From IMG/VR virus record IMGVR_UViG_3300021335_000026, positions 1 through 50,906 of that record: a stretch of DNA of 50,906 nucleotides, one strand, 5' to 3'. The stretch is from a virus. Shown here in pieces: positions 1 to 50,906 of the stretch; the stretch's first letter is position 1; each line of letters starts with the position of its first letter. The translations under genes were made by a program, and so were the position numbers. The notes under the pieces are model-generated. The model was given only the letters and a program-made list of their open reading frames with translations. It was not told where the DNA came from and searched no databases.

Positions 1-153
1 ATCATCGAGGAACAGTCAGCAGACATGACTCATTCATCTGATTTACGGAAACGTGATATGGCAGGTGCTCAATACATGATGTTTAATTCACCTATCAATA
101 TAAGTACAGAAATAGAAAATGAATTCGATGCCTACTCTTACGGTATTGATTAA
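1..153 (+). CDS. C-terminal end of a hypothetical protein (partial)
   Basis: The reading frame is open from base 1 to a TAA at 151-153 and gives the last 50 residues of a gene whose start lies outside the window. The fragment has two Met-rich patches (around MTHSS and YMMFN) and an acidic tail ending in YSYGID. No family is recognisable. A hairpin followed by a T-run begins at the stop codon, which suggests this gene ends its own transcript. Confidence 0.6.
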   Translation: MIEEQSADMTHSSDLRKRDMAGAQYMMFNSPINISTEIENEFDAYSYGID

Positions 154-188
154 TGCTGCTTCGCAGTATTATTTAATGAATTTTTTTT
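152..188 (+). terminator. Probable rho-independent terminator
   Basis: Bases 152-159 pair with 163-170 (8 bp including one G-T wobble) around a TTC loop. A run of eight T follows at 181-188. The spacing between stem and T-run is longer than ideal. It lies directly behind the partial gene at the window start. Confidence 0.45.
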
Positions 189-194
189 CATTAT

Positions 195-222
195 ATCTCT
201 GATATAAAAACTTTCCAGAGAT
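195..222. promoter_or_regulatory. Inverted repeat upstream of the first complete gene
   Basis: ATCTCTG (195-201) and CAGAGAT (216-222) form a perfect 7-bp inverted repeat with a 14-base spacer. It lies about 50 bases before the ATG at 272, in the only intergenic stretch of this part (154-271). It could be an operator or a leader hairpin. No promoter matching TTG-N(19-21)-TAnnTTTG was found beside it. Confidence 0.3.
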
Positions 223-271
223 TGATATGTACAATCACAGGTTGTAAGTTATCCTGTTCAATAAAATAGTT

Positions 272-553
272 ATGGTAAAAATTGATTTTACATTTATTAA
301 TCAAGTCGGTATGAGCATTTATGCAGAAGATATCAAGCTAGACGGTATCACTATCATCGACTCAGCGTACCTAGCTACATCACAACTTCAGTTGTTAAAT
401 GATGTAAACGTAGCAGAACTAGATGTTCCATGCGACGTGCAGGCAATGATTCCTGATTGGCTTTTGCGTTCTAAAATAGAACAAAACAAAGCAGAACTAC
501 AAGAAGCAAGTAACACGACAGTTCGTGAACTAATAGATCTTGCAACAAATTAA
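272..553 (+). CDS. Hypothetical protein, 93 aa
   Basis: A small acidic soluble protein with no family that I recognise. The ATG at 272 is preceded by the A-rich leader AATAAAATAGTT, typical of genes from Bacteroidota and their phages. The N-terminal half alternates beta-type hydrophobics (INQVGMSIYAEDI). The C-terminal third is polar and probably helical. It is the first gene of the rightward early block and lies 18 bases before the next gene, so the two are probably co-transcribed. Confidence 0.6.
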   Translation: MVKIDFTFINQVGMSIYAEDIKLDGITIIDSAYLATSQLQLLNDVNVAELDVPCDVQAMIPDWLLRSKIEQNKAELQEASNTTVRELIDLATN

Positions 554-571
554 TCTTAAATTTTAATTATT

Positions 572-964
572 ATGAAACGTAAAAAACGTATTTCAAAAAG
601 AAAGTACAGCAACGACTTTTGCAAAATGGTTGCTAATCGTGTATCAAACTCAACAATTGGTAAAGTAGCAGATGCATTGGACATGAAATATCATGATGTT
701 CAATATATCAATCAAGAGTACTATCGAAGGTTAAAAAACAATGAATATGGTAAGGTATCTATCAAACCACAACAAACAGGACGAATTTATCTAAAACCCA
801 GAGTAATCGGGTTCAAAGATATAAAAACTGCTTGGACTGTGATTGATTCAAACTTTACAGATGATCAAATTGATATAATTCACAAGTTTTACAACACAGT
901 ATTATTTGAAACAAACAGTATCACTGCTAACGATCTAACAACAGCTAGCTATGAACAAGTCTAA
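572..964 (+). CDS. Hypothetical basic protein, 130 aa
   Basis: The N-terminus is strongly basic (KRKKRISKRKYS). Residues around 18-50 (DFCKMVANRVSNS, then GKVADALDMKYHDV) have the spacing of a helix-turn-helix, so it may bind DNA. No family is recognised. The start follows an AT-rich leader (TTTTAATTATT). The end overlaps the peptidase gene by 14 bases, which implies translational coupling. Confidence 0.6.
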   Translation: MKRKKRISKRKYSNDFCKMVANRVSNSTIGKVADALDMKYHDVQYINQEYYRRLKNNEYGKVSIKPQQTGRIYLKPRVIGFKDIKTAWTVIDSNFTDDQIDIIHKFYNTVLFETNSITANDLTTASYEQV

Positions 965-2030
965 GTTTACTAAAAACCTTTGTAAACTTGTTTCAATACA
1001 AAGCACATCATACAATACTAGACAAATGATGCGGCATATAAAAGGAGTAGTACAGTCAATTGGTGGCTGTACTATCTCCTATGATAAATATGGTAACATG
1101 TATGTAACAAAGGGTGATGGACCATACCCAGTTATGGTATGTCACACAGACACAGTTCATGATATAGTAAAAGAACCAATTGCTGCATGTATTGCTAAAG
1201 GTAATATTGTTGCATTCAAAACATTATCAATGGAACAAGTCGGTACAGGTGGTGACGACAAAGTCGGTATACACATAACGCTTGAACTGCTAAAAAAACA
1301 TAAGAATATGAAAGCTGCTTTCTTTCTTGATGAGGAAGTTGGTTGTATTGGATCATCGAATGCTGATTTCAAATTTTTTGATGATTGTTTATTTGTACTT
1401 GAATGTGACAGACGTGGTGACAATGACTTTGTAAATAGTATATCTGGGACTAAATTGTATGACAAAAACTTTTCAGATGCGATCAAAGTAATACTTCAAA
1501 AATACGGTAGAACAGAATGTTCAGGAGGTATGACTGACGTCGTTGAAATTGCATACGAAACAGATTTACCTGTAGCTAACATGTCATGTGGTTACTACAA
1601 ACCACATACTGATGAAGAATATATCAACATAAATGATGTAATTAACACATACAAACTATGTGATGATATATTCAAATACATCAATGTAAAATATAAAGTT
1701 AAAGACAAACGTAGTTCATGGTATTCTGGATATAGTGGATACGGTGGAAACAATTACAATCGTTGGGGTGGTTATGACTTTTACTATGAAAAAAACTACA
1801 ACACGGAATACGAAGTTGACGAAACAGAAATTGGTTCAATGTTAGAACTAGAAGAAGCTGTTAAAAAAACTTGTGGAACACAATGCCATATGATTGATGG
1901 ATATTGTGATGCATGCATGATGCATGTGGAAGAAATGTATGAATTTTATAACGGACCTTATGAGACTAAATCTATTCCAATGGAAGAACCTGTACAAACT
2001 TTCAGACTTCCTAGTAAATCTTCTGATTGA
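951..2030 (+). CDS. M20-type zinc peptidase (PepT/aminopeptidase-like)
   Basis: Predicted dinuclear-zinc exopeptidase acting in the cytoplasm on small peptides. All the M20 zinc-site elements are visible in order: HTD (His65, Asp67), GTGGDDK with Asp102/Asp103, DEE with Glu128/Glu129, ECD with Asp153 and a late His219 in YYKPHTDEE. A GGMTDV segment near 192-197 matches the family's mid-region. The catalytic fold ends near residue 250. It is followed by a Gly/Tyr-rich linker (about 255-285) and a tail with clustered Cys (CGTQC, YCDACM) that may bind metal. It is shorter than cellular PepT (about 400 aa), so the dimerisation lid may be reduced. Family assignment is strong; substrate and role in infection are unknown. 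Confidence 0.82.
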   Translation: MNKSKFTKNLCKLVSIQSTSYNTRQMMRHIKGVVQSIGGCTISYDKYGNMYVTKGDGPYPVMVCHTDTVHDIVKEPIAACIAKGNIVAFKTLSMEQVGTGGDDKVGIHITLELLKKHKNMKAAFFLDEEVGCIGSSNADFKFFDDCLFVLECDRRGDNDFVNSISGTKLYDKNFSDAIKVILQKYGRTECSGGMTDVVEIAYETDLPVANMSCGYYKPHTDEEYININDVINTYKLCDDIFKYINVKYKVKDKRSSWYSGYSGYGGNNYNRWGGYDFYYEKNYNTEYEVDETEIGSMLELEEAVKKTCGTQCHMIDGYCDACMMHVEEMYEFYNGPYETKSIPMEEPVQTFRLPSKSSD

Positions 2031-3651
2031 ACAAGGCGAAGGCTCTATATATGATGATGGTATATTATGTAGATGGTTCAATAAATGGATCAACGATGAT
2101 ATTATAGACACAAGTCAATTGCCTCCTGCATTTAAATATATTGAATCAAAACAGTTTGTAGTATTTGACTACAAAAAATATGATCAAGATTATGGTGTAT
2201 GGTTTATCAATAACGACTCATCAATGTATTTATTCAATGATCAATCATTTGAACCATTAACATGCGACACCATGGAATTAACATACATGAATCGTATGCG
2301 TGTACCGTTTTTTGTAAATCATGGTATATCATTTCATATAAACGGTGGTGCATTAGAAGCAAGTTATTATGACCAAAATCATAATAATAAAATAATGAGT
2401 GCTGGTAAAGCAATAAAAAACTTACCATGGCTTGTAAAAAAAACAGATGCTGATATTGAAAAATTGGTAAATCAAGTAAAAGCAAAACTAGATCCAACAA
2501 TAAAATTCAGTATTGTTTCGGGTGTAGATATATTATACTGGTATCATGGTCAAAACTATGCAGAAAATTCAGGGTCTTTGTCAAGCAGTTGTATGCGTTA
2601 TGGTAGATGCCAGGATTACTTAAGAATATATTCTGATAATCCTGTTGAAATGCTAATTGCAACTGATGAACAAAATAAACTACGTGGTAGAGCTTTACTT
2701 TGGCCAAGAAGCATGTGGAACAAAAACTATTGGGATAATGTTGATTATATTATGGATAGAATCTATGGTAAGGATCATATAATTGAAAAATTTAAACAAT
2801 ATGCTCAAAATAGACAATGGGTATATAAAAATAGACAAACATATCAAGAAGTTGATACTTGGCGAGTGCCAGGTAATTACGAATTATGTGTAAAAAGATG
2901 TCGTATGAATTTAGATAATATAAACTTTGATGAATATCCATATATGGATACTTTCAATCGTATTGACTGGGATGATAAATGTTTAAAAAATCATGGTACA
3001 GGGTCAATACTTGATAGTACAGAAGGTTATTCTCGTGAAACAGAAAGCTGTAATAGTTGTGGTGCTGAATGTAATGAAGATAATACATCATGGGTAGATG
3101 ATGATAGGTATTGTGAGGAATGTGCAGTATATTCAGAATATTCTGATTGTGATTTATTGAGAGATGCATGTCGATACTCAGAAGTTTTACAGTCCTATAT
3201 ACATGATGATGATGCAGTTGAAATAACACATGGTAGTTATATAAATGACTTTACACACTATGATGATATTGTAGAAGTTTATAATAATAATACAATAGTT
3301 GTTCCAGAATGCGATGTAACAACTTCACATGCACCTGTTCCGTTTATATGTGGTGATGATATATTACGTATAGACTTCATCAATAATCAAGATACAAATT
3401 ATTTAATTGCTTCATTATCAGAAATGTATAATGAAAGATGTTGGGAAGAATTTATGTTGGATGTATATAGTAATATACGTTCAACACTTGATGCAACAGA
3501 CATTGACGCGCGTGTGGTAAGTGTAGTTATAAAAACAATGGGTGAGCATGTAGAAGTACCTATCAATGATAACTGGTCTGAAATTCTTCATGAAACTATG
3601 TGTGCAATTGCAGAACACTATCCTGCTAACTTTGAATCTTTAACTATATAA
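1924..3651 (+). CDS. Large hypothetical protein with SSSCMR motif and a zinc-binding cluster
   Basis: Function not recognised. Residues 220-225 (SSSCMR) followed by a Tyr/Gly-rich stretch and RGRALLWPR near 257-265 recall a conserved pattern in uncharacterised proteins of large phages. The C-terminal half carries two CxxC pairs, Cys376/Cys379 and Cys397/Cys400, plus Cys383, giving a plausible zinc ribbon. The region is rich in Asp and Tyr. The ATG at 1924 would overlap the peptidase gene by 107 bases. In-frame ATGs at 1939 and 1960 give smaller overlaps and are equally possible, so the true start is uncertain. The tight overlap suggests it is made together with the peptidase. Confidence 0.65.
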   Translation: MWKKCMNFITDLMRLNLFQWKNLYKLSDFLVNLLIEQGEGSIYDDGILCRWFNKWINDDIIDTSQLPPAFKYIESKQFVVFDYKKYDQDYGVWFINNDSSMYLFNDQSFEPLTCDTMELTYMNRMRVPFFVNHGISFHINGGALEASYYDQNHNNKIMSAGKAIKNLPWLVKKTDADIEKLVNQVKAKLDPTIKFSIVSGVDILYWYHGQNYAENSGSLSSSCMRYGRCQDYLRIYSDNPVEMLIATDEQNKLRGRALLWPRSMWNKNYWDNVDYIMDRIYGKDHIIEKFKQYAQNRQWVYKNRQTYQEVDTWRVPGNYELCVKRCRMNLDNINFDEYPYMDTFNRIDWDDKCLKNHGTGSILDSTEGYSRETESCNSCGAECNEDNTSWVDDDRYCEECAVYSEYSDCDLLRDACRYSEVLQSYIHDDDAVEITHGSYINDFTHYDDIVEVYNNNTIVVPECDVTTSHAPVPFICGDDILRIDFINNQDTNYLIASLSEMYNERCWEEFMLDVYSNIRSTLDATDIDARVVSVVIKTMGEHVEVPINDNWSEILHETMCAIAEHYPANFESLTI

Positions 3652-3653
3652 TT

Positions 3654-3743
3654 ATGCCTAGAAACAAATTATCTGATTTATTTTTTAATATAATATGTAT
3701 TGTAATACTTATTGGTTTATTCGTTTACTTATTTAGTAATTGA
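3654..3743 (+). CDS. Small membrane peptide, 29 aa
   Basis: An ATG two bases after the preceding stop opens a 29-codon frame: a short polar start (MPRNKLSD) followed by one hydrophobic segment of about 19 residues (LFFNIICIVILIGLFVYLF) and a stop. This is the layout of a single-pass membrane peptide. It has no recognised family. The close spacing to the upstream gene supports translation. A lysis or membrane-modifying role is possible but not shown. Confidence 0.45.
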   Translation: MPRNKLSDLFFNIICIVILIGLFVYLFSN

Positions 3744-3748
3744 TAAAA

Positions 3749-3772
3749 AGATGTAGCATTTTTGTTACATCT
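3749..3772 (+). terminator. Hairpin after the first early block
   Basis: AGATGTAGC (3749-3757) pairs with GTTACATCT (3764-3772) over 9 bp including one G-T wobble, with a six-base loop. There is no clear T-run behind it, so termination would be weak. It separates the peptidase block from the replication block. Confidence 0.4.
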
Positions 3773-3798
3773 AATATCGTTTCACTATCATCAGTGCG

Positions 3799-3838
3799 CG
3801 ACTCAGGGTGTCTCAAGGCGACTCAGGGCGACTCAGGG
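3799..3838. repeat. Four tandem 10-bp GC-rich repeats
   Basis: Three exact copies of CGACTCAGGG (3799-3808, 3819-3828, 3829-3838) and one degenerate copy TGTCTCAAGG (3809-3818) lie head to tail. The unit length is one helical turn, so a protein would meet every copy on the same face. The block is GC-rich in an otherwise AT-rich intergenic region (3744-3937), upstream of the recombination and replication genes. It could be iterons of an origin or an operator array. Neither is proven. Confidence 0.75.
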
Positions 3839-3885
3839 TAAACGCAAAAAATGTGGCGATTTTATAAAAATTAATGTTTATTAAC

Positions 3886-3916
3886 TTGTATTTGTGAATA
3901 ACAATGGTTATATTTA
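3886..3916 (+). promoter_or_regulatory. Possible Bacteroidota-type promoter for the replication block
   Basis: TTG at 3886-3888 and TATATTTA at 3909-3916 lie 20 bases apart, close to the Bacteroidota consensus TTG ... TAnnTTTG, with the last base differing. It is downstream of the 10-bp repeats and 22 bases before the ATG at 3938, in the right place to drive the rightward replication genes. Confidence 0.4.
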
Positions 3917-3937
3917 CATAAAATCTAAAATAAACAA

Positions 3938-4177
3938 ATGAAAGACATTCTTCATTCAAAAAAATTATCAAAAGGAGACAACATGAAAGTCTTCAATGAA
4001 GTGTACGAAAGAATTAGTTCTATCGTAGATGAACGAGTAGATATGGAAATTAAAACATTCAATATTAATCTCGATGACAGCGATGTGTTAAAAGATATCA
4101 CGACTAATCGCTCGAAGTATTATTACAATGAAATCCTTGATATCGTAAATCTAGTTTTAAACAAATGGAAAGATTAG
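3938..4177 (+). CDS. Hypothetical protein, 79 aa (or 64 aa)
   Basis: A small acidic, mostly helical protein without a recognised family. Two starts compete: ATG at 3938 after an A-rich leader, and ATG at 3983, which has AAAGGAG seven bases upstream, one of the few clear Shine-Dalgarno sites in the window. If the second is used the protein has 64 residues and begins MKVFNEVYERIS. It is the first gene after the tandem repeat and putative promoter and overlaps the next gene by 13 bases. Confidence 0.6.
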   Translation: MKDILHSKKLSKGDNMKVFNEVYERISSIVDERVDMEIKTFNINLDDSDVLKDITTNRSKYYYNEILDIVNLVLNKWKD

Positions 4178-4587
4178 TTAACGTGGACTCAACCACCAAA
4201 AAAGAACAGCTGTGGGCAACATTAGCCGCTTACAGTACGCCGCACGTGATAAACGTATTTACTGGCGAAATCGGGTTTATAATGCCCTACATGAAGGTAA
4301 CAATAGAAGGCGGAGAATTGAACGCAGTATACACTGATTCAAACCTCTACCCAGATATTACAGAACAGGACATCGACACAATATTAAATGATGGTGTTTT
4401 AGAAGGCGTAAGAAAGATTGCTTACACTAGATCATGGAGTAAATTAAAAGCACTAAGAGAGCATTTATTTTTAAATAAAGCTCGTGGCGCATTTAAACAA
4501 TTTCAAGAAAAAGAACTTGAAATTACTAAGCTGATAGCTAGAATGAGACAATTACGACACACAAAAAATTTAATTCTAAACGGATGA
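4165..4587 (+). CDS. Hypothetical protein, 140 aa
   Basis: No recognised family. The N-terminal half looks like a beta-rich domain (HVINVFTGEIGFIMPYMKV). The C-terminal 40 residues are a charged helix (KQFQEKELEITKLIARMRQL) that may form a coiled coil. It overlaps the gene before by 13 bases and the short gene after by an ATGA junction, so it belongs to the same operon as the Erf gene. Confidence 0.6.
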   Translation: MERLVNVDSTTKKEQLWATLAAYSTPHVINVFTGEIGFIMPYMKVTIEGGELNAVYTDSNLYPDITEQDIDTILNDGVLEGVRKIAYTRSWSKLKALREHLFLNKARGAFKQFQEKELEITKLIARMRQLRHTKNLILNG

Positions 4588-4733
4588 GATATCAGATAAA
4601 CGTATATTATGGAGGTGAAATGGATGACGAAACATGGTACGCTAGTTCACTCAATGATGCTCGACGTATATCAACAAGAGGAGAGCATCAAGAAATAATT
4701 GACACTAAAACAAATAAAATCGTAGAATTATGA
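4584..4733 (+). CDS. Small hypothetical protein, 49 aa
   Basis: ATGA overlaps join this frame to both neighbours (4584-4587 upstream, 4730-4733 downstream), a strong sign of a real coupled gene. It starts MRYQINVYYGGE and continues ETWYASSLNDARR. An internal ATG at 4620, preceded by GGAGGTGAA, offers a second start giving 37 residues. No family is recognised. Confidence 0.5.
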   Translation: MRYQINVYYGGEMDDETWYASSLNDARRISTRGEHQEIIDTKTNKIVEL

Positions 4734-5230
4734 GTATTTACACAAAACTGTTTGACATCCAACAGGAAATAGGAGCTATTTCGAAGGATTCTAAAAACCC
4801 TTTCTACAATTCAGCATACTTTGACATCAACAGCTTGATTGCTCAACTTATGCCGCTTTTAAAGAAAAACAAAGTGCTACTCACACAGCCAATTGAAAAT
4901 GGAACTGTAATGACTAGACTAACTTGCATTGAAAAGGGTAATTTTGTAGAGGGAGGAATACCTCTACCTGACATTCCAGATCCACAAAAAATGGGAGGTG
5001 CTATAACATATTACAGAAGATATAGTTTAGCCTCACTGCTAGGTCTTCAAGCACAAGACGACGATGGTAATAGCACAGTAAATTCTGCTAAAAGCAAGCC
5101 AATGCTAAATCAAGCTGGTCTTGATTGGATTCTAACAAAAGGCACAAAGCAAGATGCTATTGATGCTTTAGCAAAACGTACCGTAAAACCAGAACATCAA
5201 AAACTAATTAAAGCTAAATTTAAATTATAA
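4730..5230 (+). CDS. erf: Erf-family single-strand annealing protein
   Basis: Predicted recombinase that anneals complementary single strands during phage recombination and end repair. Residues 84-114 carry the ERF-family signature: DPQKMGG, then AITYYRRYSL, then LLGLQAQDDDGN. The N-terminus (FDIQQEIGAISKDSKNPFYN, followed by AYFDINSL) also fits the family start. At 166 residues it is a little shorter than P22 Erf (about 200). The downstream exonuclease starts in a TAATG overlap, and SSB follows, reproducing the usual annealing protein, exonuclease and SSB set. Confidence 0.85.
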   Translation: MSIYTKLFDIQQEIGAISKDSKNPFYNSAYFDINSLIAQLMPLLKKNKVLLTQPIENGTVMTRLTCIEKGNFVEGGIPLPDIPDPQKMGGAITYYRRYSLASLLGLQAQDDDGNSTVNSAKSKPMLNQAGLDWILTKGTKQDAIDALAKRTVKPEHQKLIKAKFKL

Positions 5231-5958
5231 TGGAATTTAAGGAAATCATCAAGACTCTTCGCAAAGACGATGAGTATTACAACGGAATTGGCAAAAAGTA
5301 TTTGTCAAACTCTAACATCGAAACATTATTGAAAAACCCAAAAGATTTTGGGGTTCCAACGCAAAAAACAATACCGATGCTTATGGGTAATGCTGTTCAT
5401 GAAATTACTTTTTTTGGATCAACAGCTCTGCCATCAATTGACGTTTCTTCTAGAAACACAAAAGCATACAAAGACAGAGATATGGATGGTCCTGTGCTTT
5501 TGAAAAAAGAACTCGATGAATGCCACAGGATCGCTGACACGTTGAGAAAAACAAAAGCTGCTGAAGTGTTATTTGAAGATGTGAATATATATGAGGAACC
5601 CATGGTTAAAGATCTATTTAGTAATGGAGTTCTATGGAAAGGCAAGGCAGATATTATTAGCCCTGTTGTCAATAAAATTATTGATTTAAAAACAACAAGT
5701 AATATCGACGCATTTGCAAGTAAGGCTAGAATGTACAATTATGACAGTCAAGCTTGGATATACAAACAACTTTTTGATTTAGACATGATGTTTTTTGTTA
5801 TAGAAAAAGACACCATGCGTATGAAACAAATTGAAGTTTCAGATGAAACTTTAGAAAAAGGTAAAATGAAGGCTATTGAAGCTGAGCAAAATTACCTGGA
5901 TATGTTCGTCAACAAAAGCATTGATCCAGCTCAATATGTGGAGTATGGGATCATTTAA
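5230..5958 (+). CDS. PD-(D/E)XK exonuclease (YqaJ/RecE-like)
   Basis: Probable double-strand exonuclease that makes 3' tails for the Erf protein. Visible elements are GNAVHE with His57, GKADI with Asp141, IIDLKTT with Asp152 and Lys154, and QAWIY with Gln174, in the order typical of the lambda-exonuclease, YqaJ and Cas4-like group of the PD-(D/E)XK superfamily. No iron-sulphur cysteine cluster is seen. The length of 242 residues fits. It overlaps erf by one base in TAATG. Superfamily assignment is firm; exonuclease polarity is inferred from context. Confidence 0.8.
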   Translation: MEFKEIIKTLRKDDEYYNGIGKKYLSNSNIETLLKNPKDFGVPTQKTIPMLMGNAVHEITFFGSTALPSIDVSSRNTKAYKDRDMDGPVLLKKELDECHRIADTLRKTKAAEVLFEDVNIYEEPMVKDLFSNGVLWKGKADIISPVVNKIIDLKTTSNIDAFASKARMYNYDSQAWIYKQLFDLDMMFFVIEKDTMRMKQIEVSDETLEKGKMKAIEAEQNYLDMFVNKSIDPAQYVEYGII

Positions 5959-5976
5959 AAACGACAGTGTAGAACC

Positions 5977-6032
5977 GATGATAATAAGCAGTATCATCAT
6001 ATTTATTTATTTTTATTTATTTATTTTTTAAT
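5977..6032 (+). terminator. Hairpin with T-rich tail between exonuclease and SSB
   Basis: GATGATA (5977-5983) pairs with TATCATC (5992-5998) over 7 bp around an eight-base loop. The next 30 bases are almost only T and A, with TTTA repeats and a final T6. It could act as a partial terminator or attenuator. The same AT-rich tail ends in ATTATG, the leader of the SSB gene. Confidence 0.4.
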
Positions 6033-6033
6033 T

Positions 6034-6363
6034 ATGATCAAAGCAAACATTTCAATCAACCTGACCAAAATTGGTCAAAATCAAGCCAAAATTTCAACCT
6101 CCAAAAAAGGGGAGAAGTGGGCTAATCTAGAAATCGCAGTCAAGGACGAAGTCGATCAGTATAATCAGAACATTTCTGTTAAGTTTTCTAAAGACAAAAA
6201 CAATCCAGATGAAGCCCCTATATGGCTAGGAAATGGATCAACTTATTGGACGGACGGAACAACACCGAAAAGTTCAAGAGAAATGTCACAACCTGCGCAA
6301 AAACAAACCAAGTTCGAAGCGGCAGGAGAACCAAATGATGTAGCTGATGACCTCCCTTTCTAA
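6034..6363 (+). CDS. ssb: Single-stranded DNA-binding protein
   Basis: Short SSB-like protein of 109 residues. The N-terminal two thirds have an OB-fold rhythm (IKANISINLTKI, WANLEIAVKD, NISVKFSKD). The tail is a disordered Gln/Pro/Gly-rich linker ending in the acidic tip DVADDLPF, which matches the protein-docking tip of bacterial SSB (DDDIPF). It would coat single strands made at forks and by the upstream exonuclease. It overlaps the next gene by 17 bases. The OB core is divergent, so the call rests mostly on the tip, the size and the context. Confidence 0.75.
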   Translation: MIKANISINLTKIGQNQAKISTSKKGEKWANLEIAVKDEVDQYNQNISVKFSKDKNNPDEAPIWLGNGSTYWTDGTTPKSSREMSQPAQKQTKFEAAGEPNDVADDLPF

Positions 6364-6922
6364 TATTATAGGAAAAAGAAACGAGAAGGTCAAAGCGGTA
6401 GTGGAAAGAGTCTGTGAATGGCACGGGCTCTTCCCTCATGCCTTATTTAAAAAAGGTAGGAAAAGACCTTTGGTCGAGGCTAGACAAGAAGCGTGGTATT
6501 TCATTAGAAGAAACATCAGAGCCAGCACAGGCGCAAAGATAGCATTAGGTGAAATAGGTAAAAGCGCAACGCTCTGGGGTATAGATGAAGTGTGGGATCA
6601 TGCTTCTGTATTACACGCAGTAAGATTGATAGATGGAAGAAGGGATGTAGATAAAATGTACAATTCACACATGGAAAAGGCTGATAAACAAATTTCAGAT
6701 CTAATTAGAAGCATGGATAGTGAAGAACAGGAGTCATACAATCCAACTTTACATTATCATGAAATGCTGGGACAATTAAATTATAATTTGTGCCAGAAAA
6801 ACGATTCAGAAGAGGTGGACTTTTTAATCAAAACTTTAAATGAAAAAAGAAACAACGAAACATCCTATCAAGATACACTCGAAAATCTTGAAGTGGAGGT
6901 GGTACAAGGAGCCATTAACTAA
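6347..6922 (+). CDS. DnaA domain IV-like DNA-binding protein
   Basis: Residues 37-100 match the C-terminal origin-binding domain of DnaA: a basic entry (KGRKRPLVEARQEAWYFIRRN), a short helix (GEIGKSATLWG) and the signature DHASVLHA at 84-91, equivalent to DHSTVLHA in DnaA. The AAA+ ATPase part is absent, so it binds DNA without being a full initiator. The last 90 residues are acidic and helical with no recognised fold. Placed between ssb and the winged-helix initiator, it may recognise the phage origin or divert host DnaA sites. Domain call is strong; role is inferred. Confidence 0.75.
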   Translation: MTSLSNIIGKRNEKVKAVVERVCEWHGLFPHALFKKGRKRPLVEARQEAWYFIRRNIRASTGAKIALGEIGKSATLWGIDEVWDHASVLHAVRLIDGRRDVDKMYNSHMEKADKQISDLIRSMDSEEQESYNPTLHYHEMLGQLNYNLCQKNDSEEVDFLIKTLNEKRNNETSYQDTLENLEVEVVQGAIN

Positions 6923-7553
6923 ATCAGTATTTTTTCATTTGCTAATAACAGCATGCCAAGATAAATGCTTACAGAACGATGCGTTAGTTACAAGAGGTGA
7001 AGTTATGACTTCATTTAGAAAACTAGCTGATGATCTTGGCATGACTGTTTCACAAATCAGAACTTCTTTAACTAAATTAAATCAGACAGGAGAGATTGAC
7101 ACCATAAAGTCAAAACGTTTTACGAAAATAATTCTTTTAAATTACGAAAACTATCAGGCAGACATAATTGCCTCGGGATCACTAATCAAACACGAAAACA
7201 ACAACAAAGTCTTTCTACAAATGGCTTTAAAAGATGTGGGGTGGCAAGAGATCCTATGCATGCATAATAAAATTACAGTAGGGCAAATGAAATTTATGCT
7301 TGAAAGATTTACAAAACACATAGAATCTGCTGATGATCGTAAGCCTAATTTTAAGGAATACAAAAATCATTTTACTAATTGGCTTCGTTATCAAAACATT
7401 AAAGAGCACGAGGTAAAAAATCAGGACATGTATCAGTTCCAATGGAATGGCCAGGCTTTGCTAACTGGAACAAAAGAGCAGTATGAACGTGCTAAAAAAA
7501 CTTATGACGTAGATGGTTTTGATTTTAAACTAATAAAAATTACAAAACGATGA
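6840..7553 (+). CDS. Winged-helix replication initiator-like protein
   Basis: Residues 9-110 resemble the N-terminal winged-helix domain of phage replication initiators and replisome organisers: IKIHSKILKWRWYKEP, a helix with FFHLLITACQDK, then RGEVMTSFRKLADDLG, SQIRTSLTKLNQTGEI and the wing TKIILLNYENYQ. The start at 6840 is supported because the conserved segment begins only a few residues in, even though this gives an 83-base overlap with the upstream gene. The C-terminal half (about 130-237) could bind the helicase. It is followed by the primase-helicase in an ATGA overlap, so it probably loads that enzyme. Confidence 0.7.
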   Translation: MKKETTKHPIKIHSKILKWRWYKEPLTKSVFFHLLITACQDKCLQNDALVTRGEVMTSFRKLADDLGMTVSQIRTSLTKLNQTGEIDTIKSKRFTKIILLNYENYQADIIASGSLIKHENNNKVFLQMALKDVGWQEILCMHNKITVGQMKFMLERFTKHIESADDRKPNFKEYKNHFTNWLRYQNIKEHEVKNQDMYQFQWNGQALLTGTKEQYERAKKTYDVDGFDFKLIKITKR

Positions 7554-9337
7554 ACGAAATCAACGGCTATACAATAAAAACATACAACCAGTATGGATTC
7601 AAGCAGGATGCTAAAACTGATATATGTCCAAAGTGTTCACACGAAAGAAAAAAGAAGAAAGACAAGTGTGTGATGTTAGATTGGGAAAGGGCACTTGCAA
7701 CATGTCAGCATTGTGGTAGTGTAATGCAAATGCATGAGTACGAAAAGAAAAACCAAACAAAAACTTATATACGCCCTGTAGAAAAGGAATACACACCTTT
7801 AAATGAAAAGGTTATACAATGGTTTGAAGGAAGAGGAATAAGTTCGAAAACAATAAACTACCTTAGTATAACAGACGGACTAGAGTGGATGCCTCAAACA
7901 AAAACAGAAGTTCACACCATACAATTCAATTACTATCTAGATTCACAATTAGTAAATACAAAATATCGTGATGCTAGAAAGAATTTTAAAATGGTTAAGG
8001 ATGCAGAAAAAATATTCTACAATCTAGACTCTATAAGATTTACAGATCAAGTTGTAATCGTTGAAGGTGAAATGGATGTAGCGTCAGTGATTGAGTGTGG
8101 AATAAATTACTGTGTAAGTGTGCCGAATGGTTTTACTGCAAGTGGAAATATAAATCTTGACTTTTTATCAGACTACTACGAGTTTTTCGAAAACAAAAAG
8201 AAAATATATTTAGCCACAGACAATGATGAAGCAGGGAGAAAAGGTAAAGCTGAATTAATTAGAAGGTTTGGCGCAGAAAACTGTTTTCTTGTAGACTTAA
8301 ACGATTGTAAAGATGCAAACGAATACTTGATTAAATATGGAAAAGATTCACTCAGAGAAGCTATTGTTTCTGCACCACAGTGTCCGCTAGAAAATGTTGT
8401 GACTGCAAAAGATGTCGCTGCAGACCTAGAAAGTTTTTATAAACATGGGCATCAGAAAGGTTTTGGTATTGGATTAAAAGAATTTGATAGCATATTTACA
8501 ACCTATACAAAACAGTTTATTGTTGTGACTGGGTTTCCGTCTTCAGGAAAATCTGACTTTGTAGATCAAATGTGTGTTGGATACAATATGTTATATAATT
8601 GGAAGATTGCATATGCTTCAACAGAAAATTTTCCAGCATATCTTCATGTAGATAAAATTGTAAGAAAGTTTTATGGAAACAAACCTGATGAAAATCAAGT
8701 CAAACATGCTGAGTGGATGCAAACTGTAAATTATGTTGGTGATAATTTTTATCACATAAATTATGATGACGGATATGATTTGGAAAAAGTTCTAAAGAAG
8801 GGGGAAGAGCTTGTAAAAAGAAAAGGAATTCGTTGTTTAGTCATAGATCCGTACAACAAAGTAAGATTTAAAGATGGTAAAAATTTAAGCATTAATGATT
8901 ACACTAATGAATATTTAAACAAAATTGACAACTTTTGTAAGAAGCATGATGTTCTAGTAATACTTGTGGCACACCCTACAAAACCAGAAAAGATTGATGG
9001 CAAATTGCAACCACCAACTTTTTATGATGTAAAGGGTGGAGGAGAATTTTACGATATGAGTCCTCATGGAATACTTGTTCACCGAGACAGAACAGAGGAG
9101 GGACTTCAAAATAATTCTGTAACGATAAAAGTATTAAAAGTAAAATTTGCAAACCTAGGGACAAATGATGCTTCGTGTAATTTTGTTTGGAATGTAAATA
9201 ATGGCAGATACGATAGTGTTGTAGATGATGTGCCTGAATGGGATAATTCAAATTGGTTGAAGAATCAAAGAAATAAAGTAAAACAAACAGTTTTAATAGA
9301 AAAAGAATTAAATGAGATCAAAGAAAAAAGTTTCTGA
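7550..9337 (+). CDS. Bifunctional primase-helicase (T7 gp4-like)
   Basis: Fused primase and DnaB-type helicase of 595 residues. A four-Cys zinc site (Cys26, Cys29, Cys52, Cys55) opens the protein. The TOPRIM domain shows VVIVEGEMD with Glu172 and the metal-binding TDNDEAG at 223-229. The RecA-like helicase core shows Walker A GFPSSGKS at 328-335, Walker B LVIDP with Asp433, and a conserved VILVAHPTKP segment near 477-486. This is the order of T7 gp4. It would unwind and prime at the fork. It overlaps both neighbours, and no DNA polymerase is visible in this window. Confidence 0.9.
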   Translation: MNEINGYTIKTYNQYGFKQDAKTDICPKCSHERKKKKDKCVMLDWERALATCQHCGSVMQMHEYEKKNQTKTYIRPVEKEYTPLNEKVIQWFEGRGISSKTINYLSITDGLEWMPQTKTEVHTIQFNYYLDSQLVNTKYRDARKNFKMVKDAEKIFYNLDSIRFTDQVVIVEGEMDVASVIECGINYCVSVPNGFTASGNINLDFLSDYYEFFENKKKIYLATDNDEAGRKGKAELIRRFGAENCFLVDLNDCKDANEYLIKYGKDSLREAIVSAPQCPLENVVTAKDVAADLESFYKHGHQKGFGIGLKEFDSIFTTYTKQFIVVTGFPSSGKSDFVDQMCVGYNMLYNWKIAYASTENFPAYLHVDKIVRKFYGNKPDENQVKHAEWMQTVNYVGDNFYHINYDDGYDLEKVLKKGEELVKRKGIRCLVIDPYNKVRFKDGKNLSINDYTNEYLNKIDNFCKKHDVLVILVAHPTKPEKIDGKLQPPTFYDVKGGGEFYDMSPHGILVHRDRTEEGLQNNSVTIKVLKVKFANLGTNDASCNFVWNVNNGRYDSVVDDVPEWDNSNWLKNQRNKVKQTVLIEKELNEIKEKSF

Positions 9338-9569
9338 TCAAGTCAAATGTTTTACCCCTACAAAAAGAATGTATCAGGCTTCTAGTTATTGCTTAGAAAA
9401 TAATATCAAAGCATACATAGTTCCAGTTGGTAAACAATGTAAAGTAGACTTAGATTTTAAAGGTAAAATAAAAAAAGGGGAAACATTTTACGATTCTCAA
9501 ATAGAGGCCTCTATGGTAATTTGGCAACTATATGAGCATATTTTTAACAAATTAAAAAAAAATTCGTAA
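9312..9569 (+). CDS. Hypothetical protein, 85 aa
   Basis: A small basic protein overlapping the primase-helicase gene by 26 bases. It begins MRSKKKVSDQVKC and contains a predicted helix (RMYQASSYCLENN) and a short beta-rich middle (IKAYIVPVGKQCKVDLDF). No family is recognised. Its position suggests an accessory replication role, but nothing in the sequence shows one. Confidence 0.55.
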   Translation: MRSKKKVSDQVKCFTPTKRMYQASSYCLENNIKAYIVPVGKQCKVDLDFKGKIKKGETFYDSQIEASMVIWQLYEHIFNKLKKNS

Positions 9570-9603
9570 ATTATGGGCGTATGAGTATAATAATTGAATA
9601 TGT

Positions 9604-9996
9604 ATGCATGTTAAAAGCACCTTAAATCTAGTAAAACAGTTTAATAAATCGTTTAGCGTGAAAGCAAACAAAAATCCAGGAGTTCTTTCTGAAGAGGAGT
9701 GGACGCTCAAAGCCAACCTCATGACGGAAGAACTTTCTGAATATATACAGGCTTGTAAGCAAGGAGACCTCGTTGAGGTTGCTGATGCTGTTGTTGACAT
9801 GCAATACATATTGTCAGGTATTATTCTATCGCATGGACTTGAAAATGTTTTTGAAGATCTTTTCAATGAAGTCCACGATTCGAATATGAGTAAACTTGAA
9901 AATGGAAAAGCATTAAGACGTGATGATGGTAAAGTCTTAAAGGGAAAAAATTATTTCAAACCAGACTTAAAAAATATTTTGTTAAAATGGATTTAG
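9604..9996 (+). CDS. MazG-like nucleotide pyrophosphohydrolase
   Basis: All-alpha NTP pyrophosphatase of the MazG/PRA-PH type. The EExxE metal site is at Glu42, Glu43 and Glu46 in MTEELSEYI, and the second pair ExxD is Glu58/Asp61 in VEVADAVVD with Asp65 next. The tail (SNMSKL, DDGKVLKG, YFKPDL) matches proteins of this family common in Bacteroidota and their phages. Such enzymes hydrolyse (d)NTPs or alarmones; the substrate here cannot be told. A 34-base gap separates it from the gene before, and it overlaps the next by 10 bases. Confidence 0.78.
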   Translation: MHVKSTLNLVKQFNKSFSVKANKNPGVLSEEEWTLKANLMTEELSEYIQACKQGDLVEVADAVVDMQYILSGIILSHGLENVFEDLFNEVHDSNMSKLENGKALRRDDGKVLKGKNYFKPDLKNILLKWI

Positions 9997-10232
9997 AAAA
10001 ACAAATTAAAAAAATTGTAGGATACAAAACTTGGAGTTTAAAGAAAAAAGTAGATGAACTGCTTCGGATCGATCACGAAATGTATATGAATATCGGTTGT
10101 GATTCCACAAAAAAGGAAATACAAGAAGTTAAAAAAAGAAGCAGATCGATATATAGAGCGATAACACAAGTTAGTCCAAGAGATGGATATACGCTTGAAG
10201 CGCATATGATGGAGAAGGATTTAAGATTATAA
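9987..10232 (+). CDS. Hypothetical protein, 81 aa
   Basis: A lysine-rich, helical protein starting MDLEKQIKKIVGYK. It has no recognised family. The middle (KKEIQEVKKRSRSIYRAI) is amphipathic and basic and could touch nucleic acid. It overlaps the MazG-like gene by 10 bases and abuts the next ATG directly. Confidence 0.5.
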   Translation: MDLEKQIKKIVGYKTWSLKKKVDELLRIDHEMYMNIGCDSTKKEIQEVKKRSRSIYRAITQVSPRDGYTLEAHMMEKDLRL

Positions 10233-10406
10233 ATGAAAGCGGCTGATTTTTTAAACAATTATTTCAACGATGAACTTTCACCTTTATTAGATGAGGTGTA
10301 TGAAGATTGTATGGATCAGTCACACAGTTCGGCAAAAAATAAAATTAATAAGCTTATATATAGGCTTCAAGAATTAAGAAGACATTTGCATGACAACAAT
10401 GAATGA
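10233..10406 (+). CDS. Small hypothetical protein, 57 aa
   Basis: The ATG follows the preceding TAA with no gap, and the frame runs 57 codons to TGA at 10404-10406. The protein is helical (ADFLNNYFNDELSPLLDEVY, then NKINKLIYRLQELRR) and could be a small coiled coil. It overlaps the metallophosphoesterase start by 17 bases, or by 8 if that gene uses the ATG at 10399. Confidence 0.45.
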   Translation: MKAADFLNNYFNDELSPLLDEVYEDCMDQSHSSAKNKINKLIYRLQELRRHLHDNNE

Positions 10407-11535
10407 AGAGCAAAGAAAGTATGCTCTTGATCACTATGAGGCAGGGTTTACTAATAAAACTTTGCTCGCTAGAATGATCATTGAGAAATGGAACCTTGAC
10501 ATTCCAGTTGAAAAACTCAGGCGTTCACTATCATCATGGCTAAATAGGAACGCAATAAAAAAAGAAAACCCTGCTTTGGCAGAGGAATGCGAGACTGTAG
10601 GCATTGATCCAAATGATGTACGACATGCGTGGTACAAAGGGGAACATTGGAGTATAAATTTTAAACCAGGCTCTTCTGGACCTACTTTTGAGGAAATGTT
10701 AAAAGAACATATAGAAGATGTTAAAAATCATACGTTCGATTATAAACCTATTGTCAGAACAAGATATCCTGATTCTTGCTTACTTGTTATTGATCCTGCT
10801 GATGTGCATATTGGCAAGTTAGCTAGAAGCTTCGAAACAGGGGAAGAATACAATAGTCAAATCGCAGTGCAACGAGTTAAAGACGGTGTACAAGGAATAC
10901 TCGATAAAACAGCTGGATTTAATATAGATAAAATACTTTTTATAGCGGGTAATGATATTATGCATGTCGACACGCCAAAAAGAACGACTACATCTGGAAC
11001 ACCACAAGATACAGATGGGATGTGGTACGATAATTTTTTGTTAGCAAAAAGATTATATGTTGATGTCGTGGATCAGCTGATGCAAGTAGCTGACGTTCAT
11101 TTTATGTTCAATCCATCAAATCATGATTATCAAAGTGGTTTTTTCTTAGCCGACTCAATAAGCTCTTGGTTTAAAAAATGTGAAAACGTTTCTTTTGACG
11201 TCAGCATTGCTCATAGAAAATACTATAAATATCACAACAATTTAATTGGAACAACACATGGAGATGGAGCTAAAGCCCAAGACCTCCCCTTACTTATGGC
11301 GCAAGAAGCGAAAAAAGAATGGTCTGAAGCAAAAAACAGATATGTATACATACATCACATACACCATAAAATGTCTAAAGATTTCATTGGAGTTACTGTT
11401 GAGGCATTACGATCTCCATCTGGAACAGATTCGTGGCACCATAGAAATGGGTATCAACACGCACCGAAAGCGGTTGAAGGATTTGTACATTCGAAAGATC
11501 ATGGACAAATAGCTAGAATTACACACCTTTTCTAA
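10390..11535 (+). CDS. Calcineurin-like metallophosphoesterase
   Basis: Two-metal phosphoesterase of the type often seen in phage DNA-metabolism blocks. The signature residues appear in order: DVH (Asp138, His140), GND (Gly187-Asp189), NHD (Asn244-Asp246, preceded by Ser instead of the usual Gly), HGD (His290, Asp292) and HIHH (His323, His325). About 100 residues precede the catalytic domain. They include a helix-turn-helix-like stretch (YEAGFTNKTLLARM ... EKLRRSLSSWLNR) that may bind DNA. Likely a DNA nuclease or phosphatase. An inner ATG at 10399 is an alternative start. Confidence 0.8.
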   Translation: MTTMNEEQRKYALDHYEAGFTNKTLLARMIIEKWNLDIPVEKLRRSLSSWLNRNAIKKENPALAEECETVGIDPNDVRHAWYKGEHWSINFKPGSSGPTFEEMLKEHIEDVKNHTFDYKPIVRTRYPDSCLLVIDPADVHIGKLARSFETGEEYNSQIAVQRVKDGVQGILDKTAGFNIDKILFIAGNDIMHVDTPKRTTTSGTPQDTDGMWYDNFLLAKRLYVDVVDQLMQVADVHFMFNPSNHDYQSGFFLADSISSWFKKCENVSFDVSIAHRKYYKYHNNLIGTTHGDGAKAQDLPLLMAQEAKKEWSEAKNRYVYIHHIHHKMSKDFIGVTVEALRSPSGTDSWHHRNGYQHAPKAVEGFVHSKDHGQIARITHLF

Positions 11536-11705
11536 TGTTTGAAGTTGTATTTTTTCCGTTATATGGAGTTACAGTAGGAATCAACTACTGGAATACTACT
11601 ATGGATCAGTGGCCTGACTGGATGGAAGACGATGAAGAAGAAGTACAACATATGGTACAAATATTTTGTTTTGTATTTGGTTTTTCTGTAATTTGGTATC
11701 GATGA
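11535..11705 (+). CDS. Small hypothetical protein with two hydrophobic segments, 56 aa
   Basis: Starts in a TAATG overlap with the metallophosphoesterase gene and runs 56 codons. Two hydrophobic stretches (FEVVFFPLYGVTVGI and VQIFCFVFGFSVIW) flank a strongly acidic centre (WPDWMEDDEEEVQ), so it may be a hairpin membrane protein. A holin-like role is possible, but its place among replication genes gives no support. It is the last gene before a strong terminator. Confidence 0.45.
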   Translation: MFEVVFFPLYGVTVGINYWNTTMDQWPDWMEDDEEEVQHMVQIFCFVFGFSVIWYR

Positions 11706-11743
11706 TATTCCTATCATTATTTTAGAAGTCTGATTATGGAGAG

Positions 11744-11774
11744 CACCTGGTAAAATACTGCCAGGTGTTTTTTT
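11744..11774 (+). terminator. Rho-independent terminator
   Basis: CACCTGG (11744-11750) pairs perfectly with CCAGGTG (11761-11767), followed at once by seven T (11768-11774). It lies between the stop at 11705 and the ATG at 11788, so most transcripts of the replication block should end here. The last three + strand genes would be read through or use their own promoter. Confidence 0.85.
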
Positions 11775-11787
11775 GTAAATTAGCTTC

Positions 11788-12246
11788 ATGCTAAATAATA
11801 AAATTTATTGGAGTGAAGAGCCTACTGTCGAACAGGAAATATTAATGACAACATTTCTGAAAGACAAAGGATACGATAAATTACTTGAAAAACATCACAT
11901 GTATATATTCATGAGCGAAAAACCCGAAGAAGTGTTTTTCAAACTATACAAGACTACGAGAGTGATGCATATGTCTAAAAAATATAATTTTTCAGTTGAC
12001 CAGGTTATGGAATATTTGTTCGATTCCTTTGGTTTTTATCAGGAGCTCAGAGAAGTTTTGTATTGGAATAGCATAGGAGACTATAAAAAATATGTACCTT
12101 GTACAGGAGAGATTAAAACAATAAATGGTGTTGAATCAGTTATCGAAAACGAATGCGTTTTTGCTAAAACAGAACAGGAGGCAGAGGTTTTATTTCGAGA
12201 TATCGGTTATCATGATTTAATGTATGTTGTAGATATAGATGAATAA
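11788..12246 (+). CDS. Hypothetical protein, 152 aa
   Basis: No recognised family. The protein is acidic, with an N-terminal helical part (EPTVEQEILMTTFLKDKGYD) and a middle that could be a short helix-turn-helix (SKKYNFSVDQVMEYLFDSFG). The ATG lies only 13 bases after the terminator T-run, so the terminator probably overlaps its leader. It overlaps the next gene by 8 bases. Confidence 0.55.
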   Translation: MLNNKIYWSEEPTVEQEILMTTFLKDKGYDKLLEKHHMYIFMSEKPEEVFFKLYKTTRVMHMSKKYNFSVDQVMEYLFDSFGFYQELREVLYWNSIGDYKKYVPCTGEIKTINGVESVIENECVFAKTEQEAEVLFRDIGYHDLMYVVDIDE

Positions 12247-12523
12247 TTTTCCATGCACATCTTGTGGAGCCTGTTGTAGAAGGCTAAACCTTTTTCCAAA
12301 ACAATTGATTGAAGAGTACGGTCTGAAACATGACAATACTGGTAGATGTACCAATCTTATGGAAGATAATAAATGTAAGATATACAAAGATAGACCTCAA
12401 ATATGCGTTGTAGATCACAAAAAATACAATGTAGATTCAGAGTTTTACTACAAAGTTGTTGCCAACACTTGCAATATGTGGATGGATGAAGACAAGTCTA
12501 AATATGATCGTGTAAAACTATGA
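12239..12523 (+). CDS. CxxCxxCC (YkgJ-type) cysteine-cluster protein
   Basis: The N-terminus holds the signature CTSCGACC (Cys6, Cys9, Cys12, Cys13). Cys37, Cys46, the RPQIC element with Cys56, and Cys78 follow. This order matches the YkgJ/Fli(B) family annotated as putative zinc- or iron-chelating proteins. At 94 residues it is a minimal version. Function in a phage is unknown. It is coupled to both neighbours (8-base overlap, then ATGA) and so probably acts with the nuclease that follows. Confidence 0.75.
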   Translation: MNNFPCTSCGACCRRLNLFPKQLIEEYGLKHDNTGRCTNLMEDNKCKIYKDRPQICVVDHKKYNVDSEFYYKVVANTCNMWMDEDKSKYDRVKL

Positions 12524-12978
12524 AAAGAAAACTCAAGCGGAATAAGCAAATAACCAGATCAACGAAAGTACAGTATCAAGGATTAAATTTTGCATCCAAA
12601 TTAGAAATGCATATGTACAAGCTCCTGAAACAAGCAAAGATACCAGTAGAATACGAAGGTAAAACATTTTCATTAGTTGAGGGTTTTGATTTTACAAATG
12701 CAAGCTACGAGAAGACTCGAGTTAAAAAATACTTGCACGATAGAGGTAACAAGAATGTGCTACCAATCAAATATACGCCAGATTTTTTAGATATTCAGGA
12801 CCCCCCTAGATTTATTATTGAATGCAAAGGTAATCCAAACGAAGCGTTTCCTATCCGCTGGAAGCTTTTTAAGCGGTATTTAATCAAGAATAACATCAAG
12901 GCTGACCTCTTTATGCCTAGAAACCAAAAAGATTGCGCAGAGGTCGTTAAAATAATTCAAGAATCAATTATCAATTAA
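12520..12978 (+). CDS. PD-(D/E)XK endonuclease, DUF1064/T7 endonuclease I-like
   Basis: Small nuclease with the catalytic set Glu29 (FASKLEM), Asp88 (KYTPDFL) and Glu101/Lys103 (IIECKGN), the layout of DUF1064 phage proteins and of T7 endonuclease I, which resolves branched DNA. The basic N-terminus (KRKLKRNKQITRSTK) fits DNA binding. It is the last rightward gene. Its 3' end overlaps the 3' end of the opposing ejection-protein gene by 15 bases, with only a weak AT-rich hairpin (12969-12991) at the junction. Confidence 0.75.
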   Translation: MKRKLKRNKQITRSTKVQYQGLNFASKLEMHMYKLLKQAKIPVEYEGKTFSLVEGFDFTNASYEKTRVKKYLHDRGNKNVLPIKYTPDFLDIQDPPRFIIECKGNPNEAFPIRWKLFKRYLIKNNIKADLFMPRNQKDCAEVVKIIQESIIN

Positions 12979-15900
12979 AGTTTTTTTGATAGCATCATTC
13001 AGCCTGCGTTTTCGCAAAATCTTATCGGCGTTTTGTTTTGGCTTTCTGATTATCGGATCTTGTTTTTTCTGTTTACTCTCAACGTTTGGTACAGTAGTAA
13101 GGTAGTCTCTTTCTATTTTCCCTCGTAATATTCGATTAAAAGTGTTCAGGTCAGCCGAAGGAACAACAGTGTTTAGTAAAGTTGTGTAACTTAAAATATC
13201 CGCTGCTCTTTCACCATAATCACGCACGTATCTATCCTTACCTAAATTCATGTAAGGTGGAAATTTGTTGGTTTGTATATACTTAAGTGATTGATAAACG
13301 TCAATCATGTCCTGAGCCATCAAAGTATATAGTCCAGCATTGTTAAATATACCCTCCGCTACAGCAATATCGCTTATAGGACCTCTGTCTTCATCAAATA
13401 TAGATCTAGCAAACGGACTGTAAACGTTTAACAAATCAGGGTCACCTCCTAATTCTGAAGATAAATTATTTATTGATGAATATATTAACTCTGACGCAAC
13501 TTGAGGTATAGGTAAAGGTGACATACCATCAAACAAAGAAGTGCTAAATTCTTTTGCAATGTTTCTTTTATAGTTGTTTATAGAAAACTGGCTCTTTTTC
13601 ATCCATTCATACCCTGATGAGCCTGCATAAGATTCATATATTTTAGCAGCTTTGTCAACTTCTTCATCCCATCCCAATAAACCAGCGATTTCGTCTTCCA
13701 TACCTTTTGCAAAACCCATCGCAAACATTGGGCCTAGTGCTTTAAAAACACCTATCTCAATAGCAGCTGAAGCTAATCTTCTTCCTGCATTTGCCTTGTC
13801 TGTTGATGATGCAAAATCGTCAGATAAAATACTTAAATCATTTGCTATACCTACCTTCCTATTATTTTGAAATCTACCGAAAAGAAATAAAAAGTTTGCA
13901 AGCGTTTTTTTATTTACGGTATTTCCTTGACCATAAACACCCAAGCTATTCCACTCGTCAGATTGTGTTTGTGATCTTCCGACCTGCTCATCTGCGTATG
14001 CGATAGCTTTTTTATTTATATTGTTCGCAGCATATTCAAAAAACTCTTTGTCGTTTAGCTTCTGTGTTTCTGGATTGTTTCTGTGTTCGTAATCCATATA
14101 GAAAGCAAGAAAAGTATTGTTTGCAGCTAATCTATCTGTCTGCGCCAAAAAAGCGTCCATAAGTTTTTCTGAAACATTATCTAGCCCCTTGAAGGCTTTT
14201 TCTACACCTTTACCTAATATGGTTTTTGATGTTTCCTGAGCCATATTGTCAAGGAACTCTGTCTGTATCTTTGATTTACCCGTTCTCGCTTGAGTGAGCG
14301 ATGCTGACAACAGAGCTTGCTGGTTTCTATCGTTTGTTAAAGTTCTCCCATCTTGACCAAAAGTAAAAGACAGAATTCTTTTTGTCATAAAAGTTCTTGC
14401 CTTGTAATTTAAATTAGGAAGCTGTGCTAGTGTTGCTGAATAATACTGTTTTGGTCTCATTGAAACACTGGTCAACCTTTTTGCTGATGCAATTTTTGCA
14501 ATAGTTCTTCCTACTCTAGCAAAATTTCTAGATACCGTATTCTTTTTTCTTTCATTGACACTAACTCGATTTACACGATCTACCTTTTGTTGTAGAGTAG
14601 CGAGTAAATAATCTCTCATTCTAGTGAAATCTGTAGCCTCTCCTCTACTTCCAATTCCCTTTGTCGCTTGAAGATCAAAAAAGCTTTCAAATCCTTTAGA
14701 TTCATAAAAACCTTTTAATTTAAACACATCAGCCATGGTTTCCATTTGCATTCTTCCACTAGCTAAAAGATCAAACAAAACGTTTTCATAGTTTTCAAAG
14801 TTGAGCTCACCTGCTGGCTTTCCTAACTGAGCGGATGACTCTCGCATCGTTCCAGTAGATCTATTAAAGTTGGTGTTTGTGGCATCATAATCAGTAACAA
14901 ACCCTTCGCCAGCACCTTTGTTTTCACCAACATTAGAATAAACTGTTGGCAGATATTTTTCAAACTTAGTCGGTACACGACCATGAAAGTTCTTCATGAA
15001 ATCATAAACCTTTTTTGTGTCTTGATTAAATAAAGAACGTAAATGCTCTACTCCTTCTTTGTTAAAAGATTCAGCTCTAGTTTCTACAGCAGCATAATCT
15101 TGTGCGTTTAAAACAATTTTATCGTAAACTTTTTGGTATAGAGCCTGCTTGTCTTTCAGCGATTTTGGAGAGCTATCTTCAGCCATTTCGTTTATATGCT
15201 CTTGAAGACGCATTTTTTTAGCCTCAAATTGAGTAATTATGCTTTCTTGTTTTGACAATCCCTCAAGGCCATTGTCTTCGTATTTACCTAAAAAACTCAT
15301 GAAATGTCGCTCCAATAAGTTTTCATCCTTAAAATAAACCTTTTGGCTAACCTTTTCAGTAAGATGATCTAATTTGTTGTAAGATTGTCTAATTAAATCT
15401 ACTTCTTTTGAATTTCTAGCGATTGCCGAATCAATGTTGTTTGAAACAGTAAGCAGAGGCTGTTTCATTGAAGATCGCTTGAATAAGTTTGATAATATAT
15501 GATTGTTTGTAGCAAACTCGTATCCCTTTACAGTAAACAAAGATTCTAACCAGGTTTGTGGATTTATTTTTTTATTTTCAAGGTCAACAGGCGTTCCTAA
15601 TCTAATTTGTTTTAATAATTCCATTGAACCATGCAATTCGTTTGCCACTTGTGAAATAGCAATCGATTCGAAAGCGCTGGGATTTTCTTTTATATCAATA
15701 AGTTTATTTACAAAACCATCAAGCTTAGCTCTCTCCTCGGTTTTTAAATCTCCTTCTCTAACATATGATAAGTATTCAATTAAGTTTTGAACGTCCTGTG
15801 GTGCTCGAGTAAAATGGTTGTCATCCCCCAAAGTTTCTACACCTTCTTGGAATGGTATTTTATTTGAGACAGCTGTTCTGAAACCTGTCAAAATACTAGC

Positions 15901-18900
15901 TGCATTTCTATATTTTCTTTCTTGATCATTTTCAGCAGGAGCTATACGAACTTGATCCTGTATCATTTGACCAAAGCTTGCGTAATCTTGTTCGGTTGCA
16001 TTCTTTGGATAAACAACTTCATCTTTAATTCTGCTTTCGATTCCAGCGGACTCAAACATTTGATAATTACCTCTGTGCTGTGTAATAACCACAGGCACTC
16101 CAAATTTATCAGCAGTTTTCTGAGCTTTTTCAAGGATTGCATTTCTCTTCGATAAATAATCAGTAGAGTTTTGTCTATCAAGCTCGTCAATCTTTTTTAT
16201 TTTTTCTTCATTGCTTATAGAAAACTCAACTTCTTGACCTTTTATAGTTGGCTGTGAATATATCTCATCAGATATATCAACTCCTTCAACGAACTCAATT
16301 CCCATTAAACCGTTTTCTCTTGAAAGAATGACATCACCATTAGATAGTAATTCAAATTCTTTTTGACTCCTCCCTGGATTAAGCTGTTCTCTAATCTTAT
16401 TTCTATTAAAATAAAACTTGCCATTTCTATTGCCCATATCCCACTTAGGATCTGAAGTAAAGAAAACAGCATTTTCACCTCCTTGTTGATCAGGCGTATC
16501 AAATAATGTTTCTGTACCAGATTCTTTTGCTTGTCTGTTTGTAACAAGTCTGTCACCTGATATAACATTGTCAATATCCGCTGTAGAATGCATAATGATT
16601 TCTTCAGCTTCTTCAGTGTCGGATTTAGCACCTATAAAAGAATCTACGTATGATTTAACATTATTACTCGCATTGTACTGATATTGAGGGTCAATATCAT
16701 TCATTATCTTTTGTTGCTTTTCTACTAAACTTTTGATCCTTGCCTGCGTTCTTCTTTTAATATCGGCTGGCACATTTTTAAGTGTGTTATCTGTTTCAGA
16801 TATTTCCGTGCCCTCTCTAGCTTGATCAACAGTCATTTCAACACTAGCTTCTTTTGCGTTTTGAAGTGTTTTTTGTATCTGAACTTCTGCATCTACAAAA
16901 TCAGCAAGTTTTTCTATCGGTGCTTCTGATAAAATAGTTCTAACTTTGTTTTCACGAATAGCTATTTCTTTTGCCAACGCAACCGATTGATCTGTGAGAG
17001 ATTGGTTCGTTCTGTTGTTTTTATTAAGTTGTGCTAACTTAGTGTCTATAGCAAGCTTTTCATTAAATAAACCATTGTTCTCAGCGTTTCTCAAAAACAT
17101 TGTTTTGAAAACTTGGTTTTGAAATAAATCTCTAGCTGCATTTTTTTGACGCATCGATCCCAACGTAGCCAAAGGGGTAGTTGTAAATACAGATTGCAAA
17201 CCAGCGTTGTATACACCTTTGAAATAATCTCCTGCACTGTAATCTTTCATTCCAAAAAGCTCATCAACAGCCATGCTTTCAATAGAAATCAATCCCTCTT
17301 CTAACGTTTCATTCATTCCTGCTCTAGGAACTTGATTCATGAAATTACTTACATAGCCTCTTCTATAAGCCTTAGCCGCTTCTCTAAATTGAGTAGCGCT
17401 CATTCCTGGTTTTGCTAGATTAGATAAGTTCTTGAAATATTTAGCCGTGAAGAATGCTGTTAAAGCTGCTTCACCCCCGCCTTTAGCCAAAGCTATTGAC
17501 CTCATCTGCCAATTACTAATATTTAAATATTCATCTAGATCGTCTGGAACATAACCATCCGTTTTCATTATTTCTTGGGCTAGACTTTTATATTGTCTAG
17601 CTTCATTTAATGTTTCTCCATAGGTTGACATCCCTGTAATTCCAACTCCTAAAGTTGGGTTTACAGCAAAAAGTGCCATATATGGAATACTTTCTGATCC
17701 TGCTATCGCTCCTTTTTGAAAAAACTCAGCTATAGACTCTGAAGAAGACAAGTCTCCTGAAGTTTCAGGAATAACGCTTCTAATATTATTATCTGCAAAA
17801 GCTCTCATCGAATCAAACTTAAATTGATAAATTTCACCAGCAGAATCATAATACGCATTAGCCACAGCCTCTGAGTCAGCATCTCCGTATATCAACCTAT
17901 TTACCGAATCAAAAGCATCACTTGGCCATTGAGCCACATCAAGTATAAATTCACCTACGTTTGCAGTCATATCAACTATAGACGCGGCTAAAGGGGCGAA
18001 CGTGCTTCTCATTGTCCATTCGACCTGACCAGCAATCCCAGAAGCTTTTGTGTTTTTTTTCATCAGCTTCTCGGCCTCTTCAGTAATATATTTTGCTTGA
18101 TCTTGCAAAATTGTTCCTTGAAAAGCAGTTCCGTCATTTAAAATTTCAACGTCAATTTTTCCATCCATAACAGCTCCACGCATATCAGTGTCGAGCATCA
18201 TATTTTTTAAAGTGTTTAAACTACTGAGCCTTCCGTCTATTCTTATCGATGGCATTCTTAATTCTTCAGCATTAATTTGTCCAACATAAGCTTTTTGACG
18301 AAACAACTCAGCAAACTGAGGATCTTTTAAAAGCTCTTCTAATCCACCATTTTTATCAGATAAATTATCAAAGGTTCTTGTTAATTGTTGCTTTCTTTTG
18401 TCAGCTGTTCTTAAAACAGACTGCGCGTCTGATAATTGTTTTTCCAGTTTTTGATACTGTTCGTTAACCAAAAGAAAAGGGCCATCAGGATTTGCTATGT
18501 GTTTTGGTGTTTCTTGTAGTGTTTTATTCAGCTCTTGTATCCTCATTTTTGCAGCATCAACCTGCTTTGGACTCAATAACATTTCTCTTGTCATTGCGTC
18601 TAATGCGACGGCAGGTCCCTGCTCAAAGACGTGGTTATATCGAACTTCTGGGTTTGCTTCTAATGAAGCTTGTCGCATAAATGATTTTAATTCTTTAGCT
18701 TTTTGAACTAAAAGTTGCTCATCAGGTCTATCATAAGCCATTCCAAAAACCTCTAGATCTGTATCAAACTCATCTAAATTCAATTCGAATTCACCATCAA
18801 TAGCAGGATGTGAAACAACTATTGCATCTATATTTCCCTGACCAGCTTGCTTTACATCAAATCCTAGATGCTGAAATGACTTTTTGAGCTCCACTTCTAA

Positions 18901-19797
18901 TTCCTCTTCGCTTTTATTTCGAAGTAGGTCAGGAGTAATTCCAGAAAAAAGCTCATTCATCATTTGATCATTTTGTTTTTCAAAATAATCTTTTGTGTAT
19001 TTACTGTATGCTTGTATCGGACCTTCTCTAAGAAGTTTTTCAAGCCTTTGTTTATCGCCTCTAGCCTGATTTGTGCCTTGACCTTGATAGTATGATTCGC
19101 CTGAGATCTTGCCTTCTGTTTCCATTAGCAATGGGACTGCAGCCCATTCTTTCGCTAAACCTACTGAAAAATCTTCCCATCCTTCGCCTTTAAGATATCC
19201 TTCATATCCTCTACGCTTTAAAAGTTCAGTCGCTAAAATATCTTGATTTGTTGGACTAAATTGATCGCTTTCTTTAAGACCAGCTTTCTCTAGTATATCT
19301 TGTAAAGTTTCACGCTTGAATTGATACCTTCCAACAGCTTTTTCTTTGTGTTTTTTTTGCCAATCCATTACACCACCAATAGACATACTTTGGAAATCAT
19401 GCTGAGGCGCTCCCTTTATAAAAGATCCTTGATAAGAGTTGTAGTCATTGTCTACAGCTTCACTATCACCAATATAATTTAGAATTTTAGTAGTAGTATC
19501 CTTATACTTTTCGAATACTGATTGAGAAGGAGATTCTTCTTCTGAAGATTCTGATGTTGAATCCACTCCTGAAACCAAGCCGTCCATCGGCTCGTTGTTG
19601 ACTGGATTTTTTTTTTCATCCTCAACTTGTAACGAATCTAGCTCATTGTAAAATCCTTGAAGTGTTGCAACATCTGAAACCTTGAAAGGCGCGGCCTGGT
19701 TGTAAGCATCGAACAAAGTTTGAAAATCCCCATTTTGAAAAGCTTCAGGATTTTCTTTCTTTATTTTATCTAATATAGCTTTGATATGTGGATCCAT
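12964..19797 (-). CDS. Giant ejection (internal virion) protein with lysozyme-like domain
   Basis: A 2277-residue protein at the end of the virion operon, in the position and size class of T7 gp16. Residues about 105-225 form a lysozyme-like peptidoglycan hydrolase domain: IGDSEAVDNDYNSY with likely catalytic Glu113, AVGRYQF near 152-158, and FSPTNQDILATELLKRRG. The rest is mostly helical and coiled-coil, with several hydrophobic stretches (near 600-640, 700-735 and in the C-terminal third, e.g. GVFKALGPMFAMGFAKG) that could line a membrane channel. A segment near 1068-1150 (HST ... VFFTSDP) is reminiscent of an ADP-ribosyltransferase fold, but weakly. It probably opens the cell wall and carries DNA inward. 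Confidence 0.75.
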   Translation of the reverse strand: MDPHIKAILDKIKKENPEAFQNGDFQTLFDAYNQAAPFKVSDVATLQGFYNELDSLQVEDEKKNPVNNEPMDGLVSGVDSTSESSEEESPSQSVFEKYKDTTTKILNYIGDSEAVDNDYNSYQGSFIKGAPQHDFQSMSIGGVMDWQKKHKEKAVGRYQFKRETLQDILEKAGLKESDQFSPTNQDILATELLKRRGYEGYLKGEGWEDFSVGLAKEWAAVPLLMETEGKISGESYYQGQGTNQARGDKQRLEKLLREGPIQAYSKYTKDYFEKQNDQMMNELFSGITPDLLRNKSEEELEVELKKSFQHLGFDVKQAGQGNIDAIVVSHPAIDGEFELNLDEFDTDLEVFGMAYDRPDEQLLVQKAKELKSFMRQASLEANPEVRYNHVFEQGPAVALDAMTREMLLSPKQVDAAKMRIQELNKTLQETPKHIANPDGPFLLVNEQYQKLEKQLSDAQSVLRTADKRKQQLTRTFDNLSDKNGGLEELLKDPQFAELFRQKAYVGQINAEELRMPSIRIDGRLSSLNTLKNMMLDTDMRGAVMDGKIDVEILNDGTAFQGTILQDQAKYITEEAEKLMKKNTKASGIAGQVEWTMRSTFAPLAASIVDMTANVGEFILDVAQWPSDAFDSVNRLIYGDADSEAVANAYYDSAGEIYQFKFDSMRAFADNNIRSVIPETSGDLSSSESIAEFFQKGAIAGSESIPYMALFAVNPTLGVGITGMSTYGETLNEARQYKSLAQEIMKTDGYVPDDLDEYLNISNWQMRSIALAKGGGEAALTAFFTAKYFKNLSNLAKPGMSATQFREAAKAYRRGYVSNFMNQVPRAGMNETLEEGLISIESMAVDELFGMKDYSAGDYFKGVYNAGLQSVFTTTPLATLGSMRQKNAARDLFQNQVFKTMFLRNAENNGLFNEKLAIDTKLAQLNKNNRTNQSLTDQSVALAKEIAIRENKVRTILSEAPIEKLADFVDAEVQIQKTLQNAKEASVEMTVDQAREGTEISETDNTLKNVPADIKRRTQARIKSLVEKQQKIMNDIDPQYQYNASNNVKSYVDSFIGAKSDTEEAEEIIMHSTADIDNVISGDRLVTNRQAKESGTETLFDTPDQQGGENAVFFTSDPKWDMGNRNGKFYFNRNKIREQLNPGRSQKEFELLSNGDVILSRENGLMGIEFVEGVDISDEIYSQPTIKGQEVEFSISNEEKIKKIDELDRQNSTDYLSKRNAILEKAQKTADKFGVPVVITQHRGNYQMFESAGIESRIKDEVVYPKNATEQDYASFGQMIQDQVRIAPAENDQERKYRNAASILTGFRTAVSNKIPFQEGVETLGDDNHFTRAPQDVQNLIEYLSYVREGDLKTEERAKLDGFVNKLIDIKENPSAFESIAISQVANELHGSMELLKQIRLGTPVDLENKKINPQTWLESLFTVKGYEFATNNHILSNLFKRSSMKQPLLTVSNNIDSAIARNSKEVDLIRQSYNKLDHLTEKVSQKVYFKDENLLERHFMSFLGKYEDNGLEGLSKQESIITQFEAKKMRLQEHINEMAEDSSPKSLKDKQALYQKVYDKIVLNAQDYAAVETRAESFNKEGVEHLRSLFNQDTKKVYDFMKNFHGRVPTKFEKYLPTVYSNVGENKGAGEGFVTDYDATNTNFNRSTGTMRESSAQLGKPAGELNFENYENVLFDLLASGRMQMETMADVFKLKGFYESKGFESFFDLQATKGIGSRGEATDFTRMRDYLLATLQQKVDRVNRVSVNERKKNTVSRNFARVGRTIAKIASAKRLTSVSMRPKQYYSATLAQLPNLNYKARTFMTKRILSFTFGQDGRTLTNDRNQQALLSASLTQARTGKSKIQTEFLDNMAQETSKTILGKGVEKAFKGLDNVSEKLMDAFLAQTDRLAANNTFLAFYMDYEHRNNPETQKLNDKEFFEYAANNINKKAIAYADEQVGRSQTQSDEWNSLGVYGQGNTVNKKTLANFLFLFGRFQNNRKVGIANDLSILSDDFASSTDKANAGRRLASAAIEIGVFKALGPMFAMGFAKGMEDEIAGLLGWDEEVDKAAKIYESYAGSSGYEWMKKSQFSINNYKRNIAKEFSTSLFDGMSPLPIPQVASELIYSSINNLSSELGGDPDLLNVYSPFARSIFDEDRGPISDIAVAEGIFNNAGLYTLMAQDMIDVYQSLKYIQTNKFPPYMNLGKDRYVRDYGERAADILSYTTLLNTVVPSADLNTFNRILRGKIERDYLTTVPNVESKQKKQDPIIRKPKQNADKILRKRRLNDAIKKTLIDN

Positions 19798-21764
19798 TAA
19801 CCTTTGAGTTGTTTAAGAGTTGTCATAGCTTTATAGAAAGCTTCGGTATTTGTTCTACCATTTTTCAAAGCATCATTAAAGGCTTTTTCTATTCCAGGTG
19901 AATTTTTACCTAAAACTTTTATGTAAGCTGGTATTTGTTGATCTTCAATCATGTTAGTCATCATTTGACCAACTTCTTTTGTCTGACCAACTATTTTTGT
20001 TCCTTGTTGTGTAATATTTCCTGATGCAATAGTTCCCGTTCTGTCGTCCGATGTTTTTTTCAATACAGTATTTCCAACAAACCTAATTCCAACAGGTCTT
20101 TTTGGATAAGCCTGTTCAATATCTGTGGCACTAGCTTCTTGTTTATACTCGTTGTTTTTGAATCTTTCATATGTAAATGAAACTCCTGTAATACCAGACA
20201 AAGCATTGCCATTCATTCCAACAGCTCCTAATTCACTAAGATCAGATTCAGTAAGATCTAAGCCTAAAGAAAATCCTTGAATTCCTAATGCACCACTTCT
20301 AATATCTGTCTCTATTACAAGTTCTTTTGTTTGATCATCATACATCAAAGCCTCTTTTGGAGATTCGCTAACAAATTTTGGCCTTATATTATTGTTCATA
20401 AATAAATCACTGTTTCTACCAGTTAATTTATTTTGTTGCATGTAAGCTTGAGCTTGAGGTGATAGAACGCTATTTGTAGCATTAGTGTCAGTGTCCATTG
20501 AAGCTGAAGCTGCATCAATTACACTTTCTGACATAATATTTCCTGTCACATGAAGTGAAAAATCTAAATCTTGGAAACCATGACGAACTCTAGTACTCTT
20601 TCCATCTTGCACCTTAATTGCTTGATTCCCTTCCGTACTAAATGTTTGATTCATCTCGCCTATAATAACGTCAGCTCTGTCAGTGTCTATTTTACCACGT
20701 ACTGGTTTGTCTTTAGGAAGAAGTTGTGCCCTACCAGTTGTTTTGGTGCCAAAAGCTCCATCTAATTCATTAGCAAAAGCTTTTCTAGCTTCGCCTCTTA
20801 AAGTATCAGATACTTCAAATTTACCCGTATTAGGGTTTAAAACTACATCTTTTTCTGGATCATCTCCAAGCTTTATCCCCATATTATCATATAGGTAAGA
20901 AATTATTTTACTAGAGTCGTTTTCGAAATTATCTAAGTATTGTTTTTTTGCTGAATCAAACTCCGTAGACTGCTCCTCTACATGCTTTGTGAAAAGAACA
21001 GGATTTCCTAAAACTTGTTCAGATGTAAATGTCTCTCCATCAATCTCAAAAGTTTTTTTGGTATTAGCATAAACTTTTTGAAAATTAGAAATATCACCAA
21101 CTGAATCAAATTTGTTGATCTCTTGAACACCATTCATAGCGATGGTCTTAAAATCAAAAGCTTGTTGTTTCCCGTCTTCATCTACTGATGATCCTATAAA
21201 ATTACCCTTTTCATCAAGACTAATATTATATGCTCCTGAAGAGCTTAATCTAGACCCTAAGGTTTTTGCAACTCCCTCTGATGAAATATCAGATATGTTT
21301 TCGTTTTTAGAAAACTCTTCTAATTGTTTTTGAACTAAATCAGGAGTACCTTTAAATATTTTAGATCCGTTAATTAGGTTGTTTTTGTAGCTAGCAAAAT
21401 CATCTATAGTATATAGTTTCTTTTTTCCAGGCCTATTAGGGTCATCCACCATCGTGCCAATCCTTTGTCTGGCGTCAAATAACCCTTGTTTTGCTTGCTG
21501 AGCAATATTCATTGTTACTTCATCAAGACTAGCAACTCCCGTATATGGGTGATCTAGAGACTCTTGCGCTTCTTTTTCGTATTCGTCAATCCGTTCTCTA
21601 GCTTTATCAGCTATTTCCATAGCCTTTTGCTGCTGGGCTAAAGCGTCTTTTGCTATTTGTCCAAAGTCTGTTGTTATAGCGCCAGATGGTCCATAATCAT
21701 ATTGAGGTACAGATGCAAATCTATTACCCCTTAATCCAGCGAATCTTGATGGTCTTCTAGCCAT
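19797..21764 (-). CDS. Probable internal virion protein (gp15-like position)
   Basis: A 655-residue protein with no motif that names its family. It sits between the small Ala/Gly-rich protein and the giant lysozyme-bearing protein, the place of gp15 in T7-type ejection sets. The N-terminus is basic and disordered (ARRPSRFAGLRGNRFAS). Residues about 35-110 are a charged helix (QQQKAMEIADKARERIDEYE), and the remainder is Asp/Asn-rich mixed structure. Its stop overlaps the next gene's ATG by one base. Role as an ejection protein is inferred from position. Confidence 0.55.
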   Translation of the reverse strand: MARRPSRFAGLRGNRFASVPQYDYGPSGAITTDFGQIAKDALAQQQKAMEIADKARERIDEYEKEAQESLDHPYTGVASLDEVTMNIAQQAKQGLFDARQRIGTMVDDPNRPGKKKLYTIDDFASYKNNLINGSKIFKGTPDLVQKQLEEFSKNENISDISSEGVAKTLGSRLSSSGAYNISLDEKGNFIGSSVDEDGKQQAFDFKTIAMNGVQEINKFDSVGDISNFQKVYANTKKTFEIDGETFTSEQVLGNPVLFTKHVEEQSTEFDSAKKQYLDNFENDSSKIISYLYDNMGIKLGDDPEKDVVLNPNTGKFEVSDTLRGEARKAFANELDGAFGTKTTGRAQLLPKDKPVRGKIDTDRADVIIGEMNQTFSTEGNQAIKVQDGKSTRVRHGFQDLDFSLHVTGNIMSESVIDAASASMDTDTNATNSVLSPQAQAYMQQNKLTGRNSDLFMNNNIRPKFVSESPKEALMYDDQTKELVIETDIRSGALGIQGFSLGLDLTESDLSELGAVGMNGNALSGITGVSFTYERFKNNEYKQEASATDIEQAYPKRPVGIRFVGNTVLKKTSDDRTGTIASGNITQQGTKIVGQTKEVGQMMTNMIEDQQIPAYIKVLGKNSPGIEKAFNDALKNGRTNTEAFYKAMTTLKQLKG

Positions 21765-21773
21765 TATTATTTT

Positions 21774-22313
21774 TTATGTTACTTCGCCTGTTTTTCTGGC
21801 TAATTCTTGTGTTCTCATCGCTCCAAAAGATCCAGCCGCACTTCCTATGTCGGCTATTCCTGAAAAAGCTTGTTGTTTTGCACCAGCAAGAGCTGCACCT
21901 GTTTGAGCAATTTGACCCCTCAGCCTAGCTTCTCTGACAGCTTCTATGTTTGCATCTTCTTGCGCTATAGCTATATCTCTGTCATAAGCCATATCACCTA
22001 GTTGAGCTCCTAATTGCGCATATCCTTTTTGTTGCGCTTGCCCTGCTGCCTCTAACCCACCTAAGACTCCTCTGACTCCAGCCTGTTTTAGTTGTTGTGT
22101 TTTAGCAGCAAAACCTCCCTCGATACCTCGTTCAGCCAACTCTACACCCTGCGTAGGAAGTTGTAGCCCTTTGAACGCGTTCATAGGCAAGGCTGATCTT
22201 TCAAGCTTGCGCATTTGTTCTTTTTGTTTTTTTGCCTGGATAAAACCATCGATTGTTTTCGCAATACCTCCGACTGCGCTAATTCCTAATGATACGGCTG
22301 TGAATGGATCCAT
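21774..22313 (-). CDS. Probable small internal virion protein (gp14-like)
   Basis: A 179-residue protein rich in Ala, Gly and Gln. The N-terminal hydrophobic stretch (MDPFTAVSLGISAVGGIAKT) is followed by a long helical region (EQMRKLERSA ... LKQAGVRGVLGGLEAAGQAQ) and a second small-residue segment (QTGAALAGAKQQAFSGIADI). This is the usual look of gp14-like proteins that insert in the outer membrane during DNA ejection. It is the first of the three presumptive ejection genes. A 28-base gap precedes its start. Confidence 0.6.
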   Translation of the reverse strand: MDPFTAVSLGISAVGGIAKTIDGFIQAKKQKEQMRKLERSALPMNAFKGLQLPTQGVELAERGIEGGFAAKTQQLKQAGVRGVLGGLEAAGQAQQKGYAQLGAQLGDMAYDRDIAIAQEDANIEAVREARLRGQIAQTGAALAGAKQQAFSGIADIGSAAGSFGAMRTQELARKTGEVT

Positions 22314-22341
22314 CTAATTTATTTTTACAAATATACAAATT

Positions 22342-23310
22342 TTACAGGTTGCTCTTCGTTACCTCCGAATCAACCGCAAATAACTCAACTGGACTTGTGC
22401 TGTCGTTAGTCATTCTAACACTAGCATGATAACCCCTTACTCCTTCAGATTCTGCAGTTTGATTTTTAGAAGAAAATATAAAGTCTCCTGTTACGGGTGC
22501 GCTAGTAAAACTAGAGCATGTTATAGTATTAGCTAAAACAGCTGAAACTACTCCTATCTCAACAATGTTTGATATTTTATTGTTTGAAATGTCTGCCTTC
22601 AAAAGTTTATCTCCAACAGACAGGCTTTCATTGTTCATGTTTATCACGCTTAAAGAGCTTGATCCTGAATTAACAGAATCACAAACTCCAATACCCTGTA
22701 CACTCAACTTTTTATAATTAATCGAGGTGTTGTTATTTCTTATGTATGCATAATACATTTCTTCTTTCTTCTGAAAAGTTTCTTTATTAATAAACCCTGA
22801 TTCAGTATCAGTTGTGACAGTTATATTCCAATTATCACTACTCCCCTCTGTTTTCAAAGATCTAAACATTTTGACAGAAGATGGATCTTGATTAACAATA
22901 AACTCTACTTCAGTGCTGTATGGTGTGCCATAGAAAACATTTCTTTCAGAACTATTTTTATGATGTTTATACAACTGTCCATTTTTAAAAGTATAAAAAT
23001 CTCCATTCATATTGGCCATTGACTCAGGAATCCACGAATGAAATGTTGTCCATCCTTGAATATACTCGCTATAACTGAGGGTTTTGTCAGTAGCAAAAGT
23101 TTGTGTTGGATTTGGTAAAGTCGGTGGCGTAGCATTAACAATACTTTGTGTCACCCCAGATGGCAGCGTATTCACAGGACATTCATCAGACAAGTATTTT
23201 TCAATATAGTCTGGCTGTCCTGAAACGTTAGCCTTAGTTATATTTGTTGGCTTACCATTTATATATTTTCTAAGTGTTTTTACTACTCTATATCCTGATC
23301 TAAACTTCAT
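22342..23310 (-). CDS. C-terminal part of a P22 gp10-like tail stabilisation protein
   Basis: Residues 78-160 match the C-terminal region of the gp10-like stabilisation (tail nozzle) proteins of crAss-like phages: LSYSEYIQGWTTFHSWIPE, GDFYTFKNGQLYKHH, RNVFYG, then VEFIVNQDPSSVKMFRSLKTEGS. In relatives as I recall them, this region follows the propeller part in the same polypeptide. Here it is a separate 322-residue gene, with the N-terminal part in the gene at 26848-32508. The first 60 residues (GYRVVKTLRKYINGKPT) look like a new lead-in. The last part is beta-rich. The two products would have to assemble in the virion. Confidence 0.7.
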   Translation of the reverse strand: MKFRSGYRVVKTLRKYINGKPTNITKANVSGQPDYIEKYLSDECPVNTLPSGVTQSIVNATPPTLPNPTQTFATDKTLSYSEYIQGWTTFHSWIPESMANMNGDFYTFKNGQLYKHHKNSSERNVFYGTPYSTEVEFIVNQDPSSVKMFRSLKTEGSSDNWNITVTTDTESGFINKETFQKKEEMYYAYIRNNNTSINYKKLSVQGIGVCDSVNSGSSSLSVINMNNESLSVGDKLLKADISNNKISNIVEIGVVSAVLANTITCSSFTSAPVTGDFIFSSKNQTAESEGVRGYHASVRMTNDSTSPVELFAVDSEVTKSNL

Positions 23311-23321
23311 AATATTAATTT

Positions 23322-26300
23322 TTAACTACATTGGTCGTAATCTGGCAACGCCCTGTTATCTCCTAGCTCCGTAACAAATCCTTCTGAATTTATAAATATA
23401 AAGTTTGGATCAACATCATTTTCTCCGAATGTAGGAAATGCTCCTGGAAAATCAGTTATATCACCTGTCCCACTCGAGGAGGAGCTTGGGTCTTGCATAG
23501 CAAAATTCCAATTTCTTCTCCAATAATAACCACCATAGTAAGGCGTCCCTTGTGGATCTGTATATAGTTTTAATCCAACCTCAAAATTTCCTACATCAAA
23601 ATAATTATTGTTGATTCTTTTAGGAAATGCCATTATGTTATCTAAATACAATGGATTAGGATTTGCAATATAAAATCCAGCTTGATAAGGTCTACTGCTA
23701 AAATTATAACCACTTGGAACTGTTATATTACCATCAGTCAACTCCTGTCCGATTCTAACGCCACCAGATCCTATATTAGCATTCAATTGAAGGTCTGATC
23801 GATTAGAAATAACTCTTAAATTATTAATTCCTGTTCCAGAAGTATTTCGAATTTGTCCATAAGCATAGTGCTTGTATATAAACCCAAAATCATTGTAATC
23901 TCCAACATCATAACTGCCAAATGACGGGTCACTTGTTTTTACAATTCCTCCTTGAAGTGTTCCTCCACTAATATTTGCAGCCCCAGTAGTGGCATTGAAA
24001 GTTCCTTCGTATTTTGTATATGTTTGATTAGAAACAGTGTCCATTATGTAGGGTCTAGTACTACTCATTACTATAATATCAAACACTCCATCAAATTGCA
24101 TTTGTGTTCCATCTCCCCTAGTGAAGACTATAGAAAAAGGATTGTCTGAGAAAACCTCTGTTAAAAATGGATCGCCTGTTGCTGTTTCAAGTGTTGTTCC
24201 AGAGGGCAATGTTGGAGCAGTAATTGTAGGCTGTGAAGCTCCGTCAGTTATTGTTGGTGCTGGTGGTCTTGGTGTTACTAAAACACTTTCACCTGTTGCA
24301 GCATAAATTCTTTTGACATTATCAGGCTGATCGTTATCTACTAATATATCTAATATTAAATGATCATCGTTTTGATTAGTGACTGTTTTTAAAGTATGCT
24401 CTCTTACTACTTCCCAGCTTGAAATTATATCTGTTACTTCAACTGGATAGTCTGTGCTTATGGGGTGTCCAAATATATTAATTGTGTAAGAAGGATTTTC
24501 TGTATAGGAATAAAAGTAATGTTTTTGATTTAGTGAATGTTTTGGTATCACAAGTTGAGTTTGCGCACCAGCTTGACCAGGCGTTCCAGTCGTCGTTATG
24601 TTATTAGTTATTATAGATCCGTTTGAAAAACTAGCTACACTATTGAAAGCTATTTGATATCCTGCATTACTTGAATCACTTTGATCAAATGTAACTGTAG
24701 TTCCATTTGTAAGAGTTAATAAATTAACATTATCATATCGTACACCATCGAAATAAAACTGAGGATAGTTCGGTGAAAAATCAGCAACAGTTACAGTTAT
24801 AGTTTGATTGGGAGGAGTATATCCTTGTGACCAATCACTTGGAACATTACCAGTAATTAAAGAGCTACTGTCATTTAAATTTATTTTCATCAAGGAATAT
24901 ATAAGCCTGTTGTTTCCTGTGGAGTTCCTTTGATCATATTGACTAGTTTGTCCAGTAAAAGCATATATCTGATTATCGAATAAGAAGGGTGATGGATGAT
25001 GCTCTGGATAAATATGTGAAGTTCCGCTTACACTATGTGTGTGATTTACTGTAGGAAGTAATCCAAGAGCCCAGTCTAAACCAAAGTTCCAAGAAACCGC
25101 GTATTTATCTTTAAATGTAAAAATACAAATTCCAGTGTCGAATACTTCAAAATTTATATGACCATCGTCACCAGAAGCGCCCAAGTCTAATAAAGAAAAA
25201 ACAGCGCCTTTGAGTGTTCTCTGACCATAAACAGGGGTGCTAAACGGATTAGTTGCACTTGGATTTACATTGCCGTTTTGAGCTAAAACTACAGGCTTTA
25301 CAATCCAATTTGAATTTGCGTTTGCAGCAGTCAAAGAAACCCCTGAATCAGCTTGACTTGGAAAAAATCTAAATAAAGTAGAAAAATCGTATGAAGAATT
25401 ATCAGAAGTATCGTGTCTATTAAAAAGAATAAACCCATAATCTTTTTCAAGATTTACTTTTATTTTACTTAAAGTGTCTCTCGAATTGCCTAAATGACGA
25501 ACCTTTTGAAAGTCTAAGTTCTCAGTAAAATTACCACTTAGCAAAAGGGCTTGAAATGTTACGGCATTGTCAGTTGATCGATATATCTGAGGTAGGTTAG
25601 CAGCACTTGAGGAACTTGTGTTCCAATCATAAGTTGCACTTGCATACCAGACATGATTGTCATTAACACTATCGTACCCTGCATAGGTTACATCTTCAAT
25701 CATAAGAACATCTCTAACAGATGCTGGCATTGCAGATCCATCTGAATTTTGAAAAATACTTTGTGTAAAAGTGTCCCTATCTACAGACCTATGGACATAG
25801 CTAGAATACCCTGTGCTAGTTTTTGTAGAATAATCTAAAGCGTATTTAGCATTAGTTATTGCAATGTAAAGATTGTTCTCAAATATCAACTCTGCGTCTC
25901 CAACACTAGAATTTCCGCCAGCTTCAGTTAATCTATTAAAATTGCTTAAAGAAAAACTATACCCGTTTGTTTTTGATTCTAAAAGCAAGTCTGAAAACAC
26001 ATCATTATCTCTATTAGATGCAATAAAATCGCAATCATCAGTTTTTACTATTCTTCTGCTTCGAGATCCGCCAGTAAAAGTAACTGGCTCTGGTATGTTG
26101 ATTAAACAAGCAGGCTCATATCTTATAAAATCTTTTGTAGATCTCAAGCCATCACTAAAGATCATACTAGCTTTTCCAAAATCTCCTGTACATGATACGG
26201 TTACAGTTCCCCAATAAATAGTTATATCTCCAGTAAATACAGATGTAGATACGTTTACAGTTTTTGAATTTGTAGAACTTAGTGATAATCCTGAGTTTGC

Positions 26301-26843
26301 AGAATATACTGTAAAAGCATCAGATTCATTATCTACGAACCAAGAATAATTTTGCTGTGCTAATCCTAAATATAAAGGCTGAGATCCAAAAAAAGTATTT
26401 GCTGTGGCTGCTGGTGGAGTAAACTTTAAACTGCTTACAGTGTTCCCTCCTTGAGCAAATTCTGGTTTTCCATTAGAAAAAGTTATGTATTGATTTATCT
26501 GTGGACAATTAAAAGGAATTTTAGCAACATTAAGATTTACATAGATATCGTTAACAGAAGCGTCTGTTGGTGATAAGCTAGGTACATCATATTCAAATTG
26601 GAAACTAAAAGTTTGTGTTCCATGTAATCCAGTTCCAGAACCGTCTGTATCTCTAAAATCAGTTCCAGAAGTCATTATTATAGGGGTGTTATCCCCAGTC
26701 AAATCCCAATGTGTACCGTTTATACTCATAGAATCTGGTGCTGAGGTAATAATATATCCCTCTTTAGCCTTAATAGTATAAGTTCCTATATTTCCAGATG
26801 TGTTTTCTGGTTTAACTACGGATTGTAAAAGTGATGTAGCCAT
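23322..26843 (-). CDS. Beta-propeller-like virion protein, 1173 aa
   Basis: Not assigned to a named family. The middle holds two Asp-box-like turns, SVDRDTF near 354 and STDNAVTF near 423, and several WxxxxxxDW/ASATYDW patches, typical of BNR or sialidase-type beta-propellers. The N-terminal 300 residues and C-terminal 350 are Ser/Thr/Asn-rich beta-structure, with a Pro/Thr linker (APTITDGASQPTITAPTLPSG). It ends in YDQCS. It lies between the two separated parts of the stabilisation protein and so probably belongs to the tail tip, possibly binding or cutting a surface sugar. No catalytic residues can be assigned. Confidence 0.55.
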   Translation of the reverse strand: MATSLLQSVVKPENTSGNIGTYTIKAKEGYIITSAPDSMSINGTHWDLTGDNTPIIMTSGTDFRDTDGSGTGLHGTQTFSFQFEYDVPSLSPTDASVNDIYVNLNVAKIPFNCPQINQYITFSNGKPEFAQGGNTVSSLKFTPPAATANTFFGSQPLYLGLAQQNYSWFVDNESDAFTVYSANSGLSLSSTNSKTVNVSTSVFTGDITIYWGTVTVSCTGDFGKASMIFSDGLRSTKDFIRYEPACLINIPEPVTFTGGSRSRRIVKTDDCDFIASNRDNDVFSDLLLESKTNGYSFSLSNFNRLTEAGGNSSVGDAELIFENNLYIAITNAKYALDYSTKTSTGYSSYVHRSVDRDTFTQSIFQNSDGSAMPASVRDVLMIEDVTYAGYDSVNDNHVWYASATYDWNTSSSSAANLPQIYRSTDNAVTFQALLLSGNFTENLDFQKVRHLGNSRDTLSKIKVNLEKDYGFILFNRHDTSDNSSYDFSTLFRFFPSQADSGVSLTAANANSNWIVKPVVLAQNGNVNPSATNPFSTPVYGQRTLKGAVFSLLDLGASGDDGHINFEVFDTGICIFTFKDKYAVSWNFGLDWALGLLPTVNHTHSVSGTSHIYPEHHPSPFLFDNQIYAFTGQTSQYDQRNSTGNNRLIYSLMKINLNDSSSLITGNVPSDWSQGYTPPNQTITVTVADFSPNYPQFYFDGVRYDNVNLLTLTNGTTVTFDQSDSSNAGYQIAFNSVASFSNGSIITNNITTTGTPGQAGAQTQLVIPKHSLNQKHYFYSYTENPSYTINIFGHPISTDYPVEVTDIISSWEVVREHTLKTVTNQNDDHLILDILVDNDQPDNVKRIYAATGESVLVTPRPPAPTITDGASQPTITAPTLPSGTTLETATGDPFLTEVFSDNPFSIVFTRGDGTQMQFDGVFDIIVMSSTRPYIMDTVSNQTYTKYEGTFNATTGAANISGGTLQGGIVKTSDPSFGSYDVGDYNDFGFIYKHYAYGQIRNTSGTGINNLRVISNRSDLQLNANIGSGGVRIGQELTDGNITVPSGYNFSSRPYQAGFYIANPNPLYLDNIMAFPKRINNNYFDVGNFEVGLKLYTDPQGTPYYGGYYWRRNWNFAMQDPSSSSSGTGDITDFPGAFPTFGENDVDPNFIFINSEGFVTELGDNRALPDYDQCS

Positions 26844-26847
26844 ATTA

Positions 26848-29800
26848 TTAAGGTGTTGTAGTGTCTACTTTAGTAGAATCTGTTATATATATATTAAATG
26901 TTGCTGCGGAGTCTCTTGTTGCATCCAAAGGAAAATCATCTTGAGAATCTGGAACGCCATCATTATCATCATCTGTGTCCAGATAATCATACGTGCCATC
27001 TCCATCTGTATCAACAGGTGTGTCGCTTGAGTCTAATGGATCTGTGCCAGCAGCAGCTTCTTCTGTATCGCTAACTCCGTCTCCATCATCGTCTGTGTCA
27101 GCATTATTTCCTATGCCATCACCATCTGTATCAACACTTTCACTAGCATCCAATGGGAAGGCATCACTTGAATCAGGAACACCATCATTGTCGTCATCTG
27201 TATCCGCATTATCTCCTGTACCATCTCCGTCGGTATCTGCACTTTCAGATGCATCATTAGGAAAAGGATCACTGTTGTCGCCTACTCCATCTCCATCAGA
27301 ATCTACTGTTTCGTTGGGGTTTGTGGGGAATGCGTCTGTTCCATCAGGAACCCCATCATCATCACTGTCTGTGTCCAAAGGATCTGATCCTTGAGAAATC
27401 TCTACTGTATCAGGGACTCCGTCTCCATCATCATCAGTATCTACAGTGTTATCTATACCGTCTCCATCAGTATCCAAAGACCTGTTAGGATCATTTGGAA
27501 AAGCATCTGTTCCGTCTGGCACACCGTCATTGTCTGAATCAGAGTCTAATGGATCTGTTCCATCTAACACTTCCTGAGCATCAGTCACTCCATCGTTATC
27601 ATCATCAGTATCAGCGTTATCTCCCGTTCCGTCCCCATCAGTGTCTGTCGTTTCATTTGGATCTGTTGGGAAAGCGTCTAAATTATCTGGACTTCCATCA
27701 TCATCTGTATCAGCGTCTAAAGGATCTGTAGCTGGAGTAGAACTTGTTTCTGTTGCATCTGGTATTGTGTCTCCATCATCGTCTGTATCAGTATTATCGC
27801 CAATACCATCTCCATCTGTATCTGTTGTTTCAGTAGCGTCAAGAGGGAAAGCGTCTGTGCCGTCATTTACACCATCATCATCTGTATCAGAATCTAATGG
27901 ATCTGTTCCATTAGCAGTCTCTGTGACATCAGGCACTCCATCACCATCGTCGTCTGTATCTGCATTATCTCCTGTACCGTCGCCATCTGTATCTGTGGTC
28001 TCACTAGAATCTGTAGGGAATGCATCTGTTCCATCATTTACTCCGTCATCATCAGAATCTGGATCTAATGGATCAGTTGGTGGTGTACTGCTTGTTTCTT
28101 GGGTATCTGTAAGACCGTCATTATCGTCATCAGTATCAGCGTTGTCACCTGTCCCATCTCCATCTGTATCAACTGTTTCTGTAGGATCAGTTGGAAAAGC
28201 ATCATTAACATCTGCTGTACCATCATTATCATCATCTGTATCAACAGTGTCGTCTATATCATCGTCGTCGCTATCTGTGGTTCTAGATGGGTCTGTAGGA
28301 AAATCATCAGATGCGTCTGGAACACCGTCTCCGTCGTCATCTGTGTCAGCATTATCTCCAGTTCCATCAGCATCAGTATCGGTTGTTTCAGAAGGATCAT
28401 TTGGAAAAGCATCTTGCTGATCATTTACGCTATCACCATCGGTATCAGCGTTTGTTGAGCTTGTCGATGTAGGAGGACCTGTTTCTTGACTATCTGGAAT
28501 TCCATCGTTATCATCATCTGGATCATGAATATCAGGTATACCATCACTATCCGTGTCAGTTGTTATTTCTTCTTCTGGATCTGTTGGAGTTGTGTCCGTT
28601 GAATCAGGTGTTCCGTCTCCATCATCATCGGCGTCTGTATTATCTCCTATTCCATCCCCGTCTGTGTCAGTTTGCTCTGTTGGATCTAATGGGAAAGCAT
28701 CAGTTGTGTCTGGAGTGCTATCTCCATCATCATCTGTATCTAAAGAGTCAACTGTACCGTCACTATCTGTATCCGTGTCATCATATAATATTTCACACTC
28801 AACTTCGTCTTCTCTCCACTCCTCCTGAGTACCTTTCATAGATATACTTAGTTGTCTATCTCTAGGATCGTAGCCAGCAATTACAGACCTAGGGTTGTCA
28901 ATAGAAAGGTTGTCGTTAAAGAAATCAATCATTCCAGCATCAGATATCTGATTAATTCGATCTCCTGCTAAAGCGCAAACAACACGTCTTCTTTCATCAA
29001 CAAAATATACAACTCCACCCCACATAATTACTGAAGATGGATTTGCACTTACCCCATACTCACCACCAAAAGCAATATCCTGACCCAAAACGCTTCGAGA
29101 TTGAGAAACATTCCCTGTGCCATCTGCGTTAAATAATACACTTTTATTAAACAGTAATTTAGATACTCTATTTTCTTGAAATACAACAAGGTCAGATTCT
29201 CTAGAAACTATTTTTGTAATGTCCCCGAAAAAATCATCCATGTCCTTAAAATTGACTTCAGACAAATTAAATTCGTTCAAACCATTATATTTTGTGGTTT
29301 GTGAATAAACATTACTATATGTAAGAGAGGTTGTTCTGTTGTTTTGCTTGTAGTCTACTAAATTTACTGATGGTCTATTTTGTAGTTCAAAATATTTTAG
29401 TAAAAACTGATCTTTAATTTTATAAGACTCGATACAATTCCCCCAAGAAAAAACATTGAAGAAATCTAGTGTTATTCTTGCAGGAGAGTTATGAGTTTGG
29501 CTAACGTCTACATCATCTCCAAACACTACTGTAAAATCGCCTCCAGCATTTGTAAAAGATCCAGAACCACTTACGTAGTTGCTCGAATCCATATTGCCTC
29601 CAGAAGGGTTGGTATTGAAGAAAGTTATTCTAGTTCCTCCAGTTACATCATATCTTTGAAAATACTGAACTGCAATGGTTATAGTGGCACTACCTTGTGT
29701 AAGCGTTAATTCTTTACCATTTCCATTACCAAAACTTCCGTTGTTTGGACCGCTTCCTCCAGTAAAATAATTTGCAAATGCTGTATAAGAATCAGTATCA

Positions 29801-32508
29801 AGAGCTATTTGAATTTGATAACCATTGCCAGTAAAAGGATCAGATGAAAGTGCAGGAAAGTTATCCCAATTATCACTGTCTGGATAATTATTAGTGTTTG
29901 TGTATCCTATTGTGGAGGCTGCGCTTAAATTGGTATTTGCTTGTGTTAATGTAGAAGTATCTTCTGGGACTAGTCCAGCACCAACAGGTCCAGATTGATG
30001 ATATCCGTCTGTTATTGAGTATGTTCCTGGTATTTCATAAAATATTTCGTCATTCTTATCATCACCTCTAGTTTCTAAAGTGACGATGTCTGATGATTGT
30101 CTTTTTAGAAAAGATATAGATGAATTAATCTTAACTCTTTTTGCTAAATCGTTTTGTTGTTCATACTGCGATCTCACTATCATCAACAAGTCGTCGCCAA
30201 CATTAGCTGTGATATTAGAGCTGCTTGAGCCATACGTCCCTCTCAAGAAAAATATTCTATCCTCATCTATGTCAGCGGTTAAAGTTGCTTTTGCACCGCT
30301 TTCATGATACCATTCTTCTAAATTTTGATAGTCTGCATTAGAGGTAAATTCATGTGTTATAAATTGATCTCCCCTATTATATTCATCATATTGAAAATTA
30401 ATGACCGTTCCAAGAGGTATTTGTTCTTCAGATTTTGATCCTGATTGAAAAGTGGCAAACCCCCTACTGTATCTAGGATAAGAAAATGTTTGTGGTCTTG
30501 CGTTTACTACCCATCTGTCTCCTAAAGTATGCCCAGTGGCAGATGCAAAATCTACACTTAAGCCTGTTCCTGGAATTGATATAGGAGTTCCAACTGTTAT
30601 TGCCTGTGCTGTCGTTGTTGATCCTGTATTAGCGTCATTGTCAAGGGTGTTTACAATAGTCGTAAAAGTATCACCTGAGGGATTTACTGCATCTATTTCT
30701 ATTGTGATTCTAGAAAAAACACTTGAAGTTGTATACGATCCTGAAATAGTAACATCTGTCTCAACAGCAGAACTTCCAACGACAGGGTAAACGAAAGGAC
30801 CTTCAAAATAAGCCGCACTTCCTGTTTGTGAGTTCGCTAAAGGATCGCTTCTGTTGTTGCTGCTGTCATCAAAATCAGAAAAAGAAGTTAAATCATAATC
30901 ATCTCTTGATATTGAAAATCCAACAGGTTTTATTTTCATGTATAAACCTGCTTGCTGAGCAATTTGAGGATCTCCTGATGCAGGATAATCGTCTGACTCC
31001 AAAAAGTTTCTTTGCTGAAGACTCACTTCTAAAACCTGTGTTTCAACAAGTCCTGTTTTTTGCCCTCTAGTATCCGCTTTTACTATTAAAAAATCACCCT
31101 CTTTTACCTTATCTTTGTCACTACCATTTAATTGTATGTAAGTGAATCCTGTTTCATTGTCTTCATAAAATATGGCAGGAGATATAGTTTCGTGTTTTCC
31201 CTTGCTTTGCTTTACATAAAATCTATAGTATTTAGCGAACTGAGGAGGCAAATGTGATACATCTACAGAAAATTCATTTTTAGTTTTTGATGCGCTTATA
31301 GGCACAAATTTAGATGCGTTTTGCGACGTAAGAACTGTTGTTGATCTTCCGTAGTCGTCTAAATACACCATTCCTATTTCATAATCAACATTTGTCTTAA
31401 TACTTTTTTCTGCATTAGGAGCAGTGATTGTTGATGTATTTAAATTTGTGGTTATGTTTGCTACAACTGGATCACCGTTTGCATCTATGAGATTAAAATT
31501 CTCTTTGTAGTTTGCATATACCAACCTATTTCCTATAAGTTGTTGTGTTTGAGCAGTTAAAGGAACATTATCATAAACTCTAAGAAGTTCCGATTCTGCT
31601 AAAACTTTAAATACTTTATTGTTTTTAAAAAGATATGTGTTGTTTGTGTTGTCAGATAAATTTTGATTTGTCTTATTTATAGTCTCTATAACGTATATGT
31701 TAGGAGAATTACTTTCTTTAAATAATAAATCTACTTCAACTACGTTTTTAGAACCTGTATTGTATTCTATTGTAACATCACTGTATGCGTTAACCATTGA
31801 AGTATTAAGTCCTACAGAAAAATCAATTGAAAACGTGTTTGGGAAAAACCCTATTTCTGAAAAGGGCGATATAGCACTGTATTCACCATGTTTATATTTG
31901 TATCTATATGAAAAATATAAAAACCTTTCTTTAATACTGTTCTCTAGAGCATTACTATTTCCAAGCGTAATACTAGGTGGACTTAATGGTGGCTGCTGAA
32001 TAACATCCAAATCATATTTAGTGTATGTGTTTGCGTCTGTTATCTTAGCAGATTCTACCTCCACTCTTCTCGGCGGGTTGATTCCGTCAGTAAAAAATAT
32101 AAATTTCTTGTTGTTGTCAATATCTATGAGAAGATTTGACTGAATGAAATTTGTTTTGTAAAAATTAAGAACATTTTCTTTCCAAGGTCTAGTGTCCTTC
32201 AAAACAAAAGTAGAAGTGTCATTGTCCTTGTCGTATTCTGCCAAGTAACTTCCTGCATCAGATCTTACAAACCAATATATTTTATTGTTTGCATCATCAG
32301 CAATTGAACCAATACATACAGGATTTGCGCCAAAGTCAAGCTGACTTAGACCTTCATTAGAAAGGCTGTTCTCTAATGCTCCCACATCAGATCCTGAAGA
32401 TCCAATAACTTTTACATTCAAAGCGTCTCGAAACTCCCCTTCTTGAACCAATCTCTCATCGAGATCCTTGTTCATTTTTCCAGTAGAAAAAAGGCTCTTT
32501 ACCTTCAT
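26848..32508 (-). CDS. N-terminal part of gp10-like stabilisation protein fused to a TSP3 repeat array
   Basis: 1886 residues in two parts. Residues 1 to about 1240 resemble the N-terminal propeller part of stabilisation proteins from crAss-like phages: GKMNKDLDERL, GEFRDALNVKV, GSDVGALENSL, and later VVYFVDERRRVVCALAG and VIAGYDPRDRQLSISM. From about 1241 to 1864 the chain is almost entirely thrombospondin type 3 repeats (DTDGDG and DTDDDGDGVPD units alternating with DAFPxDPxET). These are calcium-binding loops common in Bacteroidota surface proteins. A short beta-like end (FNIYITDST) follows. The normal C-terminal region is missing and found in the gene at 22342-23310. It probably forms the tail nozzle with calcium-stiffened arms. 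Confidence 0.78.
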   Translation of the reverse strand: MKVKSLFSTGKMNKDLDERLVQEGEFRDALNVKVIGSSGSDVGALENSLSNEGLSQLDFGANPVCIGSIADDANNKIYWFVRSDAGSYLAEYDKDNDTSTFVLKDTRPWKENVLNFYKTNFIQSNLLIDIDNNKKFIFFTDGINPPRRVEVESAKITDANTYTKYDLDVIQQPPLSPPSITLGNSNALENSIKERFLYFSYRYKYKHGEYSAISPFSEIGFFPNTFSIDFSVGLNTSMVNAYSDVTIEYNTGSKNVVEVDLLFKESNSPNIYVIETINKTNQNLSDNTNNTYLFKNNKVFKVLAESELLRVYDNVPLTAQTQQLIGNRLVYANYKENFNLIDANGDPVVANITTNLNTSTITAPNAEKSIKTNVDYEIGMVYLDDYGRSTTVLTSQNASKFVPISASKTKNEFSVDVSHLPPQFAKYYRFYVKQSKGKHETISPAIFYEDNETGFTYIQLNGSDKDKVKEGDFLIVKADTRGQKTGLVETQVLEVSLQQRNFLESDDYPASGDPQIAQQAGLYMKIKPVGFSISRDDYDLTSFSDFDDSSNNRSDPLANSQTGSAAYFEGPFVYPVVGSSAVETDVTISGSYTTSSVFSRITIEIDAVNPSGDTFTTIVNTLDNDANTGSTTTAQAITVGTPISIPGTGLSVDFASATGHTLGDRWVVNARPQTFSYPRYSRGFATFQSGSKSEEQIPLGTVINFQYDEYNRGDQFITHEFTSNADYQNLEEWYHESGAKATLTADIDEDRIFFLRGTYGSSSSNITANVGDDLLMIVRSQYEQQNDLAKRVKINSSISFLKRQSSDIVTLETRGDDKNDEIFYEIPGTYSITDGYHQSGPVGAGLVPEDTSTLTQANTNLSAASTIGYTNTNNYPDSDNWDNFPALSSDPFTGNGYQIQIALDTDSYTAFANYFTGGSGPNNGSFGNGNGKELTLTQGSATITIAVQYFQRYDVTGGTRITFFNTNPSGGNMDSSNYVSGSGSFTNAGGDFTVVFGDDVDVSQTHNSPARITLDFFNVFSWGNCIESYKIKDQFLLKYFELQNRPSVNLVDYKQNNRTTSLTYSNVYSQTTKYNGLNEFNLSEVNFKDMDDFFGDITKIVSRESDLVVFQENRVSKLLFNKSVLFNADGTGNVSQSRSVLGQDIAFGGEYGVSANPSSVIMWGGVVYFVDERRRVVCALAGDRINQISDAGMIDFFNDNLSIDNPRSVIAGYDPRDRQLSISMKGTQEEWREDEVECEILYDDTDTDSDGTVDSLDTDDDGDSTPDTTDAFPLDPTEQTDTDGDGIGDNTDADDDGDGTPDSTDTTPTDPEEEITTDTDSDGIPDIHDPDDDNDGIPDSQETGPPTSTSSTNADTDGDSVNDQQDAFPNDPSETTDTDADGTGDNADTDDDGDGVPDASDDFPTDPSRTTDSDDDDIDDTVDTDDDNDGTADVNDAFPTDPTETVDTDGDGTGDNADTDDDNDGLTDTQETSSTPPTDPLDPDSDDDGVNDGTDAFPTDSSETTDTDGDGTGDNADTDDDGDGVPDVTETANGTDPLDSDTDDDGVNDGTDAFPLDATETTDTDGDGIGDNTDTDDDGDTIPDATETSSTPATDPLDADTDDDGSPDNLDAFPTDPNETTDTDGDGTGDNADTDDDNDGVTDAQEVLDGTDPLDSDSDNDGVPDGTDAFPNDPNRSLDTDGDGIDNTVDTDDDGDGVPDTVEISQGSDPLDTDSDDDGVPDGTDAFPTNPNETVDSDGDGVGDNSDPFPNDASESADTDGDGTGDNADTDDDNDGVPDSSDAFPLDASESVDTDGDGIGNNADTDDDGDGVSDTEEAAAGTDPLDSSDTPVDTDGDGTYDYLDTDDDNDGVPDSQDDFPLDATRDSAATFNIYITDSTKVDTTTP
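26915..28785 (-). repeat. Thrombospondin type 3 calcium-binding repeat array (coding)
   Basis: About 620 residues built from Asp-rich loops, with roughly a dozen long units of about 35-50 residues, each containing DTDGDGxGDN, DTDDDxDGxPD and DAFPxDPxET or a DPLDxDxDDDG variant. At the DNA level this gives imperfect repeats rich in CCATC, TCATCATC and CTGTATC on the + strand. The units differ at many third positions, so it is an old array kept by selection rather than a recent tandem duplication. Confidence 0.9.
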
Positions 32509-33356
32509 TATTTAATCCACTTATTCTTGCCTTTGAGCCTTTGTACTAGATCATCTATATTGATATTCATTAACTTAATTTTGGCGTTTCTAAGCTTCGC
32601 AGAAGTTGATTTTTTATATCTTCTAACAATATACTCTTGTACACCAAACTTTCTGTCTAAAATCTCTGTTTGTAGATAACTGTACATGTAATCTTCAGCA
32701 AGTTTGTTAATTTTGATTTGATCGTCAGTAGTTCCGAAAAGACCATCAGATACATACTCTAAGATGACTATGTCTCCATCTGTAAGATGTGAACTGAATT
32801 TTATAAACCCAGCTTTTTTATCTACTAAATATGTGCCATTTTTGTTTGCAGATGCTGTGTCCATGCCAAAACGACCCCCTGTATGTTCGTCTTCTAAAGC
32901 ATCAACATCCACTTCTAGTTGACTTGACGACATTCTAGTGTTAGAAATGCTGTTTGTTTCCTGACGATTTCCATTATCGTCAAAAGTATAGTTTGCGTCT
33001 GAGTCTTGAAGGAATGCATCAGGCTGGGCGTTTTCTGTGTTTTTAATTAAAGGATGAAGACGGCCATACTTATCTAAAATAGATGCTTTGACTAATTGAA
33101 CAAAATCCTCTGGCATAACAATCTTTAAATCAGAACCTAATTCAAATTCTAGCTTCTGTGTTTCTTTTAAAGCGTCATAACTTAATTCCTGTATACCCCT
33201 TTTTGCATGATGAAGAACTTGATAGCGAGGGATATCATTAATGATTTTATCATCACCCACATTCATCAACATAAAATTATTTATGATGTCCTTCAATGAC
33301 ACATATTGATATTCGCCATGTCTGGCACTATTGTTATAATATTGTTGTGAGCTCAT
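32508..33356 (-). CDS. Head-tail adaptor or ring protein (crAss-type)
   Basis: A 282-residue protein in the connector block. The N-terminus (QYYNNSARHGEYQYVSLKDI, then INNFMLMNVGDDKIINDIPR) and the segment HHAKRGIQELSYDALKE match proteins placed next to the stabilisation protein in crAss-like and related Bacteroidota podoviruses. These are described as ring or adaptor proteins. The C-terminus is basic (RRYKKSTSAKLRNAKIK). It overlaps the downstream gene by one base and is separated from the upstream one by four bases. Assignment is from remembered family patterns plus order. Confidence 0.65.
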   Translation of the reverse strand: MSSQQYYNNSARHGEYQYVSLKDIINNFMLMNVGDDKIINDIPRYQVLHHAKRGIQELSYDALKETQKLEFELGSDLKIVMPEDFVQLVKASILDKYGRLHPLIKNTENAQPDAFLQDSDANYTFDDNGNRQETNSISNTRMSSSQLEVDVDALEDEHTGGRFGMDTASANKNGTYLVDKKAGFIKFSSHLTDGDIVILEYVSDGLFGTTDDQIKINKLAEDYMYSYLQTEILDRKFGVQEYIVRRYKKSTSAKLRNAKIKLMNINIDDLVQRLKGKNKWIK

Positions 33357-33360
33357 CTAT

Positions 33361-34065
33361 CTAAGTAAGGTTTTCTTTTTCAAATTCTTTCGTGTCTTGA
33401 TTTTCAGCTACAGCAATCACATTTTCTTCTCTGATACTAACTCCAGCATATCGTAATATTTTTACAATAAGTTGTGTTTCTTCCTCTGGGTGCAACTCGA
33501 AATCCTGATGATCAGAAGCACTTGCATTATAAATTGGATCTCCTCCAGATGTAGTGAGGTATGTCCATTTTGGATCAGCAGGAGTTTTGTAATAAACCAT
33601 GCTTAAAACATCTGTGTTTAATAAAGTAGGTGATACCTCTATTTCATTAGCAAAACGTGTAAAAACTTTGTAGGTAGCAGATGGTGAGGATAAATTTGCT
33701 TGATTTAAAAAATAAAACTCTGTTTTATCAACCTCCTCAACGATATCTGTGTTACACAAGACATTGTTGACCATATACATATCAGAAGGTAAAGTATAAT
33801 TGTTAGTCGATCCAACCTGTGTAAGGTTAGACTTTTTAGTAAATATATCAAGCTTATGTGATATATCCTTCACTTCATCAGTAGCCCCTCTAGAGCCTCT
33901 TCGATTATTTTTATTTGATACTGCTTTTCTATAGTTGTCAAAATATTCTTGAAATATTTCTAACTGAGCAGCCTTCGCATAAAGATTGAATTCAAGAGGC
34001 GATATGTAACCGCTATTATCTTTATCGATAATTGAAAGTACGGTATTTCTAACGCTATTGATCAT
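33361..34065 (-). CDS. Connector or ring protein with an EF-hand loop
   Basis: A 234-residue protein preceding the adaptor gene. Residues 14-25 (DKDNSGYISPLE) fit the canonical 12-residue EF-hand calcium loop: Asp1, Asp3, Ser5, Gly6, Tyr7, Ile8, Ser9, Glu12. The surrounding helices (NSVRNTVLSII and FNLYAKAAQLEIFQEYF) complete the helix-loop-helix. The rest has a beta-rich core (NNYTLPSDMYMVNNVL, YKVFTRFANEIEVSP). Related proteins next to the capsid block of Bacteroidota podoviruses serve as head-tail connectors. A strong terminator lies between this gene and the one transcribed before it, so it may start a new transcript. Confidence 0.65.
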   Translation of the reverse strand: MINSVRNTVLSIIDKDNSGYISPLEFNLYAKAAQLEIFQEYFDNYRKAVSNKNNRRGSRGATDEVKDISHKLDIFTKKSNLTQVGSTNNYTLPSDMYMVNNVLCNTDIVEEVDKTEFYFLNQANLSSPSATYKVFTRFANEIEVSPTLLNTDVLSMVYYKTPADPKWTYLTTSGGDPIYNASASDHQDFELHPEEETQLIVKILRYAGVSIREENVIAVAENQDTKEFEKENLT

Positions 34066-34088
34066 TACTTATTTTTATACAAATTTAC

Positions 34089-34120
34089 TAAAAAAACAAA
34101 CCCCTCATGTGAGGGGCTTG
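34089..34120 (-). terminator. Rho-independent terminator behind the capsid-proximal gene
   Basis: Read on the - strand, the perfect 7-bp inverted repeat CCCCTCA/TGAGGGG (34101-34116) is followed by TTTGTTTTTTT. It lies between the stop at 34140 and the next start at 34065. It would end or reduce transcription of the terminase-to-capsid block before the tail genes. Confidence 0.8.
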
Positions 34121-34139
34121 ATAAGGAGGGGGTAAGGCT

Positions 34140-34910
34140 TTATAGCTTCTTAACTATAGCTTCCATTAAATCCATGCCCTCATCTGTCTTGAAATATGCT
34201 GACAATTCCCCTATTGGATTCTCTCCAAATTTAACTTTAAGAATAGTTTGTTGGCTTTTATCATTCCAAACAATTGTCCTATTATCATCTTTAATTGCTA
34301 ATACACCTGAGTCTACTGACCTTATAGCTAAGTTTCTAAGTTTTATATCTGGATCATTAGCATAATCAATAAATTCTTTTGGATTTTCTCTAGCATATAT
34401 AAGCATATCTCTTTTTAATTCAGTAGATGTCATTTTACTAACGTCTGCTCTATACACAATTCTAGCAATTGCCTCTAGTTCCTCGATGGGCATTTCTCTA
34501 CAAGCTAATTGTGCATCTAAGATATATTCTTCTATTTCTAATTCTACTTTTGCGTCTCTATTAGGATCCCACTCTTCATATACCACATCTTTATCAGGAT
34601 GAAGATTACTCAAAAATTTCTGCAAATTAACATTTGCTGCTGGGACTAGAAGCTCTCCATTCTCAAACTCAATCGCTTCTGAAATAACATAACCATCTTG
34701 CTCATCCATAAAAGGTGTTGTTGAATTTGAAGCATATCGTAAAGGACGATAATTATCTCCATCAAAAAATTGAAGTGGTTTATTTGGATGATGTGATGAT
34801 CTAAGTAAGTATGATATTGGGTTCTTGTTACCTTTTAGAATGTAACGTCGATCTTTTACTACCCAATTATCTTTTTTAGCACTAGCTCGTGCTGTTTTTG
34901 TTGTTGCCAT
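34140..34910 (-). CDS. Hypothetical virion protein next to the major capsid protein, 256 aa
   Basis: No named family is recognised. The N-terminus is basic and Ala/Lys-rich (ATTKTARASAKKDNWVVKDR). The middle is acidic and helical (LEIEEYILDAQLACREMPIEELEAIARIV). The C-terminal third (LRNLAIRSVDSGVLAI, then WNDKSQQTILKVKFGENP) is a compact beta/alpha part. It lies directly after the capsid gene, separated by a long-loop hairpin, and before a terminator, which suits a head decoration or completion protein. That role is inference. Confidence 0.55.
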   Translation of the reverse strand: MATTKTARASAKKDNWVVKDRRYILKGNKNPISYLLRSSHHPNKPLQFFDGDNYRPLRYASNSTTPFMDEQDGYVISEAIEFENGELLVPAANVNLQKFLSNLHPDKDVVYEEWDPNRDAKVELEIEEYILDAQLACREMPIEELEAIARIVYRADVSKMTSTELKRDMLIYARENPKEFIDYANDPDIKLRNLAIRSVDSGVLAIKDDNRTIVWNDKSQQTILKVKFGENPIGELSAYFKTDEGMDLMEAIVKKL

Positions 34911-34936
34911 TATATTAAAATTAAATTAAATTAAAA

Positions 34937-34985
34937 TAAAGGGGGCGTTAGCAGGGCTTTTTCTTGCGTGGCAATACCCCCTTTA
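34937..34985 (-). promoter_or_regulatory. Long-loop hairpin behind the major capsid gene
   Basis: TAAAGGGGG (34937-34945) and CCCCCTTTA (34977-34985) pair perfectly over 9 bp with a 31-base loop. On the - strand it begins 8 bases after the capsid stop codon and is followed by an A/T tract (TTTAATTTAATTTAA). It could be a partial terminator or a 3' stabiliser that raises capsid mRNA over downstream genes. Confidence 0.55.
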
Positions 34986-34992
34986 ATAAATA

Positions 34993-36345
34993 TTACTTCA
35001 TGATAACGAAGTTGTTTGCGCCCATAACACAAAGTGCTCTTTCACTCAAGAAGTGAACTTGCATTGCGTCTAGATCGCTTGAACTTGCACCACCAGCAGA
35101 ACCAACTACCCAAGTTTTATACTTGCGGTCTTCAGCTTCGCTCTTTCTAAAACGTACATGTAAGAAAGGACGCTTAGCGTTTTTACCAAGTACTTGATCG
35201 TAAACAGTAGTTGTACCAGCAGGAACAACGATTCCGTCAATATCAGCTACAGCTCCTCGAGTAGTAGCATCATTTAAATATTTCCAGTCTGTTTTGTAGA
35301 AATCATACCCGATGTTGAATCCAGTGAATCCTAGGTTCAACGCCATGTCAGTATCATTATCAAACAATCCGAATGATGCAGCTCCAGATGTACCATAAGT
35401 ACTTTGAGCAGCAAGCATATTGTCGATCTCGAAAGACTTATCTCTGCTAGCAAAGATTACGTTTTCTTGGATAGCACCTTGCTTGTCAAGAACTTTTACG
35501 ATAGCTTCCACGTCTGTTTTAGCAGCGATAGAACCTGTAGCAACATTTCCTCTGCTTTCCACTTCGTGAAATAAACCTTTTGTTCCTTTGAATCCAGCAG
35601 TTGCAGCAGCAGAACCACTTACAGCAGGCTCACCTTCAACCATTGCAGTCTCTAGATAATCCTCAAATCTTAAACGTGTTTCATGCTCTGATTTTAGATA
35701 CCAAAGATATCCTGTAGCTCCGTTTTCAGTAGTAACTTCAATCCAGCCCACTTGCGCCATATCAGAACCAGCAACTTCGTACTTATCCTTGATGATAATT
35801 GGGTTGTTTTCGAAGATATCGATGTTAGCCTCAAGGCTACCTTCCATTCCTCCAGTTCCTTTTTTGAATTCTGAACCATAAACAAAAACAGTCAATCCAG
35901 ATGTTCCTGTTAGTCCAGCAGCAGTAAGGTTAGCAGCACCGTAAGCAGATACAGTAAATGCATTTCCGTTAGCATTCACAGCTGTAATTAAAGCTTTAGC
36001 CGTGTTTGTTCCGTCAGAAATAATAACTGTTTGTTGTAGTCTGAAAGGGTGTGAATTAGAAGTAATTACTTCTCCAGAACGCGAAGCACTTTTAACGATA
36101 GTATGTAAACGACCTTGCTCAGACCACTTGATAAGATCAGAGTTAGAAGGTAGTTCAGCGCCTACTAAACGCATAAAAGAAGCTATAGAACGATTTCCAT
36201 AACGCTCAAATTCTTTTTCGTAAACATCAGGCAGATATTGATTTAAAAAATCAAAGTCTGTGATGTAGTTAGTTGATAACGTCGCCTTAGTTGGGGCGGG
36301 CGTAATCGGTACTCCAGCAGGAGTAGGTGACATAGTTACACTCAT
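34993..36345 (-). CDS. Major capsid protein (HK97 fold, inferred)
   Basis: A 450-residue protein directly after the scaffold gene. The N-terminus (TLSTNYITDFDFLNQYLPDV, then YEKEFERYGNRSIASFMRLVGAELPS) and the segment WSEQGRLHTIVKSASRSGEV look like major capsid proteins of Bacteroidota podoviruses. The C-terminus (FLSERALCVMGANNFVIMK) is a typical compact P-domain end. An inserted beta-rich part near 120-160 (ALITAVNANGNAFTVSAYG) may be a surface domain. ATG at 36345 is preferred; a second in-frame ATG lies four codons on. Fold not provable here, but position and length fit. Confidence 0.8.
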   Translation of the reverse strand: MSVTMSPTPAGVPITPAPTKATLSTNYITDFDFLNQYLPDVYEKEFERYGNRSIASFMRLVGAELPSNSDLIKWSEQGRLHTIVKSASRSGEVITSNSHPFRLQQTVIISDGTNTAKALITAVNANGNAFTVSAYGAANLTAAGLTGTSGLTVFVYGSEFKKGTGGMEGSLEANIDIFENNPIIIKDKYEVAGSDMAQVGWIEVTTENGATGYLWYLKSEHETRLRFEDYLETAMVEGEPAVSGSAAATAGFKGTKGLFHEVESRGNVATGSIAAKTDVEAIVKVLDKQGAIQENVIFASRDKSFEIDNMLAAQSTYGTSGAASFGLFDNDTDMALNLGFTGFNIGYDFYKTDWKYLNDATTRGAVADIDGIVVPAGTTTVYDQVLGKNAKRPFLHVRFRKSEAEDRKYKTWVVGSAGGASSSDLDAMQVHFLSERALCVMGANNFVIMK

Positions 36346-36367
36346 TGTAAAAAATTTTTAAAAAGTT

Positions 36368-37426
36368 TTAGTTTCGTTTTTTAATTTTCAACGAAGAACC
36401 AGAACCACTGTCCACTGCTCTAAACCTTGTTCTACCATCTTCTGTTTGGCCTGTATTTGACTTAACGGTCATATCGATGTTTTTTGTTTCTTTAACAATC
36501 CCATCGACTGCATTCGCTTTTCCAAGTTCATAAAAATACTTGGCAAACTGATCAGGTTGAGCGGCTATTGTCATTGCACGATGATAACCCGCAGTATCTT
36601 TTATATATCCGTCTTTATCTAGAAATTTACCGACGAACTCATTTAGACTGGCCGTTTGTTTCTTTGCGCTTTCCTTGTCGTTTATCTTGTAAACTTGTTT
36701 ACTGTCACCTAAATCAAACTCGAAACCTTCGATCTGATCGTACAGTTTATTGGTCTGCTCAAGAAAAAATTGACCTCTCTTTTGAGATAAAATTTCCTGC
36801 TTGTCCTGTTTCTTCTTATAATCACTATAAAAACTGAAAGCTTTCTCATATTCCTCTGGTACATCTCCTGTTGACTCAACAGGAGAATAGTAGTTCTCCT
36901 TCAGCTTATTAAAATGCTCTTTTGCTTTATATATAGTCTCTTTTAAATCAAGCTTTTTCTTTCTAGCCACATTGTCATCGTCATCTTCTAAAGCTACGTA
37001 GTTACTTTCTATGTAATACGAAACATCATCTTCGTCAAAATGTGGCTTTTCTTGCTTAACATATTGACGTAATAAATCTGCCTGATCCATTTCGTCATAG
37101 TTAACATTAAGCTTGACATAATCGTCCATCCCTCGCCCAGTTTCTTCTTTGAATTTAATGAAGGCTTTGACATCTTCTGGAAGATCAATATTTTTTTCTT
37201 CAGTATTTGAAAGAACTTCTTCAGGCTCTTCACGAACCTCTTCTTCAACAGCGGGCGCGTCAGCTTTTGCTTCCTCTACCTGCTCTTCTTTAGGATCCTG
37301 TTTATTTTCCTCTACAGCTTCCTCTTGTTTTTCTTCTATCTGTTGTTCCTCAACCTGAGGAGTTTCAGATGTAATCTTTACCTCTGGCGCGTCTTCTTCC
37401 AGAGAACGTACTTTTATATCCGACAT
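36368..37426 (-). CDS. Scaffolding protein
   Basis: A 352-residue, highly charged protein between portal and capsid genes, the usual place for the scaffold. Residues 1-80 are almost purely Glu/Gln/Lys/Pro (EEQQIEEKQEEAVEENKQDP). The middle is helical (KETIYKAKEHFNKLKENYYS; QKRGQFFLEQTNKLYDQIEG). The C-terminus is short and basic (GSGSSLKIKKRN), the kind of tail that binds capsid protein. It would guide shell assembly and then leave. A promoter-like site lies in the 49-base gap before it. Confidence 0.72.
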   Translation of the reverse strand: MSDIKVRSLEEDAPEVKITSETPQVEEQQIEEKQEEAVEENKQDPKEEQVEEAKADAPAVEEEVREEPEEVLSNTEEKNIDLPEDVKAFIKFKEETGRGMDDYVKLNVNYDEMDQADLLRQYVKQEKPHFDEDDVSYYIESNYVALEDDDDNVARKKKLDLKETIYKAKEHFNKLKENYYSPVESTGDVPEEYEKAFSFYSDYKKKQDKQEILSQKRGQFFLEQTNKLYDQIEGFEFDLGDSKQVYKINDKESAKKQTASLNEFVGKFLDKDGYIKDTAGYHRAMTIAAQPDQFAKYFYELGKANAVDGIVKETKNIDMTVKSNTGQTEDGRTRFRAVDSGSGSSLKIKKRN

Positions 37427-37448
37427 TTGATTAAATTAAATTATAGCA

Positions 37449-37456
37449 CAAAATTA
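37449..37456 (-). promoter_or_regulatory. Possible -7 promoter element before the scaffold gene
   Basis: On the - strand the sequence TAATTTTG matches TAnnTTTG exactly, 23 bases before the ATG at 37426, inside the only gap between portal and scaffold. No TTG is seen at 19-21 bases upstream, so the match is partial. It could give extra transcription of scaffold and capsid. Confidence 0.35.
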
Positions 37457-37475
37457 TAAATTTTTGTAACACACT

Positions 37476-39890
37476 TTATCTAAGCAATTGATCTACTATT
37501 TCTTGTGTATTATCTTCGAAATCTTGTGCTGGTTGATTGCTTTTTCTTTGTTCTATAAGCTTAGATTGATTCTCACTTTGCTTGTCAACTCGCTGGTCTT
37601 TACGGTCCTCCCTTTGTTTTTCCCTGCTAGATAGCTGTGATAATTCGGACTGCTTTGTCATTATTTCATAATCAAGCTTTTGCTTTTGTAGCATCATATC
37701 TAGCTCTGCTTTCTTTTGCATTTTTTCTATTTCAAGCATAGCTTTTTGCTTCTCAAACTCTAATTCAGACTGCATTTTAAATTGCATTTCTTTAATTTGG
37801 TTTGTTGATGCAGCATTAGATGATTCAATATTAGATTCTGTTTGCATTTTAATATTAGCCTCCTTTTTCTTTAAATCATCAATCTCTTTCTTACTTTTTC
37901 TAACCTTTAACAAAGCGTTTGCTAGTTTTATGTTTCTGATATTCCTAATATCAATAGCATCATCCAAATCAATCATCTGATTTTGAAGAGCAAGCTGTAT
38001 ACTTTGCTCAAGCATATTTCTTTCTTCTTCATCAGGATGCAACTCTATTTCAATACCGAAATCATGTAAATGCACGTCTTTAATATCATCTATAATTTCT
38101 ACAGACTTTGATCCAATCATATTCATTAATGATTCTCGCATATCACTATACTCTAGCATATCCGAAAAACGATATGATAATGAATCAATTAATCGCTTTG
38201 TAAGCCTCAATCCAGAATCTAACACATGTCTTGTTGCAGTGTTTGAGTTTAAAGCAGCAAGCTTTTGAACTCCTACCAGAGTTTTAGCATCAGGCATAGA
38301 CCCATCTCGAGCCTCATTAATACCAGTGACGTCTCGTATCATTGCAACATAATGATTATACATACTTACTAATGAAGATATTTTCGCGTTTGATCCTGAA
38401 CCATTTAGTTCTTGCACAGGGATCTTTGCATTGTTAAACTCGCCTTCTTCAGTAAAACTTCTACCAACCACACTTCCTGTCTGAAAATACATATTCAATG
38501 CTTCATTAGGATTGTACATTGATCCATTACCTAAATCGACACTTGCAATGCCATCTAAATCTAAATACACACCATCAGGTATCATTTTAGAAATAACTTG
38601 TTGCAGTTTCAAATGCGTTAATTGTATCTGATCAGCAAAAGGTATCATTCTTTTAACCAAAGAGTCTATCTGCCCTCTATACATTTTTGGAGCACTAACA
38701 ATATAAGGTGGTAAAACTTTCTGAATACCTGATTTTGGTCTAACCATATTCTTCATCAAGTCCCACTTAAGAATTTGATTTGTTCCTAAAACAAGAACTC
38801 CCTCATACCATACATCAATTCGTTTTGATCTTTTGATAAATTTTGCTGTTTCTGTTTTTGGAGGGTTAAAAGACTCGTCTTTTCTTATGGCTCTTTTACC
38901 TCCGTTATTATTTTCTTTTACTTTATATACAATGTTTTTATCTGTTTTGTAGCAAAAGTATAATAATGTAGCTGTATTAGAATCAAAATTATCTGTTTGG
39001 TAGCCACCTCGAATACCCTGATATGCATCCCATTTTGAACTGAGCTTTGATATTTCTTTAATTTGTTCTTGAGTTAAAGAAGAATCAATTTTTTTAAGTT
39101 CAGTAATGTTTACATTTTTAACCTCGCCAAAATAATAGCAATCAGAAAAATTAGGATCCTCGGTAGGTGAATATACAATCTGTGTTGGATCAACATAGTC
39201 TACCTTTATTCCGTCATGTGTGTTAAATGAATGTTTTACAGCTGAAAGCCCTATAACAGTAGCGTCTTCATCAACCTGTCTTTTGATCAATTCGTAATCA
39301 TTAACATCTAAAATAGCCTGTAAAGCTTTTTCCTCTGCGACCTCAATTTTTTGTTTATAGGATAATTCCATATGCAACTCCAATTCTTCATCTGAATCTG
39401 GAAGTTTACTTGGATCTGTTGAAAAAAGATTTTGACCACTTGATTCTTCAAGAAGCTCCAACACTGGTTTAGCCAGCATATCTTTCTCAATAGTTTCTCT
39501 ATAGTTGTTTTTTCTTGCCCTAGCTATATCATCTATAGCTTCAACTTTAATATCGAAAAGACGATTTGACATTCCATTAACCACAACATCAACAAACTTT
39601 GGGACAATAGGAACAGGGGTCCAGTCTAGATTTAAATAAGACGTATCGCCATTTATAGCTAATTCGTTTTTATATTTTTGAACAGATTGCTCTCCTCGAG
39701 CATACTGTCTTAGTTTATGAAAATTATCTCTGTTGTTATAAAAACGAGCAGCTCCATTGTCTTTTCTAAACCACTCAGACTCTATGGCTTTACCCACAGA
39801 AAGCCCATACTCCTTTGAACTTTTTACAGAATCAGCAGCTAACTGATCTGGAAAGGAGATGTTGGCAACTTTAAAATCGTTGTTTAGCAT
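37476..39890 (-). CDS. Portal protein
   Basis: An 804-residue portal of the type found in crAss-like and related Bacteroidota podoviruses. The N-terminal pattern FHKLRQYARGEQSVQKYK, then SYLNLDWTPVPIVPKFVDVV and NGMSNRLFDIKVEAIDD, is characteristic. Further on, IRDVTGINEARDGSMPDAKT resembles the portal wing/stem region. Residues about 640-790 form a long Lys/Glu/Gln coiled coil (MLEIEKMQKKAELDMMLQKQ), likely the barrel or a disordered tail. It would form the ring through which DNA is packed. It lies four bases after the terminase stop. Confidence 0.82.
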   Translation of the reverse strand: MLNNDFKVANISFPDQLAADSVKSSKEYGLSVGKAIESEWFRKDNGAARFYNNRDNFHKLRQYARGEQSVQKYKNELAINGDTSYLNLDWTPVPIVPKFVDVVVNGMSNRLFDIKVEAIDDIARARKNNYRETIEKDMLAKPVLELLEESSGQNLFSTDPSKLPDSDEELELHMELSYKQKIEVAEEKALQAILDVNDYELIKRQVDEDATVIGLSAVKHSFNTHDGIKVDYVDPTQIVYSPTEDPNFSDCYYFGEVKNVNITELKKIDSSLTQEQIKEISKLSSKWDAYQGIRGGYQTDNFDSNTATLLYFCYKTDKNIVYKVKENNNGGKRAIRKDESFNPPKTETAKFIKRSKRIDVWYEGVLVLGTNQILKWDLMKNMVRPKSGIQKVLPPYIVSAPKMYRGQIDSLVKRMIPFADQIQLTHLKLQQVISKMIPDGVYLDLDGIASVDLGNGSMYNPNEALNMYFQTGSVVGRSFTEEGEFNNAKIPVQELNGSGSNAKISSLVSMYNHYVAMIRDVTGINEARDGSMPDAKTLVGVQKLAALNSNTATRHVLDSGLRLTKRLIDSLSYRFSDMLEYSDMRESLMNMIGSKSVEIIDDIKDVHLHDFGIEIELHPDEEERNMLEQSIQLALQNQMIDLDDAIDIRNIRNIKLANALLKVRKSKKEIDDLKKKEANIKMQTESNIESSNAASTNQIKEMQFKMQSELEFEKQKAMLEIEKMQKKAELDMMLQKQKLDYEIMTKQSELSQLSSREKQREDRKDQRVDKQSENQSKLIEQRKSNQPAQDFEDNTQEIVDQLLR

Positions 39891-39894
39891 ATTG

Positions 39895-42159
39895 CTATTT
39901 TATAATTTCGCTATTCAGACCTGAATTGTCGTACTTTGCAAAGTTAACACTTATTTTGCTACGCTTTTTCTCAATCCTATTAATAAACCTTTGATTTGCC
40001 ATTATTGCTAATCCAGAGCTAATAGTGGCATCAAACTTCGTTCTGTTAAATATATTATAATTGGACCAATCTTTTAGAGTCCTCATAAAATACATTTTTC
40101 CTATAGATCCAACATCTCTATAACTTCCAGTTGCATCTACACCTACATTTCTTTCTATATACGCCTCAATAGATTCTGCGTGTACAGAAATGACTGGTTG
40201 TGAGGACGGTATACCCCCTAGTTCTTTCTCAGACTTCGATAAATCATTCTTTAATTTATCTGGCCTATTCATTGCAAAAGCCCTATAACCCCTATCTTTA
40301 AAATAATACAAAAGCCTTGGTTTGTTGTTTTCAACCAAAATAGGCATGCTATAAAAGTGACAAGCCATCAAAACATCCTCGTAAAACAACTCCGCTGTTT
40401 GTGGTCTTGCTATATACTCCAAGAAAAACAACTCTGAAGGGGCGTTATCAAAATTTAACTTTGTCAACCCGTGTAGTGCACCTTTTGACCCACTACCCCC
40501 CACTACTCCAGAAATATCATAACTGTCACAACCAAAACTACCTATGTGGTCATTGAGAGGGTAAAACTTACCCCCATCTCTTCTAACATTATTTCTAAGT
40601 TCTTTTGGAGGTATCCAAGTTATATAAAACTTACCGTTTCTAGAAGGGCTCCAAATAACATTCGATCCTCTAGCGCCGTTCTCCCAATGAAAATCTCCTC
40701 TATCAACAAAACTATGTGCGCCATTTGTATCGTTGAAATCTATCTGCTCATATATTTTTTGAAGGTTGAAAAGACTGTTTTTTGATTCATCCCTAAAAGC
40801 ATGATTTTCTGATCTAGGAAACTGCCTGTAAAACTCGTTCAATGCGTCTGGATCGTTCTTCAAAGAATCAACTTCATTTTCCCAGTAATCTAAAACACCC
40901 TGATGTATGTAATCTCCATGTATATCTATCAAAGGAACTTCAGGTGTTCTAAAAACAGGATGGCCATATTTATCTAAAAAACCCTCCATATTCCACTCCA
41001 TAGGAATGAATAAATTGTAAAGTCCTGTCTTTGTTTGCCCATTAGCATTTCTCTCTAAAGGGTTTGAATCGTAAAATAATTTTTTGAAGTTTGAACCTCC
41101 TTTATCAAGAGCGTTTGAGGTAGAGCCCATCATACACTTCCCTATAATTCTTCTCCCTAATCTAAGGCAAGTTTTAGTGACGCGCCAACTGTTGAGGATA
41201 TTATCAGGCCTCTCCCACTTTCCAGATTCATCATGAACAAGGAGTCTAAGCTTTTCACCATCATAGGAGTTGTCGCCTGTATTTTTCCAATCGATAGTTG
41301 TGTCAAGTCCTGCGAGCTCGTCTGTTTCTGTTTGTTCGATGTTTTTTCTAGTAAGCTTGGACGCTGGAACTCTATATGCAAGTTCTGTTTTTGGCCTGTC
41401 CATTCCGTCTTGTATTGGCTTGAAGAAGAAGGGGTAATTTGTCGATATTGGTACGACTTTGTCTGTGAACATTTTTTTAGCATCAGCACCAGATTTGGAC
41501 AGTATCCCAAACCGTGCATCGGAAGTAATTGTTGCTTGAGCGACGGATTCAGATGAAGACATGAAGGAGAAGCCAGACCTTCTGTTTTTAAGATAGCACA
41601 TTCCATAAGATCTATAGTCGGCTTTACAAGCTTCCCAGTAAATATAGAATATTCTATTAGATTCTCTGAACTCTGGGAGCCCAACATCAATTTTGGTCCA
41701 CTGCAAGTACATATAATGAGAGCCAGTAATATAAGTAGGAACACCGTTGTTTTTAAACCAAAAACCATTTTCTCTTCTTTCGAATTCATTTTCAATATAA
41801 TCAACCCATGTTTCTTTGAATGAAGATGGGTACTCATTCCACTGGAAAACGGTCTTAATTTTGAATAATTCTCTTGGATATTCTTCTGCTTCCCAATATT
41901 GCTCTGCCTTATCATTACTCCTTGAGTGCGTCTTTTTCGGTTGCAAAGGTAATGCAATTTTTAATCCGTTTATGTTGATTACTTCTCCTACCTTACCAGT
42001 CTTAGATATAACAACAACATCGAATTTAGAGTTGTATCCATAATCCCAAGAAGAAGATTTGTTTTTAGTTTTCTTCTCGTTTTCGGGAATAGTTCCTGTA
42101 ACTGTGAAAAGCCTAAGACTTTCTTCCTCTAGACTCAGCGAAACTCTGGAAGCCTGCAT
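39895..42159 (-). CDS. terL: Terminase large subunit
   Basis: DNA-packaging motor of the type found in crAss-like and related Bacteroidota podoviruses. The ATPase part shows a deviant Walker A (LKNRRSGFSFM near residues 192-202) and a Walker B with catalytic Glu (LLVHDESGKW near 305-314). The nuclease part begins around FGCDSYDIS near 543, where Asp is the first likely metal ligand, and contains DATGSYRDVG later. ATG at 42159, with an A-rich leader, is chosen as start. A TTG at 42201 would add 14 residues and deepen the overlap with the preceding gene from 47 to 89 bases. Confidence 0.82.
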   Translation of the reverse strand: MQASRVSLSLEEESLRLFTVTGTIPENEKKTKNKSSSWDYGYNSKFDVVVISKTGKVGEVININGLKIALPLQPKKTHSRSNDKAEQYWEAEEYPRELFKIKTVFQWNEYPSSFKETWVDYIENEFERRENGFWFKNNGVPTYITGSHYMYLQWTKIDVGLPEFRESNRIFYIYWEACKADYRSYGMCYLKNRRSGFSFMSSSESVAQATITSDARFGILSKSGADAKKMFTDKVVPISTNYPFFFKPIQDGMDRPKTELAYRVPASKLTRKNIEQTETDELAGLDTTIDWKNTGDNSYDGEKLRLLVHDESGKWERPDNILNSWRVTKTCLRLGRRIIGKCMMGSTSNALDKGGSNFKKLFYDSNPLERNANGQTKTGLYNLFIPMEWNMEGFLDKYGHPVFRTPEVPLIDIHGDYIHQGVLDYWENEVDSLKNDPDALNEFYRQFPRSENHAFRDESKNSLFNLQKIYEQIDFNDTNGAHSFVDRGDFHWENGARGSNVIWSPSRNGKFYITWIPPKELRNNVRRDGGKFYPLNDHIGSFGCDSYDISGVVGGSGSKGALHGLTKLNFDNAPSELFFLEYIARPQTAELFYEDVLMACHFYSMPILVENNKPRLLYYFKDRGYRAFAMNRPDKLKNDLSKSEKELGGIPSSQPVISVHAESIEAYIERNVGVDATGSYRDVGSIGKMYFMRTLKDWSNYNIFNRTKFDATISSGLAIMANQRFINRIEKKRSKISVNFAKYDNSGLNSEIIK

Positions 42160-42400
42160 CTTTTTTTTCTGTGTCACCACCTTCAAGCTTTTCTCTCTCA
42201 ATTTGTATTCTGTTCAATATTTCAAAAGCATCAAATATCGCAAGCTTCTTTGTTGCAGCAGCATTTTTCAATCTATCTGCAGCTAAATCGTCATCTGGAT
42301 CATCTGTAATGATTTCATCGTGAGCAACTTTAATTAGCTCCTCTACCGCTTTTTCTCCCGCTGCGATCACTCTCTCTATAGTACTTTCTTGTTTTTTCAT
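42113..42400 (-). CDS. Small protein upstream of terL, possible terminase small subunit
   Basis: A 95-residue, charged, helical protein (RVIAAGEKAVEELIKVAHDE; AADRLKNAAATKKLAIFDAF, EILNRIQIEREKLEG) directly before and overlapping terL, the usual place of a small terminase. No helix-turn-helix is obvious, so the call rests on position, length and helicity. Related short proteins precede terL in other Bacteroidota podoviruses. It also overlaps the lipoprotein gene upstream by 71 bases. Confidence 0.5.
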   Translation of the reverse strand: MKKQESTIERVIAAGEKAVEELIKVAHDEIITDDPDDDLAADRLKNAAATKKLAIFDAFEILNRIQIEREKLEGGDTEKKDAGFQSFAESRGRKS

Positions 42401-42569
42401 TCAAAACATATTCATTCCAAAGGATTTGAGCTAATTTAACTTCATTTGGATTATCTCTACAAATCTCCTTCGTCATCTGCTCGTAATGAGCTATTCTCGC
42501 CTGTCGTACTTGTACGCCACATCCTCCCATCGTCAAGAGGATGAAAGCTAGGGTAATAATTTCTTTCAT
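42330..42569 (-). CDS. Small predicted lipoprotein, 79 aa
   Basis: The N-terminus is a lipoprotein signal: a short charged start, hydrophobic core ITLAFILLTMGG and a Cys at position 17 in a lipobox-like LTMGGC context. After cleavage about 62 residues remain, charged and helical (QARIAHYEQMTKEICRD; KLAQILWNEYVLNEKTRK). It overlaps genes on both sides in other frames. A small lipoprotein in an overlapping arrangement suggests an outer-membrane spanin (Rz1-like), but the neighbouring partner lacks a membrane segment, so this stays a guess. Confidence 0.5.
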   Translation of the reverse strand: MKEIITLAFILLTMGGCGVQVRQARIAHYEQMTKEICRDNPNEVKLAQILWNEYVLNEKTRKYYRESDRSGRKSGRGAN

Positions 42570-42690
42570 GTTGTTTGTGTGTTTGCGCCATAATAATAGC
42601 GTTGGTTAGTTTGTCGACACTTTTTCGTATCTCCTTAAGCTCGTTTCTGAGCCCATTACTTTTAATGTTTATTGTTTCTTTGTTACTCAT
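42457..42690 (-). CDS. Hypothetical coiled-coil protein, 77 aa
   Basis: Starts directly after the stop of the GroES-like gene. The first 45 residues form an amphipathic helix (NGLRNELKEIRKSVDKLTNA), and the remainder is polar and disordered. There is no membrane segment. Its last 113 bases overlap the lipoprotein gene in another frame. One of the two overlapping frames may not be translated; the signal peptide of the other and the end-to-end start of this one argue that both are. Confidence 0.45.
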   Translation of the reverse strand: MSNKETINIKSNGLRNELKEIRKSVDKLTNAIIMAQTHKQHERNYYPSFHPLDDGRMWRTSTTGENSSLRADDEGDL

Positions 42691-43251
42691 TTAATTAAAT
42701 TTAATACAAATATCTTTACGCTTCATTCGATATAACAGCTCTCCATCAATTTCAAATTCGTACTCGCTATCTTTAGTGTATCCAACTTCCATACCTATTT
42801 CAATTCCTTGATCTGATATACCCTGATTTACATATTTTACGGTCCCCTTGTGAAGTTGATATGATCCTAGGGAAACCTCCATATTCTCCTCACCTTTTGG
42901 AGAGACAAAGCAATAATCATCAAAACTAATATAGTCGCTCCCTTTCTTAACAAGGTATATTTTTGTTTTATCTACAAGGTACAAATTATCTTTGAAATAC
43001 TCTCTACTCTTACGCTCATAACCCTTCATGTCGTAATAAGATCTAAACACATTATGATGCAGTACAACCTCGTCACCTTCCTGAAGATCACCATTGTAGT
43101 AAAGAGGTATCTTTTCTATAACACCAAACCTATTGACATCTTTAGCGTTTTCAATGGATGAGGTGACTATAACTCCACCCTTCTCTCTATTGTATTCTTG
43201 ATTGTTTTTTGGGCTTACTATAAATGCTCGTGTTGGTCTAAAAGTTAACAT
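42691..43251 (-). CDS. Possible GroES-like co-chaperonin, 186 aa
   Basis: The N-terminal segment (MLTFRPTRAFIVSP, then GGVIVTSSIEN, GVIEKIPLYYNG, LQEGDEVVLHHNVFR) has the beta-barrel rhythm of GroES-type co-chaperonins, including a GDEVV turn. It continues with DNLYLVDKTKIYLV and YCFVSP. Phage co-chaperonins such as T4 gp31 serve capsid folding, and this gene lies in the head block. The C-terminal 60 residues are unmatched. ATG at 43251 is chosen as start over a TTG at 43260. The family call is tentative. Confidence 0.45.
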   Translation of the reverse strand: MLTFRPTRAFIVSPKNNQEYNREKGGVIVTSSIENAKDVNRFGVIEKIPLYYNGDLQEGDEVVLHHNVFRSYYDMKGYERKSREYFKDNLYLVDKTKIYLVKKGSDYISFDDYCFVSPKGEENMEVSLGSYQLHKGTVKYVNQGISDQGIEIGMEVGYTKDSEYEFEIDGELLYRMKRKDICIKFN

Positions 43252-43456
43252 TATATTCAATTGTAATTGGAGTATTTATGCTAAAAAATTTCCATTTTTT
43301 AATTTCTTCATTTTTCTGAATCCATAGGTGATATCCGTCTTCGTCATGTGATACTGCATGTATTTTCCATTTCCCTCCCATAACATCCTGATCAACAACA
43401 TAATGCATTGCGTTCTTATAATCAGATCCTACAGATATTTTTCTTATGTAATTCAT
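43238..43456 (-). CDS. Hypothetical protein, 72 aa
   Basis: A small protein with mixed beta character (YIRKISVGSDYKNAMHYVVD; YHLWIQKNEEIKKWKFF), overlapping the next gene by 14 bases. Similar short proteins with a KISVGxDYKNAMHY start are, in my recollection, common near the terminase of Bacteroidota phages, but none has a known role. The 19-base gap before it follows the end of the fibre gene. Confidence 0.5.
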   Translation of the reverse strand: MNYIRKISVGSDYKNAMHYVVDQDVMGGKWKIHAVSHDEDGYHLWIQKNEEIKKWKFFSINTPITIEYNVNF

Positions 43457-43475
43457 TGTAGTCTTAAATTTTCCA

Positions 43476-46424
43476 TTATGCTATTGCTAAATAGATGAAA
43501 CTACCGCCATTTGTATTTAAATTAACGGAACTTCCTGATGGAATTGTAAAACCATCTGAAGTAAATGTTACGCCATAAACTGCATTGGTAAATTCTGCAC
43601 CACTTGAGTGGGGTGTTAAAAATTTAGCAACATTAAACCCGCCATCTCCTCTTATATCATCAACAATTAACCAACTTCCGCCAAATGAAGCCCCTGCTGT
43701 TGCTCCTTTTATTAATAAAAATCTCGGCTGAAAACCTAAACCTGTTACTGTAACGCTACTTGAAGTTCCTGTATAACTCCCCACCTTCTGATAACCCGTA
43801 ACTGAATGGAAGTTATAATTTATATGCCTTGAATTTACTCCAATATTGAAAACACTACTACCTAAATCAATTTTACTTGAATCCGCTGATATAAAATCAG
43901 GTGAATAAGAAGTGGCTGCAGCTGTTGTAAATCTTAATTCTTTTTGCCCTAAAATTGAAGGCGACCAAATATACCAACTTCCTGTATTTTCCGCACTTTT
44001 AGCTATAATTAATTCAGGTGCTTGAGAAAGTCCGTGTCCCCAAGAAGGTTTACCGCTTGAAGGAGTTGTAAATTCACATATAGAGAACCCTGCATCTTGA
44101 TTGGCTGAAACTTCTGAAGTTACCGCAGTTACACTTCCTGAAGTTACCCCATCGGTGTTAGATGCTGCTGCACCTCCTGCTTTCCAACACCAAGCAACGT
44201 AATCATCTCCACTTCTATTTACATAATTTCCTCCTCCTGTTCCTAAAGTAAAACCATTTGAATTAAAAGATGTTAATTCTTGTGTATAGGAAGTAGTTTG
44301 TACACCTGTACTATTTGTAGAAATTATAGCATTAGCACCTCTAACAGTATCCATTACAGCATTAAAGTAACCTCCTGAACTTGACCTATTCTGAATCCAA
44401 ACCAAATCAGGTTGGAATGAAGTTCCTACGAAACTTACATTTGTAGGTGTTCCGTTGTAAGGAGGAAACTCCGCGGGGTCTGAATATGTTATATTATTTA
44501 CAGATGTTGCATTATAATTAGTTGTTTCGTCATTTCCATTTCCATCTAATTTATAATGAGCAACAAGATTAGCGGTTGGAACATTTGTTTCGTTGTATAG
44601 ATTAGTTACATCGCCACTACTTAATGCTGATGAATATATTCTTACTTGGTCTATTTTGCCATTAAAATACTCACCTGTTCTTCTTGAACCTATAGTGTTT
44701 TCATTTGCAGTTAGATAGGTATTTATCCAGCCTCCACTTTGTGCAATATTATTTATATAGAAAGTTCTCGCTCCATTATTCCAAACCCCCACAACGTGTA
44801 TCCATTCAGAAGCTGTAATAGCAGAATTAGAACTTGTATGTGAAGCATTTGCATTTGTGGTTTGCATATATAGTTTACCCCCGCCTGATGAATGAAAATA
44901 TATAGCATAACCATTTTGATTTGCAGAACCACCGCCTGTACCTTGTAATTCAAAAACTACTTGGCTTCCTGAAGTCACATTAGCATACATCCAAAAAGAA
45001 ACAGACATAGTGGTGCTATTAATACCCGATGGTAAATCTATGTCACTACTACTCCCATTAAACACTGCACTCTGTCCACTGTCTATTGTTCCTGTTCCTG
45101 TATCTTTTGCTCCTTCTTCAAATTCATATAAAGCTACACCAGAGCCATCATCAAATATATCTGTTGTGGATTTAGTTGATGAAGCATTGTTTTCACCATA
45201 TAGTGTTGTAACCTCAGATGATAATATGGCTTTATTAAAGATTCTTACTTGGTCCATTGAACCTGTTGCCCATTGTTCAGGAGTTTGAAAAAACCTTCCA
45301 ATTCTATAACCACTACCTTGTCTTGAATTACCTGTTCCTGTGGTTAAACCTGTTTCTTCATTCCCATCTATATACAGCTTTATAGTATCAGTAGAACTAT
45401 CATAAGTTATACAATAGTGATGAAAATTACCATCATCTAAATCAGTAGAAACATTTTTAGTAAAATACTTAGTTCCTTCTGCATAGCTACCCGCAACTGT
45501 ATTAGAAGATGCAGCCTGTAATTCTATACCGTCTGTATAATTACCTCTACCAAATGTAAAAAGAGGGCTTCTTCCTGAATTATTTGATGTTTTAAACCAT
45601 AGTGATATAGTCCAAGTAGCACCCCAAATAGATGTATCAGTATTTTCTATATAACTACTACTCCCATTAAAATCAGCAGCAGTACCAATCTTACCTTCAA
45701 TGCTCTGTGTTGATCCGTTTCCAGTGTAGGTGTTGATTGTAAAGTTTTCTGTACCTATAAACTGTTTTGTAACAGTTATAGTAAATGTTCTTGGTGTGGT
45801 TTGAGTTTCATCATCTGTAGCAGTTACAGTAAATGTATACAATGTATCCGCAGTTTCTAATGTTGTTGTACCATCAATATTAGCACCTGTTAAAGACAGT
45901 CCAGTTGGTAATGCTCCATTAGTAATGCTAAAAGTAATTGTACCTCCATCAGGTTCTGTTGCCTGCAGGGTTATAGTAGATATAGTTGTATCTGAAGCAA
46001 ATGTACCTAAAGTACCCGCTGCAGTTGTCCACGAAGGAATACCATTAAAAGATATACCATTTACAGATGTAGCTGTACCACCATCGGTGTTTGTTACTAC
46101 CACATCATAATCACCAGCAGCCTTTGCTGGAGTTGTTATAGTCAATGATGTAGCTGACACATAAGACACTGAAGGAGCAGCTGTACCACCAACCGTTACT
46201 GTAGCACCTGTTTTAAAACCAGTACCTGTTATGGTTATAGTTTCTCCGCCTGCTGGATCTGCAGCAGTTGCTGAACCTGGATAGCTTAAAGAAGATATTA
46301 CTGGATTAACAACATTAGAAATCCATGACATACTTCCATCCCCATTTGTTACAAGGAAATAACCATCTGTTCCGTGTCCTACTACACCATGGAACTGACT
46401 TGATTTTATTTTAGTGTTTGACAT
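43476..46424 (-). CDS. Fibre protein with IPT/TIG, Ig-like and LamG-type domains
   Basis: A 982-residue modular surface protein. Residues 1-38 (QFHGVVGHGTDGYFLVTNGD) look like a virion-attachment start. Residues about 40-125 are an IPT/TIG domain (GGETITITGTGFKTGATVTV). Residues 135-222 match a putative Ig fold (LPTGLSLTGANIDGTTT). Two LamG or concanavalin-like domains follow at about 250-410 and 445-620 (FNGSSSYIENTD; DQVRIFNKAILSSEVTTLYG). A C-terminal module (PDLVWIQNRS, DAGFSICEF, GHGLSQAPELIIAK, ending FIYLAIA) is shared with the next fibre gene and often annotated DUF7483 in marine phages, as I recall. Likely binds host glycans. Confidence 0.75.
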   Translation of the reverse strand: MSNTKIKSSQFHGVVGHGTDGYFLVTNGDGSMSWISNVVNPVISSLSYPGSATAADPAGGETITITGTGFKTGATVTVGGTAAPSVSYVSATSLTITTPAKAAGDYDVVVTNTDGGTATSVNGISFNGIPSWTTAAGTLGTFASDTTISTITLQATEPDGGTITFSITNGALPTGLSLTGANIDGTTTLETADTLYTFTVTATDDETQTTPRTFTITVTKQFIGTENFTINTYTGNGSTQSIEGKIGTAADFNGSSSYIENTDTSIWGATWTISLWFKTSNNSGRSPLFTFGRGNYTDGIELQAASSNTVAGSYAEGTKYFTKNVSTDLDDGNFHHYCITYDSSTDTIKLYIDGNEETGLTTGTGNSRQGSGYRIGRFFQTPEQWATGSMDQVRIFNKAILSSEVTTLYGENNASSTKSTTDIFDDGSGVALYEFEEGAKDTGTGTIDSGQSAVFNGSSSDIDLPSGINSTTMSVSFWMYANVTSGSQVVFELQGTGGGSANQNGYAIYFHSSGGGKLYMQTTNANASHTSSNSAITASEWIHVVGVWNNGARTFYINNIAQSGGWINTYLTANENTIGSRRTGEYFNGKIDQVRIYSSALSSGDVTNLYNETNVPTANLVAHYKLDGNGNDETTNYNATSVNNITYSDPAEFPPYNGTPTNVSFVGTSFQPDLVWIQNRSSSGGYFNAVMDTVRGANAIISTNSTGVQTTSYTQELTSFNSNGFTLGTGGGNYVNRSGDDYVAWCWKAGGAAASNTDGVTSGSVTAVTSEVSANQDAGFSICEFTTPSSGKPSWGHGLSQAPELIIAKSAENTGSWYIWSPSILGQKELRFTTAAATSYSPDFISADSSKIDLGSSVFNIGVNSRHINYNFHSVTGYQKVGSYTGTSSSVTVTGLGFQPRFLLIKGATAGASFGGSWLIVDDIRGDGGFNVAKFLTPHSSGAEFTNAVYGVTFTSDGFTIPSGSSVNLNTNGGSFIYLAIA

Positions 46425-46450
46425 TTGTATATTTTTAAATTTTCCATTGT

Positions 46451-49400
46451 TTATGCTATTGCTAAATAGATATAGACATCATTATTTGTATTAACGTTTC
46501 CACCCGTTCCGACTACAGTAAATCCGTTAGCATCGAAGTTTATTCGCTCTCCTGTTCCTGAATCTTCTGCTGCACTTGAATTAGCTCTTAAATGTGTTGT
46601 GGATGGGTTTGTAGTCGTTGGTGGCTTACTATGTATTATCCAATTTCCACCTTGAGTAGAATCCTTTATCATCACAAATCTAGGAGAAAACCCTGTTGTG
46701 ACTGCATTACCTGTTAAACCTGTCCCTGTATAACTCCCTATCTTCTGATAACCTGTTATAGATGTGAAGCAGTAGGCGATACTTGGATTGTTACCTGAAA
46801 ATGCTTGTGATGTTGTAAATGTAGTAGAGGAATGTGGACCAAACACGAAACTCGGGTTATTATTTACGGCATCGGTAGTATTTAAAGATAAATAGTCGTT
46901 ATCATTTCCCGTAATACCACCTATTGAAGTGTACCAATTTACAGAACTATTAAGTATTTTAGTAATTACTAATTCAGGAGCAGCACTTAATCCGTGTCCT
47001 ACTGTTGCAGTAACATTTGTTGCAGGTCCTGTAAAACTAACAATACTAAATCCTGCTGCATCATTAACCGATACAACACTATCTATAGTTCCCTCTGTGT
47101 TTATCTGTGGGAGGTTGTCATCGTGGTCTCCTGCTTTCCAACACCAAGCAACGTAGGTGTCATTATTATTATTAGAATTACCATTTCCTAATACAGTAAA
47201 ACCATTAGTATCAAAAGAATCTACAATATGTGGTAATGTAGTTGCCTCTGCATTAGTTAAATTTGATATTAAGAAGTTTTCAGCCCCCCTTACTGAATCT
47301 TGTAAAAAATGACTCCAAGATGCATTATTTCTACTCTTCAACCAAACCAAATCAGGCTTGAAGTCTGTATTAATAGTTTGAGTTCCACCATTCCCTGTCC
47401 AAGTAACAACATCAAAGCTATTCTCTACTGTTGGAGTAGTAGTGTCAGGGTCTGCTGCTATTGCAAGGTAGATGTAATTATTTGATGAGCCATTATAAAG
47501 AGTATTTGAAGTTTTTAATTGAAAACCATTAGAAAGAAAATCTAATGCAGTAAATGTACCTTCTGAATCAGATAAATTAGCGAATAACTCTTTATTTCTT
47601 GGATTAGATGTTGCTCTTTTATTGTCGTGTATTGCCCAACTATTTGCGCCATCAGTTCTCTTAATTAATACAAAAGCAGGTTCAAATCCTGTTTCCACAA
47701 TAGTTCCATTAGCAGAACCATTCCCTGTATAGCTACCGACTTTCTGTATTCCGTCTACTGAATGGAAGCAGTAGGCAATATGTTCAATATTGTTTTGATT
47801 AAACTGTACATAGTTTGTTAAACTGTTTGTAGTATTACCCGCTGTAATATATCTTGCCGAATTAGAATTAAAAGCTGATGTAGTATTTAACTCTAAATAT
47901 CCATCTTGGAACAAAGATGTAACAACATTCCAATTATAAGCTGTACTCAATCCTTTTGTTATTATCAATTCAGGTGGGTCATCCAATCCGTGTCCTACTG
48001 TAGCACCATTTGTGCCATTCCCTGTATATTTCACAATACTAAACCCTGCATCTGGATTAGCCTTTACAGTAGAAGTAATACTCCCATCTGTATTAGATGC
48101 TGCTGCATCAGTTCCTGCATTAAAGCACCAAGCTGCGTAAGTTGTGCTTGACCCATTCATTGCACCATTTGAGCCTAAAGTAAAACCATTAGAATCAAAA
48201 GATGTAACCCCTGAAGCCACATTTTGACCTAAATTTAAATCAGATGCTAACCAATTAGATGTTCCTCTTATAGTATCAAACAAGAAGTTAGATGCGGCAT
48301 TTGACCTTGACTTTATCCAAACCAAATCAGGACTAAAATTTGTAGCCTCTTGGTAAGTTACGTTAGTAGCAGTGCCGTCATAAGCGTAGGTTACGTTAGA
48401 AGCTGTTCCATCGTATAACTGTTGCTCGTCTCTTGCGTCTCCATCAAATTTGTAATATGCTTCTAAATTATTTGTTGGAATAGACGCAGTTGTATTGTTG
48501 TAAATATATCCTACTTCTGTTGAGGTTAGTATATCTGAATATATCCTTAAGTCATCTATAACTCCATTTAAAACTGCATTTGAAGTGTCTTGTGTTCTTG
48601 CCCATCTATTACCTAAAAAAGTATCATAAGTAGGGGTGGCATTATTTAAAAATATAGAACTCGTTCCATTTAGTTCTACGCTATTATCAAGATACAGAAC
48701 ATAAGCTCCATTGTTATAAGTGATGACTATATGATGCCAATTATTGTCATTTATTGATTGCCCATAAAAAAAGTCGTAACTTGAACCATTAGCGAAAGAT
48801 AAAGTTAAAGAACCACTATTTATATAAACTACATATCCTGTAGTTCCACCTACTGTACTACCGTTTCCGATTATAGGTATTTCACCTGCTGTATTAGTAC
48901 ACTTAACCCATAATGAAGCTGAAAAAACAGTAGTAGATGAACCGTAAACATTATTTGATAATGAAATTCTACTGCCAGTGCTTGCACTGCTTCCTGTAAA
49001 TATAGCACCACTTCCAAACTTACCACTTGCACCGCCTGTATCATTTGCATTACCTTCAAATTGGTATAAAGCAACGCCACTATTATCAGAAAATATATCT
49101 GTAGTTGATTTTGTAGTAGATGCAAATGTTTCTCCATATAGAGTAGTTACTTCTGAAGAGGATATAGCTTTATCAAATAATCTAAATTGGTCTATTTTGC
49201 CGGACCATTCATTGATAGAACTGTTTGGAGCTTTACCTATTTGATAATTATTACCATTATCGAATGTAGTATTTGTAGTAGAACCTGAACCTAAACTTGA
49301 GCCATCAAGATATACAGTATATGTTCCTGCATCCATAGAAACAGCTAAATGATGCCAAGTATTAGTACTAAAAGCACCTGAAGAGCCAAATTCTACTGTT

Positions 49401-49738
49401 CCATTGTTACCATCAGGATTTACTTCAATTTTCCCTGTATCTCTAATCATAACATACAGGTCTTGAGTTGTTGAATTCCAGTTGCCGAAAACCCATCTGT
49501 AAGATGTAGACAAATCGTCTAAATACAACCAAGTAGAAAAACTAAAAGTATTTGTGAGTTTATTTATCGGTATCGTAATATAACTACTACTCCCATTAAA
49601 TACAGCACCTCTATTTATATACCCACCAATACGTTGAGTGCCTCCGTTTCCTGTGTAGAGTACGGTGTTAAAATAGTTTGAAGGTGTCGGCCCTGAAGAA
49701 CCTACAGGTCCAGCATTAATTAGTTTTTTACCAAGCAT
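46451..49738 (-). CDS. Paralogous fibre protein with two LamG-type domains and two C-terminal modules
   Basis: A 1095-residue relative of the preceding fibre protein, without the TIG and Ig-like parts. LamG-type domains lie at about 35-205 and 235-425, both with DQFRLFDKAISSSEVTTLYG- or DDLRIYSDILTSTEV-like ends. Two copies of the PDLVWIKSR ... DAGFSIVKYTGNG ... GHGLDDPPELIITK module follow at about 460-760 and 780-1095. It ends YIYLAIA. The C-terminal codons and stop context nearly repeat those at 43476. A short Gly/Pro start (INAGPVGSSGPTPSNYFN) may be the attachment point. Probably another receptor-binding fibre. Confidence 0.72.
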   Translation of the reverse strand: MLGKKLINAGPVGSSGPTPSNYFNTVLYTGNGGTQRIGGYINRGAVFNGSSSYITIPINKLTNTFSFSTWLYLDDLSTSYRWVFGNWNSTTQDLYVMIRDTGKIEVNPDGNNGTVEFGSSGAFSTNTWHHLAVSMDAGTYTVYLDGSSLGSGSTTNTTFDNGNNYQIGKAPNSSINEWSGKIDQFRLFDKAISSSEVTTLYGETFASTTKSTTDIFSDNSGVALYQFEGNANDTGGASGKFGSGAIFTGSSASTGSRISLSNNVYGSSTTVFSASLWVKCTNTAGEIPIIGNGSTVGGTTGYVVYINSGSLTLSFANGSSYDFFYGQSINDNNWHHIVITYNNGAYVLYLDNSVELNGTSSIFLNNATPTYDTFLGNRWARTQDTSNAVLNGVIDDLRIYSDILTSTEVGYIYNNTTASIPTNNLEAYYKFDGDARDEQQLYDGTASNVTYAYDGTATNVTYQEATNFSPDLVWIKSRSNAASNFLFDTIRGTSNWLASDLNLGQNVASGVTSFDSNGFTLGSNGAMNGSSTTYAAWCFNAGTDAAASNTDGSITSTVKANPDAGFSIVKYTGNGTNGATVGHGLDDPPELIITKGLSTAYNWNVVTSLFQDGYLELNTTSAFNSNSARYITAGNTTNSLTNYVQFNQNNIEHIAYCFHSVDGIQKVGSYTGNGSANGTIVETGFEPAFVLIKRTDGANSWAIHDNKRATSNPRNKELFANLSDSEGTFTALDFLSNGFQLKTSNTLYNGSSNNYIYLAIAADPDTTTPTVENSFDVVTWTGNGGTQTINTDFKPDLVWLKSRNNASWSHFLQDSVRGAENFLISNLTNAEATTLPHIVDSFDTNGFTVLGNGNSNNNNDTYVAWCWKAGDHDDNLPQINTEGTIDSVVSVNDAAGFSIVSFTGPATNVTATVGHGLSAAPELVITKILNSSVNWYTSIGGITGNDNDYLSLNTTDAVNNNPSFVFGPHSSTTFTTSQAFSGNNPSIAYCFTSITGYQKIGSYTGTGLTGNAVTTGFSPRFVMIKDSTQGGNWIIHSKPPTTTNPSTTHLRANSSAAEDSGTGERINFDANGFTVVGTGGNVNTNNDVYIYLAIA

Positions 49739-50223
49739 TAATCTAGGTTTATATCATATAGTACAACTGCTGACTTTTCAGTAAGCGCATTTATTTCAGT
49801 TTCTTTAGTACCCACAGCTGTTCTAACCGCAGCTCTTGCTGTTGTTATATCCGCAGGCACCGCTGTACCGTCATCATCTTTTCTTATTATATACCAATCT
49901 GTTTCTGCTAACTTGTTATTTGCGTTAGATTTTAAATTACTAATTTTATTAGTTTTCATTTCTTCTAACGACTGAGACCATGTTTTATCAGACTTAGTAT
50001 ATGTAAATACTGAATTAGCAGAATCCCAAAATATATCACTTAAATCATCAATAGCAGAATTATATCCCTCAGGATATACTACATCAAACAACCCTGCATT
50101 ACGAAGTGCAGTTTCTGACATAGCTTGTGCATTTAAATATGTACCCGATGAACTATATAAAGTTTGAGGAACACCGTTATATACCGTAATAACACCGTTT
50201 TTATTTATTGCTTTTGTTGCCAT
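49738..50223 (-). CDS. Tail-fibre assembly-like protein (DUF4376-like)
   Basis: A 161-residue protein. The C-terminal half (LKSNANNKLAETDWYIIRKD, then DDGTAVPADITTARAAVRTA) is typical of tail fibre assembly or DUF4376-type proteins that sit next to fibre genes. The N-terminal half (KAINKNGVITVYNGVPQTLY, then SGTYLNAQAMSE) is a beta-rich segment. It shares one base with the genes on either side, so the fibre genes form a tight operon. It might be a structural part of the fibre base rather than a chaperone. Confidence 0.6.
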   Translation of the reverse strand: MATKAINKNGVITVYNGVPQTLYSSSGTYLNAQAMSETALRNAGLFDVVYPEGYNSAIDDLSDIFWDSANSVFTYTKSDKTWSQSLEEMKTNKISNLKSNANNKLAETDWYIIRKDDDGTAVPADITTARAAVRTAVGTKETEINALTEKSAVVLYDINLD

Positions 50224-50573
50224 TATGTTGCTTGTTTACTTATTGTAGCCCACTGTTCAGTTGAACCATTGGTTGCTGCTATTTGAATTAAATTACTAAC
50301 CGTACCGTCGTATGTGCCGGATATAACTTTTACAGACGCAGGTAATACCAGTGCATGGGATCCCGTAATTACAAGATCCTTTACCATTCCGGTTGATACA
50401 TTTGAAAATGTTAATGTTGTATCTGCTGTTAATGTTTTTGTAAAAACTTGCGCAGAAGAAAAGTCAACAGCACTAGCCGCAATAGCCGCTGCTGTTGTAA
50501 ACTCATTTCCAAGTTTATCGTACGATACAGCATCATCATTTAATACTGCTGCTGTTACTTTTGTTAATGCCAT
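50223..50573 (-). CDS. Small fibre or tail surface protein, 116 aa
   Basis: The start MALTKVTAAVLNDDAVSYDK resembles the N-terminal attachment segment of many phage fibre proteins. The rest is a single beta-rich domain (TLTADTTLTFSNVSTGMVKD, then LVITGSHALVLPASVKVISG). It contains no Cys. It lies next to a Gly-rich fibre gene and overlaps the assembly-like gene by one base. Probably a minor fibre or a fibre cap. Confidence 0.55.
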   Translation of the reverse strand: MALTKVTAAVLNDDAVSYDKLGNEFTTAAAIAASAVDFSSAQVFTKTLTADTTLTFSNVSTGMVKDLVITGSHALVLPASVKVISGTYDGTVSNLIQIAATNGSTEQWATISKQAT

Positions 50574-50578
50574 AATTA

Positions 50579-50906
50579 TTAGCTAAATGTTATTGTTCCT
50601 GTTCCTGCTGTAAAACTAGTAACCTTATCATTACCGTCTGTAGCTGTTGTTCCGGTTAGCCCAGAACCTATTGTAATTGTTTTAGTGTTGGGATAACGCA
50701 GTATAACTATACCAGAGCCGCCAGCACCAGAATTACCACCATCACCAGATGCTCCACCTCCGCCGCCAGTATTTGCTGTGGCATCAAAACCGTTTTGACC
50801 AGATGACCCTGTTCCTCCTGCGCCACCTCCACCAGTGCCTCCAGCACCTCCAGCGCCCCCCTGCGTACCGCCAGTACCTCCTCCTCCTCCAGCATAAGTT
50901 ACAGAG
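50579..50906 (-). CDS. Gly-rich fibre protein, C-terminal end (partial)
   Basis: Open from the window edge to a stop at 50579-50581, giving the last 108 residues of a longer gene. The first 60 visible residues are almost all Gly with Ala, Thr, Ser and Asn. SGIVILRYPN, the usual end of Gly-rich fibre and adhesin tips, follows, then a short Thr-rich beta end (GLTGTTATDGNDKVTSFTAG). Gly-rich tips form receptor-contacting surfaces in other phage fibres (such as T4-type adhesin gp38, by analogy). The start lies outside the window. Confidence 0.7.
   Translation of the reverse strand, partial: SVTYAGGGGGTGGTQGGAGGAGGTGGGGAGGTGSSGQNGFDATANTGGGGGASGDGGNSGAGGSGIVILRYPNTKTITIGSGLTGTTATDGNDKVTSFTAGTGTITFS

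What the first reader, a model, noticed from the sequence alone, without database searches (positions are those of the whole stretch)
951..2030. Phage-encoded M20 zinc peptidase with complete metal site and an added Cys-rich tail
Exopeptidases of this family are cellular nutrient enzymes, not standard phage genes. All five metal ligands are present, so it should be active. The extra C-terminal Gly/Tyr linker and Cys cluster are not part of usual PepT. Possible roles are recycling peptides during infection, trimming a phage or host peptide, or removing a peptide signal.
Basis: partly seen in the sequence, partly recalled or inferred. Interest (0 to 1): 0.6.

Follow-up and report, generated by a model that had tools for sequence, protein, structure and literature searches.

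The report
Phage zinc peptidase with obligate partner gene
The phage gene at 951-2030 encodes an intact, probably active zinc peptidase of a family already known from hundreds of phages, but it almost always sits next to one particular, never-described phage protein, so the two very likely work together in a process during infection that nobody has yet studied.

Summary
The ORF at 951-2030 (359 aa) is real and under purifying selection. It has the complete di-zinc site (H65, D102, E129, D153, H219, plus catalytic D67 and E128). It is not a PepT with an extra tail. It is a single-domain MH-clan peptidase that lacks both the M20 lid and the M42 barrel. The best curated Pfam match is M42, and it belongs to PHROG_4191, found in about 400 sequenced phages. 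The Gly/Tyr linker and Cys cluster are a family trait: a zinc ribbon present in about 95% of close relatives. The main result lies outside the given coordinates. The next gene (about 1939-3651) belongs to an undescribed phage family ("SCM proteins": invariant Ser-Cys-Met, Arg, Tyr, Tyr-x-Asp, then zinc-binding repeats). In 31 of 34 non-redundant loci with both flanks, an SCM gene is directly adjacent, upstream or downstream. The pair occurs from crAss-like Cellulophaga phages to Klebsiella, Vibrio, Enterococcus and Thermus phages, and expands to 8+14 copies in one 636-kb phage. Published phi38:1 proteomics, remapped here, shows both proteins are made during infection. The SCM core is weakly GNAT-like. 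Best guess: the SCM protein makes or holds a modified substrate that the peptidase trims. That mechanism is unproven.

The parts
951..1688 (+). single-domain MH-clan di-zinc peptidase core (residues 1-246): H65, D67, D102, E128, E129, D153, H219
   Evidence: Pfam M42 5.6e-8; PHROG_4191 9.5e-52; AF2 pLDDT about 95 or more; Foldseek PepT 2.7e-12, M42 4.8e-12, lid-less DapE domain TMt 0.71; conservation
1698..1838 (+). Gly/Tyr-rich flexible linker (about residues 250-296)
   Evidence: pLDDT <50 at residues 262-288; Gly/Tyr-rich in nearly all relatives
1839..1952 (+). C-terminal zinc ribbon (C304, C308, C319, C322)
   Evidence: Cys columns conserved in 53-54 of 56 relatives; one relative's tail hits Pfam Zn_Ribbon_TF 3.4e-6; pLDDT about 75
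1939..3651 (+). partner gene, 'SCM protein' (570 aa if it starts at 1939; 1924 and 1960 are alternative ATGs), overlapping the end of the peptidase gene in another frame
   Evidence: partner HMM E 9e-76 in the window; adjacent in 31/34 non-redundant relatives
2326..2838 (+). SCM core domain (about residues 130-300), weakly GNAT-like
   Evidence: AF2 mostly >95 from residue 190; Foldseek top hits nearly all GNATs, best probability 0.72, none E<1e-3; hhalign to a GNAT alignment E 0.01
2587..2595 (+). Ser-Cys-Met motif; Cys218 invariant
   Evidence: 57/57 in alignment A5; S and C invariant also in Klebsiella, Vibrio, Pectobacterium, Pseudomonas and Enterococcus phage members
3049..3126 (+). CxxC...CxxC zinc-binding stretch of the SCM protein, followed by Tyr/Asp hairpin repeats
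   Evidence: sequence and alignments

Best explanation
The gene is one half of a conserved early-region phage module. It encodes an active, single-domain di-zinc exopeptidase or deacylase tethered to a zinc ribbon. Its partner is the SCM protein, a possible GNAT-like enzyme with an invariant Cys and zinc-binding modules. Shown: the two families are linked genetically over very diverse phages, in either gene order, and both proteins are made during phi38:1 infection. Inferred: the SCM protein attaches, or carries, a small acyl, aminoacyl or peptide group on a host or phage protein. The peptidase then removes or trims that group, or a terminus exposed on the SCM protein itself, and its zinc ribbon docks it to the partner or target. 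The purpose is to redirect host or phage proteins during infection, not to recycle nutrients.
For: Linkage: 31 of 34 non-redundant IMG/VR loci with at least 2 kb on both sides have an SCM gene within -145 to +41 bp, on the same strand. The exceptions are L078 (a jumbo phage with 6 SCM genes elsewhere), L092 (SCM gene 3 kb away) and L085. The next most frequent neighbour family is in only 20 of 89 loci. Adjacency survives a change of gene order (2 changes on the peptidase tree). Reverse search from SCM proteins: 50 of 76 loci hold the peptidase, 43 of them adjacent. Non-adjacent co-occurrence: Thermus P23-45 and, weakly, Lactococcus LW4; LR756504 has 8 peptidases and 14 SCM matches. Tail-less chromosomal relatives in Bacteroidota lack SCM genes. 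Both proteins are detected in infected Cellulophaga (PMC13288928 Table 2, remapped). Purifying selection on both. GNAT-like hints.
Against: The GNAT assignment is weak: no Foldseek hit below 1e-3, and the canonical acetyl-CoA loop Q/RxxGxG/A is not seen. SCM genes occur without a detectable peptidase in some large phage contigs (these may be incomplete). KP34-like and Thermus peptidases lack the zinc ribbon but have SCM partners, so the ribbon is not required for pairing. No biochemical data were found for either protein.
Confidence: 0.4

Rival explanations
1. SCM is a non-catalytic adaptor: its zinc-binding and hairpin repeats bind chosen host or phage proteins and present their termini to the peptidase, which trims them.
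For: Repeated binding-like modules and copy-number expansion of SCM relative to the peptidase (14 against 8 in LR756504); zinc ribbon on the peptidase.
Against: The SCM core carries an invariant Cys and near-invariant Arg, Tyr, Asp and Lys, which looks like an active site; exopeptidases of this fold usually act on short peptides.
Confidence: 0.25
2. Counter-defence or counter-signalling: the peptidase destroys a host peptide or acyl-peptide signal and the SCM protein modifies or senses it.
For: Early-region position next to recombination genes; patchy but very wide distribution.
Against: No PADLOC match for either protein; no defence link seen in phage loci.
Confidence: 0.12
3. Auxiliary nutrient enzyme: the phage recycles host peptides.
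For: Active-site conservation; relatives PepT and M42 are nutrient aminopeptidases.
Against: Near-obligate association with a non-metabolic family; zinc ribbon; position among replication and recombination genes; phage clade separate from PepT.
Confidence: 0.08
4. The two genes are only neighbours in a conserved early operon with no shared function.
For: Both lie in the early region of several phage groups, for example the conserved early ORFs PhiM1_09 and PhiM1_10 (PMC6115819).
Against: Other early genes are linked far less often (20/89 at best); adjacency persists over order reversal and across unrelated phage groups; co-occurrence without adjacency; parallel copy expansion.
Confidence: 0.1

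Closest known systems
PHROG_4191 phage peptidase (Klebsiella Drulisvirus, Vibrio Maculvirus, Cellulophaga phi38:1 and others)
   Same: Same family: 9.5e-52, same catalytic core, annotated 'peptidase' in GenBank.
   Different: The SCM partner and the zinc-ribbon tail have not been described as far as the searches here show; KP34-like members lack the ribbon.
Peptidase T (M20B), e.g. 3gb0
   Same: Metal site and catalytic fold; Foldseek 2.7e-12.
   Different: Lacks the lid/dimerisation domain (about 115 residues missing) and has a C-terminal zinc ribbon; phage clade is separate.
M42 TET aminopeptidases, e.g. MJ0555 9qr6
   Same: Best curated Pfam match; Foldseek 4.8e-12; ligand order.
   Different: Lacks the barrel insert between ligands 1 and 2 (about 77 residues); TET assembly not testable.
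GNAT acyltransferases (for the SCM protein), including phage GNATs such as phiKMV Rac described in PMC7824862
   Same: Similar order of secondary structure beta1 to beta5 and weak structural/profile similarity.
   Different: No canonical acetyl-CoA loop, no alpha4-beta6-beta7 end, invariant Cys, added zinc modules; E-values not significant.
Peptide/amino-acid ligase plus peptidase modules (Iyer/Aravind amidoligase systems, from memory)
   Same: Works-like analogy: a transferase or ligase paired with a peptidase that edits or trims.
   Different: No sequence relation shown; an analogy only.

Membership tests
M20/PepT | Di-zinc site H-D-E-D-H with catalytic Asp and Glu | tested here: met
M20/PepT | Lid/dimerisation domain inserted in the catalytic domain | tested here: not met
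   47 residues where PepT has 162; AF2 single domain
M20/PepT | Pfam M20 curated cut-off | tested here: not met
   15.3 against 24.6 bits
M42 | Pfam M42 curated cut-off | tested here: met
   32.6 against 23.2 bits; 47 of 56 relatives match at E<1e-3
M42 | Beta-barrel insert between first and second metal ligand | tested here: not met
   22 residues where MJ0555 has 99
M42 | Tetrahedral dodecamer | not testable with these tools
   needs purified protein
M28 | Pfam M28 curated cut-off | tested here: not met
   14.4 against 21.3 bits, although the insert-free architecture is similar
PHROG_4191 | profile match over the catalytic core | tested here: met
   9.5e-52, residues 5-264
Zinc ribbon (tail) | CxxC...CxxC knuckles | tested here: met
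   C308, C319, C322 in 53-54 of 56; first knuckle in the window is CxxxC; Pfam Zn_Ribbon_TF in one relative; zinc binding itself untested
GNAT (SCM protein) | GNAT fold | tested here: inconclusive
   Foldseek probability up to 0.72, E 0.03-0.9; hhalign E 0.01, shuffle control unusable because of artefact scores
GNAT (SCM protein) | Q/RxxGxG/A acetyl-CoA loop | tested here: not met
   not present in consensus
PcfJ (SCM protein) | profile similarity to PF14284 | tested here: not met
   hhalign probability 0.1
Known anti-phage defence proteins | PADLOC profile match | tested here: not met

The most novel reading that the evidence does not exclude
A widespread, undescribed two-component phage system: an SCM enzyme with a divergent acyltransferase-like core and an essential Cys writes a peptide, aminoacyl or acyl mark on host or phage proteins, and the dedicated zinc-ribbon peptidase edits or erases it.
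Probability: 0.2. Interest if true: 0.85.

Novelty: new variant of a known kind. Interest (0 to 1): 0.5.

Why it matters
The peptidase alone is ordinary: hundreds of phages carry it. Its near-obligate link to one protein family with no Pfam or NCBIfam match ties together several PHROGs of unknown function (6980, 13313, 18912, 29713 among them) and gives a testable hypothesis for all of them. It also turns a vague 'auxiliary peptidase' annotation into a defined two-protein question that can be asked in a cultured phage, phi38:1.

Tried and rejected
Relation of the SCM protein to PcfJ, suggested by eye, was not supported by hhalign. A shuffle calibration of the GNAT similarity failed because hhalign gave artefact scores near 130 over fewer than 16 columns, so no p-value is claimed. 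A single-protein scan of viral contigs found no relatives; an alignment query was needed. Alignment A7 was too diverse to scan with. A third conserved gene of the module was sought among neighbours and not found; neighbours of SCM-only loci were also uninformative. PADLOC gave nothing for either protein and NCBIfam nothing for the SCM protein. Frameshift fusion of the two genes was considered and rejected because gene order reverses and overlaps vary. Literature searches found no description of the pair.

Full report
Observation. The window is a 50,906-bp virus record from IMG/VR. The ORF at 951-2030 encodes 359 aa. The di-zinc ligands H65, D102, E129, D153 and H219 and the catalytic D67 and E128 are present and conserved in 98-100% of 56 relatives. 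Against the nearest relative (L015), dN/dS is about 0.10 for the catalytic core and 0.30 for the tail. This is a real, maintained gene.

What the protein is. Pfam M42 is the only family above its curated cut-off; M20 and M28 fall below theirs. It matches PHROG_4191 'peptidase' at 9.5e-52. AlphaFold2 gives one confident domain, residues 1-250, then a disordered linker and a moderately confident tail. Foldseek finds PepT and M42 enzymes equally well, and the lid-less DapE catalytic domain gives the highest target-normalised TM-score among the listed hits, 0.71. The profile alignments show what is missing: about 115 residues against PepT (the lid) and about 77 against M42 MJ0555 (the barrel). It is therefore a minimal MH-clan catalytic core, not a PepT with an extra tail.

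The tail. In IMG/VR relatives the Gly/Tyr linker is followed by a CxxC...CxxC knuckle pair. The Cys columns are filled in 53-54 of 56, and one relative's tail matches the TFIIB zinc-ribbon model at 3.4e-6. The tail is a zinc ribbon and a family trait. KP34-like, Vibrio and Thermus copies lack it, and chromosomal Bacteroidota copies L115-L118 end soon after the catalytic domain.

Distribution and tree. tblastn finds 401 phage records, matching only about the first 250 residues. The tree (quick method; long branches warned about) puts the window in a 22-row supported clade. The phage family is apart from cellular PepT; only the Brevibacillus and Bacillus phage copies, which have no partner, group with PepT.

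The partner. In many phages a large hypothetical gene lies next to the peptidase. These genes align: S222, C223, R256, Y281 and D342 (1924-based numbering) are invariant and M224 and Y340 nearly so, across Bacteroidota, Klebsiella, Vibrio, Pectobacterium, Pseudomonas, Rhizobium and Enterococcus phages. They match several separate PHROGs of unknown function and no Pfam or NCBIfam family. I call them SCM proteins. In the window the partner is the ORF ending at 3651, with a start at about 1939; its start is uncertain.

Linkage. A partner HMM was seeded with 10 proteins and iterated. Of 55 non-redundant IMG/VR loci, 34 have at least 2 kb on both sides of the peptidase, and 31 of these have an SCM gene directly adjacent; over all adjacent pairs the spacing runs from -145 to +41 bp. 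The three others are a jumbo phage with six SCM genes elsewhere, a locus with the SCM gene 3 kb away, and one without. The next most common neighbour family is in 20 of 89 loci. The partner lies downstream in the window's clade and upstream elsewhere, with two order changes on the tree, so adjacency outlived rearrangement. A reverse scan from SCM proteins gave 76 loci, 50 with the peptidase and 43 of them adjacent; of 27 contigs then searched whole, mostly those without an adjacent peptidase, 10 hold one somewhere. Thermus phage P23-45 carries an SCM gene about 30 kb from its peptidase. The 636-kb LR756504 has 8 peptidase and 14 SCM matches. The genomes of three Bacteroidota with tail-less peptidases have no SCM gene.

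Expression. A 2026 proteomic study of Cellulophaga infection (PMC13288928) lists phi38:1 gp021 'peptidase' (K244 dimethylated) and gp022 'putative ABC transporter' (R287 dimethylated) among proteins of infected cells. Its numbering equals 59 minus the RefSeq number; all residue positions checked over 11 genes agree. The two proteins are therefore RefSeq gp038 and gp037, the peptidase and its SCM partner. Neither is in that paper's list of methylated virion proteins.

SCM fold. AF2 is confident for the core. No PDB match has E<1e-3, but nearly all of the top 50 are GNAT enzymes, and hhalign to a GNAT alignment gives E 0.01 over beta2-alpha3. My shuffle control failed, and the acetyl-CoA loop is absent. 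A GNAT-like core is a lead, not a result. BFVD matches below 1e-3 are all unnamed or uncharacterised phage proteins apart from one labelled 'putative hydrolase'.

Mechanism. Shown: an intact peptidase, a conserved pair, and expression of both in infection. Inferred: the SCM protein generates or displays the substrate and the peptidase trims it. The asymmetry supports this: phage peptidases of this clade are rarely without an SCM gene, whereas SCM genes can stand alone or in tandem. Adaptor, counter-defence, nutrient and mere-neighbour models are ranked lower.

Verdict. The family is known, and the peptidase alone is modest news. The conserved pairing with an undescribed family is new as far as the searches here show.

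Noticed in passing
L117 8883-10734, next to peptidase 7992-8675: A tail-less bacterial relative in a Haliscomenobacteraceae MAG lies directly beside an AAA_21 ATPase and a RloB gene, a possible defence neighbourhood.
   Followed up: partly
LR756504.1 (W01), G007, G011: Large phages carry multiplied peptidase and SCM genes (8+14, 4+6, 2+4); LR756504 also has peptidases with long C-terminal extensions.
   Followed up: partly
L252 1-3964; L256 2056-5128: Tandem arrays of three to five SCM fragments or copies without a peptidase in the locus.
   Followed up: no
L072 1182-2879 and 14 other loci: A GroEL gene on the opposite strand within about 4 kb of the pair in 15 of 89 loci; a GroES-like gene in 10 loci.
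   Followed up: no
window 4730-5958: ERF single-strand annealing protein followed by a DUF3799/ExoVIII-like exonuclease, a recombination pair just downstream of the module.
   Followed up: no
window 26848-32508: A 1886-aa protein with a long run of Asp-rich DTDGDG repeats resembling thrombospondin type 3 calcium-binding repeats.
   Followed up: no
NC_021796.1 23070-24398: phi38:1 gp037 is called 'putative ABC transporter' in PMC13288928; it is an SCM protein, so that label is probably wrong.
   Followed up: yes
L014 4067-4869; L114 1793-2961: The peptidase of Pseudomonas phage C171 and of one Owenweeksia MAG locus is split over two frames; decay or sequencing error.
   Followed up: no
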